Below are positions 1 to 64,000 of a stretch of DNA of 64,000 nt, one piece after another. Position 1 is the stretch's first letter. Every line of letters begins with the position of its first letter. Source of the DNA: an uncultured Actinomycetes bacterium. GTDB lineage: Bacteria; Actinomycetota; Actinomycetes; Nanopelagicales; Nanopelagicaceae. Below the pieces are notes generated by a model. That model saw only the letters and a program-made list of their open reading frames with translations, had not been told where the DNA came from and did not search any database. Where the stretch lies: the NCBI GenBank assembly GCA_903834515.1, contig CAILJM010000019.1:1-64000 (forward strand), in the 5' to 3' direction. The position numbers were made by a program, and so were the translations under genes.

Positions 1-152
1 GAGCCGTGGGCAATATCTGGAGTAGCTGCTGTTGCAATCTGGGCCGGAATCGCCCCAGCGAGCGTGCTCACCCCTGCTACTCCGGCGAGAAGACCAAGGC
101 GCAAAAGCGAGCGACGACTTAGATCTTCGGCTGATTCACGTGGATTGGTCAT
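1..152 (-). CDS. Tat-exported protein, N-terminal fragment cut by the window edge
   Basis: Reading the minus strand from an ATG at 152-150 gives 50 open codons running off the left edge. The N-terminus has a twin-arginine signal: SRRSLLRLG at residues 12-20, then an Ala/Gly/Leu-rich hydrophobic stretch and an Ala-rich possible cleavage region near residues 37-43. This predicts export of a folded, possibly cofactor-containing protein by the Tat system. The mature domain lies outside the window, so no function can be given. The start is supported by a TAGGAT hexamer six bases upstream. It is divergent from the TPR gene. Confidence 0.7.
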   Translation of the reverse strand, partial: MTNPRESAEDLSRRSLLRLGLLAGVAGVSTLAGAIPAQIATAATPDIAHG

Positions 153-158
153 ACCGCC

Positions 159-164
159 ATCCTA
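159..164 (-). promoter_or_regulatory. -10 hexamer TAGGAT of a leaderless promoter
   Basis: The hexamer reads TAGGAT on the minus strand and ends six bases before the ATG of the Tat-signal gene. This is the spacing expected if transcription starts at the start codon. Confidence 0.5.
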
Positions 165-234
165 CTTGTCAGCGATTCGTAGCACTTGCTTGCCCGTCGG
201 CGATAGTGTTCGGTTCATCTTCCACCAGAAGTAC

Positions 235-240
235 AGGAGG
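235..240 (+). promoter_or_regulatory. Strong ribosome binding site of the TPR gene
   Basis: AGGAGG lies nine bases before the ATG at 250. It decides the start of the TPR gene against the longer open frame beginning at 64, which would run over the divergent Tat-signal gene. Confidence 0.8.
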
Positions 241-249
241 GCTAACACT

Positions 250-1185
250 ATGAGCGATGACGATGATCTTGGCCAAGATGACATTCTGACTGAGGAAATG
301 CTTTGGGAGAGAATCCCTGAAGTAACCGGACTCGATCGTGCAAATACCTTCTACGAGTTGAGTGCCCGAATCTACGCGCGGGGTCAATATGACGAGGCCC
401 TTGCACTCGCTGAAACAGCTCGCGATATTTATGCAGAACTCGATCCTGAAACTTCTGTCGATGGATTGGCTCAGGCTTATTCGGCTATTGGTTATAACCT
501 CAATCAACTCAAACGTATGAACGAAGCTGCTGATGCGATGAGTAAGGCAGTGGATCTCCTTCGTGAATCTAAATCCCCTCTTGCAATTGATCTTGCATGC
601 ACCCTGGGTGAGTGGTGGTATTCATCTAAAGATTATGAAAAGACGATCGAATGCATGCGCGATTGTGTGCAGGAGCATCTCGTTGACGGAAACGATTCTG
701 GCGCGGCAAATGATCTCCATCTCATCGGATGTGCACTTCGTGAAATGAAGAACTTCACCGAAGCGACCGAGGCTTTTCAAGAAGCTCGAGCCCTCTTTAA
801 AAAGTTGAAAGAGGTCATCAATGTGGCTCGCTGCGATCAAAAAATCGCCCACTGCCTCACTGAACTTGGTGATGCTGAAGGCGCTCTTATCGCAGCTCAG
901 AAGTCGCTCGATGTCTTTGCAACTGCCCACGATCATCATCGCGAGACGTATTCATTACTTGAGCTTGGAAAGGCTCAAATCAATATCGGCAAAGCAGACG
1001 AGGGCTTGGCGACTCTTGAGCGAGTCCTTGATATCTCTACTGAAGGTTCCGAGAACAAGGACTTTGAATTCATCGTTGAAATAGAAGAGCGCATTGCGGC
1101 GGTCTTGAGAAGCTTGGGTCGTATCCCCGAGGCCGAGGAAATCGATCGTCGGATCGCCACGGTTAATGAGGTTTTGAAGGATTAA
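250..1185 (+). CDS. Tetratricopeptide repeat protein
   Basis: The 311-residue product starts with an acidic segment (MSDDDDLGQDD) and then consists almost wholly of about seven TPR-like helical hairpins from residue 30 onwards, for example ARGQYDEALALAETARDIY near 43-61 and MKNFTEATEAFQEARALF further on. There is no signal peptide or membrane segment, so it is probably a cytoplasmic protein-binding scaffold. The partner is unknown. Its neighbours are a divergent Tat-exported protein and a convergent RNA methyltransferase, and neither indicates a role. Confidence 0.8.
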   Translation: MSDDDDLGQDDILTEEMLWERIPEVTGLDRANTFYELSARIYARGQYDEALALAETARDIYAELDPETSVDGLAQAYSAIGYNLNQLKRMNEAADAMSKAVDLLRESKSPLAIDLACTLGEWWYSSKDYEKTIECMRDCVQEHLVDGNDSGAANDLHLIGCALREMKNFTEATEAFQEARALFKKLKEVINVARCDQKIAHCLTELGDAEGALIAAQKSLDVFATAHDHHRETYSLLELGKAQINIGKADEGLATLERVLDISTEGSENKDFEFIVEIEERIAAVLRSLGRIPEAEEIDRRIATVNEVLKD

Positions 1186-1194
1186 ATTCTCGCT

Positions 1195-1228
1195 TTAATG
1201 TAAGTGCTGGATCTTAATTTAAGTGCTG
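1195..1228. repeat. Imperfect 15-bp direct repeat, 19-bp period, at a convergent gene junction
   Basis: TTAATGTAAGTGCTG (1195-1209) and TTAATTTAAGTGCTG (1214-1228) differ at one base. The second copy covers the last codons and stop of the RNA methyltransferase gene; the first lies just beyond the stop. It looks like a small tandem duplication of the gene end. Confidence 0.75.
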
Positions 1229-1846
1229 CATTGCCCATGCATACATCGCGATTGCGGCAGCAGCACTTGCATTCATAGAGCGAGTCGATCCATATTGCCT
1301 AATAGCGAGAACGACTTCGCAGATATCGACGCCCTCATCAGACATACCTGCCCCCTCTTGCCCAAAGAACATGACACATTTTTCGGGTAGAGATGATTTT
1401 TCGAGCTCTTGAGATATTGGCAAATTATCTATGCCGATGATCGGAACACTATTCTCGTCACACCATTTTTTAAAATCAGCGACAGTGGGATGATGCAAAA
1501 CATGAAGATATCTATCTGTCACCATCGCGCCACGTTTATTCCAGTCACGCTTTCCGACGATATGTACCTTTGAGACGTTAAACGCATTTGCGGTTCGAAC
1601 CACTGATCCAATGTTGAGATCATGTTGCCAATTTTCAATTGCAATCTGAAGATCATGACGCTTTGTATCGAGATCCGCAACGATCGCTGCAACGCTCCAA
1701 TAACGATAGTGATCTAGGACATTTCGACGATCGCCATTCAGTAATAACTCAGGATCATATTGATCACCCTCGGGCCACGGCTCCGGATGTGGGCCGACTC
1801 CAACGACGGGGAAGAATTCCCCAGGTCCAATCTCTGCCTTGGTCAT
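1214..1846 (-). CDS. SpoU/TrmH-family RNA 2'-O-methyltransferase
   Basis: The 210-residue protein has the three SPOUT signatures in order. They are an N-x-G-S-x-x-R-T-A motif (NIGSVVRTANAF, residues about 77-88), FGQEGAGMSDE near residue 160, and STRSMNASAAAAIAMY near the C-terminus. The last two form the trefoil-knot S-adenosylmethionine site. Members methylate the 2'-hydroxyl of a tRNA or rRNA nucleotide; the target cannot be read from sequence. It is divergent from the carboxypeptidase gene and probably leaderless (TAGAGT six bases before the ATG). Confidence 0.88.
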   Translation of the reverse strand: MTKAEIGPGEFFPVVGVGPHPEPWPEGDQYDPELLLNGDRRNVLDHYRYWSVAAIVADLDTKRHDLQIAIENWQHDLNIGSVVRTANAFNVSKVHIVGKRDWNKRGAMVTDRYLHVLHHPTVADFKKWCDENSVPIIGIDNLPISQELEKSSLPEKCVMFFGQEGAGMSDEGVDICEVVLAIRQYGSTRSMNASAAAAIAMYAWAMQHLN

Positions 1847-1852
1847 GCGATA

Positions 1853-1858
1853 ACTCTA
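1853..1858 (-). promoter_or_regulatory. -10 hexamer TAGAGT of the RNA methyltransferase gene
   Basis: On the minus strand TAGAGT ends six bases before the ATG at 1846, predicting a leaderless transcript. Confidence 0.5.
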
Positions 1859-1877
1859 AATAGAAGGAGAGACAGGG

Positions 1878-1883
1878 CATAAT
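1878..1883 (+). promoter_or_regulatory. -10-like hexamer CATAAT of the carboxypeptidase gene
   Basis: CATAAT ends seven bases before the ATG at 1891. Together with the opposing TAGAGT at 1853-1858 it makes a compact divergent promoter pair in a 44-base spacer. Confidence 0.4.
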
Positions 1884-1890
1884 CCTCCTC

Positions 1891-3069
1891 ATGCATCCGG
1901 TGAGAATAAGCGTGAAACGGGCGATCTTCGGATTAGCGCTCATCGCACTCGGATCGATGACTCTTACGCAGGCAAGCGCGCTGGAAATTCCGCAATCATT
2001 TATTGAACTTGCGCAATCTCCCACTCTTAATCACCCAGGAATTCTCGTTGTAGATCCAAATAGTGGCGAAACAATTTTTTCTGATGCTCCTGACACATTG
2101 CGCGCACCCGCATCAGTACTCAAACTTATTTCAACCACAACTGCACTCAAAGCCTTTGGGGCTGATCAGAAATTCATCACAACGATTAACTCCACAGCGA
2201 AACCAAGCGTCTTTGTCTTGATGGGTGAAAGCGACCCTTGGCTTACAGATAGCAAATTTGAAGCGAAGAAATATCACCGTGCTTTTGCACCGGCCTTAAT
2301 AAGCAAGGTTTTGGCTAGCCACCCTCACCTTCGTCGAATAACTCTCTACTATAAAGATGTATATGGGCTAGATATCTCTTCCTTGCAGCGGTACTACCGA
2401 AATCGAGTGCGGATAGTTGCTCATCAACTTCCTGGCGCGTCAGCAGCCCAGGCACTCATTAAAGAACCCATCGCAAGCATCTCCTCGCCGCCGTTGAGCG
2501 AGATTATTCAATTTACGCTCTTGTGGAGCGATAACGTGCTCGCTGATCGACTAGCCCACTCAGCGGCACACAAACTGGGATTGCCAAGTGGTATCGAAGG
2601 CGTTCAGGCTGCCTTTGAGAAGACGCTCAAGGAATTAAATGTCTCAAGCGAGGGTCTTGCTGTGCAGGATGGGAATGGTCTCTCACATCAAACCCGGGTC
2701 TCGGCCCGAACAATCGCCTCTTTATTGGTAGAGATAAAGAAGCAACCAGATCTCAAGGTTATTTATGATGGCTTGCCCACGGCCGGTGAGACGGGAACTC
2801 TCAAAACTCGATTTGTTACCGATGCGCCTTCGGCAGTTGGGCTCGTTAAGGCTAAAACGGGCTGGATTGATAACACGGTAAGCCTGGCTGGCTATGTAAC
2901 AGTCGGGGAGCAGCAATACATCTTTGCTGTGATTGCAGATCGAATCACCAATCGCGAGAGCGCTCGAAGTGCTGCCCGAGTGACGATCGACAAGATGCTC
3001 AGCACTATTGCAAAGCCCGACCCATTGCTCCCAAGCGAGAGCGCTTCTCCGAGCGCGACCAATCCGTAA
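1891..3069 (+). CDS. dacB: D-alanyl-D-alanine carboxypeptidase/endopeptidase, PBP4 family (peptidase S13)
   Basis: This 392-residue exported enzyme trims or cleaves D-Ala-containing peptidoglycan peptides. A Sec signal covers residues 1-30, ending in ASA. The penicillin-binding motifs are present: SVLK at 75-78 with the catalytic serine, SDN near 210, and KTG at 322-324. The protein ends in a Ser/Pro-rich tail. In many actinobacteria dacB lies directly before tilS-hpt-ftsH. Here it is about 5 kb away from tilS, separated by ctaB, metZ, an ABC exporter and an NlpC/P60 gene, which suggests rearrangement. Confidence 0.88.
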   Translation: MHPVRISVKRAIFGLALIALGSMTLTQASALEIPQSFIELAQSPTLNHPGILVVDPNSGETIFSDAPDTLRAPASVLKLISTTTALKAFGADQKFITTINSTAKPSVFVLMGESDPWLTDSKFEAKKYHRAFAPALISKVLASHPHLRRITLYYKDVYGLDISSLQRYYRNRVRIVAHQLPGASAAQALIKEPIASISSPPLSEIIQFTLLWSDNVLADRLAHSAAHKLGLPSGIEGVQAAFEKTLKELNVSSEGLAVQDGNGLSHQTRVSARTIASLLVEIKKQPDLKVIYDGLPTAGETGTLKTRFVTDAPSAVGLVKAKTGWIDNTVSLAGYVTVGEQQYIFAVIADRITNRESARSAARVTIDKMLSTIAKPDPLLPSESASPSATNP

Positions 3070-3076
3070 TAAGCCT

Positions 3077-3082
3077 TAGAGT
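3077..3082 (+). promoter_or_regulatory. -10 hexamer TAGAGT of ctaB
   Basis: TAGAGT ends seven bases before the ctaB ATG at 3090. There is no Shine-Dalgarno sequence, which fits a leaderless start. Confidence 0.45.
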
Positions 3083-3089
3083 TCTCCTC

Positions 3090-3974
3090 ATGTCCTCGAC
3101 AACAGCAAGCCGCAAGAGTGTCATAAGCCCATACGTGGCGCTGATGAAGCTTCGGGTAGTTGAGCTGCTATTAGTTACCACGCTTCCTGCGCTCTTCTTA
3201 GCGGCGCATGGCGTGCCAGGCCTCAAAGTTACAATTGCGACTTTGCTCGGTGGAACTCTCGCAGCAGGTGCTTCAAATGCTTACAACATGGTTATTGAGG
3301 TTGAATCAGATCGATTGATGGCTCGCACAAATAAGCGACCACTCGTCAATGGCGACATCACAAAAACTGCTGCAATGATATTTGCCACCGCCATCACAAT
3401 TATTTCACTCGCAATCTTTTATATTTTTACAACAGTGTGGGCGACAATTCTGACAGCGCTTGCAATCGCCTTTTATGTTCTCTTCTACACAATGGGACTC
3501 AAGCGTCGTACTTCTCAAAATATTGTCTGGGGAGGCATCGCAGGATGCATGCCTGTGCTTATTGGTTGGGCAGCGATCACTAATTCACTTTCACTGACCG
3601 CATGGCTCTTCTTCGCTCTCATATTCTTTTGGACTCCACCTCATTTTTGGGCTTTGGCCATTAAATACAAAGATGATTACGCCGCCGCTGGAATACCTAT
3701 GTTGCCGGTCGTTGCGACACTTCGTAATGTTCAAATGCAGATGCTCTTTCACACTACAGGAATGTTTTTAACTTCTTTAGCTGTGGTGCAAAGTGCACAC
3801 CTACCGTGGTGGACGGCGGCTGTGACTTTTATTCTGGCGCTTGGATTTGGAACAACTCTTACGAAGATCAATAGCCCGGAATCAGAGAAGTCGGCGGCAA
3901 AACTCTTTCACTGGTCTATTACCTATTTGAGCGCCTATTCAGTGCTCTTAGTAGCCGGAGTCTTACTGAGCTAA
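3090..3974 (+). CDS. ctaB: Protohaem IX farnesyltransferase (haem O synthase)
   Basis: This 294-residue UbiA-superfamily membrane protein transfers farnesyl to haem B to give haem O for haem-copper oxidases. About eight to nine hydrophobic segments are visible. The first prenyl-diphosphate site is NMVIEVESD followed by a basic RTNKRPL. The second region, DDYAAAGIPMLPVV, is typical of CtaB. In the usual N-x3-D-x3-D motif the first aspartate is glutamate here. The gene is convergent with metZ and stands apart from oxidase genes, but fits the respiratory content of the window. Confidence 0.9.
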   Translation: MSSTTASRKSVISPYVALMKLRVVELLLVTTLPALFLAAHGVPGLKVTIATLLGGTLAAGASNAYNMVIEVESDRLMARTNKRPLVNGDITKTAAMIFATAITIISLAIFYIFTTVWATILTALAIAFYVLFYTMGLKRRTSQNIVWGGIAGCMPVLIGWAAITNSLSLTAWLFFALIFFWTPPHFWALAIKYKDDYAAAGIPMLPVVATLRNVQMQMLFHTTGMFLTSLAVVQSAHLPWWTAAVTFILALGFGTTLTKINSPESEKSAAKLFHWSITYLSAYSVLLVAGVLLS

Positions 3975-3977
3975 TTA

Positions 3978-5204
3978 TTAAGCGAGAGCTTGCTCAAGAT
4001 CCTTGATGAGATCTGAGGAGTGCTCTAGGCCCACTGAGAGCCGTGCAAGCGCATCACTAATTCCAAGATCTTCCCGAATTTCAGGGGCGAGGCGACGATG
4101 CGTTGTGGAAGCCGGGTGAGTGATAAGTGATTTGCTATCACCGAGATTATTCGAGATATCGATAACAACTAATTTGTTCATCGTTTTAAAGAGTTCCGGC
4201 TGTCCGCCCTTTAAAGTGAAACTCAAGGTAGTACCGCCGCCATTCATCTGGCGAGCGTTAATTTCAAATCCAGGGTGGCTCTTAAGGCCAGGATAGTTAA
4301 CGGCTTCGACCTTTGGATGAGCAGAGAGAAATTCAGCGACTGCTTGGGCGTTTGCATTCATGCGCTCGACTCGCATACCCATCGTCTCGAGTGATTTGAG
4401 AAGTATCCATGCATTAAAGGCGCTGAGATTAGGACCGGTATGACGTGCAAAAGGTTGGAAGTGCTCATTAATGTATTTGGCTGATCCAAGAATTGCTCCG
4501 CCGAGGACTCTTCCTTGCCCATCAATATGTTTTGTTGCCGAATACATGATGACATCAGCGCCGTGCTCAAGTGGCTTTTGAAGTACCGGTGAGGCCATGA
4601 CGTTATCAACGATGACGGTTGCTCCAACTTTATGAGCTAGTTCGCTCACCATTGAAATATCAACGATCTCGAGCACCGGGTTACTTGGAGTTTCTATGAA
4701 GACAACTTTTGTTGGGAGACTTAATGCCTTCTCCCAATCCGCTTTCACGCTTCCCTTTACAAATTCGACAGTGACTCCCCACTTAGGAAGAATCTCTGAA
4801 AGCACCACATAGCAAGAGCTAAACATCGAAGCCGAAGCAACAACGTGATCGCCCTGTGAAACCAAGCAAGCCACTGAGGCGAACATGGCAGACATTCCAG
4901 ATCCAGTTGCTGCGCAAAGTTCGGCGCCCTCGAGCGCTGCTAACCGCTTTTCAAACATGGCAACTGTTGGGTTGTGGAATCGACTGTATAGGAAGTGATC
5001 TGTCTCGTCAGCAAAGGAGGCGACTGCTTCTTCGGCAGTGTTGTAAGTAAAGCCAGAGGAAAGGTAGAGAGCTTCACCCGTTTCGCCGAATCCGGATCGA
5101 GCCAAGCCACCGCGTACGCTCGTTGTATCTGGGTGCATCTGCCAATTCGGGGTTTTACCGTCAATATTCTCGCGATATCCCCAAGGACGCTCAGAGTGAG
5201 TCAT
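3978..5204 (-). CDS. metZ: O-succinylhomoserine sulfhydrylase (PLP enzyme)
   Basis: The 408-residue protein belongs to the Cys/Met-metabolism PLP family and should make homocysteine from an O-acylated homoserine and sulfide. The PLP lysine is K225 in YSATKHIDGQGR, a sequence typical of MetZ. The substrate-side motif YSRFHNPT lies at 73-80. Direct sulfhydrylation suits an organism that lives on reduced sulfur. Cystathionine gamma-synthase is the main alternative. The ATG at 5204 is supported by a -10 hexamer TATCAT six bases upstream, which leaves no room for a leader riboswitch. Confidence 0.88.
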   Translation of the reverse strand: MTHSERPWGYRENIDGKTPNWQMHPDTTSVRGGLARSGFGETGEALYLSSGFTYNTAEEAVASFADETDHFLYSRFHNPTVAMFEKRLAALEGAELCAATGSGMSAMFASVACLVSQGDHVVASASMFSSCYVVLSEILPKWGVTVEFVKGSVKADWEKALSLPTKVVFIETPSNPVLEIVDISMVSELAHKVGATVIVDNVMASPVLQKPLEHGADVIMYSATKHIDGQGRVLGGAILGSAKYINEHFQPFARHTGPNLSAFNAWILLKSLETMGMRVERMNANAQAVAEFLSAHPKVEAVNYPGLKSHPGFEINARQMNGGGTTLSFTLKGGQPELFKTMNKLVVIDISNNLGDSKSLITHPASTTHRRLAPEIREDLGISDALARLSVGLEHSSDLIKDLEQALA

Positions 5205-5210
5205 ATGCGA

Positions 5211-5216
5211 ATGATA
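5211..5216 (-). promoter_or_regulatory. -10 hexamer TATCAT of metZ
   Basis: TATCAT on the minus strand ends six bases before the metZ ATG. It lies inside a 29-base divergent spacer shared with the ABC exporter operon. Confidence 0.55.
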
Positions 5217-5221
5217 CGCGC

Positions 5222-5227
5222 TACTGT
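5222..5227 (+). promoter_or_regulatory. -10 hexamer TACTGT of the ABC exporter operon
   Basis: TACTGT ends six bases before the ATG at 5234. It is only five bases from the opposing metZ -10 element, so the two promoters probably compete for polymerase. Confidence 0.5.
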
Positions 5228-5233
5228 CAGTAC

Positions 5234-6151
5234 ATGAATCAGAGCTCCGAATTGGCGATCTCGGTAACCGATCTCACCAAGGTTTATGGCGAACGCACTG
5301 CGCTCTCACATGCCACCTTTAGCGTTCCGCTTGGGACAGTCTGTGGTTTTGTTGGTCCTAATGGCTCTGGCAAGACAACGACAATTCGAATGTTGCTCGG
5401 TCTAATTTCGCCTACTGGCGGAACCGGCACAGTTCTAGGCCACAATATTTCGCACCCTGAAAAGTACCTTCCCAAAGTTGGCGCAATGATTGAAGGGCCG
5501 GCCTTCTATCCAGCGCTCTCTGGTCGCGAGAATTTGCGAGTACTCGCATCCCTTGGCGGATTTGATCAAGCGGTCGTCGATCCGCTTCTTGAGCGGGTAG
5601 GACTCGGTGATCGAGGTGGATCAAAGTTCAAGACATATTCATTGGGCATGAAGCAGCGACTTGGTATCGCCGCCGCGCTTCTGCCATCTCCGAGATTGCT
5701 CGTCCTTGATGAACCAACAAATGGTTTAGATCCAAATGGTATTCACGAAGTGCGCTCGCTTATCAAAGATTTAGCAGAGGGCGGCACTAGCGTCTTCGTC
5801 TCATCACATTTACTCTCTGAGTTAGAGATGATCGCAGAACACCTAGTGATGCTTCGACAAGGCAAGGTGATATTTAATGGAAAGACAGCGGATCTTCTTT
5901 CCGCACAGCAACCTGTTTTGATCGCTCGACCAGAGTATTCGGTCGATCTGCCAAAGTTAATCGAGATAGTGAAGGCAAGTGGTCACGAGCTCACTTCCCA
6001 CGATGGTGCTGCACATATCTTGTCTCCCGCAGATTGGGGTGCGGCACTCAACCGCCTCGCCTTCGAAGCAGGAATAACTTTGGCTTCACTGACTTCGGTA
6101 CTTCCCACACTTGAAGAGACCTTCTTTGAAATGACAGGAGATAGCGAATGA
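5234..6151 (+). CDS. ABC-2 type exporter, ATP-binding subunit
   Basis: The 305-residue ATPase has Walker A GPNGSGKTT (41-49), an ABC signature region YSLGMKQRLGIA, and Walker B LLVLDEPTNGLDP. It resembles the drug or antibiotic exporter (DRA) ATPases, with a C-terminal extension of about 80 residues. I chose the ATG at 5234, not the longer frame from 5123, because the longer form would overlap metZ and the hexamer TACTGT sits six bases upstream of 5234. It overlaps the permease gene by ATGA at 6148-6151, so the two are translationally coupled. The substrate is unknown. Confidence 0.88.
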   Translation: MNQSSELAISVTDLTKVYGERTALSHATFSVPLGTVCGFVGPNGSGKTTTIRMLLGLISPTGGTGTVLGHNISHPEKYLPKVGAMIEGPAFYPALSGRENLRVLASLGGFDQAVVDPLLERVGLGDRGGSKFKTYSLGMKQRLGIAAALLPSPRLLVLDEPTNGLDPNGIHEVRSLIKDLAEGGTSVFVSSHLLSELEMIAEHLVMLRQGKVIFNGKTADLLSAQQPVLIARPEYSVDLPKLIEIVKASGHELTSHDGAAHILSPADWGAALNRLAFEAGITLASLTSVLPTLEETFFEMTGDSE

Positions 6152-6939
6152 TCCATGTGATCTCAGCCGAGATGCGTAAATTGCGTCGGCCAACGCTCTT
6201 GCTTTCGACAATGGCGATCGTCACAGTTCTTACTGCGCTCTTCACATTCCTCACCTTTTGGCGCGTTGGCAACCCAAATGGAAATGGCCGTCGCGGCGAG
6301 ATTGTTACCGCACAATTCCTCAGCACTCCCCACGGGCTTGTCTATGGCTTTAACATTGTTGCCTTCTTACTTGGGATCGTCGCCCTTTGTATCTTTGCAT
6401 CCCAAACTGCGCAGGAGTACACATACGGGACACTTCGCAATCTCTTAGTGCGACAACCCGCAAGAATGAAGATTCTTGGCGGTAAATACATATCGATGAT
6501 CCTCTTTGCAGTGTTGATGGTTCTGCTCTCACTTATCTCGAGCATTCTCATGGCCTATGCGCTTGCTGGGCACTCACATGTCAATACTTCTTCATGGAGT
6601 ACAAGCGCAGGACTTTCGGCGATGGCCACTTCAGTTGGCAATGTTCTACTCAGCGTAAGTTGCTTTGGAACAATCGGAATGATTCTCGGCCTACTCTTTA
6701 GATCTCCAATTAGCGCAATCGCAACAGGTGTCATTTGGTTCCTCATCCTTGAAAATATCCTCGCCGGGGTTGTTACCAGCACAGCGAAGTGGCTACCGGG
6801 TCAGAACATTACAAACCTAACGACGAGTGAAAACTTCACATTCTCCTATCAGCACTCACTCATTCTTGATGGAATCTATATCTTTGTGAGCGCCTCAATC
6901 GTCGCGATACTCTTCAAGCGTAGGGATGTCGCTAACTAG
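6148..6939 (+). CDS. ABC-2 type exporter, membrane subunit
   Basis: The 263-residue product is hydrophobic with about six membrane segments. It begins with a short cytoplasmic end (MIHVISAEMRKLRRP) typical of ABC-2 permeases, and the motif AQEYTYGTLRNLLVRQP is the usual cytoplasmic loop of these proteins. It forms a transporter with the preceding ATPase. Export of a lipid, peptide or toxic compound is possible; nothing nearby identifies the substrate. Confidence 0.85.
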   Translation: MIHVISAEMRKLRRPTLLLSTMAIVTVLTALFTFLTFWRVGNPNGNGRRGEIVTAQFLSTPHGLVYGFNIVAFLLGIVALCIFASQTAQEYTYGTLRNLLVRQPARMKILGGKYISMILFAVLMVLLSLISSILMAYALAGHSHVNTSSWSTSAGLSAMATSVGNVLLSVSCFGTIGMILGLLFRSPISAIATGVIWFLILENILAGVVTSTAKWLPGQNITNLTTSENFTFSYQHSLILDGIYIFVSASIVAILFKRRDVAN

Positions 6940-7036
6940 CGGATTCTGATAATTAATAAGGCTTATCGCGAGTGATTTGCACCCTTTTTGAAGCTCTGCA
7001 CCGTAAAATTGCGCAGAACCCCAAGGAGAGTCTTTC

Positions 7037-8245
7037 GTGAAAAATCGCTTTACCGTTATCGCCGTCGTTGGTGCGCTTCTCTGCACCGGCGTAACGATTG
7101 ATGCATCACAGGCAAAGACTCCAAAACCTACAAAGGCTCAGATTGACGCGGCAAAGGCTGCAGAGGCGGCGAAACAAGCTGCAGCAAATGCAGCAGCATC
7201 AAAATTAAGTGCAGCGCAGGGGACTCTTCGCCAACTTTCGGCGATCGCGAGTGCGGCGCAGGCACAGTATGTAAAGGCACAGAGTGATCTCAAGATTGCA
7301 ACAACCCATGCGCAATTAGCTGCCGCCCATGCTGCGCTCACAGCTGCAGCTGTCGCCGAGCAGAATCGTCAGATCGGTCGAATGGCACAGAACGCGTACA
7401 TCATGGGCTCTGGATTTACCGATATTGAATCGGTATTACGTTCTGATGGTCCACAAGATTTAATTGATCGACTCAATACTCTCAATCAACTTGGCGCTAG
7501 TAACTCAACTGCGTTAAAACGTTACCAAGCTGCAATGGTTGTGGCGAAGGCCGCTCAGGTAGAGGCAGATCGCACCAAGGCGATTCAGATTGTTGCAACA
7601 GCAAAGGTGGCGGCCGCAAAGAAAACTGCCGATGATGCGAAGGCAATTCAGCAAAAAGAAGTGAATAAACTTCTTGCGATTGAAAACCAATTAATGGCTG
7701 AGCTCGCGAAGGCTAGAAGTATTCGTCTCACGTTGGAACAACAATTGCAACTAGCACAACTAGAAGAAGCAAATGCTGCAATCGCTTCAACAACGAAGTA
7801 TCAAGCAAAGATCTGGCCAGACCGTGGCTTCAAGGGTCGATCAACAACGCGATCGACAGATGCGATTCGAGCTGCAGCAGTTGCGTATGCGAAGATTCAA
7901 GTGCTTGCACGTAAGCCTTATGTGTGGGGCGCACAGGGTCCAAGTACCTTTGACTGTTCAGGACTTGTCTATGCCGCTTATAAATCTGCTGGGCTTGGAT
8001 ATCCAAACTGGTCCAGGCTCAACGCTGCACTCTATTTTGTCGATACAAAGCGAGTGCCGCTCAATGCGCTCATTCCCGGCGACCTTCTCTTCTACTCTTT
8101 TGATGGCAGCGTTCAAAATATTCACCACATCACCATTTATGCCGGAAACGGCATGATGTGGGAGGCAAACTCTAAGAAGAGGGGCCTCTTGTACTCCAAT
8201 ATTTACAGTATTCAGGGTCTGATGCCTTCGGGTGGACGGGTCTAA
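7037..8245 (+). CDS. Secreted NlpC/P60 peptidoglycan hydrolase with coiled-coil stalk
   Basis: The 402-residue protein has a signal peptide (residues 1-26) and a long Ala/Lys/Gln-rich coiled coil (about 27-260). A C-terminal NlpC/P60 domain carries catalytic Cys307 in DCSGL, a histidine in the HH pair 363-364, and a likely third polar residue Asn378. This architecture matches actinobacterial RipA/RipC-type endopeptidases that cut stem peptides during cell separation. It starts with GTG after AAGGAG (7023-7028). It sits where dacB usually precedes tilS. Coiled-coil autoinhibition is inferred from relatives. Confidence 0.9.
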   Translation: MKNRFTVIAVVGALLCTGVTIDASQAKTPKPTKAQIDAAKAAEAAKQAAANAAASKLSAAQGTLRQLSAIASAAQAQYVKAQSDLKIATTHAQLAAAHAALTAAAVAEQNRQIGRMAQNAYIMGSGFTDIESVLRSDGPQDLIDRLNTLNQLGASNSTALKRYQAAMVVAKAAQVEADRTKAIQIVATAKVAAAKKTADDAKAIQQKEVNKLLAIENQLMAELAKARSIRLTLEQQLQLAQLEEANAAIASTTKYQAKIWPDRGFKGRSTTRSTDAIRAAAVAYAKIQVLARKPYVWGAQGPSTFDCSGLVYAAYKSAGLGYPNWSRLNAALYFVDTKRVPLNALIPGDLLFYSFDGSVQNIHHITIYAGNGMMWEANSKKRGLLYSNIYSIQGLMPSGGRV

Positions 8246-8265
8246 CCCTTCGCCCTTTTTCTCTT

Positions 8266-8271
8266 TAAGAT
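8266..8271 (+). promoter_or_regulatory. -10 hexamer TAAGAT of tilS
   Basis: TAAGAT ends six bases before the ATG at 8278, and there is no Shine-Dalgarno sequence, so a leaderless transcript is predicted. Confidence 0.5.
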
Positions 8272-8277
8272 AGCGAT

Positions 8278-9231
8278 ATGAAGGCGACGTTGATTATTCG
8301 ACAAGCGGTTCGCCCATGGCTGAAGGATGCCCGCGCTGGATCAAAGTTCTTAGTCGCGGTTTCCGGTGGAGCTGACTCAATGGCTCTCGCCGGGGCACTC
8401 GCTCTCGAAGCACGCGAATTGGATATCACGCTCATCCCACTCATCATCGATCATGGACTGCAAGAGGGTTCAGCGATCGTTGCTCACAATGCCGCGCGGT
8501 TACTCGAAAAATTGGGATACCACCAGATCGAGATTCGGGAGGTAAAAGTCGAGATCACCGATGGCATGGAAGCTTCTGCACGTCGTGCGCGTTATCAAGC
8601 ATTTGACGAAGCGATTGCTGAGAACGAAGCCATGGGGATCTTCTTAGGACACACAATGAATGACCAAGCCGAGACAGTCTTGCTTGGTCTGTCACGAGGA
8701 TCGGGTACGCGCTCATTGAGCGGAATGGCTTCGGTTAACGGCAACTATCTCCGCCCGCTCTTGGCCGTTTTACGCGCAACGACTCTCGAATCCTGCAATG
8801 AGCAAGGCATTGAATACTGGTCTGATCCACAGAACGAGAGCCACGATTTTTTACGTGTACGAATTCGTAAGAGCGTCCTTCCGGTTCTTGAGAGGGATCT
8901 CGGTCCAGGCGTCGTGGAAGCTCTTTCCAGGAGCGCCAGAATCTTGCGCGAAGATGCAGATGCACTCGATGAGCTCGCGAAGAGCTATCGCAGCGAGCAC
9001 CCGGATCTGCTCATCAGCGAACTTCTCACCCTCCCGAAGGCGCTGCGGGCGAGGGTCTTACGCCAGGCAATCTATGAGGCTGGGGCGCCACAGGGTTCAA
9101 TTACCGCCGATCACCTCGCTCCGGTAGAGGCGCTCGTCACATCTTGGCACGGCCAAGGGGAGTCAGCGCTGCCCGGTGGTGTGAAGGTTTCCCGAATTTC
9201 GGGCAGACTTTCGCTCTCACGCCCGATCTAG
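8278..9231 (+). CDS. tilS: tRNA(Ile)-lysidine synthase
   Basis: The 317-residue N-type ATP-pyrophosphatase uses SGGADS (29-34) to bind ATP. It converts C34 of the CAU-anticodon tRNA(Ile) to lysidine so that it reads AUA. HTMNDQAETVLLGLSRG is the family signature following the P-loop. It is short for the family and lacks the extra C-terminal domains of the E. coli enzyme, as in other actinobacteria. It is followed by hpt and ftsH in the conserved actinobacterial order. Confidence 0.93.
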   Translation: MKATLIIRQAVRPWLKDARAGSKFLVAVSGGADSMALAGALALEARELDITLIPLIIDHGLQEGSAIVAHNAARLLEKLGYHQIEIREVKVEITDGMEASARRARYQAFDEAIAENEAMGIFLGHTMNDQAETVLLGLSRGSGTRSLSGMASVNGNYLRPLLAVLRATTLESCNEQGIEYWSDPQNESHDFLRVRIRKSVLPVLERDLGPGVVEALSRSARILREDADALDELAKSYRSEHPDLLISELLTLPKALRARVLRQAIYEAGAPQGSITADHLAPVEALVTSWHGQGESALPGGVKVSRISGRLSLSRPI

Positions 9232-9269
9232 TCACCGACCCATCCATCAATCAGTAAATACAACTAATC

Positions 9270-9275
9270 AAGGAG
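9270..9275 (+). promoter_or_regulatory. Ribosome binding site of hpt
   Basis: AAGGAG lies four bases before the GTG at 9280 and decides that start. Confidence 0.65.
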
Positions 9276-9279
9276 CAAC

Positions 9280-9831
9280 GTGGATCTCACAACAGCCGGC
9301 ACGGATATTGCACGAGTGATCGTCACCGGACAGGAGATCAATGCCCGCTTGCATGAATTAGCAAGGCAAGTCGAGGAAGACTTCGCAGGTCGAGACCTTC
9401 TTATTATCGGAATCCTTAAGGGAGCGGTAATGACTATGGCAGATTTTTCGCGCGCGCTTAATCGCCATGTCGAAATGGATTGGATGGCGGTTTCAAGTTA
9501 TGGCTCTGGAACAAAATCAAGTGGCGTCGTTCGTATTCTTAAAGATCTAGATCGAGATATTACGGGTCGTCATGTACTTATTGTGGAAGATATCGTCGAT
9601 ACGGGTTTGACACTCGCCTGGTTGAAATCGAATTTAGAATCTCGCGGAACTGAAAGTGTCGAAATATTGACCATGTTACGAAAGCCAGAAGCTGCAAAGG
9701 TAGATGTCGATGTGAAATACGTTGGCTTTGATATTCCAAAAGAGTTTGTGGTCGGTTATGGCCTTGATTACAACGAAAAGTATCGCAACCTTGATTTCAT
9801 TGGTGTGCTTGCAGAGCACGTTTACTCTTAA
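9280..9831 (+). CDS. hpt: Hypoxanthine phosphoribosyltransferase
   Basis: The 183-residue enzyme salvages hypoxanthine or guanine with PRPP to give IMP or GMP. The PRPP-binding loop VLIVEDIVDTGLTL spans about 99-112, and GILKGAVM near 44-51 is the second conserved loop. The start is GTG. It lies between tilS and ftsH, as in most actinobacteria, and the spacing suggests co-transcription with ftsH. Confidence 0.93.
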   Translation: MDLTTAGTDIARVIVTGQEINARLHELARQVEEDFAGRDLLIIGILKGAVMTMADFSRALNRHVEMDWMAVSSYGSGTKSSGVVRILKDLDRDITGRHVLIVEDIVDTGLTLAWLKSNLESRGTESVEILTMLRKPEAAKVDVDVKYVGFDIPKEFVVGYGLDYNEKYRNLDFIGVLAEHVYS

Positions 9832-9855
9832 GAGAGATGCTGGAGAAAATAAACC

Positions 9856-11877
9856 GTGGCTGAAAAGAAAGTTCAACTCCCACCGAAAAAGCGCGTTCGT
9901 CGCTGGTTACGTGCCCCGCTATTTTGGATCATTATTGCCATTATCGTTATTTCGATCTTCGGTCGGATTTCCAACTCTGGAGCTAAATATCTAAAAGTAG
10001 ATACATCCACAGCTCTTGCCGAAATTTCGGCCAATAAAGTCGATTCTGCACTCTTGATCGATAAAGATCAGAAGATTCAAGTAACTCTTAAGAGTGGCGT
10101 TTTTTATAAGGGATCTCAGCGACTTGAAGCATCGTACGTTTCTAATCAAGAACCGCTGATTGTTGGTCTACTTACAAGTAATCCACCGCCAAAGTCGTGG
10201 AATGTAAAGATTCCAACAACCTCGTTCTTGGCCACATTGCTCTATAGCTTTGGACCGTTCTTGCTTATTGGCTTCCTCTTGATGCTCTTCATGGGTAATG
10301 CTCAAGGCGGAAATCGTGTCTTCCAATTCGGTAGATCAAAAGCGAAATTAACTAATAAAGAGACGCCTACAAATACATTTGCTGATGTTGCTGGTGCAGA
10401 TGAGGCTGTACAAGAGCTCCGAGAAATCAAGGATTTCCTCGCTGACTCGAAGAAATATCAAGATATAGGCGCGAAGATTCCGAAGGGTGTTCTGCTCTAT
10501 GGTCCACCGGGAACCGGAAAGACTCTTCTCGCTCGCGCTGTAGCTGGTGAGGCGAACGTTCCGTTCTACTCCATATCTGGATCTGATTTCGTGGAAATGT
10601 TCGTTGGCGTGGGTGCTGCACGTGTTCGCGATCTCTTTGCCCAGGCGAAGGAGAATGCTCCCGCAATTATCTTTATCGATGAGATCGATGCAGTAGGTCG
10701 TCAACGCGGAGCGGGACTTGGTGGCGGTCATGATGAACGCGAACAGACACTCAATCAGCTCCTTGTCGAGATGGATGGATTTGAAGCAAACGGCCAAGTT
10801 ATCTTAATTGCCGCGTCCAACCGTCCCGACGTATTGGATCCAGCCCTTTTGCGCCCGGGAAGATTTGATCGACAGATTCCGGTCGATCGACCAGACCTCA
10901 AAGGCCGAACTGCGATTCTTGAAGTTCATGCAAAAGGAAAGCCACTTGCTAAGTCGGTTGATCTCTCTGATTTTGCTAAACGGACACCAGGATTCACAGG
11001 AGCAGATTTAGCGAATGTACTTAACGAGGCTGCTCTCTTAACAGCTCGGGAAAATGCAAAGGTCATTACAACCGATGCTCTAGATGAAGCGATCGATCGA
11101 GTGATGGCCGGACCACAACGCAAGACGCGGTTGATGACAGAAGAAGAGCGTCGTATCACCGCCTATCACGAAGGTGGGCACGCTCTCGTCGCCGCTGCAC
11201 TTCCACACACCGATCCAGTTCATAAGATCACCATCATGCCTCGTGGTCGAGCCCTCGGTTATACGATGGTCTTGCCGGATGAAGATCGCTATGCCACTAC
11301 TCGAAATCAGATGCTCGATCAGCTCGCTTACTCTTTGGGTGGTCGCGCTGCTGAAGAGTTGATCTTCCATGATCCAACAACTGGTGCTTCGAATGATATT
11401 GAGAAGGCGACAAACCTTGCTCGAGCGATGGTCACTCAATATGGAATGACAGAGCGAATTGGCGCGATCAAACTCGGAATATCAGATGGCGAACCATTCT
11501 TAGGTCGCGACTATGGTCACCAACGCGATTACTCTGAGGAAGTCGCGGGAATTGTTGACGAAGAGATCCGTGCACTCATTCAAAATGCACATCAAGAAGC
11601 CTTTGATATTTTGGTTGAAAATCGCCAGGTATTGGATGATTTAGTTGTCGAACTTCTTGAGCGAGAGACCTTACTTAAAGATGATATCGCCAAGATCTTC
11701 ACCAATATTAAGAAGGTCACACCGCGACCAGCCTGGACCGGATCAGCCGATCGCATCCCTTCGACGAAGCCACCCGTTGCTCTCGCTGCAGCTAACTCCC
11801 TTCAATCGAAGGCCGCTTCGAGCGAAGTAAAGGCGCCGAAGCGCAGTCGCAAGAAAGCCGCACCAGCGAGTGAATGA
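9856..11877 (+). CDS. ftsH: ATP-dependent zinc metalloprotease FtsH
   Basis: The 673-residue AAA+ membrane protease degrades unassembled or damaged membrane proteins. It has two N-terminal membrane segments (about 18-38 and 118-144) flanking an extracytoplasmic domain. Next come the AAA module with [11 protein letters not shown], the second-region-of-homology motif [10 protein letters not shown], and the zinc site HEGGH near 440. The C-terminus is rich in Ala, Ser and Lys. The start is GTG. The gene end overlaps folE by eight bases. Confidence 0.96.
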
Positions 11878-12499
11878 GAATGGCGTAAACCCAATCTCAA
11901 TGGGGAGCGGTGACGGAAACGCACGAGCCCCATTTGATCAAGCACGGGCCGAACGAGCGATCACTGAACTATTGCTTGCCCTGGGTGAAGATCCCGAGCG
12001 TGATGGTCTGCGCGAGACACCAGCTCGCGTAGCAAAGGCCTTCCACGAAAATTTTGCTGGACTCTGGCAGAGACCTCAAGATGTTCTCACTACAACATTT
12101 GACCTTGGACATTCGGAATTAGTGATTGTTCGAGATATCGAACTCTTTTCGCATTGCGAGCACCACTTAACTCCGTTCCACGGAGTCGCACATGTCGGAT
12201 ATATCCCAGGAAGCTCCGGCAGAATAACTGGCCTCTCCAAGATTGCTCGACTCGTCGATATGTATGCTCGTAGACCACAAGTTCAAGAGCGACTAACGAC
12301 GCAGATTGCTGATGCAATGGTTGATGTGCTCGAAGCCGCTGGCGTGATTGTCATCATCGATTGCGAACACCTATGCATGTCGATGAGAGGTGTTCGAAAG
12401 TCACAGGCTCGGACAGTCACGAGTGCAGTTCGGGGACAGTTGAGAAATTCGGCAACGAGAGCTGAAGCTATGTCACTCATCACTTCACATAAGAATTAA
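11870..12499 (+). CDS. folE: GTP cyclohydrolase I
   Basis: The 209-residue enzyme makes 7,8-dihydroneopterin triphosphate from GTP, the first step of folate synthesis. The zinc ligands are visible as C96 and H99 in [10 protein letters not shown] and C169 in [24 protein letters not shown] is the usual core motif. The GTG start lies inside the end of ftsH; an internal ATG (residue 11) is an alternative start. It opens a folate cassette of folE-folP-folB-folK. Confidence 0.95.
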
Positions 12500-12505
12500 T
12501 CCACA

Positions 12506-13342
12506 ATGAGTGAGAGCATGGAGAATCTTGGTGAGGTCGCCACCCACCAACGAACGCTCGTGATGGGAATTCTCAACGTCACGCCTGATTCCTTTGCAGA
12601 CGGCGGAGAACACTTTGTATTTGAAGATGCGATGAAGCATGGCCGACTCCTCATCGAAGACGGGGCTGACATCATTGACGTTGGTGGAGAGTCGACTCGC
12701 CCAGGAGCTGAACGAGTAAGCCTTGAAGATGAACTCGATCGAGTTATCCCGGTAATAACCGAACTTCGAGAACTTGGCGCAATCGTCAGCGTAGATACGA
12801 TGCGATCGGAAGTTGCCCAAGCAGCAATTGGCGCAGGAGCAACCATTGTTAATGATGTGAGTGGCGGGCTGGCAGATCCGTTAATGGCAAAGGTGATCGC
12901 AGGTTCGCCACAGATCCAATACATTGCCATGCATTGGCGCGGCCACTCGAAAGAGATGCAATCGCTGGCGCATTATGACGATGTAGTTCGCGAAGTTAAA
13001 GAGGAACTCGATGAACGCATCTCAGAGTTGCTTAAAGCTGGCATCGCACCGGAACAACTCATTATTGATCCAGGTATTGGATTCTCAAAAGATGCAGAAC
13101 AGAATTGGACTCTCTTGCGAAGCGTTGAGAGATTGCAACTTTTGGGGTATCCGGTTTTGATTGGCGCTTCGCGCAAGCGATTCCTGGGAGAACTCATCGG
13201 CGCAGATCAACCGAAAGATAGAGACCACGCATCACTTGCAATAACTGCCGATCTCGCTCGGCGTGAAGTCTGGGGAGTCCGAACGCACTCAGTGAAACCT
13301 CATCGAGATGCCATCGAAGTCATTGAGGAGTTATATTTCTAA
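12506..13342 (+). CDS. folP: Dihydropteroate synthase
   Basis: The 278-residue TIM-barrel enzyme condenses pterin diphosphate with p-aminobenzoate. GILNVTPDSFADGG lies near the N-terminus and GGESTRPGAERV near residues 60-72; both are diagnostic loops. DPGIGFSKDAEQN is the later phosphate-binding region. It starts six bases after folE and overlaps folB by one base (TAATG). Confidence 0.95.
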   Translation: MSESMENLGEVATHQRTLVMGILNVTPDSFADGGEHFVFEDAMKHGRLLIEDGADIIDVGGESTRPGAERVSLEDELDRVIPVITELRELGAIVSVDTMRSEVAQAAIGAGATIVNDVSGGLADPLMAKVIAGSPQIQYIAMHWRGHSKEMQSLAHYDDVVREVKEELDERISELLKAGIAPEQLIIDPGIGFSKDAEQNWTLLRSVERLQLLGYPVLIGASRKRFLGELIGADQPKDRDHASLAITADLARREVWGVRTHSVKPHRDAIEVIEELYF

Positions 13343-13692
13343 TGGATCAGATACGCATCAGTGGCATCGCAGGCTTTGGTTTTCATGGGGTGTATCCCGA
13401 GGAGCGGCGTGTGGGTCAGAGATTTCTCGCCGATCTCATTCTATTCACTGACCTTTCAGCCGCCGCACTCACTGATGATGTGAATGATGCGACCGATTAT
13501 TCACTCGTTGTCCCTGATGTTAAGCAAGTGCTCGAGGGTGAGCCAGTCAATCTTATTGAGACTCTAGCCGATCGAGTCGTCCAGATTATTCTCTCTAACT
13601 ATCCAAGAGTCGAAAGTGTAGAAGTAACAATTTTTAAGCCAGAGGCGCCCGTTGAAGCAGCGGTAGCGGTACATATTCGACGTGATCGATGA
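13342..13692 (+). CDS. folB: Dihydroneopterin aldolase
   Basis: The 116-residue protein has the FolB fold signature GFHGVYPEERRVGQRF and a later NLIETLADRV helix containing the conserved glutamate. It cleaves dihydroneopterin to the hydroxymethylpterin used by FolK. It is tightly coupled to both neighbours: one base shared with folP and four with folK. Confidence 0.93.
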   Translation: MDQIRISGIAGFGFHGVYPEERRVGQRFLADLILFTDLSAAALTDDVNDATDYSLVVPDVKQVLEGEPVNLIETLADRVVQIILSNYPRVESVEVTIFKPEAPVEAAVAVHIRRDR

Positions 13693-14123
13693 AGGTTGTT
13701 ATAGCCCTGGGATCGAATTTGGGTGATCGAAGAGCAACGCTCGACGCTGCAGTTGTCGCACTTGGAAAATTTATTGATCACATCAAGGTTTCGACATATA
13801 TCGAAACCGATCCAGTAGGGGGGCCAGAGCAACCCGACTATCTCAATGCAGTTCTTGTAGGAGAAGCAGAGCTGACGCCAGAAGAACTTTTAACGAAGAT
13901 GCGAGAGATCGAGAGCGACGCTGGACGTCAGCGTGTGGAGCGATGGGGCGCAAGGACCTTGGATTTAGATCTGATCGTGGCAGGCGATCACATTATGGAG
14001 AGCGAATTCCTCACCCTTCCTCACCCTCGGGCCCACGAGCGACGCTTTGTGCTCGACCCTTGGCTTGAAGTGGATCCAGGCGGAATTCTGCCCGGGTATG
14101 GAGAGGTACGATTAATTCCCTGA
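13689..14123 (+). CDS. folK: Hydroxymethyl-dihydropterin pyrophosphokinase
   Basis: The 144-residue enzyme activates the pterin for FolP. ALGSNLGDRRATLD opens the protein, and RWGARTLDLDLI carries the two magnesium-binding aspartates. The motif LPHPRAHERRFVL is also typical. Its start overlaps the folB stop by ATGA. Confidence 0.94.
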   Translation: MKVVIALGSNLGDRRATLDAAVVALGKFIDHIKVSTYIETDPVGGPEQPDYLNAVLVGEAELTPEELLTKMREIESDAGRQRVERWGARTLDLDLIVAGDHIMESEFLTLPHPRAHERRFVLDPWLEVDPGGILPGYGEVRLIP

Positions 14124-14166
14124 CACTCATCTAGAGCCTGGTACCCACAGCGGACTGGAGCAGTAC

Positions 14167-14943
14167 ATGCGTAAAAGCGTTAAAAGCAGAGCCTTCGTCC
14201 CAACCATGGGGGCGCTTCATGATGGCCATTTATCGCTCATTGAGTTAGCGAAGAACTATTCTGATGAAGTCGTCGTGAGCATCTTTGTTAACCCACTTCA
14301 GTTTGAGAATAAAGATGATCTTGAAAAATATCCAAGAGATTTAGAAGCCGATTCACAGATGGCGCTAACTGCCGGGGCCACTCGCATTTGGGCCCCAACG
14401 GTTGAGGATATATATCCGGATAAACCGATAATTATTAGCTCGGGAAAACTTGGGAGCAAATACGAGGGAGTCAATCGCCCCGGACACTTTGACGGAGTCT
14501 TAACCGTCGTCGATCGACTCTTTAAGAAGGTTGTACCTACAGTCGCAATCTTTGGCGAGAAGGATTTTCAACAGCTCTTCATTATTCAGAAATGGGTTCG
14601 TGAAAGCGATCTGCCAATTGAAATTATCACCGCCCCGATCGTGAGGGATATCGATGGACTTGCGCTCTCTTCTCGCAATATTCGACTCGGAAGCGATGGC
14701 CGAGAAAGCGCACTCATCATCTCCAAAGCACTTTATGCAGCAAGGGAAAGCTCGGATCCTGCGGCCACAATGCTCGCCTTACTGGCGAGCGAACCTGGAT
14801 TTACTCTTGATTATGCCGAAGTAATCGATGAAGAGACCTTTGAGCCCGAAACCTCAACAACTCGAAAAAGGCGCGCGCTCATCGCCGGTTGGGTGAATGG
14901 CGTCCGGTTGTTGGACAATATGCAGATGAGAGCGCAGGTATGA
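14167..14943 (+). CDS. panC: Pantothenate synthetase
   Basis: The 258-residue enzyme joins pantoate and beta-alanine. FVPTMGALHDGH carries the HIGH-like ATP motif, FGEKDFQQL lies in the middle, and LSSRN is the KMSKS-like loop. The N-terminus is about ten residues shorter than usual, because only a short MRKSVKSRA precedes the conserved strand. A Shine-Dalgarno CTGGAG seven bases upstream supports the start. No panD follows; nadB overlaps instead (ATGA at 14940-14943). Confidence 0.93.
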   Translation: MRKSVKSRAFVPTMGALHDGHLSLIELAKNYSDEVVVSIFVNPLQFENKDDLEKYPRDLEADSQMALTAGATRIWAPTVEDIYPDKPIIISSGKLGSKYEGVNRPGHFDGVLTVVDRLFKKVVPTVAIFGEKDFQQLFIIQKWVRESDLPIEIITAPIVRDIDGLALSSRNIRLGSDGRESALIISKALYAARESSDPAATMLALLASEPGFTLDYAEVIDEETFEPETSTTRKRRALIAGWVNGVRLLDNMQMRAQV

Positions 14944-16550
14944 AGCTATTAGCAGGTAAGCCCGGATGGACAACGAAGGCTGATGTTGTCGTGATCGGCT
15001 CGGGAGTTGCCGGATTAACAACCGCTCTCAATATTCGAGCTGCTGGGCTTTCCGTATTGCTTGTAACAAAAGCTTTACTGGATGAGGGATCAACAAAGTG
15101 GGCACAGGGTGGCATCGCGGCTGCACTTGGGCCTGGTGACACACCAGATCAACACGAAAGCGACACGCTTATCGCAGGTGTTGGCCTCTGCGATCTTGAG
15201 GCAGTCAAAGTTCTCGTGACTGAAGGTCCAGAGGCAGTTCGAAAACTCATTGCACGTGGCGCTGTCTTTGATACATCGGAAACCGGTGAGATTTCACTAA
15301 CGCGCGAGGGCGGACATCACCGTAATCGTATTTTGCATGCGGGCGGTGACGCGACCGGGGCAGAAGTTTCGAGAGCTCTCTTAGAGGCGATAAAAGGTGA
15401 TTCAGAAATTGAAGTGATTGAGAAGGCACTTGCGATTGACGCCCTTCAGGATGCATATGGGCAGGTCTGTGGAGTCACTCTTCACGTTATTGGTCAGGGC
15501 ACGCGTGATGGAGTCGGCCAAGCGCTAGCGAGGGCAGTTGTCGTTGCGACCGGAGGGCTAGGTCAGGTCTATTCCCAAACAACGAATCCATCAGTATCTA
15601 CTGGTGATGGCGTTGCCCTGGCATTACGCGCTGGTGCAGAAGTAGCGGATGTGGAATTTATTCAATTTCATCCAACTGTACTTTGGCGTGACACAGCAGA
15701 AGGCGGTCAGCAACCTTTAATTAGTGAAGCAGTTCGTGGCGAAGGGGCATTTTTACTTAATCACAAGGGTGAACGATTCATGCAAAAGAAGCATGAACTT
15801 GCCGATCTTGCGCCGCGAGATATCGTTGCTAAAGAAATCTTCACGCAGATGCGTACGTGGAATATCCCACACGTCTGGCTTGATGCAACTGGTATCGAAG
15901 AGTTCGAGGCACGATTCCCAACAATTTATGCATCTTGCCAATCAAATGGAATTGACCCAACAAAACAGTTAATTCCGGTTGCACCTGCCTCTCACTATGC
16001 ATCTGGAGGAGTGTTAGTTGATCTCAATGGCCGTACCTCGGTTAAGGGCCTTTATGTATGCGGCGAGAGCGCTTGTACCGGTGCACACGGCGCAAATCGA
16101 CTTGCATCCAATTCACTCCTTGAAGGACTCGTATTCGGCGCACGCATCGCGCAAGATATTGCGCAAAACTTGCCACAAGCTGTATTACCTGTCGAGGATC
16201 AGAATGAAGGATTCTTACTCAGTCCGGCGATAAAGCTACCGCTTCAGTTATCGATGAGTGAAGGTGCGGGAGTAATGCGTTCTGAAGAATCACTGACACA
16301 AACTTTGACGACTCTCACTCAACTTGCTTCTCATACAAGTTCAGAACCGAGAATCGAAGCTTGGGAGGCAAGCAATCTCTATCTACTTGCATCGGCAATA
16401 GTTCGAAGTGCGCTGGAACGAAAAGAATCTCGGGGTTCTCATTGGAGAAGTGATTATCCAAATACCGATACTGCATGGCAGAAACGAGTTATCGAAAGTT
16501 ACGATGAAAAGGGACGCTGGAAAGTTCGCTTTGAAAAGGTTGAGCCATGA
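14940..16550 (+). CDS. nadB: L-aspartate oxidase
   Basis: The 536-residue flavoprotein oxidises aspartate to iminoaspartate for quinolinate and NAD synthesis. The FAD-binding motif VVVIGSGVAGLTTALN is near the N-terminus and STKWAQGGIAAALG near 40-55. The conserved active-site region EFIQFHPT and the late FAD motif GAHGANRLASNSLLEG are present. The start at 14940 overlaps panC by ATGA and is preferred to an upstream start inside panC. No nadA (quinolinate synthase) lies in this window. Confidence 0.93.
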   Translation: MKLLAGKPGWTTKADVVVIGSGVAGLTTALNIRAAGLSVLLVTKALLDEGSTKWAQGGIAAALGPGDTPDQHESDTLIAGVGLCDLEAVKVLVTEGPEAVRKLIARGAVFDTSETGEISLTREGGHHRNRILHAGGDATGAEVSRALLEAIKGDSEIEVIEKALAIDALQDAYGQVCGVTLHVIGQGTRDGVGQALARAVVVATGGLGQVYSQTTNPSVSTGDGVALALRAGAEVADVEFIQFHPTVLWRDTAEGGQQPLISEAVRGEGAFLLNHKGERFMQKKHELADLAPRDIVAKEIFTQMRTWNIPHVWLDATGIEEFEARFPTIYASCQSNGIDPTKQLIPVAPASHYASGGVLVDLNGRTSVKGLYVCGESACTGAHGANRLASNSLLEGLVFGARIAQDIAQNLPQAVLPVEDQNEGFLLSPAIKLPLQLSMSEGAGVMRSEESLTQTLTTLTQLASHTSSEPRIEAWEASNLYLLASAIVRSALERKESRGSHWRSDYPNTDTAWQKRVIESYDEKGRWKVRFEKVEP

Positions 16551-17389
16551 TCAAAATTGATAGCCAAATCAACGCACTCATAGATATGGCGATTGACGAA
16601 GATTTGGCTGGCGGGGTCGACATCACCAGCGAGGCGACTATTGGAGCCGATCAAGTCGGTGTTGCCGAATATCGACTTCGCGAAGGCGGCGTTATCGCCG
16701 GTATTCCTATCGCGGTTGCGGTGCTTCAACGCTTAGGCATCACCGAGATTCATGCACCGGTAACGTGTGCACATTTCAATGAACCCGGAACGGTAATTCT
16801 CACAGCGAAGGGAAATGTCCGCTCGCTCTTACTTGCAGAACGAACCACACTCAACTTCCTGAGCCATCTCAGTGGAATTTCAACATTTACTCGGACCTGG
16901 GTTGATGAGATTGCCGAATCAACATGTCAGGTGAGAGATACGCGTAAAACAACTCCCGGTTGGCGGGTCCTCGAAAAATACGCGGTGCGTATGGGAGGAG
17001 GCACAAATCATCGAATCTCACTTTCAGATGCTGCGCTCATTAAGGATAATCACATTGTTGCAGCAGGTGGGGTTCTCAAAGCATTCGAATTGGTAAGAGC
17101 GAAATATCCTGATGCAGAAATTGAGATCGAAGTTGATACCTTAGATCAGCTTAGGGAGGTGCTCGTTGGTAATCCTGATTTGATCATGTTGGACAATATG
17201 AGCGTCGAAGAGTGCATCCAAGCCGTCAAGATAGTCGCAGGAGTCACTCGCCTTGAAGCTTCAGGTGGTATCACCTTAGATAGCGCACTTGCTTATGCGC
17301 AGACGGGTGTTGATTTCATCGCCGTGGGGGCTCTTACGCATTCTGCAAAATCATTAGATATTGGCTTAGACCTTCGGATGGAGTCCTAA
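16547..17389 (+). CDS. nadC: Quinolinate phosphoribosyltransferase
   Basis: The 280-residue enzyme converts quinolinate and PRPP to nicotinate mononucleotide. RDTRKTTPGWRVLEKYAV and GGGTNHRISLSD are the substrate-binding signatures, and EIEVDTLDQ and LEASGGITLD mark the later barrel strands. It overlaps nadB by ATGA and is followed directly by coaX. Confidence 0.95.
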   Translation: MIKIDSQINALIDMAIDEDLAGGVDITSEATIGADQVGVAEYRLREGGVIAGIPIAVAVLQRLGITEIHAPVTCAHFNEPGTVILTAKGNVRSLLLAERTTLNFLSHLSGISTFTRTWVDEIAESTCQVRDTRKTTPGWRVLEKYAVRMGGGTNHRISLSDAALIKDNHIVAAGGVLKAFELVRAKYPDAEIEIEVDTLDQLREVLVGNPDLIMLDNMSVEECIQAVKIVAGVTRLEASGGITLDSALAYAQTGVDFIAVGALTHSAKSLDIGLDLRMES

Positions 17390-18166
17390 ATGTTGCTGAC
17401 AATTGATGTCGGAAATACAAATACCGTTTTGGGTATATTCGATCGCGATGAGATGGTGCATTCGTGGCGAGTAAAGACTGATCCTCGAGATACTGCCGAT
17501 GAGATCTGGTTGCTCTATCGATCTCTGATAGAAGGTTATGAAGTAACAGGTTTAGCAATTTGTTCGACTGTACCTTCGGTACTTCGAGAGTTGCGAACAA
17601 TGATTGCCCGATATTTTGCGAGTGTTGTTTGCACAATTATTGAACCTGGGACAAAGACTGGCGTTCCACTCCTCGTCGATAACCCACGAGAAATCGGCGC
17701 CGACCGTATTGTGAATACGCTGGCAGCGCATACTCTTTATGGTGCAACTGGCCCATGCATAGTCGTAGATTTTGGAACGTCAACAAATCTTGATGTCGTC
17801 TCACCAAAGGGCGAATTTCTAGGAGGGGCGCTTGCTCCAGGAATTGAAATATCCGTCGAGGCCCTGGCTTCTCGAGCCGCTCAATTACGTAAAGTGGAGT
17901 TGGTTCGGCCGAAGAATGTCATTGGTAAGAACACAGTTGAAGCCTTGCAGTCCGGAACGATCTTCGGTTTTGCCGGTCAGGTCGATGGCCTCGTTCATAG
18001 AATCATCGATGAGTTAGAGCTTCTCTACCCAGAAGGTGGGGATGTAAGTGTGATCGCGACGGGTGGCCTAGCACCGCTAGTCCTTGGAATTAGCGAAACC
18101 ATTGATTATCACGAGGCCGACTTGACCCTCATTGGGTTGAAGTTGGTACATGAGCGTAATTTTTAG
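17390..18166 (+). CDS. coaX: Type III pantothenate kinase
   Basis: The 258-residue ASKHA-fold kinase phosphorylates pantothenate, the first step to CoA. TIDVGNTNTVLGIF at the N-terminus is the phosphate loop. GADRIVNTLAAH and VDFGTSTNLDVV are the pantothenate and second phosphate motifs. It begins on the base after the nadC stop, so the two genes are surely co-transcribed. This links pantothenate made by PanC to CoA synthesis. Confidence 0.94.
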   Translation: MLLTIDVGNTNTVLGIFDRDEMVHSWRVKTDPRDTADEIWLLYRSLIEGYEVTGLAICSTVPSVLRELRTMIARYFASVVCTIIEPGTKTGVPLLVDNPREIGADRIVNTLAAHTLYGATGPCIVVDFGTSTNLDVVSPKGEFLGGALAPGIEISVEALASRAAQLRKVELVRPKNVIGKNTVEALQSGTIFGFAGQVDGLVHRIIDELELLYPEGGDVSVIATGGLAPLVLGISETIDYHEADLTLIGLKLVHERNF

Positions 18167-18185
18167 ATCTATTACCAGTTATTAG

Positions 18186-18191
18186 TAAGGT
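18186..18191 (+). promoter_or_regulatory. -10 hexamer TAAGGT of lysS
   Basis: TAAGGT ends six bases before the GTG at 18198. It supports a leaderless GTG-initiated transcript independent of the upstream operon. Confidence 0.5.
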
Positions 18192-18197
18192 ACGCCT

Positions 18198-19706
18198 GTG
18201 AGCGAAAAGCCAGAAGTTTTGACAGAAGATGATCTACCCGAGCAATTAAGAATTCGTCGGGAGAAGCGTGCTGCGATTATTGAACGCGGCGGTGAGGCCT
18301 ACCCGGTTGCCGTTTCTCGCACGAAGAGTCTTAAGGCGATTCGAGATGAGAATGCTGGTTTAGATATCGATGTCGCCACCGGCAAGATTGAGAGTGTTTC
18401 GGGCCGCGTGATCTTCAAGCGCGATACTGGAAAACTCTGTTTCGCCACGATACGCGAAGGTGATGGAACAGAACTTCAAACGATGTTCTCACTCGACAAA
18501 GTTGGCGATGACTCTCTTGGCCGTTGGAAATCAGAGATCGATCTTGGGGATATCGTTTCAGTTACAGGTGAGGTAATCACATCAAAGCGTGGCGAACTCT
18601 CGATTCTCGCCTCAGATTGGCAACTCGCTGCAAAATCTTTACGTCCTCTTCCAGTAGAGCATAAGCCGCTGAGTGAAGAGACCCGCGTGCGGATGCGCTA
18701 TGTAGATCTCATCGTTCGTCCAGAGGCACGACACAATGCCCGACTGCGTCCGCAGGTGATGCGCCAGTTGCGCGAATCGTTTAATCAACGTGATTTTATT
18801 GAAGTCGAAACTCCTATGCTTCAAGTAATGCATGGCGGCGCTGCTGCACGTCCGTTTAAAACTTATAGCAATGCATACGACATGGACCTCTTTATGCGTA
18901 TCGCTCCCGAACTCTTCTTGAAGCGCTGCGTCGTTGGTGGGCTAGAGCGCGTATTTGAAATTAATCGTAACTTCCGAAATGAGGGCGCTGATTCGAGCCA
19001 CTCACCAGAATTTGCCATGATCGAGGGTTATCAGGCTTATGGTGACTGGAACACAATGGCGACTCTGACAAAAGACCTCATCCAAGAGTCGGCGATGGCG
19101 GTATTTGGAAGCCATGTGGTTACCCATCACGATGGACGCCAGTTAGATCTTGGTGGCGAGTGGCGCGAGGCATCACTCTACGAGTTGATTTCGAATGGCG
19201 TTGGCGTCGAAGTGAGCGCACAGAGTTCATATGAGGAACTCAAAACTATTGCCACGAAGCTGGGGATGAAGGTAGATCCAAAATGGATCACTGGAAAGCT
19301 CGCTGAAGAGATCTTCGAGCATGTCACTGAAGGTCAGCTCAATGAGCCGATCTTTGTGCGTGGTTATCCAGTCGATACTTCACCACTTGTTCGTGCGCAT
19401 CGCCAGACGCCTGGAATCGTTGAAAAGTGGGATCTCTATGTCGAAGGTTTTGAACTTGCAACGGGTTACTCCGAATTGATCGATCCCGTTATTCAGCGTG
19501 AACGACTAGTTGAGCAAGCCTCTCTTGGTGCAAAGGGTGATGTTGAAGCGATGCCACTTGATGAAGATTTCTTGCGCGCCATGGAATATGCGATGCCGCC
19601 AATGGGCGGTTTCGGAATGGGTGTAGATCGTTTGCTCATGGCTCTTACTGGGCTTGGCATCCGCGAGACTATTCTCTTCCCACTTGTGAAACCAGAAGAG
19701 AATTAA
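18198..19706 (+). CDS. lysS: Lysyl-tRNA synthetase, class II
   Basis: The 502-residue enzyme charges tRNA(Lys). An N-terminal anticodon-binding OB domain (about 60-170) is followed by the class II core. Motif 2 is FEINRNFRNEGADSSHSPEF and motif 3 is GGFGMGVDRLLMALTG near the C-terminus. The start is GTG. It keeps the actinobacterial position between coaX and clpC. Confidence 0.96.
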   Translation: MSEKPEVLTEDDLPEQLRIRREKRAAIIERGGEAYPVAVSRTKSLKAIRDENAGLDIDVATGKIESVSGRVIFKRDTGKLCFATIREGDGTELQTMFSLDKVGDDSLGRWKSEIDLGDIVSVTGEVITSKRGELSILASDWQLAAKSLRPLPVEHKPLSEETRVRMRYVDLIVRPEARHNARLRPQVMRQLRESFNQRDFIEVETPMLQVMHGGAAARPFKTYSNAYDMDLFMRIAPELFLKRCVVGGLERVFEINRNFRNEGADSSHSPEFAMIEGYQAYGDWNTMATLTKDLIQESAMAVFGSHVVTHHDGRQLDLGGEWREASLYELISNGVGVEVSAQSSYEELKTIATKLGMKVDPKWITGKLAEEIFEHVTEGQLNEPIFVRGYPVDTSPLVRAHRQTPGIVEKWDLYVEGFELATGYSELIDPVIQRERLVEQASLGAKGDVEAMPLDEDFLRAMEYAMPPMGGFGMGVDRLLMALTGLGIRETILFPLVKPEEN

Positions 19707-19713
19707 TTTTTAG

Positions 19714-20211
19714 ATGTCTATCATTATTCGCCCTGCTCGGACGAGCGATGTAAAGCAGATCCGGGCAATCATTGACATCTTCGCCGCACCTGGAAAGATG
19801 CTTGAGAAGGAGACGGTTACACTCTTTGAAAGTGTTCAGGAATTTATCGTTGCAGTAGAAGGCGATGAAGTTGTCGGATGTGGTGCGCTACACGTCTTGT
19901 GGGAAGACCTTGCCGAAGTCCGTACCGTTGCTGTGAAAGAGAGTTTTCACAAGAAGGGCATCGGTCACAAAATTATGGAAGCAATCGTGGCCCGTGCAAA
20001 TGAGGTCGGGGTAAAGCGAATTTTCTGCCTTACCTTCCAAACTGAATTTTTCGGAAAGCACGGCTTCCAAATAATCGAAGGCACGCCAGTTGAGCCGGAT
20101 GTCTACCAGGAGCTCCTACGGTCATACGATGCTGGTGTTGCTGAATTCTTGGATCTTGAGACAGCGAAGCCAAATACCCTTGGCAATACGCGAATGCTGC
20201 GAATTCTCTAA
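19714..20211 (+). CDS. argA: GNAT acetyltransferase, probable amino-acid (glutamate) N-acetyltransferase
   Basis: The 165-residue protein is a single GNAT domain. The acetyl-CoA loop is HKKGIGHKIMEAI, preceded by the strand EVRTVAVKE, and FCLTFQTEFFGKHGF is typical of the stand-alone actinobacterial ArgA type. It should acetylate glutamate at the first step of arginine synthesis. It starts seven bases after lysS, so it is in the same unit. In many actinobacteria the gene between lysS and clpC is lsr2; no lsr2 is present here. Confidence 0.75.
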   Translation: MSIIIRPARTSDVKQIRAIIDIFAAPGKMLEKETVTLFESVQEFIVAVEGDEVVGCGALHVLWEDLAEVRTVAVKESFHKKGIGHKIMEAIVARANEVGVKRIFCLTFQTEFFGKHGFQIIEGTPVEPDVYQELLRSYDAGVAEFLDLETAKPNTLGNTRMLRIL

Positions 20212-20403
20212 TTCAGCTCGCTTTTTCTCGAATTTTGGGCATAAATCACCAGATTCAAGGGTTCTACGTACGACAAATATCAACCGATGAATACCGATCC
20301 CCGCGTAAGGCAGATTCTGGACAGGCGCGCCCTCCGAGAAGGCCGCTAGGCTTGACCCGTATCTGTTCGACCCGCTCTTCTAAGTTCCACAGGAGGTACC
20401 GAG
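20212..20403 (+). promoter_or_regulatory. clpC upstream region with candidate -10 and strong ribosome binding site
   Basis: This 192-base spacer holds no gene I can support. TAGGCT at 20347-20352 is a candidate -10 that would give a leader of about 45 bases. AGGAGG at 20391-20396 is a strong ribosome binding site seven bases before the clpC ATG. A GGCGCGCC palindrome lies at 20324-20331. I do not see a convincing ClgR or heat-shock operator. Confidence 0.4.
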
Positions 20404-22914
20404 ATGTTTGAGCGCTTTACTGACCGAGCTCGTCGCGTAGTTGTATTGGCGCAAGAAGAAGCTCGTATGCTCAACCACAACTACATTGGTACCGAGCACA
20501 TCCTCCTAGGCCTCATTCATGAAGGCGAGGGCGTCGCCGCGAAGGCTCTTGAAGCTCTGGGCATCTCACTCGAAGGCGTTCGGGCACAGGTTGAAGAGAT
20601 TATTGGGCAAGGCCAACAAGCCCCATCGGGACATATTCCATTTACACCTCGTGCAAAGAAAGTCCTCGAACTCTCTCTTCGCGAGGCACTTCAACTCGGT
20701 CACAATTACATCGGGACCGAACATATCCTCCTTGGATTGATTCGCGAAGGCGAGGGCGTAGCAGCTCAAGTTTTGGTAAAACTTGGCGCAGATCTCAATC
20801 GTGTGCGTCAACAGGTAATTCAACTTCTCTCTGGGTATCAGGGGAAAGAGACAGCTGCCTCCGGTGGGCCGGCTGAAGGAACTCCTTCAACATCGTTAGT
20901 CCTCGATCAATTCGGTCGCAATCTCACACAGGCTGCCCGTGAAGGAAAGCTCGACCCAGTTATTGGTCGTGAGAAAGAGATCGAACGTGTGATGCAAGTT
21001 CTCTCTCGTCGTACAAAGAACAACCCGGTATTAATCGGTGAGCCAGGCGTCGGAAAGACAGCGATTGTCGAAGGGCTTGCTCAAGCAATTGTTAAGGGTG
21101 ATATCCCTGAGACGCTTCGCGATAAGCAGTTGTACTCACTGGATCTCGGAGCTCTTGTTGCTGGATCTCGTTACCGTGGTGATTTTGAAGAGCGTTTGAA
21201 GAAGGTATTGAAAGAGATTCGTACGCGCGGGGATATCGTTCTCTTTATCGATGAGATCCACACCCTCGTTGGTGCCGGAGCTGCCGAAGGCGCGATCGAT
21301 GCTGCGAGCATATTGAAGCCAATGCTTGCTCGTGGTGAGCTCCAGACAATCGGAGCAACAACTCTTGATGAATATCGCAAGCACTTTGAGAAGGATGCTG
21401 CACTTGAGCGTCGCTTCCAACCAATCCAAGTAGCAGAGCCATCTGTCACTCACACTATTGAGATTCTTAAAGGTCTTCGCGACCGTTACGAATCACACCA
21501 CAAGGTATCCATCTCAGATGGCGCCCTTGTCGCTGCAGCGACACTTGCAGATCGATATATCTCTGACCGATTCTTGCCGGATAAGGCAATCGACCTCATC
21601 GATGAAGCCGGATCTCGACTCCGTATTCGCCGAATGACAGCGCCTGCAGAACTTAAAGAGTTTGATACAAAGATCGCCGAAGCACGCAAGGCGAAAGAGT
21701 CGGCTATTGATGGCCAGGACTTTGAGAAGGCCGCTGCATTCCGAGATACCGAGAAGAACCTCATCACTGAAAAGGGTGAGCGCGAAAAGGCTTGGAAGGC
21801 AGGTGACCTAGATCAGGTTGCTGAGGTCGATGAAGAGTTGATCGCTGAAGTCCTCTCAAACTCCACAGGCATTCCGGTATTTAAACTCACCGAGGAAGAG
21901 ACGGCTCGTCTACTCCGCATGGAAGATGAACTCCACCGTCGAGTCATTGGTCAGGATCAAGCTATCAAGGCGCTATCGCAAGCGATCCGTCGCACGCGCG
22001 CAGGGCTCAAGGATCCGAAGCGTCCTGGTGGTTCATTCATCTTCGCTGGACCATCTGGCGTCGGTAAGACGGAACTCTCTCGCACTCTTGCAGAGTTCCT
22101 CTTCGGCGACTCTGATGCGCTTATCCAACTTGATATGTCTGAATATTCTGAGAAGCACACAGCATCTCGTCTCTTTGGCGCACCTCCTGGATATGTTGGA
22201 TATGACGAGGGTGGTCAGCTCACCGAGAAAGTTCGTCGCAAGCCGTTCTCTGTCGTTCTCTTTGATGAGATCGAGAAGGCACATCCAGATATCTTCAACT
22301 CCCTCTTGCAGGTACTTGAAGATGGCCGCCTCACCGATTCCCAGGGTCGAACAGTTGATTTCAAGAACACTGTGATCATCATGACCACCAACCTTGGTAC
22401 TCGAGATATTTCAAAGACACTCGGTCTTGGATTCCACAACTCCTCCGATGCACTCGGTAACTACGAGCGGATGAAGGCGAAAGTTGCCGATGAGTTGAAG
22501 AATCACTTCCGCCCAGAGTTCTTGAACCGTATCGATGATGTCGTTGTCTTCCATCAACTCTCGGAGGCAGAGATCATTCAGATCGTCGATCTCATGATTG
22601 CAAACCTCGATGAGCGACTTCGTGCAAAAGATATGGCGATTGAGCTCACCTCTGTCGCAAAGAGCCTCTTAGCTGCACGAGGTTATGATCCGCTTCTTGG
22701 TGCTCGCCCATTGCGACGCACAATCCAGCGAGAGATTGAAGATGTTCTTTCAGAGAAGATTCTCTTTGGCGATGTAAAACCGGGAGAGATCACGTTGGTG
22801 GATGTTGAGGGCGAAGGCCCATCCGCAACATTTACCTTCCGTGGAGTACCAAAGGCGACCATGCCTGATACTCCTGGCGATCTCACGAGTAATACAGCTC
22901 CAAGTAACGACTAA
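20404..22914 (+). CDS. clpC: ClpC AAA+ unfoldase of the Clp protease
   Basis: The 836-residue protein feeds substrates to ClpP. Two N-terminal Clp repeats (about 1-145) each contain an [13 protein letters not shown] motif. The first AAA domain has Walker [10 protein letters not shown], a UVR/middle segment near 420-455 ([15 protein letters not shown]) follows, and the second AAA domain has [11 protein letters not shown]. It ends with a Pro/Thr/Ser-rich tail. The last four bases overlap convergent mutY. Confidence 0.96.
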
Positions 22915-23765
22915 TCAGCTAATTTAAATCGATTGCCGGTCGCCTCAATGAGGTGGTCGGCAATCAGGCTTTGTAGGGCCCTTTCACTCTGCTCATTCTC
23001 ATCCCACAGTGCGAGCAAGGTAGCTTTTTCCCCACTCTTATTTTCGCGCAAATATTGGATGATCTGACCGCGACATTGGCGATCAGTGCCAGCCCAGGCC
23101 TGCTTCCGTTTAACAATTTCGCTCTTGGGATAACCAGAAGCGCGCCACGCGCACGTATTCATGACGGGACACTGAACGCATAAGGGCGAGCGAGCAGTGC
23201 AGACAAGCGCTCCTAACTCCATTGTTGCAGCTGCCCAGAGTGCACCGCTCTGTGGGATCAACTCGCTCCGTAACTTACGTTCGACTTGGGATGGCGATGC
23301 CGATGGCGATTCAACGCCATCGAACTGTCTCGCAAAGAACCTTCGAATATTAATATCGAGAACAAGTGCATTGTCGTTGTATGCAAAGGATGCAATTGCC
23401 GCAGCTGTGTACTCACCTACGCCAGGAAGGGTCCGCAACTCTTCGATGGTACGGGGTACGTGATTATCAAAGTTAGATGCGATCAACCCAGCCGATTCAT
23501 GGAGACGAACTGCCCGGCGGGGGTAACCAAGTCGTCCCCAGGCTGAAATAGCATCAGATCTCTTTGAGGCAGCAAGATCAGCAGGTGTTGGCCAGCGCTC
23601 GATCCATTCATGCCATTTAGGGAGGACTCGCTGCACCGGGGTCTGTTGCAACATAAACTCTGAGATCATGACTCCCCAGGGGGAGCTCGCTCGCCATGGC
23701 AAATCTCGTTTGTTCTGCTCGAACCAATCGAGAACTAACTCTGGCTTCATTAACCGATTCTTCAT
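22911..23765 (-). CDS. mutY: A/G-specific adenine DNA glycosylase
   Basis: The 284-residue repair enzyme removes adenine mispaired with 8-oxoguanine. Glu36 in ISEFMLQQTPV and Asp137 in VLDINIRR are the catalytic pair. LPGVGEYTAAAIASFAY is the helix-hairpin-helix. C189, C196, C199 and C205 form the C-x6-C-x2-C-x5-C [4Fe-4S] site. The C-terminal part is short and not clearly NUDIX-like, as in other actinobacterial MutY. The ATG shares one base with the radA stop. Confidence 0.93.
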   Translation of the reverse strand: MKNRLMKPELVLDWFEQNKRDLPWRASSPWGVMISEFMLQQTPVQRVLPKWHEWIERWPTPADLAASKRSDAISAWGRLGYPRRAVRLHESAGLIASNFDNHVPRTIEELRTLPGVGEYTAAAIASFAYNDNALVLDINIRRFFARQFDGVESPSASPSQVERKLRSELIPQSGALWAAATMELGALVCTARSPLCVQCPVMNTCAWRASGYPKSEIVKRKQAWAGTDRQCRGQIIQYLRENKSGEKATLLALWDENEQSERALQSLIADHLIEATGNRFKLAD

Positions 23766-25141
23766 TAACCGATCTTGACGCGAGCGATCGCTTGTTCCAG
23801 TCGTGCAACTTCCATGACTTCGATGCCTGAAACTTTGATCTCTGAGCCGACTGGAACCATTGCCCGCTTGAATCCAAGTCGTGCAGCTTCGGCTATGCGT
23901 TGTTGCGCGCCGGTGACCTTTCGAATCTCCCCAGCCAAACCAACTTCACCGATGGCGACCAGATCAGCTGGTAGTGCTAATCCTTTTGCCGCTGATGCTA
24001 CAGAGAGAGCGACAGCTAAATCTGCTGACGGTTCATTCATCTTCATCCCGCCAACAGTTGCAACATAGACATCACGACCCGATAAGCGAATATTTGCGCG
24101 TAATTCAAGCACGGCCAAAGTCATTGCGGTGCGAGGATTATCAAGACCGGAAGTTACTCGACGGGAGTTTCCGTAATCTCGACCTTCGGCGACTGGGAGT
24201 CCGACGAGTGATTGAATCTCTGCGAGCAATGGTCGTCGTCCTTCTAGCGCCACGGTGACACAAGTACCGGGAACTGGTTCAGTGTGACGGGTGGTAAAGA
24301 GACCGGTGGGGTCGGTCAGAGATTCGATTCCATTCTCGGTCATATCAAAACAACCAACTTCATCAGAGGCGCCAAAGCGATTCTTCATTGCCCTAATGAG
24401 CCGCAAACGTGAATGACGTTCGCCTTCAAAGTTAAGTACAACGTCTACTAAGTGTTCAAGAAGGCGAGGACCCGCAATTGAACCATCTTTAGTTACGTGT
24501 CCTACGAGAACTACTGTGATGTTACGTTCCTTTGCGATTCGGATGAGCGCGCCCGCAACCTCACGAACTTGGGTTACGCCACCAGGCGCTCCATCAACCG
24601 CTACCGATGCGATCGTTTGAATAGAGTCGATGATCAAAAGTTCTGGCTTTACTTGATCTATGTGAGCAATTACTGCGCCGAGTTCAGTCTCTGCGGCAAG
24701 CCAAAGATGTGAATCAATTGCGCTCAATCTTTCGGCGCGAAGTCGGACTTGAGATGCTGACTCTTCTCCGCTGATGTAGAGCGCCGACATATTTTGCCGA
24801 GCACTTTCGGCAGCAACTGAGAGTAAGAGCGTTGATTTTCCAACGCCGGGCTCACCAGCAAGGAGGATTGCCGCGCCAGGAACAAGCCCACCGCCTAGCA
24901 CTCGATCCAACTCGGAGACGCCTGAACTTCTCGCCTTTGCCTTCTCGAGATTGACCTCACCAATAGGAGTTGCTGCAGTCGTGACGGTTCCAGCAACTAA
25001 TGAGAGTTTCTTCGGTGCTGCAATCTCTTCGACGCTACCCCAGGCCTGACATTCACCACATCGGCCAACCCACTTGGTGCTTGTCCAGCCGCACTCAGTA
25101 CAGCGGAATGGGTCTTTTGCGGGAGTTGAACTTTTGGCCAC
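23765..25141 (-). CDS. radA: DNA repair protein RadA
   Basis: The 458-residue RecA-like ATPase helps process recombination intermediates. An N-terminal zinc finger uses C14, C17, C28 and C31. Walker A is GEPGVGKSTLL, the RadA-specific motif KNRFG is in the middle, and a Lon-like domain occupies the C-terminal third. It starts with GTG, six bases after TAGGCT, which predicts a leaderless transcript. In many actinobacteria disA follows radA; here mutY overlaps it directly. Confidence 0.95.
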   Translation of the reverse strand: MAKSSTPAKDPFRCTECGWTSTKWVGRCGECQAWGSVEEIAAPKKLSLVAGTVTTAATPIGEVNLEKAKARSSGVSELDRVLGGGLVPGAAILLAGEPGVGKSTLLLSVAAESARQNMSALYISGEESASQVRLRAERLSAIDSHLWLAAETELGAVIAHIDQVKPELLIIDSIQTIASVAVDGAPGGVTQVREVAGALIRIAKERNITVVLVGHVTKDGSIAGPRLLEHLVDVVLNFEGERHSRLRLIRAMKNRFGASDEVGCFDMTENGIESLTDPTGLFTTRHTEPVPGTCVTVALEGRRPLLAEIQSLVGLPVAEGRDYGNSRRVTSGLDNPRTAMTLAVLELRANIRLSGRDVYVATVGGMKMNEPSADLAVALSVASAAKGLALPADLVAIGEVGLAGEIRKVTGAQQRIAEAARLGFKRAMVPVGSEIKVSGIEVMEVARLEQAIARVKIG

Positions 25142-25147
25142 GGAAGT

Positions 25148-25153
25148 AGCCTA
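25148..25153 (-). promoter_or_regulatory. -10 hexamer TAGGCT of radA
   Basis: On the minus strand TAGGCT ends six bases before the GTG start of radA. Confidence 0.55.
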
Positions 25154-25188
25154 GCCCTCTGGACTGACTGGCGCTCGGTTGCGTTGAA

Positions 25189-26013
25189 TTACTTGCGTGC
25201 GGCAGCTGCTGCAGCAGTTGCAGGATGAATCACAAAGAGCGGCAATAAGCGCTTTGCATTCTCTGCCTCTGTGAGTCGAATCGCTTCGACTCGGGCATCG
25301 CAATATTTCACGAGCTCGGCGTAGCCAGCAACTCCCATCAAGGTTTCAAGTTCTACCTTATTTGACTTGTAAACCGGATCGGCACCTACATGGGCCTCGG
25401 TATTGCCAGTGCAATACCAATCAAAATCATCGCCGCCATCGCCCCAGGCTTTTCGTTCGTACTCACCAATGACCGTGATTGAAACCGTCTGATCGCCAAC
25501 TTCTCGCTCTTCAAAGGAACGACGAATCGGCAGTTGCCAACAGACATCTGGCTTTGTCTCAACAAAGTGGACACCTTCTTTGAGAGCAAGGTGATGGAGT
25601 ACGCATCCAAAGGTTCCGGTATATCCCTCGGCTTCGTAGCCGACTCGGTTGAGGAAGATACAGCTCTCATCGATCATGCGCGTTTTACGATCTTTATCGA
25701 AACCAACATCCGAGATATTTAATTTGCTGCCCTTCATCTTTGAGTGGGCCTCGTCGTAGTACTGCCACATATCTGGCGTTAAGCGTTCAGCAATTTTGAG
25801 CGTCCGTGCTTCATCATCGGCATCAGAGTAATAAGCACCATCAGAACAGCAGCCAGCATTTGGCTTATCTGCATCGATGCCACAGCAGCCAGCTCCGTAA
25901 ATACAGGTGAAGTAGGAGGTGAGCCAGGTGAGATCACACTTAAAAATCTCTTGTGGGTTCGCAGGATCTGGGAATTCAACCCAGTCGCGAGCAAAGTTTG
26001 GTGAGACCTCCAT
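25189..26013 (-). CDS. Conserved cysteine-cluster protein (DUF3109/YkgJ-like), function unknown
   Basis: The 274-residue cytoplasmic protein is rich in cysteine. C26, C37, the pair C43-C44 and the pair C55-C56 lie in the first 60 residues. A later set resembles the C-x-F-L...G-C-x-x-H...K-P-x-x-C pattern of DUF3109/YkgJ proteins: CIFLNR, then GCVLHH, then KPDVCWQLPIRR. This suggests bound zinc or an iron-sulfur cluster. The C-terminus is Ala-rich. It is transcribed toward radA but separated from it by 47 bases. I do not know its function; the family likeness is from memory. Confidence 0.75.
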   Translation of the reverse strand: MEVSPNFARDWVEFPDPANPQEIFKCDLTWLTSYFTCIYGAGCCGIDADKPNAGCCSDGAYYSDADDEARTLKIAERLTPDMWQYYDEAHSKMKGSKLNISDVGFDKDRKTRMIDESCIFLNRVGYEAEGYTGTFGCVLHHLALKEGVHFVETKPDVCWQLPIRRSFEEREVGDQTVSITVIGEYERKAWGDGGDDFDWYCTGNTEAHVGADPVYKSNKVELETLMGVAGYAELVKYCDARVEAIRLTEAENAKRLLPLFVIHPATAAAAAARK

Positions 26014-26022
26014 AGTGGCGCA

Positions 26023-26028
26023 AGCCTA
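26023..26028 (-). promoter_or_regulatory. -10 hexamer TAGGCT of the cysteine-cluster gene
   Basis: TAGGCT on the minus strand lies nine bases before the ATG at 26013, giving a very short or no leader. Confidence 0.4.
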
Positions 26029-26092
26029 GTTAATGAGCCTCAAAAGTAACAATTGAAAGCGAGACCTTGTTAATAATGGCGTGGTCGATCGT

Positions 26093-26136
26093 GTTAGGCC
26101 AGCTAAGCCTGTTAGGTCGGGTTTCTCGCCGTTAGG
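26093..26136. repeat. Three GTTAGG repeats upstream of proC
   Basis: GTTAGG occurs at 26093-26098, 26111-26116 and 26131-26136, with spacings of 18 and 20 bases. The last copy abuts the -10 hexamer of proC. The second and third copies extend to GTTAGGTnGnGTT. The near two-turn spacing resembles a regulator binding array. Confidence 0.5.
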
Positions 26137-26142
26137 TAGAGT
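26137..26142 (+). promoter_or_regulatory. -10 hexamer TAGAGT of proC
   Basis: TAGAGT ends six bases before the proC ATG at 26149, which predicts a leaderless transcript. Confidence 0.55.
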
Positions 26143-26148
26143 TCGCTC

Positions 26149-26949
26149 ATGAGTACATGCGTGGGAATTGTCGGCGTTGGAAATATGGGCGAAGCGCTCT
26201 TAGCGGGGCTTATCAGTTCGGGTCATCCGACCTCGCAGATCTGCATCACCGATAAACGCGGCGATCACGCCACTGCTCTCGCTACAAAGTATGGGGTCAT
26301 ACAACAGGGGCTCTCAGAAATTGCCGCTGAGTGTGAAGTTATCTTGGTAGTAGTGAAGCCACAGGATCTCGCATCAACGCTCGAATCTTTGAAAGCCACC
26401 CTTGGTCCGCGAGCACTTCTGGTCTCTTTTGTCGCTGGGAAAACGATCAAGAGTATTGAAGCAATTATTGGCGGATCTCATGGTGTTATTCGAGTAATGC
26501 CTAATACCCCAACGCTGATTGGCAAGGGGATGGCTGCGATCTCGCCAGGTGAGTACGCCACCTCGGAAGATCTTGGTTTTGTACGTCACTTCCTTGGTGC
26601 AAGTGGAAAAGTTGTAGAAGTTGAAGAGAAGCTTCAAGATGCCGTGACCGCGACGAGTGGTTCGGGGCCGGCATACTTCTTCGCTTTTGTAGAAGCGATG
26701 ATTCAAGGTGGAGAGCAACTTGGTCTACCAACCGAGATAGCGACAGAGTTGACAGTTCAGACGATCATCGGTGCCGCAGGAATGCTTGCCGAGAGCGGCA
26801 AAGATGCAAAAACGCTTCGCGAAAATGTTACGAGCCCACATGGAACCACTGCGGCTGCGCTCGCATCATTTGATTCAGCCGACCTTACGCAGATTGTAAG
26901 AGTTGCAATGAAAGCAGCAGCGGATCGTTCGGCCGAACTAGCTCTATGA
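26149..26949 (+). CDS. proC: Pyrroline-5-carboxylate reductase
   Basis: The 266-residue enzyme makes proline from pyrroline-5-carboxylate. The NAD(P)-binding motif GIVGVGNMGEALLAG is at the N-terminus. VIRVMPNTP and ATSGSGPAYFFAFVEAM are family signatures, and LRENVTSPHGTT is the C-terminal motif. A secreted-protein gene overlaps its stop by ATGA. Confidence 0.95.
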   Translation: MSTCVGIVGVGNMGEALLAGLISSGHPTSQICITDKRGDHATALATKYGVIQQGLSEIAAECEVILVVVKPQDLASTLESLKATLGPRALLVSFVAGKTIKSIEAIIGGSHGVIRVMPNTPTLIGKGMAAISPGEYATSEDLGFVRHFLGASGKVVEVEEKLQDAVTATSGSGPAYFFAFVEAMIQGGEQLGLPTEIATELTVQTIIGAAGMLAESGKDAKTLRENVTSPHGTTAAALASFDSADLTQIVRVAMKAAADRSAELAL

Positions 26950-27884
26950 AAATTAGGGGCACAAGAGTTAAGAGAGCGCAATTCTCACGTGCTCTCGCGA
27001 TTCTCTTGATTGCCACCACAATTCCCGCGCAGGCTGCTTCAAAGCCCAAGCAGGTAAAGATGACAGAGTTACCCACTCTCGTGGAGAGTAATTTTTTTGC
27101 CGGAAATGGCGCTCAGTGGTTTAAGACTCTGCTCACTAAGAACTCATTATTCGTAATTGGCACTTCGGAACCAGCGGGTGGCCCGACGCAAGCCGAAGTA
27201 ATCGCGATCGATCCACGCACTGGTTCTTCCTTATGGGATCTGCCAATACCAACGGAAACCGACTCGATTGAAACGAGCGCAACCATTGATCCGACAGGAA
27301 ATATATGGGTTCTGGGCCTTAGCTCTCCGGCAGTTCCCACGAATTCTCCGCAACCAAGACCATCAGGAGTTCCGAATCCGAGTGGAGTCACTATAGAACC
27401 GACCCCAGCAACCCGAGCTGACCTCAGCCGTATCACCGTATGGGAAGTGAATCCGAGCGGGAATCTAGCGGCGACTTATCAATACGATGCCGGAAAAGTT
27501 TTTAATCCACAATCGATTTCATTTGCGAAAGGATTATTTCTGATTGCGGGAAGCGATTTCCACCTAACTTTGGATCAAACTGGAAAATTCAGCAAGTTTG
27601 TTCAAGCAAGTTATGTTCCACCAAAGAAGAGTTCAATCGATAGTTTTAAAGATGGTTTATATATCTGGAAGAGTTATTTAACGAAATCCTCGATTCCAGG
27701 AGTTGTTGGTTGGAAACCCCAGAAATCAGAGCGAGTAATTCTTAAAGTTGGATCACGAACCGGAACGATTTACAGCGCTTACAAGGTGAGCGATGAACTA
27801 CTTTCGTTAGATTTTCTCAGCGGTCTTGGCTTGGCCGTTACTTCACAAACTCCAAATGGTTATGCGATCTCACTTCTTAAATAA
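26946..27884 (+). CDS. Secreted protein with beta-propeller-like sequence, unknown function
   Basis: The 312-residue product starts with a signal peptide (basic start, then ALAILLIATTIPAQAAS near residues 18-34). The rest is beta-rich with short propeller-like segments such as VIAIDPRTGSSLWDLPIP and ITVWEVNPSGNLAATY, resembling PQQ/WD-type blades. A Pro-rich linker lies near 120-140. Its ATGA overlap with proC shows translational coupling, although a functional link to proline synthesis is not obvious. Its last 15 bases overlap the convergent metalloprotease gene. No enzyme motif is visible. Confidence 0.7.
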   Translation: MKIRGTRVKRAQFSRALAILLIATTIPAQAASKPKQVKMTELPTLVESNFFAGNGAQWFKTLLTKNSLFVIGTSEPAGGPTQAEVIAIDPRTGSSLWDLPIPTETDSIETSATIDPTGNIWVLGLSSPAVPTNSPQPRPSGVPNPSGVTIEPTPATRADLSRITVWEVNPSGNLAATYQYDAGKVFNPQSISFAKGLFLIAGSDFHLTLDQTGKFSKFVQASYVPPKKSSIDSFKDGLYIWKSYLTKSSIPGVVGWKPQKSERVILKVGSRTGTIYSAYKVSDELLSLDFLSGLGLAVTSQTPNGYAISLLK

Positions 27885-30254
27885 GCGCATCGCCCCATTA
27901 ACTCCCGCCAACGCATATTGAATCTTATTGAGTGTAATCCACTCGTAACGAGCAGATTTGCTGAAGTCAAAGCCTGAGACGAGTGATATTCCTTTATCAG
28001 CGCTGTTGATTGCGCAGAGTCGATTCTGGCAGCTCACGAGTATGTGGCTTCCATCTGTTGCAATTGCCGGTTGTGGAGTGCCAAAGAAATCTGAAGGGGT
28101 TGAGGTAACAACAGGGGTGCTATTGGTAAGCGTTGCCCAACGGATTTGGTCAGCGTTCGGAAGTGCGATGCCTGTGGAGGCGAGCCAAGCGCCGCTTACC
28201 ACTCCTTTATTCTGCGTCAGGGCGAGATCGAAACCTGCAATAGTCGTGCCATTTCCAGCGGGATCAGGCGTGGAATAGACCCAATCTTCTGGATAGATGG
28301 TCTGACGAGTTGCAAACCGAAGTTCGCCTCTCGTAGGGACCTTATCTTGGTTTACCTGAAGCACAGAGTCATAGAGGAGATAAACAGAATTTCCGATATT
28401 GAGCGCCTTCAGATGAAAACCGACATCTCCAGTTGAGCGACCGTTGGTATCACGGTCTCCATCGATAATTTCATAACTCCACTTACCAGCGACCTTTGTA
28501 GCCCCGAGGAGGATTCCTTGAGATTCGTCACGGTAGAAAACTTGAAGCCCACCCGGCGTTGAAACACAGGCATTCGATACAGAGACATCACTCGAAGTTC
28601 GGGTGCGTATCGGATCCTTGTAATCATTGATCACCGATCCATTTCCGTCTACAACTTCGTAAGCCCACTTCTTGCCATCAAAGGAGGCGTGCCTTAGATC
28701 TTTCTCTTTGGTATCAGAGTAGAAAATATTTAAGGTCTCAACCTTGCCTAGCTTTGCACTACAGAGCGAGAGCGCACCATTCAGGTTGTCGAGGGTCTTT
28801 CCAGATTTGTCAGAATTTCCATCCAGAACAAGGGCGCTCCATTTTTTGCCATCAAAAGTCGCCATCTTTAAATATCCAGATTTACTATCGGAATAGACGA
28901 TGATCGGTTTACCGCCATAAGTCGCCGTCGTTAAATACTTCGCATCAGCAGTTGGATCGATGATTGAACTCTTCCAAACGGCCTGAGGAACCACGTTATT
29001 TGTTGTGGCAACTGCAGAAGAACCGAACTGTTCATTTGATGCAGTAACACTAAATGAGTAATTGCCGCCGTTTCGAAGTCCCAAGATAGTGATAGGACTT
29101 TCTGTACCGGAGACGCTTTGACCGCTTTGATTTACCCTGACGGTATAGCTATCGACGTGAGCGGTTCGAGCATTTGCAGGGGGATCGAAGGTAATAATCG
29201 CTGATTTATCAGCAACGAGCGCCTTCACGTTGCGTGGCACTGATGGCGCACTTGTAGCAACACCTGCGGGAGGTTTGACCAACATATCCTGCATCATCGC
29301 AAGCAAGAGTGGTCCTGGGTCATGGAAGATCTCTGCCGCATTAAGGCTTGGACACATAACGGCATTGGCGCCGCTATCGCTGAAAGTTGCTTGATCAAGG
29401 TGGCTGACTGATGAGCCGCTTTGGTAGGGATTCGGCGTATAGAGAAGTGGTTTAACCCCCGCATTCGCGTGAATGCCATTGGCGCCAGACCAAACAAGTG
29501 GACTGATGAGAGCCTTGCCGAGTTCTGCGGAAGGGGATGCAAGATCGGCAAGTCGGGAGCCATCTTGAGTCTGCGCATATGCATCAAAAGGCGTTGGTTG
29601 ATCTATTGAACCCAATCCGAAGAAGTTGTCATACGTATCGTTTGAAAGAAAGCCGAGTCCATGGCCAAGCTCATGCAAGAGAATGGATTCCAAGTCGTAT
29701 TGACTAGGAGGACAGTTTCCATCGGTTCCTAAGTAAAAAACTCGTGACATAGTTTCGTTCAAGCGGATTTCAATCTCAGGATTTGTTGAATCTAAATCTT
29801 TTCCGGCAAGCGCATTTGCCATCGCGGATGGATACCACAGCTCTGAGTCAGGCGCCCCGCTGAAGGCATGAAAGAATTTAACCGGTGTTGCCGACGCCAA
29901 GATCGATGTCGATGCTTGTCTGGCATAGATCGCGTGGATGTTGACAGGTACAGCTGATTTCCAGTTTGCAGCCCAAGTATCCACTGCTGCTTGAATTGCT
30001 GCCTTCTCATTTTCTGGAACATTTGTATAAGAAATAGCGAATGTGCTCTGCGCGGTTGCATACTTTGGATGCGAGACATATGAGGTGCTCGCTTTTGCAA
30101 GCGATTTTGCAGTAGATGTACCCGCGTAATAATTGGTCCAGCCAGCGGGAGCCCAATCAACGGTTGTTGCACTCGCCACTGTTACAGGGGATAGCAGGCT
30201 GGCGAGAAGTGCTAGCGGGGTAAGGACCCTGGCCCATTTCAATATCGACCGCAT
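27870..30254 (-). CDS. Large secreted probable zinc metalloprotease with FN3 and propeller-like regions
   Basis: The 794-residue protein has a Sec signal (about 1-29). The protease region contains HELGHGLGF at residues 194-202, an HExxHxxGF zinc motif. The position where metzincins carry a third His or Asp (204) is Ser, with Asn205 and Asp206 next. A fibronectin type III-like domain covers about 340-430. The C-terminal half has repeating blades such as FYSDTKEKDLRHASFDGKKW, similar to sialidase or lectin propellers. It probably acts outside the cell on proteins or as an adhesin. Its substrate is unknown. Confidence 0.75.
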   Translation of the reverse strand: MRSILKWARVLTPLALLASLLSPVTVASATTVDWAPAGWTNYYAGTSTAKSLAKASTSYVSHPKYATAQSTFAISYTNVPENEKAAIQAAVDTWAANWKSAVPVNIHAIYARQASTSILASATPVKFFHAFSGAPDSELWYPSAMANALAGKDLDSTNPEIEIRLNETMSRVFYLGTDGNCPPSQYDLESILLHELGHGLGFLSNDTYDNFFGLGSIDQPTPFDAYAQTQDGSRLADLASPSAELGKALISPLVWSGANGIHANAGVKPLLYTPNPYQSGSSVSHLDQATFSDSGANAVMCPSLNAAEIFHDPGPLLLAMMQDMLVKPPAGVATSAPSVPRNVKALVADKSAIITFDPPANARTAHVDSYTVRVNQSGQSVSGTESPITILGLRNGGNYSFSVTASNEQFGSSAVATTNNVVPQAVWKSSIIDPTADAKYLTTATYGGKPIIVYSDSKSGYLKMATFDGKKWSALVLDGNSDKSGKTLDNLNGALSLCSAKLGKVETLNIFYSDTKEKDLRHASFDGKKWAYEVVDGNGSVINDYKDPIRTRTSSDVSVSNACVSTPGGLQVFYRDESQGILLGATKVAGKWSYEIIDGDRDTNGRSTGDVGFHLKALNIGNSVYLLYDSVLQVNQDKVPTRGELRFATRQTIYPEDWVYSTPDPAGNGTTIAGFDLALTQNKGVVSGAWLASTGIALPNADQIRWATLTNSTPVVTSTPSDFFGTPQPAIATDGSHILVSCQNRLCAINSADKGISLVSGFDFSKSARYEWITLNKIQYALAGVNGAMRLFKK

Positions 30255-30262
30255 AATGCGAA

Positions 30263-30268
30263 AGCCTA
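30263..30268 (-). promoter_or_regulatory. -10 hexamer TAGGCT of the secreted metalloprotease gene
   Basis: On the minus strand TAGGCT lies eight bases before the ATG at 30254. Confidence 0.4.
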
Positions 30269-30345
30269 TCCATCTATGGCTATTTACAAATACTCTTGCC
30301 GAGGGGGGATCATTAAATTGCCAGGTTTTAAGCAGAAACTATTCA

Positions 30346-30353
30346 GGGAGGGG
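30346..30353 (+). promoter_or_regulatory. Ribosome binding site of the glutaredoxin-like gene
   Basis: GGGAGGGG lies five bases before the ATG at 30359. The rest of the 104-base divergent spacer (30255-30358) shows no further element I can support. Confidence 0.6.
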
Positions 30354-30358
30354 CCGAA

Positions 30359-30598
30359 ATGCGTCAGGTAACCATCTACTCAAGGAGTGGCTGCCATCTC
30401 TGCGAAGTGGCTCACCAAACCCTCACCTCGCTTCAAAGTCAGGCTGATTTTGAGATTGAAGAACTCTTGATTGATGGCAATCAAGAGTTAATAGAGCTCT
30501 ATGGCGAGCAGGTTCCGGTAATTCAGATCGACGGCAAGCCACACGATTACTTTCGGGTTGATCCCGAGAGGTTTCTCAAAGCGATTAATCAGAGGTAA
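30359..30598 (+). CDS. Glutaredoxin-like (DUF836) small thiol protein
   Basis: The 79-residue protein has a thioredoxin-like fold with the redox motif C12-H-L-C15 after a short first strand (VTIYSRSG). The cis-proline motif is QVPVIQIDG. Small proteins of this type are common in actinobacteria, but their redox partners are not established. Its last 14 bases overlap the convergent XPB helicase gene. Confidence 0.85.
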   Translation: MRQVTIYSRSGCHLCEVAHQTLTSLQSQADFEIEELLIDGNQELIELYGEQVPVIQIDGKPHDYFRVDPERFLKAINQR

Positions 30599-32231
30599 GC
30601 ACGTCATCAGCGTCAATGATGCGATATGCATAACCCTGTTCGGCCAGGAACCGTTGCCGATTTTGAGCAAAATCTTGATCGACGGTATCTCGAGCCACGA
30701 GTGAGTAGAAGCGGGCGCTTCGTCCATCAGACTTTGGGCGAAGGACACGTCCCAAGCGCTGCGCCTCTTCTTGGCGCGATCCAAATGTTCCAGAGACTTG
30801 AATCGCAATAGTTGCGTCGGGCAAGTCAATAGAGAAGTTGGCAACCTTTGAGACTACAAGACACTTAATTTCGCCAGCACGATAGAGATTGAAGAGTTCT
30901 TCTCGCTCCTTGATTGGGGTTTCACCCTTAATAACCGGCACCCCAAGTTCCTCACCGAGCGCATCGAGTTGGTCGATATATTGGCCAATGATCAGAACCT
31001 GCTCATCCTTATGCTTTTCTGCAAGTGCGATGGCAACTTTTCGCTTTGTCTCTGTTGTTGAGCAGAAGCGATAGCGATCTTCCTGCTCTGCAGTTGCATA
31101 GTGCATGCGTTCAGCATCGGTGAGAGTGATTCGAACTTCTACGCAATCGGCGGGTGCGATATATCCCTGTTGTTCTATCTCTTTCCAAGGTACGTCGTAA
31201 CGCTTAGGTCCAATGAGTGAGAAGACCTCTCCCTCCATTCCGTCCTCGCGAACCAATGTGGCGGTTAACCCAAGTCGGCGACGAGATTGAATGTCGGCGG
31301 TAAAGCGAAAGACCGGAGCCGGCAAGAGATGGACTTCATCATAAATAATGAGTCCCCAGTCAATTGCATCGAAGAGATCCAAGTGAGCATAAACGCCCTT
31401 TTTGCGGGTCGTCAGCACTTGGTAGGTCGCAATTGTTACGGGCCGGATCTCTTTCTTTGACCCTGAATATTCACCAATTTCATCTTCATGGAGCGAGGTT
31501 CTCTTAAGAAGCTCATCTCGCCACTGTCGTGCTGCAACGGTATTTGTCACGAGAATGAGCGTTGTGGCCTTTGCATGCGCCATCGCCGCAGCGCCGACAA
31601 TGGTCTTGCCGGCTCCACAAGGAAGTACGACCACGCCAGAACCGCCGTGCCAAAAACCTTCAGCGGCGAGCTCTTGATATTTGCGAATCGTCCAACCATC
31701 TTGATTAAGTGAGATCTCGTGCGCTTCGCCATCGACATATCCAGCAAAATCCTCGGCCGGCCAACCCAACTTCAGTAGCGCTTGTTTTAAGAATCCTCGT
31801 TGACCTGGATGAACAATGATTGTTTCATCATCAATTTGAAGTCCAAGCATTGGTGCAATCTTCTTGCCCCTCGTTACCTCTCTCAGCACAGCAGGATCAT
31901 GTGATACCAAGGTAAGTCCATGGACTGGATGCGCCTCAAGACGAAGCCGACCATAGCGTGACATTGTCTCGGCAATATCGACGAGCAGAGAGTGCGGAAC
32001 TGCGAAACGGGAATACTTTAAGAGGACATCAATAACGTGTTCTGCATCATGTCCAGCAGCCCGGGCATTCCATAGTCCAAGTGGAGTAAGGCGGTAGGTA
32101 TGGATGTGCTCTGGCGATTTCTCTAACTCTGCAAATGCTGCAATAAGACGACGGCATTCGTCGGCGAGAATGTGATCGACATCGAGGAGAATTGTCTTGT
32201 CGCTCTGAACAATCAGTGGACCATCGGTCAC
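30585..32231 (-). CDS. XPB/Rad25-type DNA helicase
   Basis: The 548-residue SF2 helicase has an N-terminal XPB-like domain (about 1-170). The helicase core has Walker A CGAGKT at 205-210, a DEVH box at 298-301 and LTATLVREDG as motif III. In the C-terminal RecA lobe QVSGTFGSRQEEAQRLGRV is motif VI. Bacterial XPB proteins are 3'-5' helicases presumed to act in repair or transcription. It overlaps the M20 peptidase gene by four bases and lies downstream of the helicase-associated gene, forming a three-gene unit. Confidence 0.93.
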   Translation of the reverse strand: MTDGPLIVQSDKTILLDVDHILADECRRLIAAFAELEKSPEHIHTYRLTPLGLWNARAAGHDAEHVIDVLLKYSRFAVPHSLLVDIAETMSRYGRLRLEAHPVHGLTLVSHDPAVLREVTRGKKIAPMLGLQIDDETIIVHPGQRGFLKQALLKLGWPAEDFAGYVDGEAHEISLNQDGWTIRKYQELAAEGFWHGGSGVVVLPCGAGKTIVGAAAMAHAKATTLILVTNTVAARQWRDELLKRTSLHEDEIGEYSGSKKEIRPVTIATYQVLTTRKKGVYAHLDLFDAIDWGLIIYDEVHLLPAPVFRFTADIQSRRRLGLTATLVREDGMEGEVFSLIGPKRYDVPWKEIEQQGYIAPADCVEVRITLTDAERMHYATAEQEDRYRFCSTTETKRKVAIALAEKHKDEQVLIIGQYIDQLDALGEELGVPVIKGETPIKEREELFNLYRAGEIKCLVVSKVANFSIDLPDATIAIQVSGTFGSRQEEAQRLGRVLRPKSDGRSARFYSLVARDTVDQDFAQNRQRFLAEQGYAYRIIDADDVLTSD

Positions 32232-33310
32232 ATTAAATCCTTAATAAACTCAGTCAGGAGAGAGATTCGGGCTGGAACTGTTGAGGCGAGTAAGTATTCG
32301 TGCGGTGCATGGGCGCCATCTCCGATTGCACCTAGACCATCCAGTACGCGCGCACCGGCAGCCGCAGCAAAGTTTCCATCGCTCGCTCCACCGACGCTAG
32401 CGCTACCAATCGTTCCTTGGCCGATGCGGTTCGCGACCTTTTCGAGCAGCGCATAAAGTTCCTGCGTTGAAGATAACTCCAAAGGTGGACGATTTATTCC
32501 ACCGATCACTTCAATCTTCGCTTCGGGATGGATTGGTGCCAGATTTCGCAGGGCTTGTTCTACGCGCTGCATTTCAGCCATCGAAAATGATCGACTATCA
32601 ATATCAAGTGTTGCCTCTGCCGGAACTGTATTTGTAGTTGTTCCAGATTTCATCGTTGTTGGTACGACCGTGGTTCCAAGTTCGCTATTTTCCAGAGCAG
32701 CCAGCGTTGAAACGATATGAGCAATCTCGGTTGATGCGTTGATCCCTTTTTCTGGCTCAAGACCGGCATGTGCGGCCCGTCCAATAACCTTTAGGGAGTA
32801 CATGGAAGTGCCTTTTCGGCCAACCTTGACTTTGCCATTGAGTGATGCCTCCGTGACAAGCACTGCATCCGCTCTTTCACTTACTCGCTTTATGAGCTCG
32901 CGCGAGGTTTGGCTACCAACTTCTTCATCAGTCGTTGCAATCAGTGCAACTTTCTCTTGGGCTCCAGGAATCTCCTTGAGCGCATAGAGAGCTTGCAGAA
33001 AACCTGCCTTCATATCGAAGATTCCCGGCCCAGAGATCTTCTCGCTCGCCTCATCAACGTGCCAGAGTGGTAGGAAGGAGTTGATCGGCCAGACAGTATC
33101 AAGGTGAGTCAGTATCACGATCTTTGGAGATTTCGAACCCCACCAAAATATTGGCCGGCCATTTTCATCGAATATCTCTGCTGCTTTGCCAAGTCGAGAG
33201 AGCGCGATTTCATTTGCAAGATCGATGACCTTGCGACATGCATCGAGATCTTCGGTAGGCGATTGGAGCTCTACGAGGCGTTGAAGATCTGCGAGAAAAC
33301 TCATCTGCAT
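32228..33310 (-). CDS. M20-family metallopeptidase (ArgE/DapE/CPG2-like)
   Basis: The product of about 360 residues has the di-zinc peptidase motifs LTHLDTVWP, GPGIFDMKAG and TTDEEVGSQ, plus a dimerisation domain with GRAAHAGLEPEKGIN. It hydrolyses an amide bond of a small substrate. It resembles carboxypeptidase G2-like members more than DapE, but the substrate cannot be assigned. The start is uncertain: ATGs at 33310 and 33304 are better than the TTG at 33322. It sits between the helicase-associated protein and XPB and overlaps XPB by four bases. Confidence 0.85.
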   Translation of the reverse strand: MQMSFLADLQRLVELQSPTEDLDACRKVIDLANEIALSRLGKAAEIFDENGRPIFWWGSKSPKIVILTHLDTVWPINSFLPLWHVDEASEKISGPGIFDMKAGFLQALYALKEIPGAQEKVALIATTDEEVGSQTSRELIKRVSERADAVLVTEASLNGKVKVGRKGTSMYSLKVIGRAAHAGLEPEKGINASTEIAHIVSTLAALENSELGTTVVPTTMKSGTTTNTVPAEATLDIDSRSFSMAEMQRVEQALRNLAPIHPEAKIEVIGGINRPPLELSSTQELYALLEKVANRIGQGTIGSASVGGASDGNFAAAAGARVLDGLGAIGDGAHAPHEYLLASTVPARISLLTEFIKDLM

Positions 33311-33329
33311 ATTCTGCCTCAAATGCCTA

Positions 33330-35489
33330 TCACTTCGCAGATTCGGCTTGAGAGACGCCCGTTATGCGTGGAATTCGGAACTGGGCGATCTCTCCGGTTG
33401 CATGATCTCGAGCGATCAGTGTGCCAAGTGAAATAGAGAGTGGATCGATCAGACGATTTGAGACGCCACCATTTGAATCGGCATAGCCGATCGTGAGGCT
33501 CGTTTGCTCTTGTATATATTGATTGAGCAGATCAAGAGTCTCATTGGCAGTCGTTCGCGGAACTTCGCGAGGCTTATGTGCACTTGCCTTCTCTCCTGCT
33601 CGAAGAGCACGAACTGCTGAGGAAATCAGAGTCTCTGAAGGAGTTGAATTCTCGGAGAGCACTCGAGGTGGGCGTGGACGACTCTTTGCACGTCTTACTT
33701 CAGGTGCTGAGATCAAGATACCGGTGGCATTTTCGACTGCCGGTAGGTAGCCCGCTTCTCGCAATCCTGCAATCAATTCATTGATTTCGACATCAGAGAT
33801 GAGAACTTGCGGCGCTAATTTCCTTAGGCGTAAATCTTCAAGGTTCTTATCGTGAGTAATCTGTTGGATCAGGCCCTCGTCTTCACACCTAATGTACGAA
33901 CTTGCATGCCCGACTCGCAATCGTCCATGACGTTTTGCAACATCGTTAATCAGATATTCCAGGGGTTGTGGAACTGGTGTTTTCGAAGTTCGTTTTAAGA
34001 AATCCTTTATTCCATCTCCGGTCTTACCGTGATCTAATGCGCGACGTATCGATCCTTCTGTGAATCGATAGACCGTCGCTCCACCGCGACTTTCGATATC
34101 TGCAATGGTTCCCATCTCATTCGCTATCTCAAGGGTTAGCGGACCTGGAGCAATTGCACTGTTATCAGCTTGAATCAAAATGTGATCAACTGGTTTTGGA
34201 AGTGCAGCCTCTACTCCGAGGTCTGCATCATTCATGAGAGCGATACCGAAGGAGGAGATTGCACCCTGGCCGGTTATTCCTAGCCATTCTGCTTCGCGCA
34301 AAATCCACGAGACATAGTCATTGTTCGCTCTTGTTGGCATATCAAATTTCAATCGCTCCTGAAGTGAACCCAACTCTGGATCAATTTCTGGGGTGGCGAT
34401 AAGGAGCGCGAGAACCGATTTTTTAAGAGCGGAAATTCCCGAACGATCTAACTCAGGACCTAATGCAGCAACGCTCTTGTTATCGCCTTTGCCTATCAAT
34501 CCCGCAACGCGTGAAGTTTCTAGCCACAACGTAACAAGGGCATGCCAACGATCTTCGGCGCTCTTGGTAAGCCATAAGTCAAAGGCATTAGTGGGCAGAA
34601 TCTGATCATCGGTATCAATAACAATGAGTCCGCCAAGATAGAGAATCTCTGCAACAAATGCCGCGCACGTCTCATCAACGCCCAAGTGCTCTGAAGTTCG
34701 CTTGAGGTCACGAACTCCGAGTCCACCAGACTTCAACGCACTAGGTGGCTCATCTGACCAATTGTGCGCTAACTCTTCAGCCCAACGGATAAAAGTTGAA
34801 ATGTTAGCAATCGCAGCGAGATCCACTGCCTTCTTCTTTCTCGTCACGCCCACAACTGAGGGAGCTTCAAAGATCAACTCTTTGAAGACTTTTCCGCCGC
34901 GAAGGTGCATCCCTACTTCGCGTGGCAGAAGTAGCGTTTGAGAATCTTGAGCAATTAAGAAGTTATTTTCCAAGAGCCACGTAATTGTTGGATTCGCCTT
35001 CTTTACATCAGCAACCTGGCCTCGAGGTGGTCCCCAGACCATTTTGTTAAGAAGTTCAATCGCACCTTTAGGCGCCTCTTCAAGGAGCGCGAGATTAATC
35101 TTCTTGGTTGAATGCGGCCCAAGCCCTGCGGGGTGTTCACCGATTAACGTCCGAACGTTTGTTGGAATTCTAAATTTTTCACCATCTGCGTAGATAAGCG
35201 CACGCTCTATGAGGAGCGCCAGAGTTGATTTTGCAGATTTATCGGTGATGCGTAAGAGATCTAATTGAGTGAACGGATCTTGCAGTGAACAGGCCGCAGT
35301 CAGGAGATCGAATTGAAATTTATTTAATGTGTCTCGAGCTCGTAAAATGCTGGGCATTGACGAAGCTCGGGCAGCGAGTGCTGATAAGTCGCTCGGCACA
35401 GGAGAGAGTAGATCTGGTCTGGCCTGAAATAGGCGTGCGATCTCTTCATCGCTGCGTGAGCGAAGTGAATCAGCAAAGGAGCTAGACAT
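33330..35489 (-). CDS. Helicase-associated (XPB/Ssl2-like) domain protein
   Basis: The 719-residue protein is all-alpha and winged-helix-like at the N-terminus, with ALAARASSMPSILRARDTL at about 37-55. The C-terminal half resembles the helicase C-terminal-like domain found beside bacterial XPB (RLRVGHASSYIRCEDEGL and an ISDVEINELIAGLREAGYLP segment). No Walker motifs are visible, so it is not itself a helicase. Its constant position next to XPB in actinobacteria suggests a partner role in DNA repair. That role is inference. Confidence 0.8.
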   Translation of the reverse strand: MSSSFADSLRSRSDEEIARLFQARPDLLSPVPSDLSALAARASSMPSILRARDTLNKFQFDLLTAACSLQDPFTQLDLLRITDKSAKSTLALLIERALIYADGEKFRIPTNVRTLIGEHPAGLGPHSTKKINLALLEEAPKGAIELLNKMVWGPPRGQVADVKKANPTITWLLENNFLIAQDSQTLLLPREVGMHLRGGKVFKELIFEAPSVVGVTRKKKAVDLAAIANISTFIRWAEELAHNWSDEPPSALKSGGLGVRDLKRTSEHLGVDETCAAFVAEILYLGGLIVIDTDDQILPTNAFDLWLTKSAEDRWHALVTLWLETSRVAGLIGKGDNKSVAALGPELDRSGISALKKSVLALLIATPEIDPELGSLQERLKFDMPTRANNDYVSWILREAEWLGITGQGAISSFGIALMNDADLGVEAALPKPVDHILIQADNSAIAPGPLTLEIANEMGTIADIESRGGATVYRFTEGSIRRALDHGKTGDGIKDFLKRTSKTPVPQPLEYLINDVAKRHGRLRVGHASSYIRCEDEGLIQQITHDKNLEDLRLRKLAPQVLISDVEINELIAGLREAGYLPAVENATGILISAPEVRRAKSRPRPPRVLSENSTPSETLISSAVRALRAGEKASAHKPREVPRTTANETLDLLNQYIQEQTSLTIGYADSNGGVSNRLIDPLSISLGTLIARDHATGEIAQFRIPRITGVSQAESAK

Positions 35490-35498
35490 AACTGGCTT

Positions 35499-35504
35499 AC
35501 ATTA
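35499..35504 (-). promoter_or_regulatory. -10 hexamer TAATGT of the helicase-associated/M20/XPB operon
   Basis: TAATGT on the minus strand lies nine bases before the ATG at 35489. Confidence 0.35.
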
Positions 35505-35515
35505 CCGAGTAATTG

Positions 35516-36289
35516 CTATGGCTTGTGACGCCTAATCCGAGGGTTGAGCGCGGTTGCTACGGAGGCGAGCCTAGAAATAACAGGAGTTATTAACTTTTTT
35601 AGGAGCCGAGCCTTGCGAAAATCATGAATCGGCCAATGATCCCGAAGCGCGCGGACTTGAAGCAAGGTATCTGGATTGATGACTCGGGGTTTTCCAACCG
35701 CTTCAAGCAGCGGAATATCGTGGTGGCTATCAGAGTATGCATACGAATTCCTGAGATCGATATTTTGACTGGCTGCCAGTGCATTCACGGCAATCGCCTT
35801 CTCTTGACCGTGCAATAAATTGCCCTCAAGAGATCCGGTGTACATACCATCGCGAACTTCGGCGACAGTTCCCAGCGCACCAGTGAACCCTAAGCGCTTC
35901 GCAATCAAATCAGCCATCTCTCTCGGGGAAGCAGTTATCAGCCAGACCTCTTCGCCGGCGTTGAGGTGGTCGTGTGCAATTTCAATTGTTCCCTGCCAGA
36001 GCGCGGGTGAGACATATCGGTCATAAACATCCGATGCCAGAGTCTGGAGCTCAGCAACCTTGTGTCCTTTGATAAAGTCACAAGCAGCCTGCTGGACTCG
36101 AAGTACTTCCTCTTTATTCTCTTTTCCCGTCAATTGATATCTCAAATTTGCGAGCAGGAAGGCGGCAATATCGCGACGGTTGAAGAAGCCCCTTTGATAC
36201 ATCCCACGGCTGAGAAAGAAGAGAGAAGATCCCTGCATCAGCGTGTTATCTACATCAAAGAAGGCGACTCGCTTCTGCGTGAGTGCCAT
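35516..36289 (-). CDS. HAD-IB family phosphatase (SerB1-like)
   Basis: The 257-residue enzyme has HAD motif I FFDVDNTL with nucleophile D12 and acid D14. Motif II is VWLITASPREM, followed by a lysine region LLHGQEKA, and motif IV is YAYSDSHHDIPLLEAVG. A helical cap follows motif I. It resembles the actinobacterial SerB1-like phosphatases rather than true phosphoserine phosphatase, so the substrate is open. TAGGGT six bases before the ATG predicts a leaderless transcript. Confidence 0.85.
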   Translation of the reverse strand: MALTQKRVAFFDVDNTLMQGSSLFFLSRGMYQRGFFNRRDIAAFLLANLRYQLTGKENKEEVLRVQQAACDFIKGHKVAELQTLASDVYDRYVSPALWQGTIEIAHDHLNAGEEVWLITASPREMADLIAKRLGFTGALGTVAEVRDGMYTGSLEGNLLHGQEKAIAVNALAASQNIDLRNSYAYSDSHHDIPLLEAVGKPRVINPDTLLQVRALRDHWPIHDFRKARLLKKLITPVISRLASVATALNPRIRRHKP

Positions 36290-36295
36290 GTCACT

Positions 36296-36301
36296 ACCCT
36301 A
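36296..36301 (-). promoter_or_regulatory. -10 hexamer TAGGGT of the HAD phosphatase gene
   Basis: TAGGGT on the minus strand ends six bases before the ATG at 36289. Confidence 0.5.
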
Positions 36302-36337
36302 GCGAAAGCTCGTTCTGATCGCCCCACATAACTCGTT

Positions 36338-36343
36338 TATGCT
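36338..36343 (+). promoter_or_regulatory. -10 hexamer TATGCT of the cytochrome c maturation operon
   Basis: TATGCT ends seven bases before an ATG at 36351. It contains the alternative ATG at 36339, so it favours the downstream start. Confidence 0.4.
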
Positions 36344-36350
36344 TACTCCC

Positions 36351-36971
36351 ATGGGGTCCACTATTCATTTCCTGCGTCATGGCGAGGTATTTAATCCCGA
36401 AAAAATCCTCTACGGACGCCAACCAGGTTGGTACCTCTCAGATCGCGGCCAAGCGATGGCAGAGGCGGTTGCGCAGTGGTCAAAGTCGCTAGAACTTGGA
36501 GCCCTGCTTGTCTCACCTTTGCAACGTGCTCAAGAAACAGCCGCCCCGATTGCACGCGAACACGGACTTTCAATTACCACCGATGAACGTCTGATTGAAG
36601 CTGGAAACATCTTTGAAGGTAAGAGTTTTGAATTAGGAAGCGGAGTCTTAAAGCACCCTTCGTCGTGGCGCCATCTCACTCGCCCATGGGTTCCCTCATG
36701 GGGGGAGCCATACGAGGAGCAGGTTTCGCGAATGTTAGGAGCGCTATTTGCTGCTCGCGATGCTGCGCTCGGCAAGGATGCAATCTGTGTATCTCACCAG
36801 CTTCCGATCTGGATACTCCGTTCGGCGGTAGAAGGTCGTCGAATGATGCACGATCCACGAAAGCGCGAATGCACTCTCGCTTCGATAACGAGTTTCCACC
36901 TCGACTCAGATGGCGCAATCGAGGGGACTTCGTACACTGAACCTGCACAGCATTTATTGCCGCCACGATGA
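36351..36971 (+). CDS. Histidine phosphatase (phosphoglycerate mutase-like) protein
   Basis: The protein of about 206 residues has the catalytic motif FLRHGEV with the phospho-accepting histidine (H10 in this numbering) and a later VSHQLPIWILR containing the second histidine. It is a phosphatase of the PGM superfamily of unknown substrate. An ATG at 36339 would add four residues. In actinobacteria this gene regularly opens the resA-ccdA-resB-ccsB cluster, as here, and its stop overlaps resA by ATGA. Confidence 0.88.
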   Translation: MGSTIHFLRHGEVFNPEKILYGRQPGWYLSDRGQAMAEAVAQWSKSLELGALLVSPLQRAQETAAPIAREHGLSITTDERLIEAGNIFEGKSFELGSGVLKHPSSWRHLTRPWVPSWGEPYEEQVSRMLGALFAARDAALGKDAICVSHQLPIWILRSAVEGRRMMHDPRKRECTLASITSFHLDSDGAIEGTSYTEPAQHLLPPR

Positions 36972-37531
36972 AGAAATTAATTGCGCTCGCACTCACGCTT
37001 TCAACTATTTTTGCGCTGACAAGTTGCTCCAGTGGTGGCCTATCTAAAGCTAACGAGAATGCCTTCGTATCTGGCACGGGAGTTGCGGTTTATATAAAGG
37101 CAGCGGATCGGAAACCCGCACCAGACTTGCTTGGGCCAACCCTTTCAGGTACCAATCTTAAAATTGCAAAAAATCAAGAGATCGTCGTAAATGTCTGGGC
37201 ATCGTGGTGTTCACCGTGTCGCGCAGAAGCGCCACTTCTTGCTGATTTTGCAAAGCGCTTAAACGGGAAAGTGCAATTTGTGGGAATTGTAACTCGTGAC
37301 AACATCTCATCTGCTTCGGCTTTTGTTAACCGATTTAACATTCCATATCCAAATTTTATTGATGACTCTTTGCTAGCAAATTTCCGAGGATCACTACTTC
37401 CAAATGCAATTCCAACAACTCTTATAATTGATGCGAACAATAAAGTGGCTGTTCGAATTAGCGGTGAAGTAACTTACGCACTTCTTGACTCTATGATTAA
37501 ACGCGTTGCGGCGGATCCATCTCATGAGTAA
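36968..37531 (+). CDS. ResA/TlpA-type thioredoxin lipoprotein
   Basis: The 187-residue protein has a lipoprotein signal with lipobox LTSC (C20), so it should be anchored on the outer face of the membrane. The thioredoxin domain carries WASWCSPC with redox cysteines C81 and C84. It probably reduces the CxxCH haem-binding cysteines of apocytochrome c, using electrons from CcdA. It is coupled to the phosphatase gene (ATGA) and to ccdA (8-base overlap). Confidence 0.93.
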
Positions 37532-38255
37532 CTTTTTCTCAACACAAGTTCTCACAGGAAATCTACTCCTCGCCTTCATCGTTGCTTTTATTGCTGGATT
37601 GATCTCTTTCTTCTCGCCATGTGTATTGCCACTTGTTCCAGGCTATCTTTCTTACGCAGCAGGTATGACAGATGTCAGACGCAAAGGAAGAGTTGCTGCA
37701 GGATCGCTTCTCTTTATTGCGGGATTTTCCGCGCTTTTCATCTCTTATGGTGCGCTTTTTGGGACGCTAGGCTCAAAGATCAGTAATAGTTCCAATTGGC
37801 TAACGATTCTTTTGGGACTGATCACAATCGCGATGGGTGTGATCTTTCTCTTTAATCAGAAGTTCTATCGCTCCTTTAAACCACAATGGAGATCAAGGAC
37901 CGGGTTGATCGGCGCCCCGCTTCTCGGGTTTCTCTTCGGATTAGGCTGGACTCCCTGTATTGGCCCAACACTCGGTGCGGTACAGGCGCTCTCTATTCAA
38001 TCATCAAGTGCAATGCGTGGGGCGATCTTGAGCCTTTCGTACTGCTTCGGTCTCGGTTTGCCCTTGCTTCTCGTGGGCATCTTCTTTGATCAATCTGCAC
38101 CCTTGCGCAAGGCGCTTTCAAAGCACGGAGATGTGATGACAAAAATCGGAGGAGGATTCCTCATCCTTATTGGCGTGCTTCAAGTTTCAGGGCTCTGGTT
38201 GACGCTTATGAATTCACTCAGAGATCTCATCTCGGGATTTGTGCCGGTAATCTGA
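37524..38255 (+). CDS. ccdA: Cytochrome c biogenesis protein CcdA (thiol-electron transporter)
   Basis: The 243-residue membrane protein has six predicted helices. The two redox cysteines are C33 in [16 protein letters not shown] and C145 in [11 protein letters not shown]. It carries reducing equivalents from cytoplasmic thioredoxin to the ResA-like lipoprotein. I prefer the ATG at 37524 to an upstream TTG at 37506. It overlaps resA by eight bases and resB by one. Confidence 0.94.
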
Positions 38256-39694
38256 TGAATAGTTTCCAATGGATGTGGCGCCAACTCACCAGTATGCGTA
38301 CTGCTCTTATTCTCTTGATGATGCTTGGCCTAGCCTCAATTCCAGGATCACTCTTCCCGCAACGCAACCAGAACCCGATGAAAGTTCGAGATTTCATCTC
38401 TCATAATCCGACTCTCTCTCATTGGTTAGAGAAGATTCAAATATTTGATGTCTACTCCTCGCCTTGGTTTAGCGCAATCTACATACTTCTCTTTATCTCG
38501 CTGATTGGTTGCGTTCTCCCTCGATCACTCGAACATGTGAGAGCCATCGGTAAGAAGCCACCGTTAACACCGAAATATTTAGATCGGATGGAAGGTTTCT
38601 CTGAGCTAGATCGACCTGTTGATGGAACCCTTGACCAGGCGCAGGCTTGGTTTAAGAAAAATCATTTCAGAATTAGACGAGAAGAAAATTCCATCTCCGC
38701 AGAGAAGGGATATTCCCGTGAAACCGGCAACCTTCTCTTTCATCTTTCGCTCATTTTAATACTCGTCGCTGTTGCTGCTGGTGGATTATTTGGAAGCAAA
38801 GGCGAAACCATTTTGAATGTAGGCGATCGATTCATCAATACCCCAACTTCATATGACAATATCAGCTTCGCGAAATTCCAACGCGAAGGAGATATGGTGC
38901 CGTTCTCCTTGCGAGTATTGGATTTCAAGGCAAGTTATGATGTCAAAACAAATGCCCCTACGGATTACACATTAAAGGTTGCCGCCTCAAATCCAATTGG
39001 GAGTAAGGAAGTTTTAAAGACCATCAAGGTCAATAGCCCACTTACTTACGGAAGCACAAAGGTTTATCTGCAGGCGAATGGATATTCACCAGTTGTTGCA
39101 GTGCGTGACAAGGCAGATAAGTTAATTTTTGAAGGGGCAGTAACGTTCTTGCCCCAGGATGGGAATCTCACGTCGATCGGCGCTATCAAATTGCCAGATA
39201 TGGTTCCACAAATCGGCATGGTTGCATCCTTCTTGCCCACTGCAGATCGATCACCCACAAGAGGGGCATTTTCTTCCTTCCCTGAGGTGCTCGACCCTCG
39301 ACTTCTTGTATCGGTCTGGATGGGCAACCTCGGATTAGATAACGGGACTCCGCAATCGGTTTACAGAGTTGATACCAGCAAGATGCAGCGCATCGGTTTA
39401 AAGGCGCTCAAACTTGGTGAGATATATAACTTTGGTGAGGGGACGCTCACATTTGAAGGCTATCGATCTTGGGTCAACCTGCAGATTGTTGATGATCCTG
39501 GAAAGATATATGCATTGGTAGGAGCGATACTGGCCATCCTTGGTCTGCTCACCTCGCTCTTTACTCGTCAGCGCAGAATTTGGATAAAGAGTGATGGCCG
39601 TGTTCAAATTGCAGGTCTTGCGAAGAACGGCGTACCAGGATTAGATGAAGAGCTCGCTTCGCTGAAGATTGCGCTCATGGGGATAGAGGAATAG
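38255..39694 (+). CDS. resB: Cytochrome c maturation protein ResB
   Basis: The 479-residue protein has three N-terminal membrane helices, a large extracytoplasmic domain and a final helix near residues 420-440. The N-terminal LTSMRTALILLMMLGLASIP is typical of ResB/Ccs1. With CcsB it forms the System II haem-export and cytochrome c synthetase complex. It shares one base with ccdA (TGATG). Confidence 0.93.
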   Translation: MNSFQWMWRQLTSMRTALILLMMLGLASIPGSLFPQRNQNPMKVRDFISHNPTLSHWLEKIQIFDVYSSPWFSAIYILLFISLIGCVLPRSLEHVRAIGKKPPLTPKYLDRMEGFSELDRPVDGTLDQAQAWFKKNHFRIRREENSISAEKGYSRETGNLLFHLSLILILVAVAAGGLFGSKGETILNVGDRFINTPTSYDNISFAKFQREGDMVPFSLRVLDFKASYDVKTNAPTDYTLKVAASNPIGSKEVLKTIKVNSPLTYGSTKVYLQANGYSPVVAVRDKADKLIFEGAVTFLPQDGNLTSIGAIKLPDMVPQIGMVASFLPTADRSPTRGAFSSFPEVLDPRLLVSVWMGNLGLDNGTPQSVYRVDTSKMQRIGLKALKLGEIYNFGEGTLTFEGYRSWVNLQIVDDPGKIYALVGAILAILGLLTSLFTRQRRIWIKSDGRVQIAGLAKNGVPGLDEELASLKIALMGIEE

Positions 39695-39700
39695 GAAAGA

Positions 39701-40597
39701 ATGACATCTCGAAATCTGGCTTACTTATCTAATTATTCGATCTATTCGGCGATGCTCCTCTTCACAATTGCATTCTTCGCCCATGCCATCGAGGTCTCCT
39801 TCTCGGTTAAGAACTCGACTGACTCCGAGAAGACAAGTTTTGATTTCTCTCGCACCGAACGGTCGGGTCGAATCGGCACAGCGATGATGATTTTGGGTTT
39901 CCTCTTTCTGCTAGGCGGAGTTGTGTTGCGTGGCGCATCGGCCCATCGCGTTCCGTGGGGAAATATGTACGAATTCTCAATTACGGGAGCTCTGGCTTTC
40001 AGCGGGGCTTACCTTTTCGCTTTAGCTAAGTACAAATTGCGCTGGCTGGGCCTTCCTGTATCCATCGCAGTCTTACTTACACTCGGAACTGCAATAACTG
40101 TTCTTTACCGTCCAAGCGCGCCGCTCGTACCTGCTCTCAAATCAACATGGTTAGCCATCCACGTCTCAGCGGCGATTGTCTCTGGTGGAGTCTTCTTGCT
40201 CGCAAATACGATTGCCGCGACTTACCTGATTTTGGATCGAATGGAAGAGCGCGGCGGGCGTAGCGAATGGGCGAAGAGATTGCCTTCACTTGAAACGCTT
40301 GATCAACTTTCATATCGACTCGTCGCCTTTGTCTTCCCACTCTGGACATTCGCAGTGATCGCAGGCGCCATCTGGGCCGAATCTGCTTGGGGCCGATATT
40401 GGGGATGGGATCCAAAAGAGACGTGGGCGTTTATTACCTGGGTTGCATATGCCGCATATCTTCATGCACGAGTCACTGCGGGCTGGCGAGGTCGTAAGGC
40501 GGCTTGGCTCTGTCTCTTTGCAGGATCAACCTTCCTATTTAATTATGTCTACGTGAATATCTGGGGGACTGGTCGTCACACCTATTCAGGTTTGTAA
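39701..40597 (+). CDS. ccsB: Cytochrome c maturation protein CcsB/ResC (haem handling)
   Basis: The 298-residue membrane protein has about eight helices and the Trp-rich WWD-type motif YWGWDPKETWAFITW near residue 230, which binds haem on the outer face. Conserved histidines lie in the flanking helices (WLAIHVSAA; AYLHARVTAGW). It completes the System II complex with ResB. The unit ends here, with only a weak AT-rich hairpin downstream. Confidence 0.95.
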   Translation: MTSRNLAYLSNYSIYSAMLLFTIAFFAHAIEVSFSVKNSTDSEKTSFDFSRTERSGRIGTAMMILGFLFLLGGVVLRGASAHRVPWGNMYEFSITGALAFSGAYLFALAKYKLRWLGLPVSIAVLLTLGTAITVLYRPSAPLVPALKSTWLAIHVSAAIVSGGVFLLANTIAATYLILDRMEERGGRSEWAKRLPSLETLDQLSYRLVAFVFPLWTFAVIAGAIWAESAWGRYWGWDPKETWAFITWVAYAAYLHARVTAGWRGRKAAWLCLFAGSTFLFNYVYVNIWGTGRHTYSGL

Positions 40598-40609
40598 TTT
40601 CCCAAACCT

Positions 40610-40659
40610 TTAAGAGAGAAATTCTTAATAGAGTTTTTAGAGTATTAGAGTTATTAGAG
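40610..40659. repeat. AT-rich hairpin and tandem TTAGAG repeats between convergent genes
   Basis: TTAAGA (40610-40615) and TCTTAA (40623-40628) can pair across a 7-base loop, followed by a T run at 40634-40638; this is at best a weak terminator. TTAGAG then occurs at 40637-40642, 40645-40650 and 40654-40659. The last copy covers the stop codon of the convergent gene. Confidence 0.4.
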
Positions 40660-40923
40660 ATTGCGTAAGAAATCTGGATTGTCATCTGGTGGAACATCTT
40701 TAGCAGGACGTGGACGACCTTGACGACCGTTTCCGCCATTGCGCTTGCGTCCCCAGAAAACCCAGAGCAACGATCCCAGCAATCCAAAGATGATAACAAC
40801 GATGAGCCATGCCCACTTCGGCCAGACGATAAAACTCTCTTGTGGCTTACGGGCAACATCAAATAAAGCCCAAAGTTGAACGCCGATTCCGATGAAAACT
40901 AAAAGGGCATCAAGTTTGATCAT
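40654..40923 (-). CDS. Small membrane protein with PLDc_N-like domain
   Basis: The 89-residue protein has two membrane helices (about 5-23 and 37-57) joined by a short loop with FDVARKP, as in phospholipase D N-terminal (PLDc_N) domain proteins. A basic, Gly/Arg-rich cytoplasmic tail follows. Such proteins often lie near men or ccs genes in actinobacteria; their function is unknown. TAAACT six bases before the ATG suggests its own leaderless promoter, although it follows menA by only 17 bases. Confidence 0.8.
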   Translation of the reverse strand: MIKLDALLVFIGIGVQLWALFDVARKPQESFIVWPKWAWLIVVIIFGLLGSLLWVFWGRKRNGGNGRQGRPRPAKDVPPDDNPDFLRNL

Positions 40924-40929
40924 GGCCTT

Positions 40930-40935
40930 AGTTTA
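40930..40935 (-). promoter_or_regulatory. -10 hexamer TAAACT of the PLDc_N-like gene
   Basis: TAAACT on the minus strand ends six bases before the ATG at 40923. Confidence 0.4.
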
Positions 40936-40940
40936 ACCCC

Positions 40941-41807
40941 CTACACCAAGAGTGCTATTGCCAAAGTTGTTGATAACAAGAGATGGAGCCGTCCGACTTT
41001 TCCGAGGATCGGAATTAAATCAGCGCCGGTGATTCCAGCCCATACTCCTCGAGCAATCTGAATTGTGATGGGGAGCAGTAAAAGCGTCGCAAGGGTCCAA
41101 GGTGTGATGAGGGTGGCGACCACTGCTGCAAGGTGAGCACCAGCGAGTAATCCTATGAATGCAATCCGAGCATTTCTGTCGCCGAGGCGAACTGCCATTG
41201 TTCGCTTCTCGACCAGAGCATCTTTAGGTAAATCTCGGAGATTATTTATTGCCAGAATTGCACAAGCGAGCGCCCCTACAGGAAGTGAGACCAGGAAAGA
41301 GTTCCAGCTAAGTGAATGCGATTGGACGACATAACTTCCCATTGTTGCGACCAGACCAAAGAAGAGAAAGACCGAGATTTCCCCGAGCCCCTTATAACCG
41401 TATGGATTCTTTCCGCCGGTATATCGCCAGGCAGCGATAATTGAAATGGCGCCAACGATGACGAGCCACCAAGAAGTTCTGGAGCTAAGAGCTAATCCAA
41501 TAATTGCAGCGAAAGCAAAGGTGAGTATCGCAGCGTTCTTTACCGCCTTAGGTGAAGCAAGGCCACTTCCAACCAGGCGAATGGGACCAACACGGACTGC
41601 ATCAGTTCCTCGGATTCCATCGGAGTAATCATTTGCATAGTTCACGCCGATTTGTAGAGCCAAGCTAACCGTAAGTGCCAAGAGCGCATTGAGAATATTG
41701 ATGGGTGCGTGGTCGGAATGTCTAAGCGCCGTTCCAACCAGAACTGGCGCAATAGCAGCTGGAAGAGTTTTTGGACGGGCTCCGGCTATCCACTTATTAG
41801 TAGGCAT
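40941..41807 (-). CDS. menA: 1,4-Dihydroxy-2-naphthoate polyprenyltransferase
   Basis: The 288-residue UbiA-family membrane enzyme attaches the polyprenyl tail in menaquinone synthesis. NYANDYSDGIRGTDAVRVG is the first prenyl-diphosphate motif, in the form typical of MenA, and NNLRDLPKDALVEKRTMAV is the second. About eight membrane helices are visible. Its ATG overlaps the menE stop (TGATG), so the two are coupled. Confidence 0.94.
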   Translation of the reverse strand: MPTNKWIAGARPKTLPAAIAPVLVGTALRHSDHAPINILNALLALTVSLALQIGVNYANDYSDGIRGTDAVRVGPIRLVGSGLASPKAVKNAAILTFAFAAIIGLALSSRTSWWLVIVGAISIIAAWRYTGGKNPYGYKGLGEISVFLFFGLVATMGSYVVQSHSLSWNSFLVSLPVGALACAILAINNLRDLPKDALVEKRTMAVRLGDRNARIAFIGLLAGAHLAAVVATLITPWTLATLLLLPITIQIARGVWAGITGADLIPILGKVGRLHLLLSTTLAIALLV

Positions 41808-42853
41808 CAGGCAAGTCTGCCAAAGATTTCCATTAACTTCTTGATATCTGGTTTGCCGATAGCTGTGAGAGGCAACTCGATATTTGCGAGAAAGTGCTTT
41901 GGCGAGCAGTGGGCACCAAACTGCTCGCGCAATTTCTCCCGGATGAGTCGTTTATCAATCTCTCCATCACTGGCAATAGCGAGTGCGCTACCCCATTCTG
42001 AGTCCGGGATTCCAACTGCAATAAAGCGTTGATCTGAATCGCGGTTGAGGAATTCAGAGACGGTTCCGAGCGAAATCTTCTCACCACCGCTGATTATTTG
42101 GTCATCGATTCTGCCCAAGACTTCGAGCTTGCCGCTTTCGTATTTCCCAGAGTCGGAGGTTCTGAAGAAATCATCGCCAAATGGTTTTTCGCCAAGATAG
42201 CCGATCGCCTTCATAGGGCCATTGAGCTCAATTACTTCGTCGTTAATACGCACTTCTACTCCTGGCAGTGGCTCGTTGTTATAAATGCATCCACCGCACA
42301 TCTCGGTCATGCCGTAGGTCGTAATGACATTAATGCCCGCCATTTCGGCATCGTTACGAAGTTCATTGGAAGTAGCGGCACCGCCAACCAGGACCGCCTT
42401 TGCATTTTGAAGGTGTTCAAGAAGTTGAGTATCTCCGGTCAGCGCTCGATGAAGCTGGGTCGGGACAATCGAAGTAAAAGTTGCATCTTCAGCGACTGAA
42501 AGTACTTTCGTGCCGAGCGCGATCGCTCTGACTAAAACATTGACGCCAGCGATATGGGTGGTGGGGAGCAGTAGCGACCAACTATCGCCTGTTGTGGCTC
42601 CGAGATAAGTGTGAGCCGCATCTGCAGAAGCTCTTACTGAGTGAGCCGACAGGGCAACAGACTTTGGATTTCCAGTTGAGCCACTGGTGGTCAGAACGAG
42701 CCCGCACTCTGGATCTACTTCGTGAAAGGGTGATTGCGAGAAAGCGAGTGCTGGACCATCGCCATTGAGGGCTTGTGAGAGTGCATCCATCTGTTGTGTG
42801 ATGGGCCACTGCGCTCGCACGCCTACGAGAGGTCTCCGTGACGAAATATCCAT
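41807..42853 (-). CDS. menE: o-Succinylbenzoate-CoA ligase
   Basis: The 348-residue acyl-adenylating enzyme is short for the superfamily but normal for actinobacterial MenE. The AMP-binding loop is TTSGSTGNPKSVALS (about 53-67). TTYGMTEMCGG is the mid motif and LEVLGRIDDQIISGGEKI the hinge region. The catalytic lysine region ending LPLTAIGKPDIKKL is near the C-terminus. It is divergent from menB across only 20 bases. Confidence 0.92.
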   Translation of the reverse strand: MDISSRRPLVGVRAQWPITQQMDALSQALNGDGPALAFSQSPFHEVDPECGLVLTTSGSTGNPKSVALSAHSVRASADAAHTYLGATTGDSWSLLLPTTHIAGVNVLVRAIALGTKVLSVAEDATFTSIVPTQLHRALTGDTQLLEHLQNAKAVLVGGAATSNELRNDAEMAGINVITTYGMTEMCGGCIYNNEPLPGVEVRINDEVIELNGPMKAIGYLGEKPFGDDFFRTSDSGKYESGKLEVLGRIDDQIISGGEKISLGTVSEFLNRDSDQRFIAVGIPDSEWGSALAIASDGEIDKRLIREKLREQFGAHCSPKHFLANIELPLTAIGKPDIKKLMEIFGRLA

Positions 42854-42861
42854 GATGACCG

Positions 42862-42868
42862 TAGGCTA
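42862..42868. promoter_or_regulatory. Shared bidirectional -10 element TAGGCTA between menE and menB
   Basis: Read on the plus strand, TAGGCT (42862-42867) ends six bases before the menB ATG. Read on the minus strand, TAGCCT (42868-42863) ends nine bases before the menE ATG. The near-palindromic heptamer can serve both -10 roles in a 20-base spacer, so both transcripts would be leaderless or nearly so. Confidence 0.55.
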
Positions 42869-42873
42869 TCGGC

Positions 42874-43752
42874 ATGAGCAAGCCGATCAAGCGCGAACCA
42901 GGCTCCCGAACCATCCCGTCATGGGTGACAGGTGAGGGCGGCGAAGGATTCACCGATATTACGTATGAAGTTGCCGAAGGAATGGCGAAGATAACGATCA
43001 ATCGGCCAGAGGTGCGCAACGCATTTCGCCCACAAACGCTCTTCGAGTTAGAGCGGGCCTTTGGCTTAGCTCGTGATAACGATCAAGTTGGCGTGATCAT
43101 CTTTACCGGAGCTGGAAGCGAGGCGTTCTGTTCTGGCGGTGATATCAACGTAAGAGGCGATGATGGCTATCTCGGCGATGATGGTTTAGCTAAGAAAGGT
43201 ATCGGTCGTCTTAATGTTCTAGATCTTCAAATTCAAATTCGCCGCTTACCGAAACCAGTTGTTGCAATGGTTGCTGGCTGGGCTATCGGAGGAGGACACG
43301 TCCTCCATGTTGTCTGTGATCTTACGATCGCTGCAGAGAATGCAAAATTTGGACAGACCGGACCCATGGTTGGTTCATTCGATGGCGGATATGGGGCAGG
43401 ACTTCTCGCCGCGCATGTCGGCCAAAAGAAGGCACGCGAAATCTGGTTCTTATGTCGTCAATACGATGCCGCCGAAGCGCTCGATATGGGACTTGTGAAT
43501 ACCGTAGTTCCGGTCTCTGAACTAGAAGCAGAGACTGTCTCTTGGTGTCGCGAAATGTTACGCCACTCTCCAATGGCGCTACGCCTTCTCAAAGCGGGAT
43601 TAAATGCGGCCGATGATGGACTTGCCGGGGTACAACAGCTCGCCGGCGATGCGACCCTTCTCTTCTACATGTCAGAAGAAGGGCAAGAAGGCCGGAACGC
43701 ATACCAGGAGAAGCGCGAACCGAACTTTAGTAAGTTCCCAAAGCGTCCTTAA
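42874..43752 (+). CDS. menB: 1,4-Dihydroxy-2-naphthoyl-CoA synthase
   Basis: The 292-residue crotonase-family enzyme closes the naphthoquinone ring. [15 protein letters not shown] is the MenB-type oxyanion loop, and [18 protein letters not shown] is the specific active-site stretch. The C-terminus [20 protein letters not shown] is diagnostic. It is followed by menC after 14 bases. Confidence 0.96.
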
Positions 43753-43766
43753 ATATTTATGCCACT

Positions 43767-44750
43767 ATGAATTTTCCTCATAACATCTTTCGAGATTTCA
43801 CGGTTCTCTCAATTCCTCTCAAAAACAGATTTCGCGGAATTGATTATCGAGAGGTTGCGATCTTTAATGGTGATGAAGGTTGGAGCGAATTCTCGCCATT
43901 TCTTGAGTATCAACCGCTAGAAGCATCAACCTGGTTGAAAGCCTCGCTAGAAGCGGCTTATCGACCATGGCCAAAGAGATATCGAGAGCTAATCCCCATT
44001 AATGCCACATTGCCCGCAGTGCATCCCGATGAAGTTCCCGAGATTCTTAATCGTTTTCATGGTTGCACAACTGTCAAAATAAAAGTGAGCGATTTTGAAA
44101 TCGGGGCCCAGTTAGTAGAAGCAACTTTGGATTACCTCCCAGAAGCGAAAATCCGATTAGATGTTAACGAGGGTTGGACGTTGGAAGAGGCTCTGCTTAA
44201 TCTCTATGACTATAACCTGAGATTCGGAAATGTCTTTGAATATATTGAACAACCTTGTAAGTCTATGGATGACTTAAAGAGACTCAAGCGCGAGACACCT
44301 TTCAAGATCGCAGCGGATGAGTCAATCCGAAAGAATCTCAACTCTGAGATGGAGATTCTCAATAGTTATGCAGATGTTGCGATTCTCAAATGGGCACCGG
44401 TAGGTGGAATTGAGGCAGCACATGATTTGGCGAGCCGTATCGGCCTTCCCGTCGTCATCTCAAGTGCCTTGGAAACAGGAATTGGAATTTCCCAAAGTTT
44501 GGCACTTGCATCTTCATTTCCCAAACTCGAATATGCCTGTGGGTTGGGAACAGTTTCGCTCTTTGAATCTGATATTTGCGAGCCAGCGCTCATCCCACAG
44601 AATGGTCAATTAGAAGTTAAGAAGGCGGAGCCAGTGCCAGCCCTCTTATCAAAGTATCGTGCTTCAACAGAGCGCGTAGAGTGGTGGAGTAATCGCATCT
44701 CTGAAATTTGGGAGATGAAAGAATTTCGAGAGGGGAGTGATTGGGAATGA
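43767..44750 (+). CDS. menC: o-Succinylbenzoate synthase
   Basis: The 327-residue enolase-superfamily enzyme dehydrates SHCHC. TVKIKVSDFE carries the first catalytic lysine. The metal ligands are in RLDVNEGW, YIEQPC and AADESI, and ILKWAPVGG contains the second lysine. It overlaps menD by ATGA. Confidence 0.93.
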   Translation: MNFPHNIFRDFTVLSIPLKNRFRGIDYREVAIFNGDEGWSEFSPFLEYQPLEASTWLKASLEAAYRPWPKRYRELIPINATLPAVHPDEVPEILNRFHGCTTVKIKVSDFEIGAQLVEATLDYLPEAKIRLDVNEGWTLEEALLNLYDYNLRFGNVFEYIEQPCKSMDDLKRLKRETPFKIAADESIRKNLNSEMEILNSYADVAILKWAPVGGIEAAHDLASRIGLPVVISSALETGIGISQSLALASSFPKLEYACGLGTVSLFESDICEPALIPQNGQLEVKKAEPVPALLSKYRASTERVEWWSNRISEIWEMKEFREGSDWE

Positions 44751-46324
44751 GTATCAGTGCAACGAAACTCGCACGCCAAACTATCCGCGAACTTCTTGAA
44801 CTTGGTATTTGTGACTTTGTAATATCTCCTGGATCTAGGAATGCACCGCTTTCGATCGCCGTGTATGAAGCAGCCGAACGTGGTCTCGCTGATCTTCATG
44901 TAAGAATCGACGAGCGCGGTGCGGGTTTTTATGCTCTCGGGGTTGCAAAAGTGATTCAACAATATGTCGTTGTCATATGCACCAGTGGAACCGCCGTCGC
45001 AAATTATCACCCTTCAGCGCTTGAGGCTTTTCACTCCGATGTAAACGTTCTCTACTTGACTGCCGATCGGCCGGCTCGACTTCGAAATACCGGCGCTAAT
45101 CAGACAACCCTTCAGCCGGGACTGCTTGCACCCGTGGAGAGCTTTGATACCGCAACCCCTTTAGACCTTTCAGAGATCCTCATTGGCGGACCAGTTCACA
45201 TTAACTTGCAACTAGATGAACCCCTGATTGAAAAGGATGCCGCTGACTGGCTTTCAGGATTTACCTTGAAAGAGGTTCTCGCTGATTCCATTTCTAAAGA
45301 AACCCTTGAGGTGAATCCCTCAGGAGTGCTCATTGTTGGGCATGATCGCGCTGGATTTTCTGCCGAGCAAATTAATGAATTCGCTGACATCTTAGATTGG
45401 CCGGTGATCGCCGAAGATCCACTTTCAATCCAATCTTCGCTCCCTCATGCATCGATTTTTCTCGCTGATAGCGGTATTCGTGAAGCTTTACATGCGGATG
45501 AAGTCATCATTATTGGAAGAACAACCTTGTCTCGAAGCATAAATTCATTTATCAGTGAGGCGACTCGAAAGTTTGTGATAGATCCAAGAGTCGAATATAT
45601 AGATACCGATCGAGAAGCCGATCGAGTGTTTTCAACTATTCCACATGTAATAAAGCACGCTACGCCACAAGCTTGGGACCAATTATGGATCGATGCATCA
45701 TCATCAGCAGAATCTCTCTTTGAAGCTGGTCTACCCTGGTCTGAACAATTGGCCCTTCGTGTAATCACCTCAAACATCCCAGAAGATTGCGCACTCTTCG
45801 TTGGATCATCGAGACCGATCCGTGATATCGAAGCATGTTCGCTACCACAAGATTGCATTTCGGTATTTGCGAATCGAGGTCTTGCCGGAATCGATGGAAA
45901 CATTGCCACCGCTCTTGGGATAGCTTCACGATTTGAACGAGGCTATGCGATCCTTGGCGACATTACTTTTCTTCACGACATCTCTGCTTTGGTCAACACC
46001 ACTTCAGATAACCTGACAATTTTTCTTATTGATAATAATGGCGGAGGAATCTTCTCGACATTGCCTCAGGCATCAACACCAGGTTTCGAATCTCTCTTTG
46101 GTACCCCGCATAATTTGGATTTAGAGAGGGTCGTAAGCGGTTTTTCGGTATCAGTCCAGAAGGCGAAATCTGAAGCAGACTTAGTACAGGCAATTTCGGC
46201 CCGTCATGAAGGTTTGCACGTTGTGATTGTCGAAGTACCTACTCGAAACGAGAATGCTTTGGAGCTTTCAGAGTTGTATCAAAGGGTTGCTAAAGCGGTG
46301 CGCATTGGAATCAATTTAGCTTGA
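44747..46324 (+). CDS. menD: SEPHCHC synthase (ThDP-dependent)
   Basis: The 525-residue enzyme joins isochorismate and 2-oxoglutarate using thiamin diphosphate. FVISPGSRNAPLSIAVYEAA is the N-terminal signature, HVRIDERGAGFYALG follows, and IDNNGGGIFSTLPQ closes the ThDP/Mg site. The ATG at 44747 overlaps menC; a TTG six bases earlier is unlikely. The last 46 bases overlap the end of convergent menF. Confidence 0.94.
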   Translation: MSISATKLARQTIRELLELGICDFVISPGSRNAPLSIAVYEAAERGLADLHVRIDERGAGFYALGVAKVIQQYVVVICTSGTAVANYHPSALEAFHSDVNVLYLTADRPARLRNTGANQTTLQPGLLAPVESFDTATPLDLSEILIGGPVHINLQLDEPLIEKDAADWLSGFTLKEVLADSISKETLEVNPSGVLIVGHDRAGFSAEQINEFADILDWPVIAEDPLSIQSSLPHASIFLADSGIREALHADEVIIIGRTTLSRSINSFISEATRKFVIDPRVEYIDTDREADRVFSTIPHVIKHATPQAWDQLWIDASSSAESLFEAGLPWSEQLALRVITSNIPEDCALFVGSSRPIRDIEACSLPQDCISVFANRGLAGIDGNIATALGIASRFERGYAILGDITFLHDISALVNTTSDNLTIFLIDNNGGGIFSTLPQASTPGFESLFGTPHNLDLERVVSGFSVSVQKAKSEADLVQAISARHEGLHVVIVEVPTRNENALELSELYQRVAKAVRIGINLA

Positions 46325-47508
46325 CTCTCTGCCAATTCATCAGCGGGATTGGAGCCAGCAACAATGCCACATCCAGAGAAGATTCGAAGATTCGTTTTAT
46401 CTTCTGCAATTAAGCCACAACGCAGTGCTATTCCGAGCTCACCGTCACCTCTTGCATCGATCCAACCCACAGGTCCCGCGTAACGTCCGCGTGACATTCC
46501 TTCTAGCGCCGAGATACTTTCTTTAGCGAAAGCCGTCGGTGTGCCACAGACAGCGGCTGATGGATGCAGGGCGGAGATCAATGTAAATATGTCAGTGTGT
46601 GCGGCGCTCTCGTTAACAACACCTGTTACGTCGGTTGCCAGATGCATCACATTTGCCAGGTGCAGAACAAAAGGCGCATCGGGTACATTCGTCGAGGAAC
46701 AATAAGGAGAAAGCGCATCTGCAACAGATCTAACTGCATATTCGTGTTCTTCAAGATCCTTCGATGATTTGGATAGAGAACCTGCAAGAGCCAGATCTCG
46801 CGCTTCATCACCGGTTTTGCGAATAGTTCCTGCAAGAACTCTTGAGGTAACAAGTGATTTGCTTAGACGTACGAGAAGTTCTGGCGTCGCCCCAATGAGG
46901 TTTTCAACGAGGAAAATCCACGTTGATGGGTAGTCAGATTCAAGGGATGTAAGCAGGCGTTGAACGTTTATCGGCTGATCACTGTGCACGATCATGTCTC
47001 TCGCCAAAACAATCTTTTCAAGATCTCCACTTTTGATCTTTGATATTGCGCTCTCAACGGCTTGCATCCACTCCATATCCGAAAGGCCACCCTGCGAATA
47101 ACGAAGGTGCGGAGATATTTGGGCTGATGAAAATTCTGAAATCTTAGGTTGCGTGCCACTCCCGATCCACGTTATCCACGCTTTATCACCCTTGCGCCCA
47201 ATGACAATCTCTGGAATCACTAACTCAGAATCTTCTGATTCATCGAAAGCAAACGATGTAAAGAGAATTGGCCCCGTACCCGATCCATGAACATTATTTT
47301 CAATCGCAAATTTGAGTCGCTCTTCTCGCCACCATGTTGAAGCATCTAAGAATCTATGTGCACCGCTTACCTTTTTGCTCGCAAAGCGACCGAACCCAAT
47401 AAGGCCATCGCCGCCACGAATCCACGAAGCACTCAACTCAAGATCGGTCGAGATCGATGAGAGCGTTGGAAGTTCGCCCAAAATCTCGGTGGTAATCGTG
47501 ATTGGCAT
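46279..47508 (-). CDS. menF: Isochorismate synthase
   Basis: The 409-residue chorismate-utilising enzyme makes isochorismate for MenD. KIVLARDMIV lies near the start of the catalytic domain. LVRLSKSLVTSRVLAGT, then HLATDVTG, then HPSAAVCGTP, and the final RIFSGCGIVAGSNPADEL are the chorismate-binding signatures. It starts 16 bases after bioY, so bioY-menF form an operon. The other men genes on this side are on the opposite strand. Confidence 0.93.
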   Translation of the reverse strand: MPITITTEILGELPTLSSISTDLELSASWIRGGDGLIGFGRFASKKVSGAHRFLDASTWWREERLKFAIENNVHGSGTGPILFTSFAFDESEDSELVIPEIVIGRKGDKAWITWIGSGTQPKISEFSSAQISPHLRYSQGGLSDMEWMQAVESAISKIKSGDLEKIVLARDMIVHSDQPINVQRLLTSLESDYPSTWIFLVENLIGATPELLVRLSKSLVTSRVLAGTIRKTGDEARDLALAGSLSKSSKDLEEHEYAVRSVADALSPYCSSTNVPDAPFVLHLANVMHLATDVTGVVNESAAHTDIFTLISALHPSAAVCGTPTAFAKESISALEGMSRGRYAGPVGWIDARGDGELGIALRCGLIAEDKTNLRIFSGCGIVAGSNPADELAESQAKLIPMRTALATL

Positions 47509-47524
47509 AGAGGTCAGTTAATCC

Positions 47525-48112
47525 CTAAGAACGGTGAGTAACAAATCGCCACAGTGTTGGCAGCGCAGTACTGGCAATCGCGATCTTTATAAATTCTCCG
47601 AGCAGGAACGGCGTGAAACCTTTTGAAAAAGCCCAACTCCAGCTCTGACCTACGACATGATGAAGCCAGATCAAACCGAAGGTAAAGGTCAGGGTATTTC
47701 CAATAATCATGGTTGGGATAACGGTTGTGATTCGCTGATCCCACTTGCGGCCAGCTAATCCGCCAACGAGCGCTGATGTAGCAAGCATCCCGATCAGATA
47801 TCCGCCTGTCGCTCCCGTGACAACATGAACCCCGTGAGAGCCATGAGCGAAGAAAGGTGCGCCAGCTACACCAAGGGCAAGGTAAGCGGCGACAGTTGTG
47901 AAGCCAAGTGAGAATCCATAAGAAGTCCCAAGAAGGAGAACTGCAAGAGTCTGACCAGTGACCGGCACAGGTGAGCCAGGAATCGGGATCGAGATCTGCG
48001 CCATTGCGGCGAGAAAGAGCACGCCACCCAGAACAAGTGCGAGCTGGGATGTCAGGCTTTCGCGAGAGATAATGGCTCGACGAAGCGTGGCAGTGGAGTG
48101 ATTCACGGACAT
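47525..48112 (-). CDS. bioY: Biotin transporter BioY (ECF substrate-binding subunit)
   Basis: The 195-residue protein has about six membrane helices. Its BioY signatures are IPGSPVPVTGQTLAVLLLG and GATGGYLIGMLATS. It takes up biotin either alone or with shared ECF energising subunits, none of which lie beside it. It points to vitamin salvage. No biotin operator or riboswitch is evident upstream. TAGGCT at 48171-48166 on the minus strand is a possible -10. Confidence 0.93.
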   Translation of the reverse strand: MSVNHSTATLRRAIISRESLTSQLALVLGGVLFLAAMAQISIPIPGSPVPVTGQTLAVLLLGTSYGFSLGFTTVAAYLALGVAGAPFFAHGSHGVHVVTGATGGYLIGMLATSALVGGLAGRKWDQRITTVIPTMIIGNTLTFTFGLIWLHHVVGQSWSWAFSKGFTPFLLGEFIKIAIASTALPTLWRFVTHRS

Positions 48113-48190
48113 TCGAAACTCATTTCTTCTTTTAAGCTCGGCCTATATTTGTAAGTTGTGAGAAAAGCCTACTAGTACGAGAATATACGC

Positions 48191-48883
48191 GTGAGTAATG
48201 CAGCTGATCTCAATAAAGATCCCGATGAAGTCGCCTCGATGTTTGATGGCGTCGCAAAACGCTATGACTTCCTCAATGACCTACTAAGCCTTGGCCGTAC
48301 GAAGGCTTGGCGAAAAGTTGTCACCTCCATTATCGATCCCGTTCCGGGCATGAAGATTCTCGATATCGCTGCAGGAACTGGTTCATCCTCTCGGCCGCTC
48401 GCCGATCGGGGAGCACAGGTTATTTGCCTCGACTTCTCTGAAGGAATGTTGGCCGCCGGACGAAAGCGAAATCCCGATCTCACATTTGTCCAAGGCGATG
48501 CGCTCAAACTTCCCTTCCCTGACGAGAACTTTGATGTCACGACCATCTCCTTTGGCTTGCGCAATACACATGATGCTGGAGCCGCCCTTTCCGAAGCACA
48601 TCGTGTAACAAAAACTGGTGGCAAGATCGTCATTGCCGAGTTCAGCCATCCCACGAACGCAGTACTCCGTACTATTTATATGCGATACCTGATGCGTGCA
48701 TTGCCGATCATTGCCAAGAAGGTCGCATCAAACCCAGAGGCTTACATCTACCTTGCAGAGTCGATTCAGGCGTGGCCTAACCAGAAGCGGTTGGCCTCAA
48801 TCATGGAGCAATCCGGGTGGAAGACCATCGCATGGCAAGATTTAACCTTTGGAATCGTTGCAGTCCATATCGGCCACCGTTAA
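48191..48883 (+). CDS. menG: Demethylmenaquinone methyltransferase (MenG/UbiE)
   Basis: The 230-residue S-adenosylmethionine-dependent enzyme performs the last step of menaquinone synthesis. VASMFDGVAKRYDFLNDLLS is the N-terminal UbiE signature, ILDIAAGTGSSS is the SAM-binding motif, and TISFGLRNTHDAGAALSE is the family motif II. It starts with GTG. It lies next to the nuo operon, whose product reduces the quinone it completes. Confidence 0.94.
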   Translation: MSNAADLNKDPDEVASMFDGVAKRYDFLNDLLSLGRTKAWRKVVTSIIDPVPGMKILDIAAGTGSSSRPLADRGAQVICLDFSEGMLAAGRKRNPDLTFVQGDALKLPFPDENFDVTTISFGLRNTHDAGAALSEAHRVTKTGGKIVIAEFSHPTNAVLRTIYMRYLMRALPIIAKKVASNPEAYIYLAESIQAWPNQKRLASIMEQSGWKTIAWQDLTFGIVAVHIGHR

Positions 48884-49004
48884 CGGCCCCGGGTACTTTG
48901 GCATTTAGGCACTTGGGCGAGTGGGGCTAGTTTGGTCCTCATGAGGGCTAGCACTCATGCTCACGACGGTCCGCCCGCACAGTGATAGAAAGCGCTAGAA
49001 AGTT

Positions 49005-49020
49005 ATAACGAAAACGTTAT
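49005..49020. promoter_or_regulatory. Inverted repeat ATAACG-N4-CGTTAT upstream of nuoA
   Basis: Perfect six-base arms flank AAAA. The centre lies about 100 bases before the predicted nuo start point and exactly 58 bases upstream of a second repeat with the same geometry. This looks like an operator. Confidence 0.5.
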
Positions 49021-49062
49021 TTAATTGAACTTCTTCGCCTATCGCGCAGCAATCTCTGCAGA

Positions 49063-49078
49063 TGTGTTCGGTAACACA
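49063..49078. promoter_or_regulatory. Inverted repeat TGTGTT-N4-AACACA abutting the nuo promoter
   Basis: Perfect six-base arms flank CGGT. The repeat ends where the -35-like ATGACA begins, which places its centre near -42 relative to the predicted start point. That is a typical position for an activator. Confidence 0.5.
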
Positions 49079-49106
49079 ATGACAAATCGGGCATAAGCCA
49101 TAGACT
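49079..49106 (+). promoter_or_regulatory. Predicted nuo operon promoter
   Basis: ATGACA (49079-49084) and TAGACT (49101-49106) are separated by 16 bases, and the latter ends nine bases before the nuoA ATG. The transcript would start only about three bases before the start codon. Confidence 0.45.
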
Positions 49107-49115
49107 TTGTAAACC

Positions 49116-49475
49116 ATGAATCTTTATATACCGATTCTTGTCATTGGCGCCGTTGGATTTGGCTTCGCCGCCTTCTCTGTCGCCGTCGCCGCAATCACCG
49201 GGCCTAAGCGTTATAACCGAGCAAAATCTGAGGCCTATGAGTGCGGAATCGAGCCATCCCCACAAGCTGCCGGTGGTGGACGTTTTCCCGTGAAGTACTT
49301 CCTCACTGCGATGCTCTTCATCGTCTTCGATATTGAAATTGTCTTCCTCTACCCATGGGCTGTCACCTTCGACAAGCTTGGGCTCTTTGGTTTAGTTGAA
49401 ATGGTGATCTTCATTCTCACCGTCTTTGTCGCATACGCATATGTCTGGCGTCGAGGTGGATTGGAATGGGATTAA
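49116..49475 (+). CDS. nuoA: NADH-quinone oxidoreductase subunit A
   Basis: The 119-residue membrane subunit has three helices and the family signature YECGIEPSPQAAGGGRFPVKY in the first loop, followed by AMLFIVFDIEIVFLYPW. It anchors the quinone-module interface of complex I. It is the first gene of the 14-gene nuo operon. Confidence 0.96.
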   Translation: MNLYIPILVIGAVGFGFAAFSVAVAAITGPKRYNRAKSEAYECGIEPSPQAAGGGRFPVKYFLTAMLFIVFDIEIVFLYPWAVTFDKLGLFGLVEMVIFILTVFVAYAYVWRRGGLEWD

Positions 49476-49501
49476 TAATGCAGCGAGGGATGAGCAAATA
49501 A

Positions 49502-50056
49502 ATGGGTCTTGAAGAGAAATTACCGTCAGGAATTGTTCTCACCTCAGTAGAGAAACTCGCTGGTTATATGCGAAAGAGTTCGCTCTGGCCGGCAACATTC
49601 GGTTTGGCATGTTGTGCCATTGAGATGATGGCCGCTGGTGCTGGAAGGTATGACCTCGCTCGATTTGGAATGGAAGTATTTCGTGCATCGCCACGACAAG
49701 CAGATCTCATGATTGTTGCGGGTCGGGTATCAAACAAGATGGCTCCAGTTCTCCGCCAGATTTATGATCAAATGGCTGCTCCAAAGTGGGTTATCGCTAT
49801 GGGCGCGTGCGCATCTTCTGGCGGAATGTTTAATAATTATGCGATCGTGCAAGGCGTCGATCATATTGTTCCGGTAGATATCTACTTACCTGGTTGCCCA
49901 CCACGTCCAGAGATGCTGATGGATGCAATCTTAAAACTTCACGAAAATATCGGCGATGCAAAACTCGGAGTTAATCGCGAGCGGATTATTCGCGAAGCTG
50001 AGGCAGCTGCGCTCGCTGCAAAACCAACACATCAGATTCAAGGACTTCTCGCATGA
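49502..50056 (+). CDS. nuoB: NADH-quinone oxidoreductase subunit B (cluster N2)
   Basis: The 184-residue peripheral subunit holds the terminal [4Fe-4S] cluster N2. Its ligands are the tandem C37-C38 in [10 protein letters not shown]103 in GACASSGG and C132 in [27 protein letters not shown] is the usual NuoB sequence. The C-terminal tail is somewhat extended. It overlaps nuoC by ATGA. Confidence 0.97.
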
Positions 50057-50691
50057 GTCAAGAGAACGGTTCCTTTGGAGTTTCAGGTACAGGCGATACA
50101 TCAGGTTATGGTGGGCTCGTCCGCATCAAACATTCCGCAGGATCTTCAGAACGCCCATTTGGCGGATACTTTGACGAAGTTGCAGATGATCTTGAACGCG
50201 CATTTCCAGAATTTAACGATGCAATCGAAAAAATTGTCGTTGATCGAAATGAATTAACTCTTTATGTGAAGCGAGAGCACCTCTTCGAAGTGGCTAAGAA
50301 GTTACGCGATACCGAGAGCCTTCGATTTGAAATGTGTATGGGTGTAGATGGTGTTCATTACCCTGAAGAAGACGGACGCGAATTACATGCTGTCTACGCT
50401 CTTCTTTCGCTCACACACAACCGACGAATTAGATTAGAAGTTGCAGTCCCAGATTCAGATCCGCATCTTCCTTCGCTCGTAGAAGTTTGGGGCGGAATCA
50501 ATTGGCATGAACGTGAGACCTTCGACATGTTTGGAATTATTTTTGATGGGCACCCTGGCCTCACCAGAATTCTTATGCCAGATGATTGGCAGGGGCACCC
50601 ACAACGCAAAGATTATCCATTGGGTGGTATACCAGTTGAGTACAAGGGTGCAACGACACCACCTCCAAGCGAGAGAAGGTCATATCGGTGA
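50053..50691 (+). CDS. nuoC: NADH-quinone oxidoreductase subunit C
   Basis: The 212-residue peripheral subunit has a Gly-rich N-terminal extension and the conserved core [18 protein letters not shown]. The closing signature is [11 protein letters not shown]. It is separate from NuoD, as in most actinobacteria, and overlaps nuoD at GTGA. Confidence 0.95.
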
Positions 50692-52028
50692 GCACACATA
50701 CTGACCCCTATGCACAGTCTCGCGAGACAACAGAAGGTCGCGTTTACGCAGTAACCGGCGGAGATTGGGACTCACTTTCAACAGAAATTGGTGCGACAAA
50801 AGAAGAGCGCGTTGTTGTCAATATGGGTCCACAGCACCCTTCAACACATGGTGTGCTCCGTATTATTCTTGAGCTCGAAGGCGAGACAGTCACAGAAGTT
50901 CGATGTGGAATTGGTTATCTCCATACCGGCATTGAAAAAAATACTGAGTATCGCTCATGGACACAAGGTGTCACCTTTGTTACTCGTATGGATTATCTTG
51001 CGCCAATCTTTAACGAGACCGCTTATTGTCTCGCTGTCGAGAAGTTACTCGGCATCACGGATGAGATCCCAGAACGAGCGAGTGTCATTCGCGTCTTGAT
51101 GATGGAGTTAAACCGTATTTCATCCCACATGGTTGCCTTGGGAACTGGCGCACTCGAACTCGGCGCGCTATCACCCATGATTTTCGCATTCCGAGAGCGA
51201 GAACTAGTCCTCGATCTCTTTGAAATGATCTCAGGGCTTCGCATGAATATGGCCTATGTCAGACCTGGTGGAGTCGCTCAAGATATTCCGCACGGATCGA
51301 TTCCAAAGATTCGCGAGACAGTCGCCCAACTTCGCAAGAATTTTAAGGATAACGAGAAGCTCTTGGTAGGAAACACGATCTGGATGAAGCGCACCCAGAA
51401 TATTGGTTACTTGGATCTTGCCGGTTGCACGACGCTGGGGATTACCGGGCCAGTACTTCGCTCAACCGGACTGCCTTGGGATCTTCGCAAAACTCAGCCT
51501 TACTGTGGATATGAGAACTACGATTTTGATGTCATTACAACTGACTCAGCCGATGTCTACGGACGTTTCCTCATTCGTATGCAAGAGCTTGAGCAGTCAT
51601 TACGAATCGTTGAGCAAGCGTGTGACAAACTTGAAAAGCTTGAGGGTCAGCCAGTAATGGTTGCCGACAAGAAGATTGCCTGGCCATCACAACTCTCAGT
51701 CGGTGCTGATGGAATGGGCAACTCACTTGACCACATCCGGGAGATTATGGGTGAGTCTATGGAATCACTTATCCATCACTTCAAACTTGTCACCGAGGGA
51801 TTCCGCGTACCTGCAGGTCAGGTCTACGTCGCTGTTGAATCTCCGCGTGGTGAGACTGGTGTTCACCTCGTCTCCGATGGCGGAACTCGCCCATACCGAG
51901 TGCATTTTCGTGAACCATCTTTCAATAATCTGCAATCGACTTCGGCAATGTGCGAAGGCAGCATGATTGCGGATGTCATTGGTGCAATTGCATCAATCGA
52001 TCCCGTGATGGGAGGAGTTGACCGATAA
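50688..52028 (+). CDS. nuoD: NADH-quinone oxidoreductase subunit D
   Basis: The 446-residue subunit forms the quinone pocket with Nuo[14 protein letters not shown] near the N-terminus includes the quinone-head-group histidine region. [10 protein letters not shown] is the next motif, and the C-terminal [20 protein letters not shown] is typical. It starts with GTG and shares one base with nuoE. Confidence 0.97.
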
Positions 52029-52654
52029 TGGCCTATTCATCAGAGCAGTTAGCAATCTTTGATTCGATTATCGCGCGATACCCTCGCAAACGTTCAGCAA
52101 TTATGCCGTTGCTCCATTTTGTTCAATCAATATCTGGCTATGTCACATCAGAGGGTATTGAAGCTATTGCCGCAAAGCTGGAGTTAAGCACCGCTGAAGT
52201 AACTGCAGTATCAACGTTTTACACGCAGTACAAGCCAGGGCCGGTCGGCGAATACCACGTCGGAATCTGCACCAATACCTTATGTGCTGTAATGGGTGGA
52301 GATGCAATTTATGAGGCGATCACCGAACATCTCGGAATTTCAAACGATGAAACTACTTCGGATGGAAAAGTTTCATTAGAGCGAATTGAATGTAACGCTG
52401 CTTGTGATTATGCCCCAGTCGTGATGGTGAACTGGGAGTTCTATGACAACCAAACTATTCAAAGCGTAAAAGATTTAGTTGATGGTGCTCGTGCAGGAAA
52501 TCCTCCAGCACCAACTCGTGGTCCAAATTCACTTCGCACCTGGAAAGAGAATTCTGCGGTTCTCGCTGGACTTACTGATGGACTTGCGAGCGAAGGCCCA
52601 TCGGCCGGAGCGGCTTCGTTATTAGGTTTGAACTTATCGAAAGAGGGCAAATGA
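52028..52654 (+). CDS. nuoE: NADH-quinone oxidoreductase subunit E (2Fe-2S)
   Basis: The 208-residue subunit carries cluster N1a through C81, C86, C122 and C126 (CTNTLC and CNAAC). FYTQYKPGPVGEYHVGIC is the family sequence. An Ala/Gly/Ser-rich C-terminal extension of about 60 residues follows the core, as in other actinobacteria. It overlaps nuoF by ATGA. Confidence 0.96.
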   Translation: MAYSSEQLAIFDSIIARYPRKRSAIMPLLHFVQSISGYVTSEGIEAIAAKLELSTAEVTAVSTFYTQYKPGPVGEYHVGICTNTLCAVMGGDAIYEAITEHLGISNDETTSDGKVSLERIECNAACDYAPVVMVNWEFYDNQTIQSVKDLVDGARAGNPPAPTRGPNSLRTWKENSAVLAGLTDGLASEGPSAGAASLLGLNLSKEGK

Positions 52655-53955
52655 GCAAGTTAGCGCCAGTTCTTTCAGCTCATTGGGATGAAGCGGATTC
52701 CTTTACCCTGGCTGGATACAAGCGTCATGGTGGCTACAACGCTGCAATGAAAGCGTTAGCAATGGCTCCGGATGAAGTTATCGCTCTTGTGAAAGATTCT
52801 GGATTGCGCGGTCGAGGTGGGGCAGGATTCCCAACTGGAACTAAGTGGAGTTTTATTCCCCAGGGTGACAATAAAGAGCACTATCTTGTTGTAAACGCTG
52901 ATGAGTCAGAGCCAGGTACTTGCAAGGATATGCCTCTGCTGATGGCCAATCCACATTCCTTAATTGAAGGAATGATTATTGCTTCGTATGCGATCCGTGC
53001 AAGTTATGCCTTTATCTACATCCGTGGCGAAGTTGTTCATGTTGTGCGCCGAGTGCAACAAGCAATTGCCGATGCATATCAAGCTGGTCTGCTTGGTACG
53101 AACATTGGTGGCAAAGGTTTCGATCTCGAACTCGTTCTCCACATTGGTGCTGGTGCATATATTTGTGGTGAGGAGACCGCCCTCCTTGATTCTCTTGAAG
53201 GATTCCGCGGACAGCCTCGACTTCGTCCACCCTTCCCAGCGATCGCCGGCCTCTACGCACGTCCGACTGTCGTGAATAACGTCGAGTCGATCGCAAGCGT
53301 TCCAGCAATTATCGAATACGGAAATGAATGGTTCCAATCAATGGGAACCGAGAAGAGCAAGGGCTTCACGCTCTACTCACTCTCTGGCCACGTCACAAAC
53401 CCAGGCCAGATCGAAGCTCCATTGGGGATTACTCTTCGCGAACTCTTAGAACTCTCTGGTGGAATCCGCGCTGGTCATACTTTGAAGTTCTGGACTCCTG
53501 GTGGTTCATCGACTCCACTCTTCACTGCCGAACATTTAGATGTGCCACTCGATTACGAAGGTGTCTCAGCCGCCGGCTCGATGCTTGGAACTAAGGCTCT
53601 TCAGATCTTTGACGAGACAACGTGTGTGGTTCGCGCGGTACTCCGCTGGACTGAATTTTATAAACACGAATCGTGCGGAAAGTGCACACCATGTCGCGAG
53701 GGCACTTGGTGGCTAGTTCAGATGATGCGTGATCTCGAGGCTGGCAAGGGAACACCTGCAGATCTCGATAAATTAATAGATATCACAAACAATATTGCCG
53801 GACGTTCATTCTGTGCTCTCGCAGATGGTGCTGCAAGCCCGATCATCTCTTCTATTAAATATTTCCGCGCCGAATATGAAGCACACCTAACACACGGCGG
53901 ATGTCCCTTTGATCCGATCGCATCCACACTCTTTGCAACGGCAGGTCGAGCATGA
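52651..53955 (+). CDS. nuoF: NADH-quinone oxidoreductase subunit F (NADH/FMN site)
   Basis: The 434-residue subunit oxidises NADH. GRGGAGFPTGTKW binds FMN and NADH, and GAGAYICGEETALLDSLEG is the FMN loop. C342, C345, C348 (ESCGKCTPC) and C388 bind the [4Fe-4S] cluster N3. It overlaps nuoG by ATGA. Confidence 0.97.
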   Translation: MSKLAPVLSAHWDEADSFTLAGYKRHGGYNAAMKALAMAPDEVIALVKDSGLRGRGGAGFPTGTKWSFIPQGDNKEHYLVVNADESEPGTCKDMPLLMANPHSLIEGMIIASYAIRASYAFIYIRGEVVHVVRRVQQAIADAYQAGLLGTNIGGKGFDLELVLHIGAGAYICGEETALLDSLEGFRGQPRLRPPFPAIAGLYARPTVVNNVESIASVPAIIEYGNEWFQSMGTEKSKGFTLYSLSGHVTNPGQIEAPLGITLRELLELSGGIRAGHTLKFWTPGGSSTPLFTAEHLDVPLDYEGVSAAGSMLGTKALQIFDETTCVVRAVLRWTEFYKHESCGKCTPCREGTWWLVQMMRDLEAGKGTPADLDKLIDITNNIAGRSFCALADGAASPIISSIKYFRAEYEAHLTHGGCPFDPIASTLFATAGRA

Positions 53956-56294
53956 GCCCAGAGAATGCAGTAGTAACTGAGGTCGAAATGATTACCGTCG
54001 TGATTGACGGTTTCGATGTAACCGTTCCTAAAGGAACTCTCGTAATCCGTGCAGCAGAGAAGCTCGGCATCCAGATTCCACGGTTCTGTGACCACCCTCT
54101 TCTCTCACCTGCTGGTGCTTGTCGCCAATGCCTTGTTGATATTGAGATCAATGGTCGCGCATTTCCAAAACCTCAAGCTTCGTGCACGATTCCGGTTGAA
54201 AATGGCATGATCGTAAAGACCCAATTAACTTCTGAAGTGGCAGATAAGGCTCAAAAAGGAATTATGGAGCTGCTTCTGATTAACCACCCTCTTGATTGCC
54301 CGGTCTGTGACAAGGGCGGGGAGTGCCCACTACAAAACCAAGCGATGAGTAATGGGCGAACTGAAACTCGTTACGAAGGTGTGAAACGTACCTTCGATAA
54401 GCCTTCTGCAATCTCTTCTCAGGTATTGCTTGATCGCGAACGTTGCGTTCTCTGTGCTCGATGCACGCGCTTTAGTAATGAAATCGCCGGCGATCCATTC
54501 ATTACACTGAATGAGCGCGGCGCTCTGCAGCAAGTTGGTATTTATGAGAAGGATCCATTCCTATCGTATTTCTCTGGCAACACAGTTCAAATCTGCCCAG
54601 TTGGAGCCCTTACCGGCGCTTCTTATCGATTCCGTTCACGTCCCTTTGACCTCGTTTCAACTCCATCAGCCTGCGAGCATTGCGCTTCAGGATGTTCGAT
54701 GCGAACAGATGTGCGTCGAGGTAAGACGCTTCGACGACTTGCTGGCGAGGATGCAGAAGTAAATGAAGAGTGGAACTGCGACAAGGGCCGCTGGGCATTC
54801 AAATACATCACCAATAAAGAGCGTCTTGCACATCCAATGGTGCGTGGTGAAGATGGCGAACTTCATGAGGCTTCTTGGCCAGAAGCCCTTGCCCGTGCAG
54901 CCGCTGGATTGAAAGGAAAGCGCGCTGGCGTTTTAGTCGGCGGTCGCGGAACAGTTGAAGATTCCTATGCCTATGCGAAGTTTGCGCGCGTTGCTTTGCA
55001 GACAAACGATATTGATTTTAGAGCTCGACTTCATTCAGATGAAGAGGCTTCATTCCTTGCATCGACAGCGTTAAATCTGACTGTTTCTTACCGAGATCTA
55101 GATAGAGCCGACCACGTAGTTTTGGTTGACTTTGAACCAGAAGATGAATCTCCGATTGTTTTCCTTCGTCTCTACAAGCAAGTGCGCAAACGTGGATTGC
55201 GAATCACAACTGTCACACAAGTAATGAGTCGTGGTTCGGAGAAGTTGCAGGCGTCAGCTGTTGCCTCCCTTGCATCAGTCACGGAACTCACTGATAAATC
55301 AGTGATTCTGGTTGGCGAACGAGCAAGTGAAGTTACGGGTCAATTTACTTCTGCAGTTAAATTAGCTTCGAGCACTGGAGCGAAAATTGCATGGATTCCT
55401 CGCCGTGCCGGAGAAGTTGGAGCCCTCGTTGCTGGTGCACTAGGAAATCTTCTCCCAGGTGGGCGCCCGGTATCTGATGCAGCAGCTCGTGTAGATATTC
55501 AGAGCGCGTGGGGAGTTAACAACCTTCCGACCGCTAACGGCCGTGCCACATGGCAGATCCTTGAAGCAGCTTCTTCAGGAGAACTCGATGCCGTAGTAAT
55601 TGGGGGAGTAGATCCACTCGATATTTCAACAGAGGCACTCGGTCAGCTACTCAATAAATCAACCTTTGTTCTCTCCCTCGAGATTTCGCATTCAGCGATC
55701 ACCGCAATTGCAGATGTTGTACTTCCGGTTGCTGCAGTCTCAGAGAAGAGCGGTTCACTCCTTAACTGGGAAGGACGTCCACGATTCTTCGAGAAAGCAA
55801 TTACTGAATCGCTCACCCGAAGTGATCTCCGAATTCTTTCCATGCTCGCCGATGAGATGGGTACTCCAATAAATCTCCCATCTGCAAAGGCCGCAGCTTC
55901 AGAGTTACAAGCAATCGGAAAATGGGATGGCGCAGTAATTTCCATGACGGAATCCCCTCTTGCTCCAGCTCAGACAGTCAGCGGGAATCAAGCAATTTTG
56001 CACTCATGGCGACAGCTTCTTGATCTAGGCACTCTTCAAGGTGGCGAAGAAAACTTGGCAGGTACCGCCCGAGCAGCAGAGGTAGTGATCTCTGAAGCTC
56101 GTGCATCCGCTCTTGGAGTTTCATCTGGTGACCTGCTTTCAATCTCAACTGCCCGTGGATCGATATCAGCTCCTGCACGAATCGGAAAGATCTCGGATTC
56201 AGATATTTGGGTTCCACGTAACTCGCTCGGCTCTCAGTGCATTGCAAGCCTCGGAGCTGCAAGCGGACTAGTAGTAACGGTGGTGAAGGCATGA
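53952..56294 (+). CDS. nuoG: NADH-quinone oxidoreductase subunit G (iron-sulfur wire)
   Basis: The 780-residue subunit has four cluster sites. The [2Fe-2S] site is C46/C57/C60/C78, the His-ligated [4Fe-4S] site is H112/C116/C119/C125, and a second [4Fe-4S] site is C165/C168/C171/C215. The optional N7 site C241/C244/C248/C276 is also complete. The rest is a molybdopterin oxidoreductase-like domain that has lost its cofactor role in complex I. N7 is absent from many complex I enzymes but kept here. Confidence 0.96.
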
Positions 56295-57517
56295 ACGCTG
56301 CATCCATAATCGGAAATGATCCAGGGTGGTTGATCGCGGTTAAGGGGCTAATCGTCTTTGTGCTCTGCGTGGTCCTTACTCTCATGTCAGTCTGGGGCGA
56401 GCGGCGAATCGTTGCTCGTATGCAGATGCGACTTGGGCCTAATCGCGTGGGACCATTTGGATTACTTCAATCTCTCGCCGATGGTGTGAAACTTGCTCTT
56501 AAAGAAGATCTCATCCCTAAAGCCGCAGACAGAATTGTTTTCGTCATTGCGCCAGTTATCAGCGCTACGACCTGCTTCATGTCCTTTGCCGTAATGCCCC
56601 TCACTGGGAAGGTCTCCCTCTTCGGACATAAGACCGTCATGCAGTTGACTGACCTACCGGTTGGCGTTCTGTACGTGCTTGCGATCGCCTCTGTCGGTGT
56701 CTACGGAATTGTCTTGGCAGGATGGTCCTCAGGATCTACGTATCCGTTGCTCGGTGGACTTCGCTCAAGCGCACAAGTGATCTCTTACGAAGTCGCCATG
56801 GGACTCTCACTCGTTGCAGTCTTTATCTACGCGGGCTCTATGTCGACCTCGGATATTGTTGCAGCGCAGCACAAATGGTGGTTTGCGGTTGTGCTATTTC
56901 CTTCCTTTATTATTTATGCAATTTCTATGGTCGGAGAGACGAACCGCGCCCCATTCGATCTCGCTGAAGCCGAGGGTGAACTGGTCGGTGGATTCCATAC
57001 CGAGTACTCATCTCTTAAATTCGCACTCTTCTTCCTTGCAGAATATGTAAATATTGTTGCAGTTTCATCTCTTGCTACGACTCTCTTCCTTGGCGGATAT
57101 CACGCACTTCCTGGATTGGGTTTCACAGAGAATTGGCTCGGCGGTTGGTTCTGCATGGTCTGGTTCTTCATAAAAGTAATTGGTTTCTTCTACCTCTTTG
57201 TCTGGCTTCGCGGAACGCTTCCTCGGATGCGATATGACCAATTCATGAAGTTTGGTTGGAAGGTCCTCATCCCTGTCTCGCTTCTATGGATTTTGGTTGT
57301 CTCTACCCTCCGCGTCATGTCATCGCGCGGAGAGCCTCGTACAGTGATTGCAGCCTTTACGTTTGGCATCGTCCTCATCATCATGGCGGGTAGCTCTCTC
57401 TATGAACGGTCAGTTCGAAAAGCTTCACAGGATGAATTGCCAGATAGCAGCGTTCAGCCTTCATTCCCAGTCCCGCATGTTTCAGGAATCAATCGAGTGG
57501 AGAGCATCAATGGCTAA
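56291..57517 (+). CDS. nuoH: NADH-quinone oxidoreductase subunit H
   Basis: The 408-residue membrane subunit has about eight helices and links the quinone site to the proton pumps. [20 protein letters not shown] and [20 protein letters not shown] are diagnostic. It has a C-terminal extension of about 50 polar residues. The ATG at 56291 overlaps nuoG by ATGA and is preferred to an upstream start inside nuoG. Confidence 0.96.
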
Positions 57518-58145
57518 CGAAACTCCTCATGAGTTAACACCGCGCGATGGTGAATTCGGTCTGGCGAAAGCTGCCTCCGAAAGTTCTCCCATTCTCGATC
57601 AATCTGCCGGTAGTTTCTTCAAGCAACTTTTGGGATTCTGGGTCACCTTTGTCACCCAATTCAAAAAAGTAAATACGGTGCAATACCCAGAAGTTAAGGA
57701 ACCAACTGCTGAGCGGTTCCATGGTCGTCATCAATTAAATCGCCACCCAGATGGTTTAGAGAAGTGCATCGGTTGTGAACTTTGCGCTTGGGCATGTCCT
57801 GCAGATGCGATTTTCGTTGAAGGCGGAGATAACACGCCAGATGCCCAATACTCACCAGGGGAGCGCTACGGCAAGGTCTATCAAATTAATTATCTTCGAT
57901 GTGTTTTCTGTGGGCTCTGCATTGAGGCGTGCCCAACTCGAGCACTCACGATGACAAATGAATATGAGTTGGCAGACGATACTCGAGGAAAATTAATCTT
58001 TGAAAAAGAAGATCTCCTTGCACCACTTCGTCAGGGGATGTTGATGCCGCCACATCCAATGTATCCAGATTCCACCGATACTACGTACTACAAAGGTGAA
58101 GTCCCTGGTTCTCATCCTTCTCAGGAGAAGAACACTCATGTTTAA
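57510..58145 (+). CDS. nuoI: NADH-quinone oxidoreductase subunit I (two 4Fe-4S clusters)
   Basis: The 211-residue ferredoxin-like subunit has C86/C89/C92 with C141, and C131/C134/C137 with C96. These form the two [4Fe-4S] clusters N6a and N6b in [12 protein letters not shown] and [12 protein letters not shown]. The N-terminal segment of about 35 residues is an extension. The ATG at 57510 gives an 8-base overlap with nuoH; the longer frame from 57348 would lie within nuoH. Confidence 0.96.
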
Positions 58146-58914
58146 AATGGCCCTTCAAGTCGGCAGTACTCATACACCCGAAGCAGTTCTCTTCTGGATA
58201 ATGGCTCCGATGGCAGTTCTTGCAGCCCTCGGAATGCTCTTAGTCAAAAAGGCAGTGCACTCGGCCTTGCTACTTGCTTGGGTGATGATCACGCTAGCGA
58301 TTTTTTACATCGCCGAAGATGCGCTATTTCTCGGAATCGTGCAGGTAGTGGTCTACACAGGCGCCGTAATGATGCTCTTCTTGTTTATCTTGATGCTGGT
58401 CGGTGTCGACAGCTCTGATTCACTCGTAGAAAACATTAAAGGCCAGCGTCCCGCGGCGATCCTTGCGGCGATTGGCTTTGGCGGGCTTCTGCTCTCGCTC
58501 ATCGGTAGAGCTGTAAGCCACACGGCAGCGGTCGGATTGACCGCAACTAACGCTGACGGAAATGTTCAAGGCATCGCACAACAATTATTTACTCGATATG
58601 TGTGGGCCTTTGAAGTTGTCTCTGCGCTACTTATAACCGCCGCACTTGGCGCAATGGTGCTTGCTCATAGTGAGCGTAAACATATCTCTCAACGTCAACT
58701 CTCAGTCGATCGTTTCCGGCAGGCATCGCTTGCAGATACCGCTGGACTTCCGGCATCAGGAGTTTATGCCCGACATAACGCGGTGGATGTGCCAGCGCTT
58801 TTGCCGGATGGAAGCGCTGCACCAACATCGATCTCATCCACGCTCGAGGCTCGCGGTGACATTATCGCCAGCGAGCCATTTGAGTTGACTGCGAACGAGG
58901 AGGAGGAAAACTAA
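58138..58914 (+). CDS. nuoJ: NADH-quinone oxidoreductase subunit J
   Basis: The 258-residue membrane subunit has five helices in its first 180 residues. [20 protein letters not shown] is the conserved third-helix sequence with its pi-bulge region. A polar C-terminal tail of about 75 residues extends beyond the E. coli length, as in other actinobacteria. AGGAG at 58122-58126 supports the ATG at 58138; an ATG nine bases later is the alternative. Confidence 0.94.
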
Positions 58915-59213
58915 TGGATATCTCAAATTACATCTACCTCTCAGCGATTCTCTTCACCATCGGCGCGATTGGCGTCGTCGTTCGCAGAAATGCCATCGTC
59001 GTCTTCATGTGTGTTGAATTAATGTTAAATGCGGCAAATCTCGCCTTTGTTACCTTCTCGCGCATCAACGGAAATTTGGATGGACAGATTGCATCCTTCT
59101 TCACGATGGTGGTCGCGGCTTGTGAAGTGGTTGTTGGCCTTGCGATCATCGTCACGATGTATCGCTCCCGTCGATCGGCATCTGTTGATGATGCTAGTTT
59201 GTTGAAGCGATAG
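58914..59213 (+). CDS. nuoK: NADH-quinone oxidoreductase subunit K
   Basis: The 99-residue subunit has three helices. [18 protein letters not shown] carries the conserved membrane glutamate of the second helix, and [15 protein letters not shown] carries the next. These glutamates take part in proton transfer. It shares one base with nuoJ and lies two bases before nuoL. Confidence 0.96.
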
Positions 59214-59215
59214 TC

Positions 59216-61105
59216 ATGACTACAAGTACTCATCTTCTTTATTTGATCGCGCTCCCTCTCTTTAGTTCAGCCTTTCTGCTCTTGCTGGGACGCATCGCTG
59301 ATAAGTGGGGACATATCCTTGCCACCTTGATCTCAGCGTCAACATTCGGAGTCGGCCTCGTTGAATTCTTTGCCATGCGCAGTCGTTCCGGCGATGCCAG
59401 AGCCGCAACCCAACGTATCTTTGAATGGATCTCTGTCGGGAGTTTTAAGGTTGATGCTTCCCTTCTGTTAGACCAACTGAGCATCTGTTTTGTCCTCCTC
59501 ATCACTGGAGTAGGCACTCTTATTCATATTTATTCAATTGCATATATGTCACATGACCGTGACCGCAGACGTTTCTTTGCCTATCTCAATCTCTTCGTTG
59601 CGGCGATGTTGCTCCTCGTTCTCGGGGATTCCTATCTCAATCTTTATGTGGGATGGGAAGGCGTGGGTCTGGCTTCCTACCTGCTCATTGGATTCTGGAA
59701 TGAGCGACCTGCCTATGCAACCGCTGCGAAGAAGGCGTTTATTGCTAACCGAGTAGGCGATATTGGCCTCTCACTCGCCATCATGATTGCCTTTACGCAA
59801 TTTGGTTCTGTCACCTTTGCTGGTGTTAAGGCAGGGGCTCCTCATGCATCAGCCGCTGCGCTCACCGCAATTGGCGCAATGTTGTTACTTGCTGCTGCCG
59901 GAAAATCAGCACAGTTCCCACTTCAATCTTGGTTGGGCGATGCGATGGCGGGTCCTACACCAGTATCTGCACTCATCCATGCCGCAACTATGGTGACGGC
60001 AGGCGTTTATCTCATCACTCGCTCGAGTTTCATATTTGATGCCTCAGCAACTTCACGTCTTCTCGTAGTTATTGTTGGTGCCATAACTCTCCTCTTCGGA
60101 GCGATCGTCGGTACTGCGAAAGATGATATTAAGAAGGCTCTTGCTGCATCAACAATGTCGCAAATTGGTTACATGATTTTGGCGACTGGGCTCGGCCCAG
60201 TGGGATATGCATTTGCGATTATGCATCTCCTTACCCATGGCTTCTTCAAGGCAAGCATGTTCCTGGGTGCAGGATCTGTAATGCATGGAATGAATGATGA
60301 AGTAAATATGCGTAAATACGGCGGTCTCGGAAAAGTCATGCCAATCACCGCAGCCACCTTTGGGTTGGGATATTTGGCAATCATTGGTGTACCGCCATTC
60401 GCAGGTTTCTACTCAAAAGATAAGATCATCGAGACCGCCTTCAATGCGGGCGGTACTCGAGGTGTTCTGCTCGGCGGAGCAGCGCTTCTTGGCGCAATGA
60501 TCACCGCTTTTTATATGACGCGGGTATTTGTGCTTACTTTTAGCGGCGAGAAGCGGTGGGATGAAAAAGCACATCCTCATGAGTCACCTTCCCTCATGTG
60601 GATTCCGATGGTTGTTCTCTCTATTGGCTCAGTCGCATCTGGCTTCTTGTTGAGCAAGGGGAGCGCCCTCGTTCATTGGCTGGCTCCCGTTGTAAATTCA
60701 AGCAACGTTGAAAGTGGCAAGGAACTCATGCCTCCGGTAGTTGTTTCAGCGCTGGCGCTCGGCGTAGTGATTATCGGTGTCTTCGCCGCGATTGTTAAGT
60801 ACCGAAAGAGCGTCCCACTTGAAGCTCCAACAGGTTCTCTCCTTACACGTTTTGCACGGCGCGATCTTGGTCAAGACGATTTCAACCACAACGTTCTTGT
60901 TCGCCCGGGTCGAGCGATCACGCAGGCACTTCTGGGTATTGATCATAAATTTGTCGATGGCATAGTTCGTGCAGTCGGTTGGACACTCTCGTATCTCTCG
61001 ATTTCACTTAAGAAGGTCCAAAATGGATATGTACGAAGTTATGCGCTCCTCATGACTGCAGGTGCAGTCGCCCTTCTCGCAGCAATTTGGTTGGTAACAC
61101 TATGA
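59216..61105 (+). CDS. nuoL: NADH-quinone oxidoreductase subunit L (antiporter-like)
   Basis: The 629-residue membrane subunit has about 16 helices. [20 protein letters not shown] carries the conserved helix-5 glutamate. [20 protein letters not shown] and [17 protein letters not shown] hold the key lysine and histidine region. The long lateral helix lies near the C-terminus. It pumps protons at the distal end of complex I. It overlaps nuoM by ATGA. Confidence 0.97.
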
Positions 61106-62607
61106 GCCTTCTGACTGTTCTCGAACTCACTCCACTTGTTGGTGCAGCACTCTTGTATGCCGTCCCAAAGACGAATGCGAAGTTGATCAAGCAAGTGGCA
61201 TTTGTACTCTCACTCGTAGCGCTAGCCATTTCAGCTCTCATTGCTTACCGCTTTAAGAGCAATGTTTCAGGAATGCAGTTCGTTGAGTCGCATAGTTGGA
61301 TCTCAAACTTTGGAATCCGCTATGCAGTTGGGATCGATGGGCTAGCCCTTGTTTTAATCCTACTTACTACGATCTTGACCCCTATCGTCTTTCTTGCCGG
61401 ATGGAACGAGGCAGATAACGGTCGCTGGAGCGTGCGAACCTTCTACGTCTTGATGCTTGTGCTCGAAAGTTCAATGGTGGGAGTCTTCGCCGCTACTGAC
61501 GTATTCCTCTTCTATGTGATCTTTGAAGCGATGCTCATACCGGTCTATCTATTGATTGGCGGTTATGGCCGAGGCGAGCGTGCGGCAGCTGCAATGAAAT
61601 TCCTCCTCTATTCCCTTCTTGGCGGGCTACTCATGCTCGCGGCAGTTATTGGGATTTACATCATCTCAACTAACCAAATTGGTGGCACTTTCGATACGGC
61701 TAAATTAGCGACGCTTCATATCGATTCCGGCACAGAGAATTTTCTCTTCCTTGGTTTCTTTATTGCCTTTGCAATCAAGGCGCCACTCTGGCCCTTCCAT
61801 ACCTGGCTTCCGAGCGCAGCAAAATCTGCGACCCCAGCAACTTCTGTACTCCTACTTGGCGTACTAGATAAGGTCGGAACCTACGGAATGATCCGTTTTT
61901 GTATCACGCTCTTTCCACATGCGACCAAGACATTTACCCCGTTGATCATCGCGCTTTCGATCATCTCGATTCTCTATGGTGCCTTTATGGCGATTGGCCA
62001 GCGAGATATTAACGGCTTGATTGCATTTACCTCGATAAGTCACTTTGGATTTATCGTGCTTGGAATCTTCGCGATGACTTCGCAGGGAATCTCGGGGGCG
62101 ACTTTGTACATGGTTAATCATGGCTTCTCTACGGCAGCGCTCTTCCTCGTGGCGGGATGGATGATTGCAAGGCGCAACTCCTCGCAGATTGAGGATTTCG
62201 GTGGCCTGCAAAGAGTTACTCCGGTGATGGCGTGGTCTTTCTTTATCGCAGGAATGTCCGCCCTCGCTCTTCCAGGCATCTCGAGTTTTGTCAGCGAATT
62301 TCTCGTTCTAGTGGGCACATTCACTCGATATCCCGTGGCGGCAATTCTTGGAACTACCGGAATCGTCCTTGCCGCTTTATATGTATTAATTACCGTTCAA
62401 CGTTCACTCCATGGTCCAGTTGCACCAAGTAATGAAGGAATTTCAGATCTTAATCTTCGCGAGAAGATTTCGATCGCCCCGGTCATTGCACTTCTAGTGA
62501 TTATGGGCTTCTTCCCAAAGCCAGTGCTAGATTGGATTAATCCGAGCACCAATCAGACGTTACAAGCTGCAGGGTATACAGATCCGCTTCCAAAGGCAGG
62601 TAAGTAA
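61102..62607 (+). CDS. nuoM: NADH-quinone oxidoreductase subunit M (antiporter-like)
   Basis: The 501-residue membrane subunit has about 14 helices. [20 protein letters not shown] has the conserved glutamate, and [20 protein letters not shown] carries the pumping lysine. The ATG at 61102 overlaps the nuoL stop by ATGA and is preferred to an upstream start at 61087. It shares one base with nuoN. Confidence 0.97.
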
Positions 62608-64000
62608 TGTTCACCTCACCGAATTTGAATTATGCCCTCTTGGCACCGATCCTCATCGTTCTAGCAGGGGCGTTATTAGGTGTCGGCGTTGAAGCCTTTG
62701 CACGAAAAGAATTGCGTGCTCCACTTCAACTAGGAATCGCACTTCTCTCTGTGGCCGCTGCATTTCTCCAACTCATGCGAGTTCGTGATCAACGTTCAAT
62801 CACGGCGGCGATCGACTCATTCTCTTTTGATGGCGCAACTGTATTTATGCAGGCTGCGATCTTGGTTCTCTCCTTCTTTGCAATTTTGTTGATCTCAGAT
62901 GGCGGAAATTTCACCGCGCAAGCATCTGCAATCCCGGGCTCAGAGGATGAACATTCCTCAATCGCTGAGGGAAAGAGCCAAACTGAGGTATTCCCACTGA
63001 CTCTCTTTGCAATCAGTGGAATGATGCTTTTTCCGGCTGCTACAGATCTGATCACACTCTTCGTTGCCCTTGAAGTGCTCTCACTGCCACTCTATTTGAT
63101 GGCTGGCCTTTCACGTCGTCGTCGACTTCTCTCGCAGGAAGCGGCGCTCAAATATTTCCTCCTTGGAGCTTATTCATCGGCCTTCTTCTTATTCGGCGGG
63201 GCCTTCCTCTACGGCTATTCAGGATCGCTCTCACTCAACTCAATAGCGATCGCAATTTCAAGCAATACCGGAAATGATATTTTCCTCTTGCTCGGAATTG
63301 TCTTTCTCATGGTGGGGCTGCTCTTCAAGATTGGCGCAGTTCCTTTCCATGCTTGGACTCCAGATGTATATCAAGGAGCTCCAACGCCAATCACCGGATT
63401 TATGGCCGCTTGCACAAAGATCGCAGCCATCGGCGCAATGTTGCGAATTTTCTACGTTGCTTTAGCAGGGGATCAAGTTCAGTGGCGACCTATCGTGACT
63501 GTCATCAGCATCGTCACAATGCTCGTGGGTGCAATTGCAGCGATGTCACAACGAGATGTGAAACGAACCCTCGCATTCTCATCTATAGCTCATGCAGGAT
63601 TCTTACTCACTGGAATTGTTGCGCTGAATCAATCTGGGCTTAAGGCATCTCTCTTCTACCTTGTTGCATATGGATTCGCCACAATCGGTGCCTTCGCAGT
63701 TGTCACATTAGTCCGTGATTCAGCCGGTGAAGTTACTGATATTAATCGCTGGGTTGGTCTCGGAAAGAAGTCACCGCTCATCGCTGGCTCGTTCTGCCTC
63801 TTCTTGCTCAGTTTTGGTGGGATTCCTCTAACCAGTGGTTTTATTGCAAAATTCTCGATTTTCACTGCCGCTTACGAAAGTGGAAATACATCGGTGGTTG
63901 TCTTTGGTGTGCTCACCAGTGCGATTGCTCTCTTCTTCTACCTTCGAGTAATTGTGATGCTCTTCTTTACCGAACCTAAGAGTGATGCCGTGACTGTTTC
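62607..64000 (+). CDS. nuoN: NADH-quinone oxidoreductase subunit N, 3' end beyond the window
   Basis: From the ATG at 62607 (TAATG overlap with nuoM) the frame stays open for 464 codons to the right edge, so the C-terminus is missing. LFVALEVLSLPLYLMAG has the conserved glutamate, FKIGAVPFHAWTPDVYQGAP the lysine and quinone-side motif, and TLAFSSIAHAGFLLTG follows. A polar stretch with many Glu and Ser residues near 105-130 is inserted between early helices. It is the last antiporter-like subunit of the operon. Confidence 0.95.
   Translation, partial: MFTSPNLNYALLAPILIVLAGALLGVGVEAFARKELRAPLQLGIALLSVAAAFLQLMRVRDQRSITAAIDSFSFDGATVFMQAAILVLSFFAILLISDGGNFTAQASAIPGSEDEHSSIAEGKSQTEVFPLTLFAISGMMLFPAATDLITLFVALEVLSLPLYLMAGLSRRRRLLSQEAALKYFLLGAYSSAFFLFGGAFLYGYSGSLSLNSIAIAISSNTGNDIFLLLGIVFLMVGLLFKIGAVPFHAWTPDVYQGAPTPITGFMAACTKIAAIGAMLRIFYVALAGDQVQWRPIVTVISIVTMLVGAIAAMSQRDVKRTLAFSSIAHAGFLLTGIVALNQSGLKASLFYLVAYGFATIGAFAVVTLVRDSAGEVTDINRWVGLGKKSPLIAGSFCLFLLSFGGIPLTSGFIAKFSIFTAAYESGNTSVVVFGVLTSAIALFFYLRVIVMLFFTEPKSDAVTV

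What the first reader, a model, noticed from the sequence alone, without database searches (positions are those of the whole stretch)
42854..42873. One heptamer, TAGGCTA, may be the -10 element for both menE and menB
The divergent menE and menB start codons are only 20 bases apart. TAGGCT on the plus strand sits six bases before menB, and its reverse TAGCCT sits nine bases before menE, sharing six of seven bases. Polymerase could bind in one direction at a time, forcing a balance between the ligase/prenyltransferase arm and the menB-C-D arm of one pathway.
Basis: partly seen in the sequence, partly recalled or inferred. Interest (0 to 1): 0.55.

Follow-up and report, generated by a model that had tools for sequence, protein, structure and literature searches.

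The report
Shared two-way promoter in menaquinone locus
In this freshwater actinobacterium seven bases between two start codons appear to act as the core promoter for genes running both ways, and relatives keep those bases almost unchanged, which suggests that such two-way promoters can be maintained by selection.

Summary
In detail: TAGGCTA (42862-42868) puts TAGGCT 6 bases before menB and, on the other strand, TAGCCT 9 bases before menE. The hexamers share five bases.

Comparison supports one -10 for both genes. In 109 of 109 Nanopelagicaceae genomes read (own included) TAGGCTA (95) or TAGGGTA (14) lies upstream of menB; in 103 the menE ATG is exactly 8 bases to its left. In the own genome TANNNT stands 6 bases before 66 of 351 ATGs, against 0-6 at each distance from 10 to 39: a leaderless signal. 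menB rows at 6-7 bases lack a Shine-Dalgarno-like motif (0 of 24); wider rows have one (76 of 79). In a second order 30 of 47 divergent pairs share TANNNTA beside menE, control patterns 1-2 of 47.

It is a bidirectional promoter of a known kind (predicted starts 18 bp apart, the usual spacing), unusual in its fusion with (near-)leaderless genes and its deep conservation. That competition forces a balance is untested; five E. coli examples showed little competition at basal activity. No RNA data were available.

The parts
42862..42868 (.). shared -10 heptamer TAGGCTA
   Evidence: sequence; 109 of 109 family genomes read carry TAGGCTA or TAGGGTA within 110 bases upstream of menB
42862..42867 (+). 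predicted -10 hexamer TAGGCT of menB, 6 bases before the ATG
   Evidence: TANNNT at this distance in 66 of 351 ATG sites of the own-genome sample; TAGGCT and TAGAGT are the commonest of 103 such hexamers, 10 copies each
42863..42868 (-). predicted -10 hexamer TAGCCT of menE, 9 bases before the ATG
   Evidence: distance exactly kept in 103 of 109 family genomes
42874..42874 (+). predicted menB transcription start = A of the start codon (leaderless); inferred
   Evidence: canonical distance from the -10; no Shine-Dalgarno-like motif in 24 of 24 close-spaced rows
42856..42856 (-). predicted menE transcription start (3-base leader); inferred
   Evidence: canonical distance; the base is a purine on the menE strand in 98 of 103 rows; 18 bp from 42874
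41807..42853 (-). menE-like o-succinylbenzoate-CoA ligase
   Evidence: best model NF005877, 239 bits, below its cut-off of 345
40941..41807 (-). menA, 1,4-dihydroxy-2-naphthoate polyprenyltransferase, overlapping the menE end by one base
   Evidence: NF004751, above cut-off
42874..43752 (+). menB, 1,4-dihydroxy-2-naphthoyl-CoA synthase
   Evidence: NF005637 and TIGR01929, above cut-off
43767..44750 (+). menC, o-succinylbenzoate synthase
   Evidence: NF002782, above cut-off
44741..46324 (+). menD, 2-succinyl-5-enolpyruvyl-6-hydroxy-3-cyclohexene-1-carboxylate synthase
   Evidence: TIGR00173, above cut-off

Best explanation
The menE/menB spacer is a bidirectional housekeeping-sigma promoter whose -10 elements for the two directions are the same seven bases read on opposite strands (TANNNTA). 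Polymerase bound one way starts menB-menC-menD at or next to the menB start codon (leaderless mRNA); bound the other way it starts menE-menA about three bases before the menE start codon. The predicted start sites are 18 bp apart. Shown: the sequence layout, its conservation and the genome-wide leaderless signal. Inferred: that both transcripts start there, and that the same sigma factor reads both. Not shown: any regulatory effect of the sharing.
For: Layout unique in the genome. TANNNT at 6 bases before ATG in 66/351 sites, at 7 in 18/351, 0-6 sites at each distance 10-39. 109/109 family genomes read carry the heptamer, 103/109 with the menE CAT 8 bases to its left; of the other six, four (L165-167, L169) have an in-frame menE GTG at hexamer distance 6, one (L146) an ATG at 8, one (L164) is unresolved. 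The spacing of menB changes (5 changes on a menE tree, at least 2 forced by well supported branches) while the heptamer's middle changes twice. Shine-Dalgarno-like motif before menB 0/24 close-spaced, 76/79 wider-spaced. 50 of 79 wide-spaced rows have no other TANNNT between heptamer and menB. Controls: the leaderless promoter of radA shows 8 different hexamers in 26 loci (mean identity of the middle bases 0.43), while the men heptamer is TAGGCTA in 25 of 25 of those genomes whose men spacer was read. Second order: TANNNTA next to menE in 30/47 divergent pairs, controls 1-2/47; 4 more share the TA core as ANNNTANNNT; of 8 rows scored as not divergent none shares.
Against: No transcript data. 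The menE distance of 9 is not in the genome's leaderless peak (5/351 at distance 9), so menE would have a short leader that is unusual here. 29 of 79 wide-spaced relatives have another TANNNT that could serve menB. 13 of 47 divergent pairs of the second order, and 8 of 8 divergent pairs of further families, do not share. Flanking bases (C at -1, G at 0, T and C at 8-9 in heptamer numbering) are also strongly kept in the family and are not explained by sharing alone. The count of spacing changes rests on a FastTree run with long-branch warnings.
Confidence: 0.85

Rival explanations
1. The heptamer is the -10 of menE only; menB is transcribed from another promoter and the plus-strand match is a by-product of the near-palindrome.
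For: The menE distance is nearly fixed across the family while the menB distance varies from 6 to 89; 29 of 79 wide-spaced rows have another TANNNT nearer menB.
Against: Exact leaderless spacing and absence of a Shine-Dalgarno-like motif in the close-spaced rows; 50 of 79 wide-spaced rows have no other TANNNT; the first T, needed only by the plus hexamer, is kept in 109 of 109.
Confidence: 0.08
2. The conserved block is mainly an operator for a regulator of menaquinone genes that happens to resemble a -10.
For: Bases flanking the heptamer are kept in the family, and the middle three bases are more constant than in the radA, ispH and upp promoters of the same genomes.
Against: In the second order the heptamer recurs with a flipped centre and, by eye, other flanks; seven bases are short for an operator; the distances to start codons fit -10 elements.
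Confidence: 0.05
3. One reading: mutually exclusive polymerase binding forces a balance between the menE-menA and menB-menC-menD arms.
For: Shared -10 elements cannot be occupied from both sides at once (stated in PMC12825309 introduction); long conservation of sharing.
Against: All five E. coli bidirectional promoters tested had too little basal activity to compete (PMC12825309). Lineages of the second order keep the divergent pair without sharing (13 of 47). No activity data here.
Confidence: 0.2
4. Conservation is only phylogenetic inertia or chance.
For: Family genomes are related, and counts are not independent.
Against: Several other spacer positions vary freely among the 57 distinct segments; control promoters in the same genomes turned over; control patterns give 1-2 of 47 in the second order.
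Confidence: 0.02

Closest known systems
Bidirectional promoters with a symmetric shared -10 element (Warman et al. 2021 Nat Microbiol, not held; known here through passages of PMC10268837 and sections of PMC12825309)
   Same: Shared -10 with reciprocal -11A/-7T pairs, predicted start sites 18 bp apart, T at -18 on both strands in the window (42856 and 42874), divergent mRNAs of functionally linked genes.
   Different: One gene is leaderless and the other nearly so, so the promoter fills the whole intergenic space; the shared heptamer is kept across a family and recurs in a second order.
Leaderless actinobacterial promoters with TANNNT about 12 bp upstream of the start codon (Zheng et al. 2011 PMC3160421; Cortes et al. 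2013 PMC3898074; passages read)
   Same: TANNNT at the leaderless distance from menB; no consistent -35 signal in the own-genome set (7 of 103 with TTGA/TGAC at a -35-like distance).
   Different: Here one element serves two opposite genes; menE has a predicted 3-base leader.
Closely juxtaposed divergent promoters of M. tuberculosis, e.g. prpD/Rv1129c both leaderless (PMC3898074 figure legend passage)
   Same: Divergent leaderless pair in an actinobacterium.
   Different: Whether that pair shares a -10 was not checked here.

Membership tests
Bidirectional promoter (Warman/Grainger definition) | Divergent transcription start sites 7-25 bp apart, most often 18 | not testable with these tools
   Predicted 18 bp (42856 and 42874) from -10 positions; no RNA data.
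Bidirectional promoter (Warman/Grainger definition) | -10 elements overlap so that -11A and -7T are reciprocally base paired | tested here: met
   42863 (A, -11 of menB) pairs with -7T of menE; 42867 (T, -7 of menB) pairs with -11A of menE.
Bidirectional promoter (Warman/Grainger definition) | T at -18 (helpful, not essential) | tested here: inconclusive
   Met on both strands in the window; for menB it is T in only 18 of 57 distinct family segments, C in 35.
Leaderless TANNNT promoter | TANNNT 6-7 bases before the start codon (menB) | tested here: met
   menB 6 bases; genome-wide peak at 6 (66/351) and 7 (18/351).
Leaderless TANNNT promoter | TANNNT 6-7 bases before the start codon (menE) | tested here: not met
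   menE distance is 9 in the window; menE is filed as near-leaderless, not leaderless. Distance 6 occurs in L165-167 and L169, and 6-8 in the 30 shared rows of the second order.
Leaderless TANNNT promoter | no Shine-Dalgarno motif before menB | tested here: met
   0 of 24 close-spaced rows, the window's among them.

The most novel reading that the evidence does not exclude
An ancient shared -10 heptamer has coupled the two arms of menaquinone synthesis in at least two actinobacterial orders, with polymerase orientation itself as the control point, so that sharing is selected for its coupling; some lineages changed from the 18-bp to the 23-bp mode of sharing and kept the overlap.
Probability: 0.2. 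Interest if true: 0.75.

Novelty: new variant of a known kind. Interest (0 to 1): 0.55.

Why it matters
Bidirectional promoters are known to be common, but how far they are kept by selection rather than being by-products of -10 symmetry is not settled in the papers I saw. A single heptamer present in 109 of 109 genomes read of a family, while three other promoters in the same genomes changed their middle bases, makes that question directly testable: each outer base has a predicted one-way or two-way effect.

Tried and rejected
Generic sigma-70 scan: no site, not informative for TANNNT promoters. A conserved -35 box: TTGA/TGAC at a -35-like distance in only 7 of 103 own-genome leaderless hexamers; not pursued. 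I first noted that menE is not divergent in genera g12 and g9; one search showed an in-frame GTG start at distance 6 (in g12 a TTG at 9 is also possible), and that reading was dropped. L164 (g11) keeps the heptamer but its menE start was not resolved. A scan for divergent open frames with leaderless -10 elements on both strands in 38% of the genome gave 14 pairs against 4, 3 and 1 for control hexamers; it could not pick up the men pair because menE is at distance 9. The upp pair (ANNNTANNNT) has its divergent form in 5 of 30 loci only, the own genome and four of its genus, so not every such pair is conserved. Paper searches listed no work on a shared -10 in menE/menB or on leaderless bidirectional promoters; they cover only the open library and I saw listings, so absence in print is not claimed.

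Rows dropped or not counted: L128 and L020 (too little upstream sequence); L002-L019, 18 named loci, all carrying the heptamer but left out of the count because some look like the same genomes; L376 (no menB match); L083 and L164 left out of the tree; duplicates L239, L240, L241, L245, L246 removed before the counts. The 109 genomes are the 30 best matches (own included) plus 79 of 80 picked by hand from the 188 of 201 with menB; genera g5, g6 and g14 were not read. For the second order 56 loci were given to the count and 55 read; 'not divergent' there means that no divergent menE was found in the stretch held, and some stretches end at a contig end (L388).

Full report
Observation. The spacer between the divergent menE and menB start codons is 42854-42873 and contains TAGGCTA at 42862-42868. 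Read to the right, TAGGCT is followed by six bases and the menB ATG. Read to the left, TAGCCT is followed by nine bases and the menE ATG. The hexamers overlap in five positions. The left arm is menE-menA (menE below its model's cut-off) and the right arm menB-menC-menD.

Where it is. Among the closest matches to MenB are contigs titled Nanopelagicus, Planktophila, Nanopelagicaceae and uncultured actinobacterium; the genome held is 1.48 Mb in 39 contigs.

Leaderless signal. In 565,504 bases of the genome (38%, and the window), at 351 ATG sites of genes with an upstream gap, TANNNT stands 6 bases before the ATG in 66 and 7 bases before in 18; at each distance from 10 to 39 there are 0 to 6. The genes were called by a simple codon-usage script, not by a gene finder. 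Among 103 such hexamers before ATG or GTG, TAGGCT and TAGAGT are the commonest with 10 each. menB therefore has the standard leaderless layout of this genome. menE, at 9, does not fall in the peak (5 of 351); with canonical spacing its transcript would start at 42856 with a three-base leader. That start is 18 bp from the menB start, the commonest spacing at bidirectional promoters (PMC10268837 passages; PMC12825309 introduction).

Family comparison. MenB was found in 188 of 201 family genomes. I read the upstream region in 109 of them, own included, from 14 of 17 genera. All 109 carry TAGGCTA (95) or TAGGGTA (14) within 110 bases of menB; in 103 the menE ATG is exactly 8 bases left of the heptamer. 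Of the other six, four have an in-frame menE GTG at hexamer distance 6, one an ATG at 8, one is unresolved. So the first T (used only by menB) and the last A (used only by menE) are present in all. The distance to menB is 6 in 12 genomes, 7 in 13, 8 in 3, 11 in 2, and 25-89 in 79. Of the 103 rows with menE at 8, those with menB at 6-7 have no Shine-Dalgarno-like motif (0 of 24) and the others nearly always do (76 of 79). On a menE tree of 107 rows (FastTree, with long-branch warnings) the close (up to 11) or wide state needs 5 changes, at least 2 forced by well supported branches, while the heptamer middle changes twice. So the start codon of menB moves, and its likely mode of translation with it, around a fixed promoter core. 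In 50 of 79 wide-spaced rows no other TANNNT lies between heptamer and menB; in 29 there is one, 18 of them in genus g15, so menB may have a second promoter there.

Control promoters. For radA, ispH and upp (named), 30 loci each were read. A leaderless hexamer is present in 26, 30 and 30; 8, 3 and 8 different hexamers are seen, with mean identity of the middle bases 0.43, 0.69 and 0.55. In those of the same genomes whose men spacer was read the heptamer is TAGGCTA in 25 of 25, 27 of 27 and 27 of 27. The men heptamer is thus more constant than these three promoters. Three is a small control set, and its loci are the nearest relatives only.

Second order. Twenty genomes of other families and two searches that returned the same order show that the divergent menE/menB pair is widespread. 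Of 55 genomes of that order read, 47 were scored divergent: 30 share TANNNTA next to menE (28 TAGCCTA, 2 TAGGGTA), 4 share the TA core as ANNNTANNNT, 13 do not share; of 8 not scored divergent none shares. Five control patterns in the same places give 1, 1, 2, 1 and 1 of 47. Of 10 genomes of further families, 8 divergent, none shares. Sharing is thus old or has arisen more than once, and is not universal. The middle bases are flipped relative to the window's family, so the centre base is not what is kept.

Others of the kind. The ANNNTANNNT layout between two ATGs at distance 6 occurs at two places in the whole genome and 0 times reversed, and 169 against 45 times in 121 family genomes (summed; no gene filter). 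Divergent open frames with leaderless -10 elements on both strands within 60 bases number 14 in 38% of the genome, controls 4, 3 and 1. The pair xseA/ispH (xseA: best model just below cut-off on a partial protein) has two back-to-back -10 elements one base apart; this layout is found in 14 of 30 family loci, from five genera, with changed middle bases.

Function. That two polymerases cannot bind a shared -10 at once is stated for the class (PMC12825309). That this balances the two arms is not shown: in five E. coli promoters basal activity was too low for competition. I put it at 0.2. A simpler reading is economy: in a small genome one core promoter serves both operons.

Verdict. Observation confirmed. 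Shared -10 supported at 0.85. Balance not shown. It is a bidirectional promoter of a known kind in an unusual form, fused with (near-)leaderless genes and deeply conserved.

Noticed in passing
L231:16907-16931 (G000 contig C6): xseA-like and ispH start codons are 25 bases apart with two opposite -10 elements ACTCTA-A-TAGGCT, each 6 bases from its ATG; the layout recurs in 14 of 30 family loci with changed middle bases.
   Followed up: partly
G000:C1:16561-16588 and G000:C4:12735-12762: Two divergent pairs whose leaderless -10 elements share only the central TA (AGTCTAGACT; ATAGTAGGCT, the latter at upp); the only exact matches to that layout in the genome.
   Followed up: partly
L005: A contig titled Bifidobacterium breve (MAG MaE-09apr19-18) carries a men locus whose spacer equals that of L004; the record name is probably wrong.
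   Followed up: no
L259, L260, L271, L276: In the second order four menE/menB pairs share the TA core as ANNNTANNNT instead of TANNNTA beside menE, i.e. the 23-bp instead of the 18-bp mode of sharing.
   Followed up: partly
window 42854-42873 and relatives: Bases next to the heptamer (C at -1 in 57 of 57 distinct segments, G at 0 in 51, T at 8 in 49, C at 9 in 52) are kept in the family but, by eye, not in the second order; unexplained.
   Followed up: no
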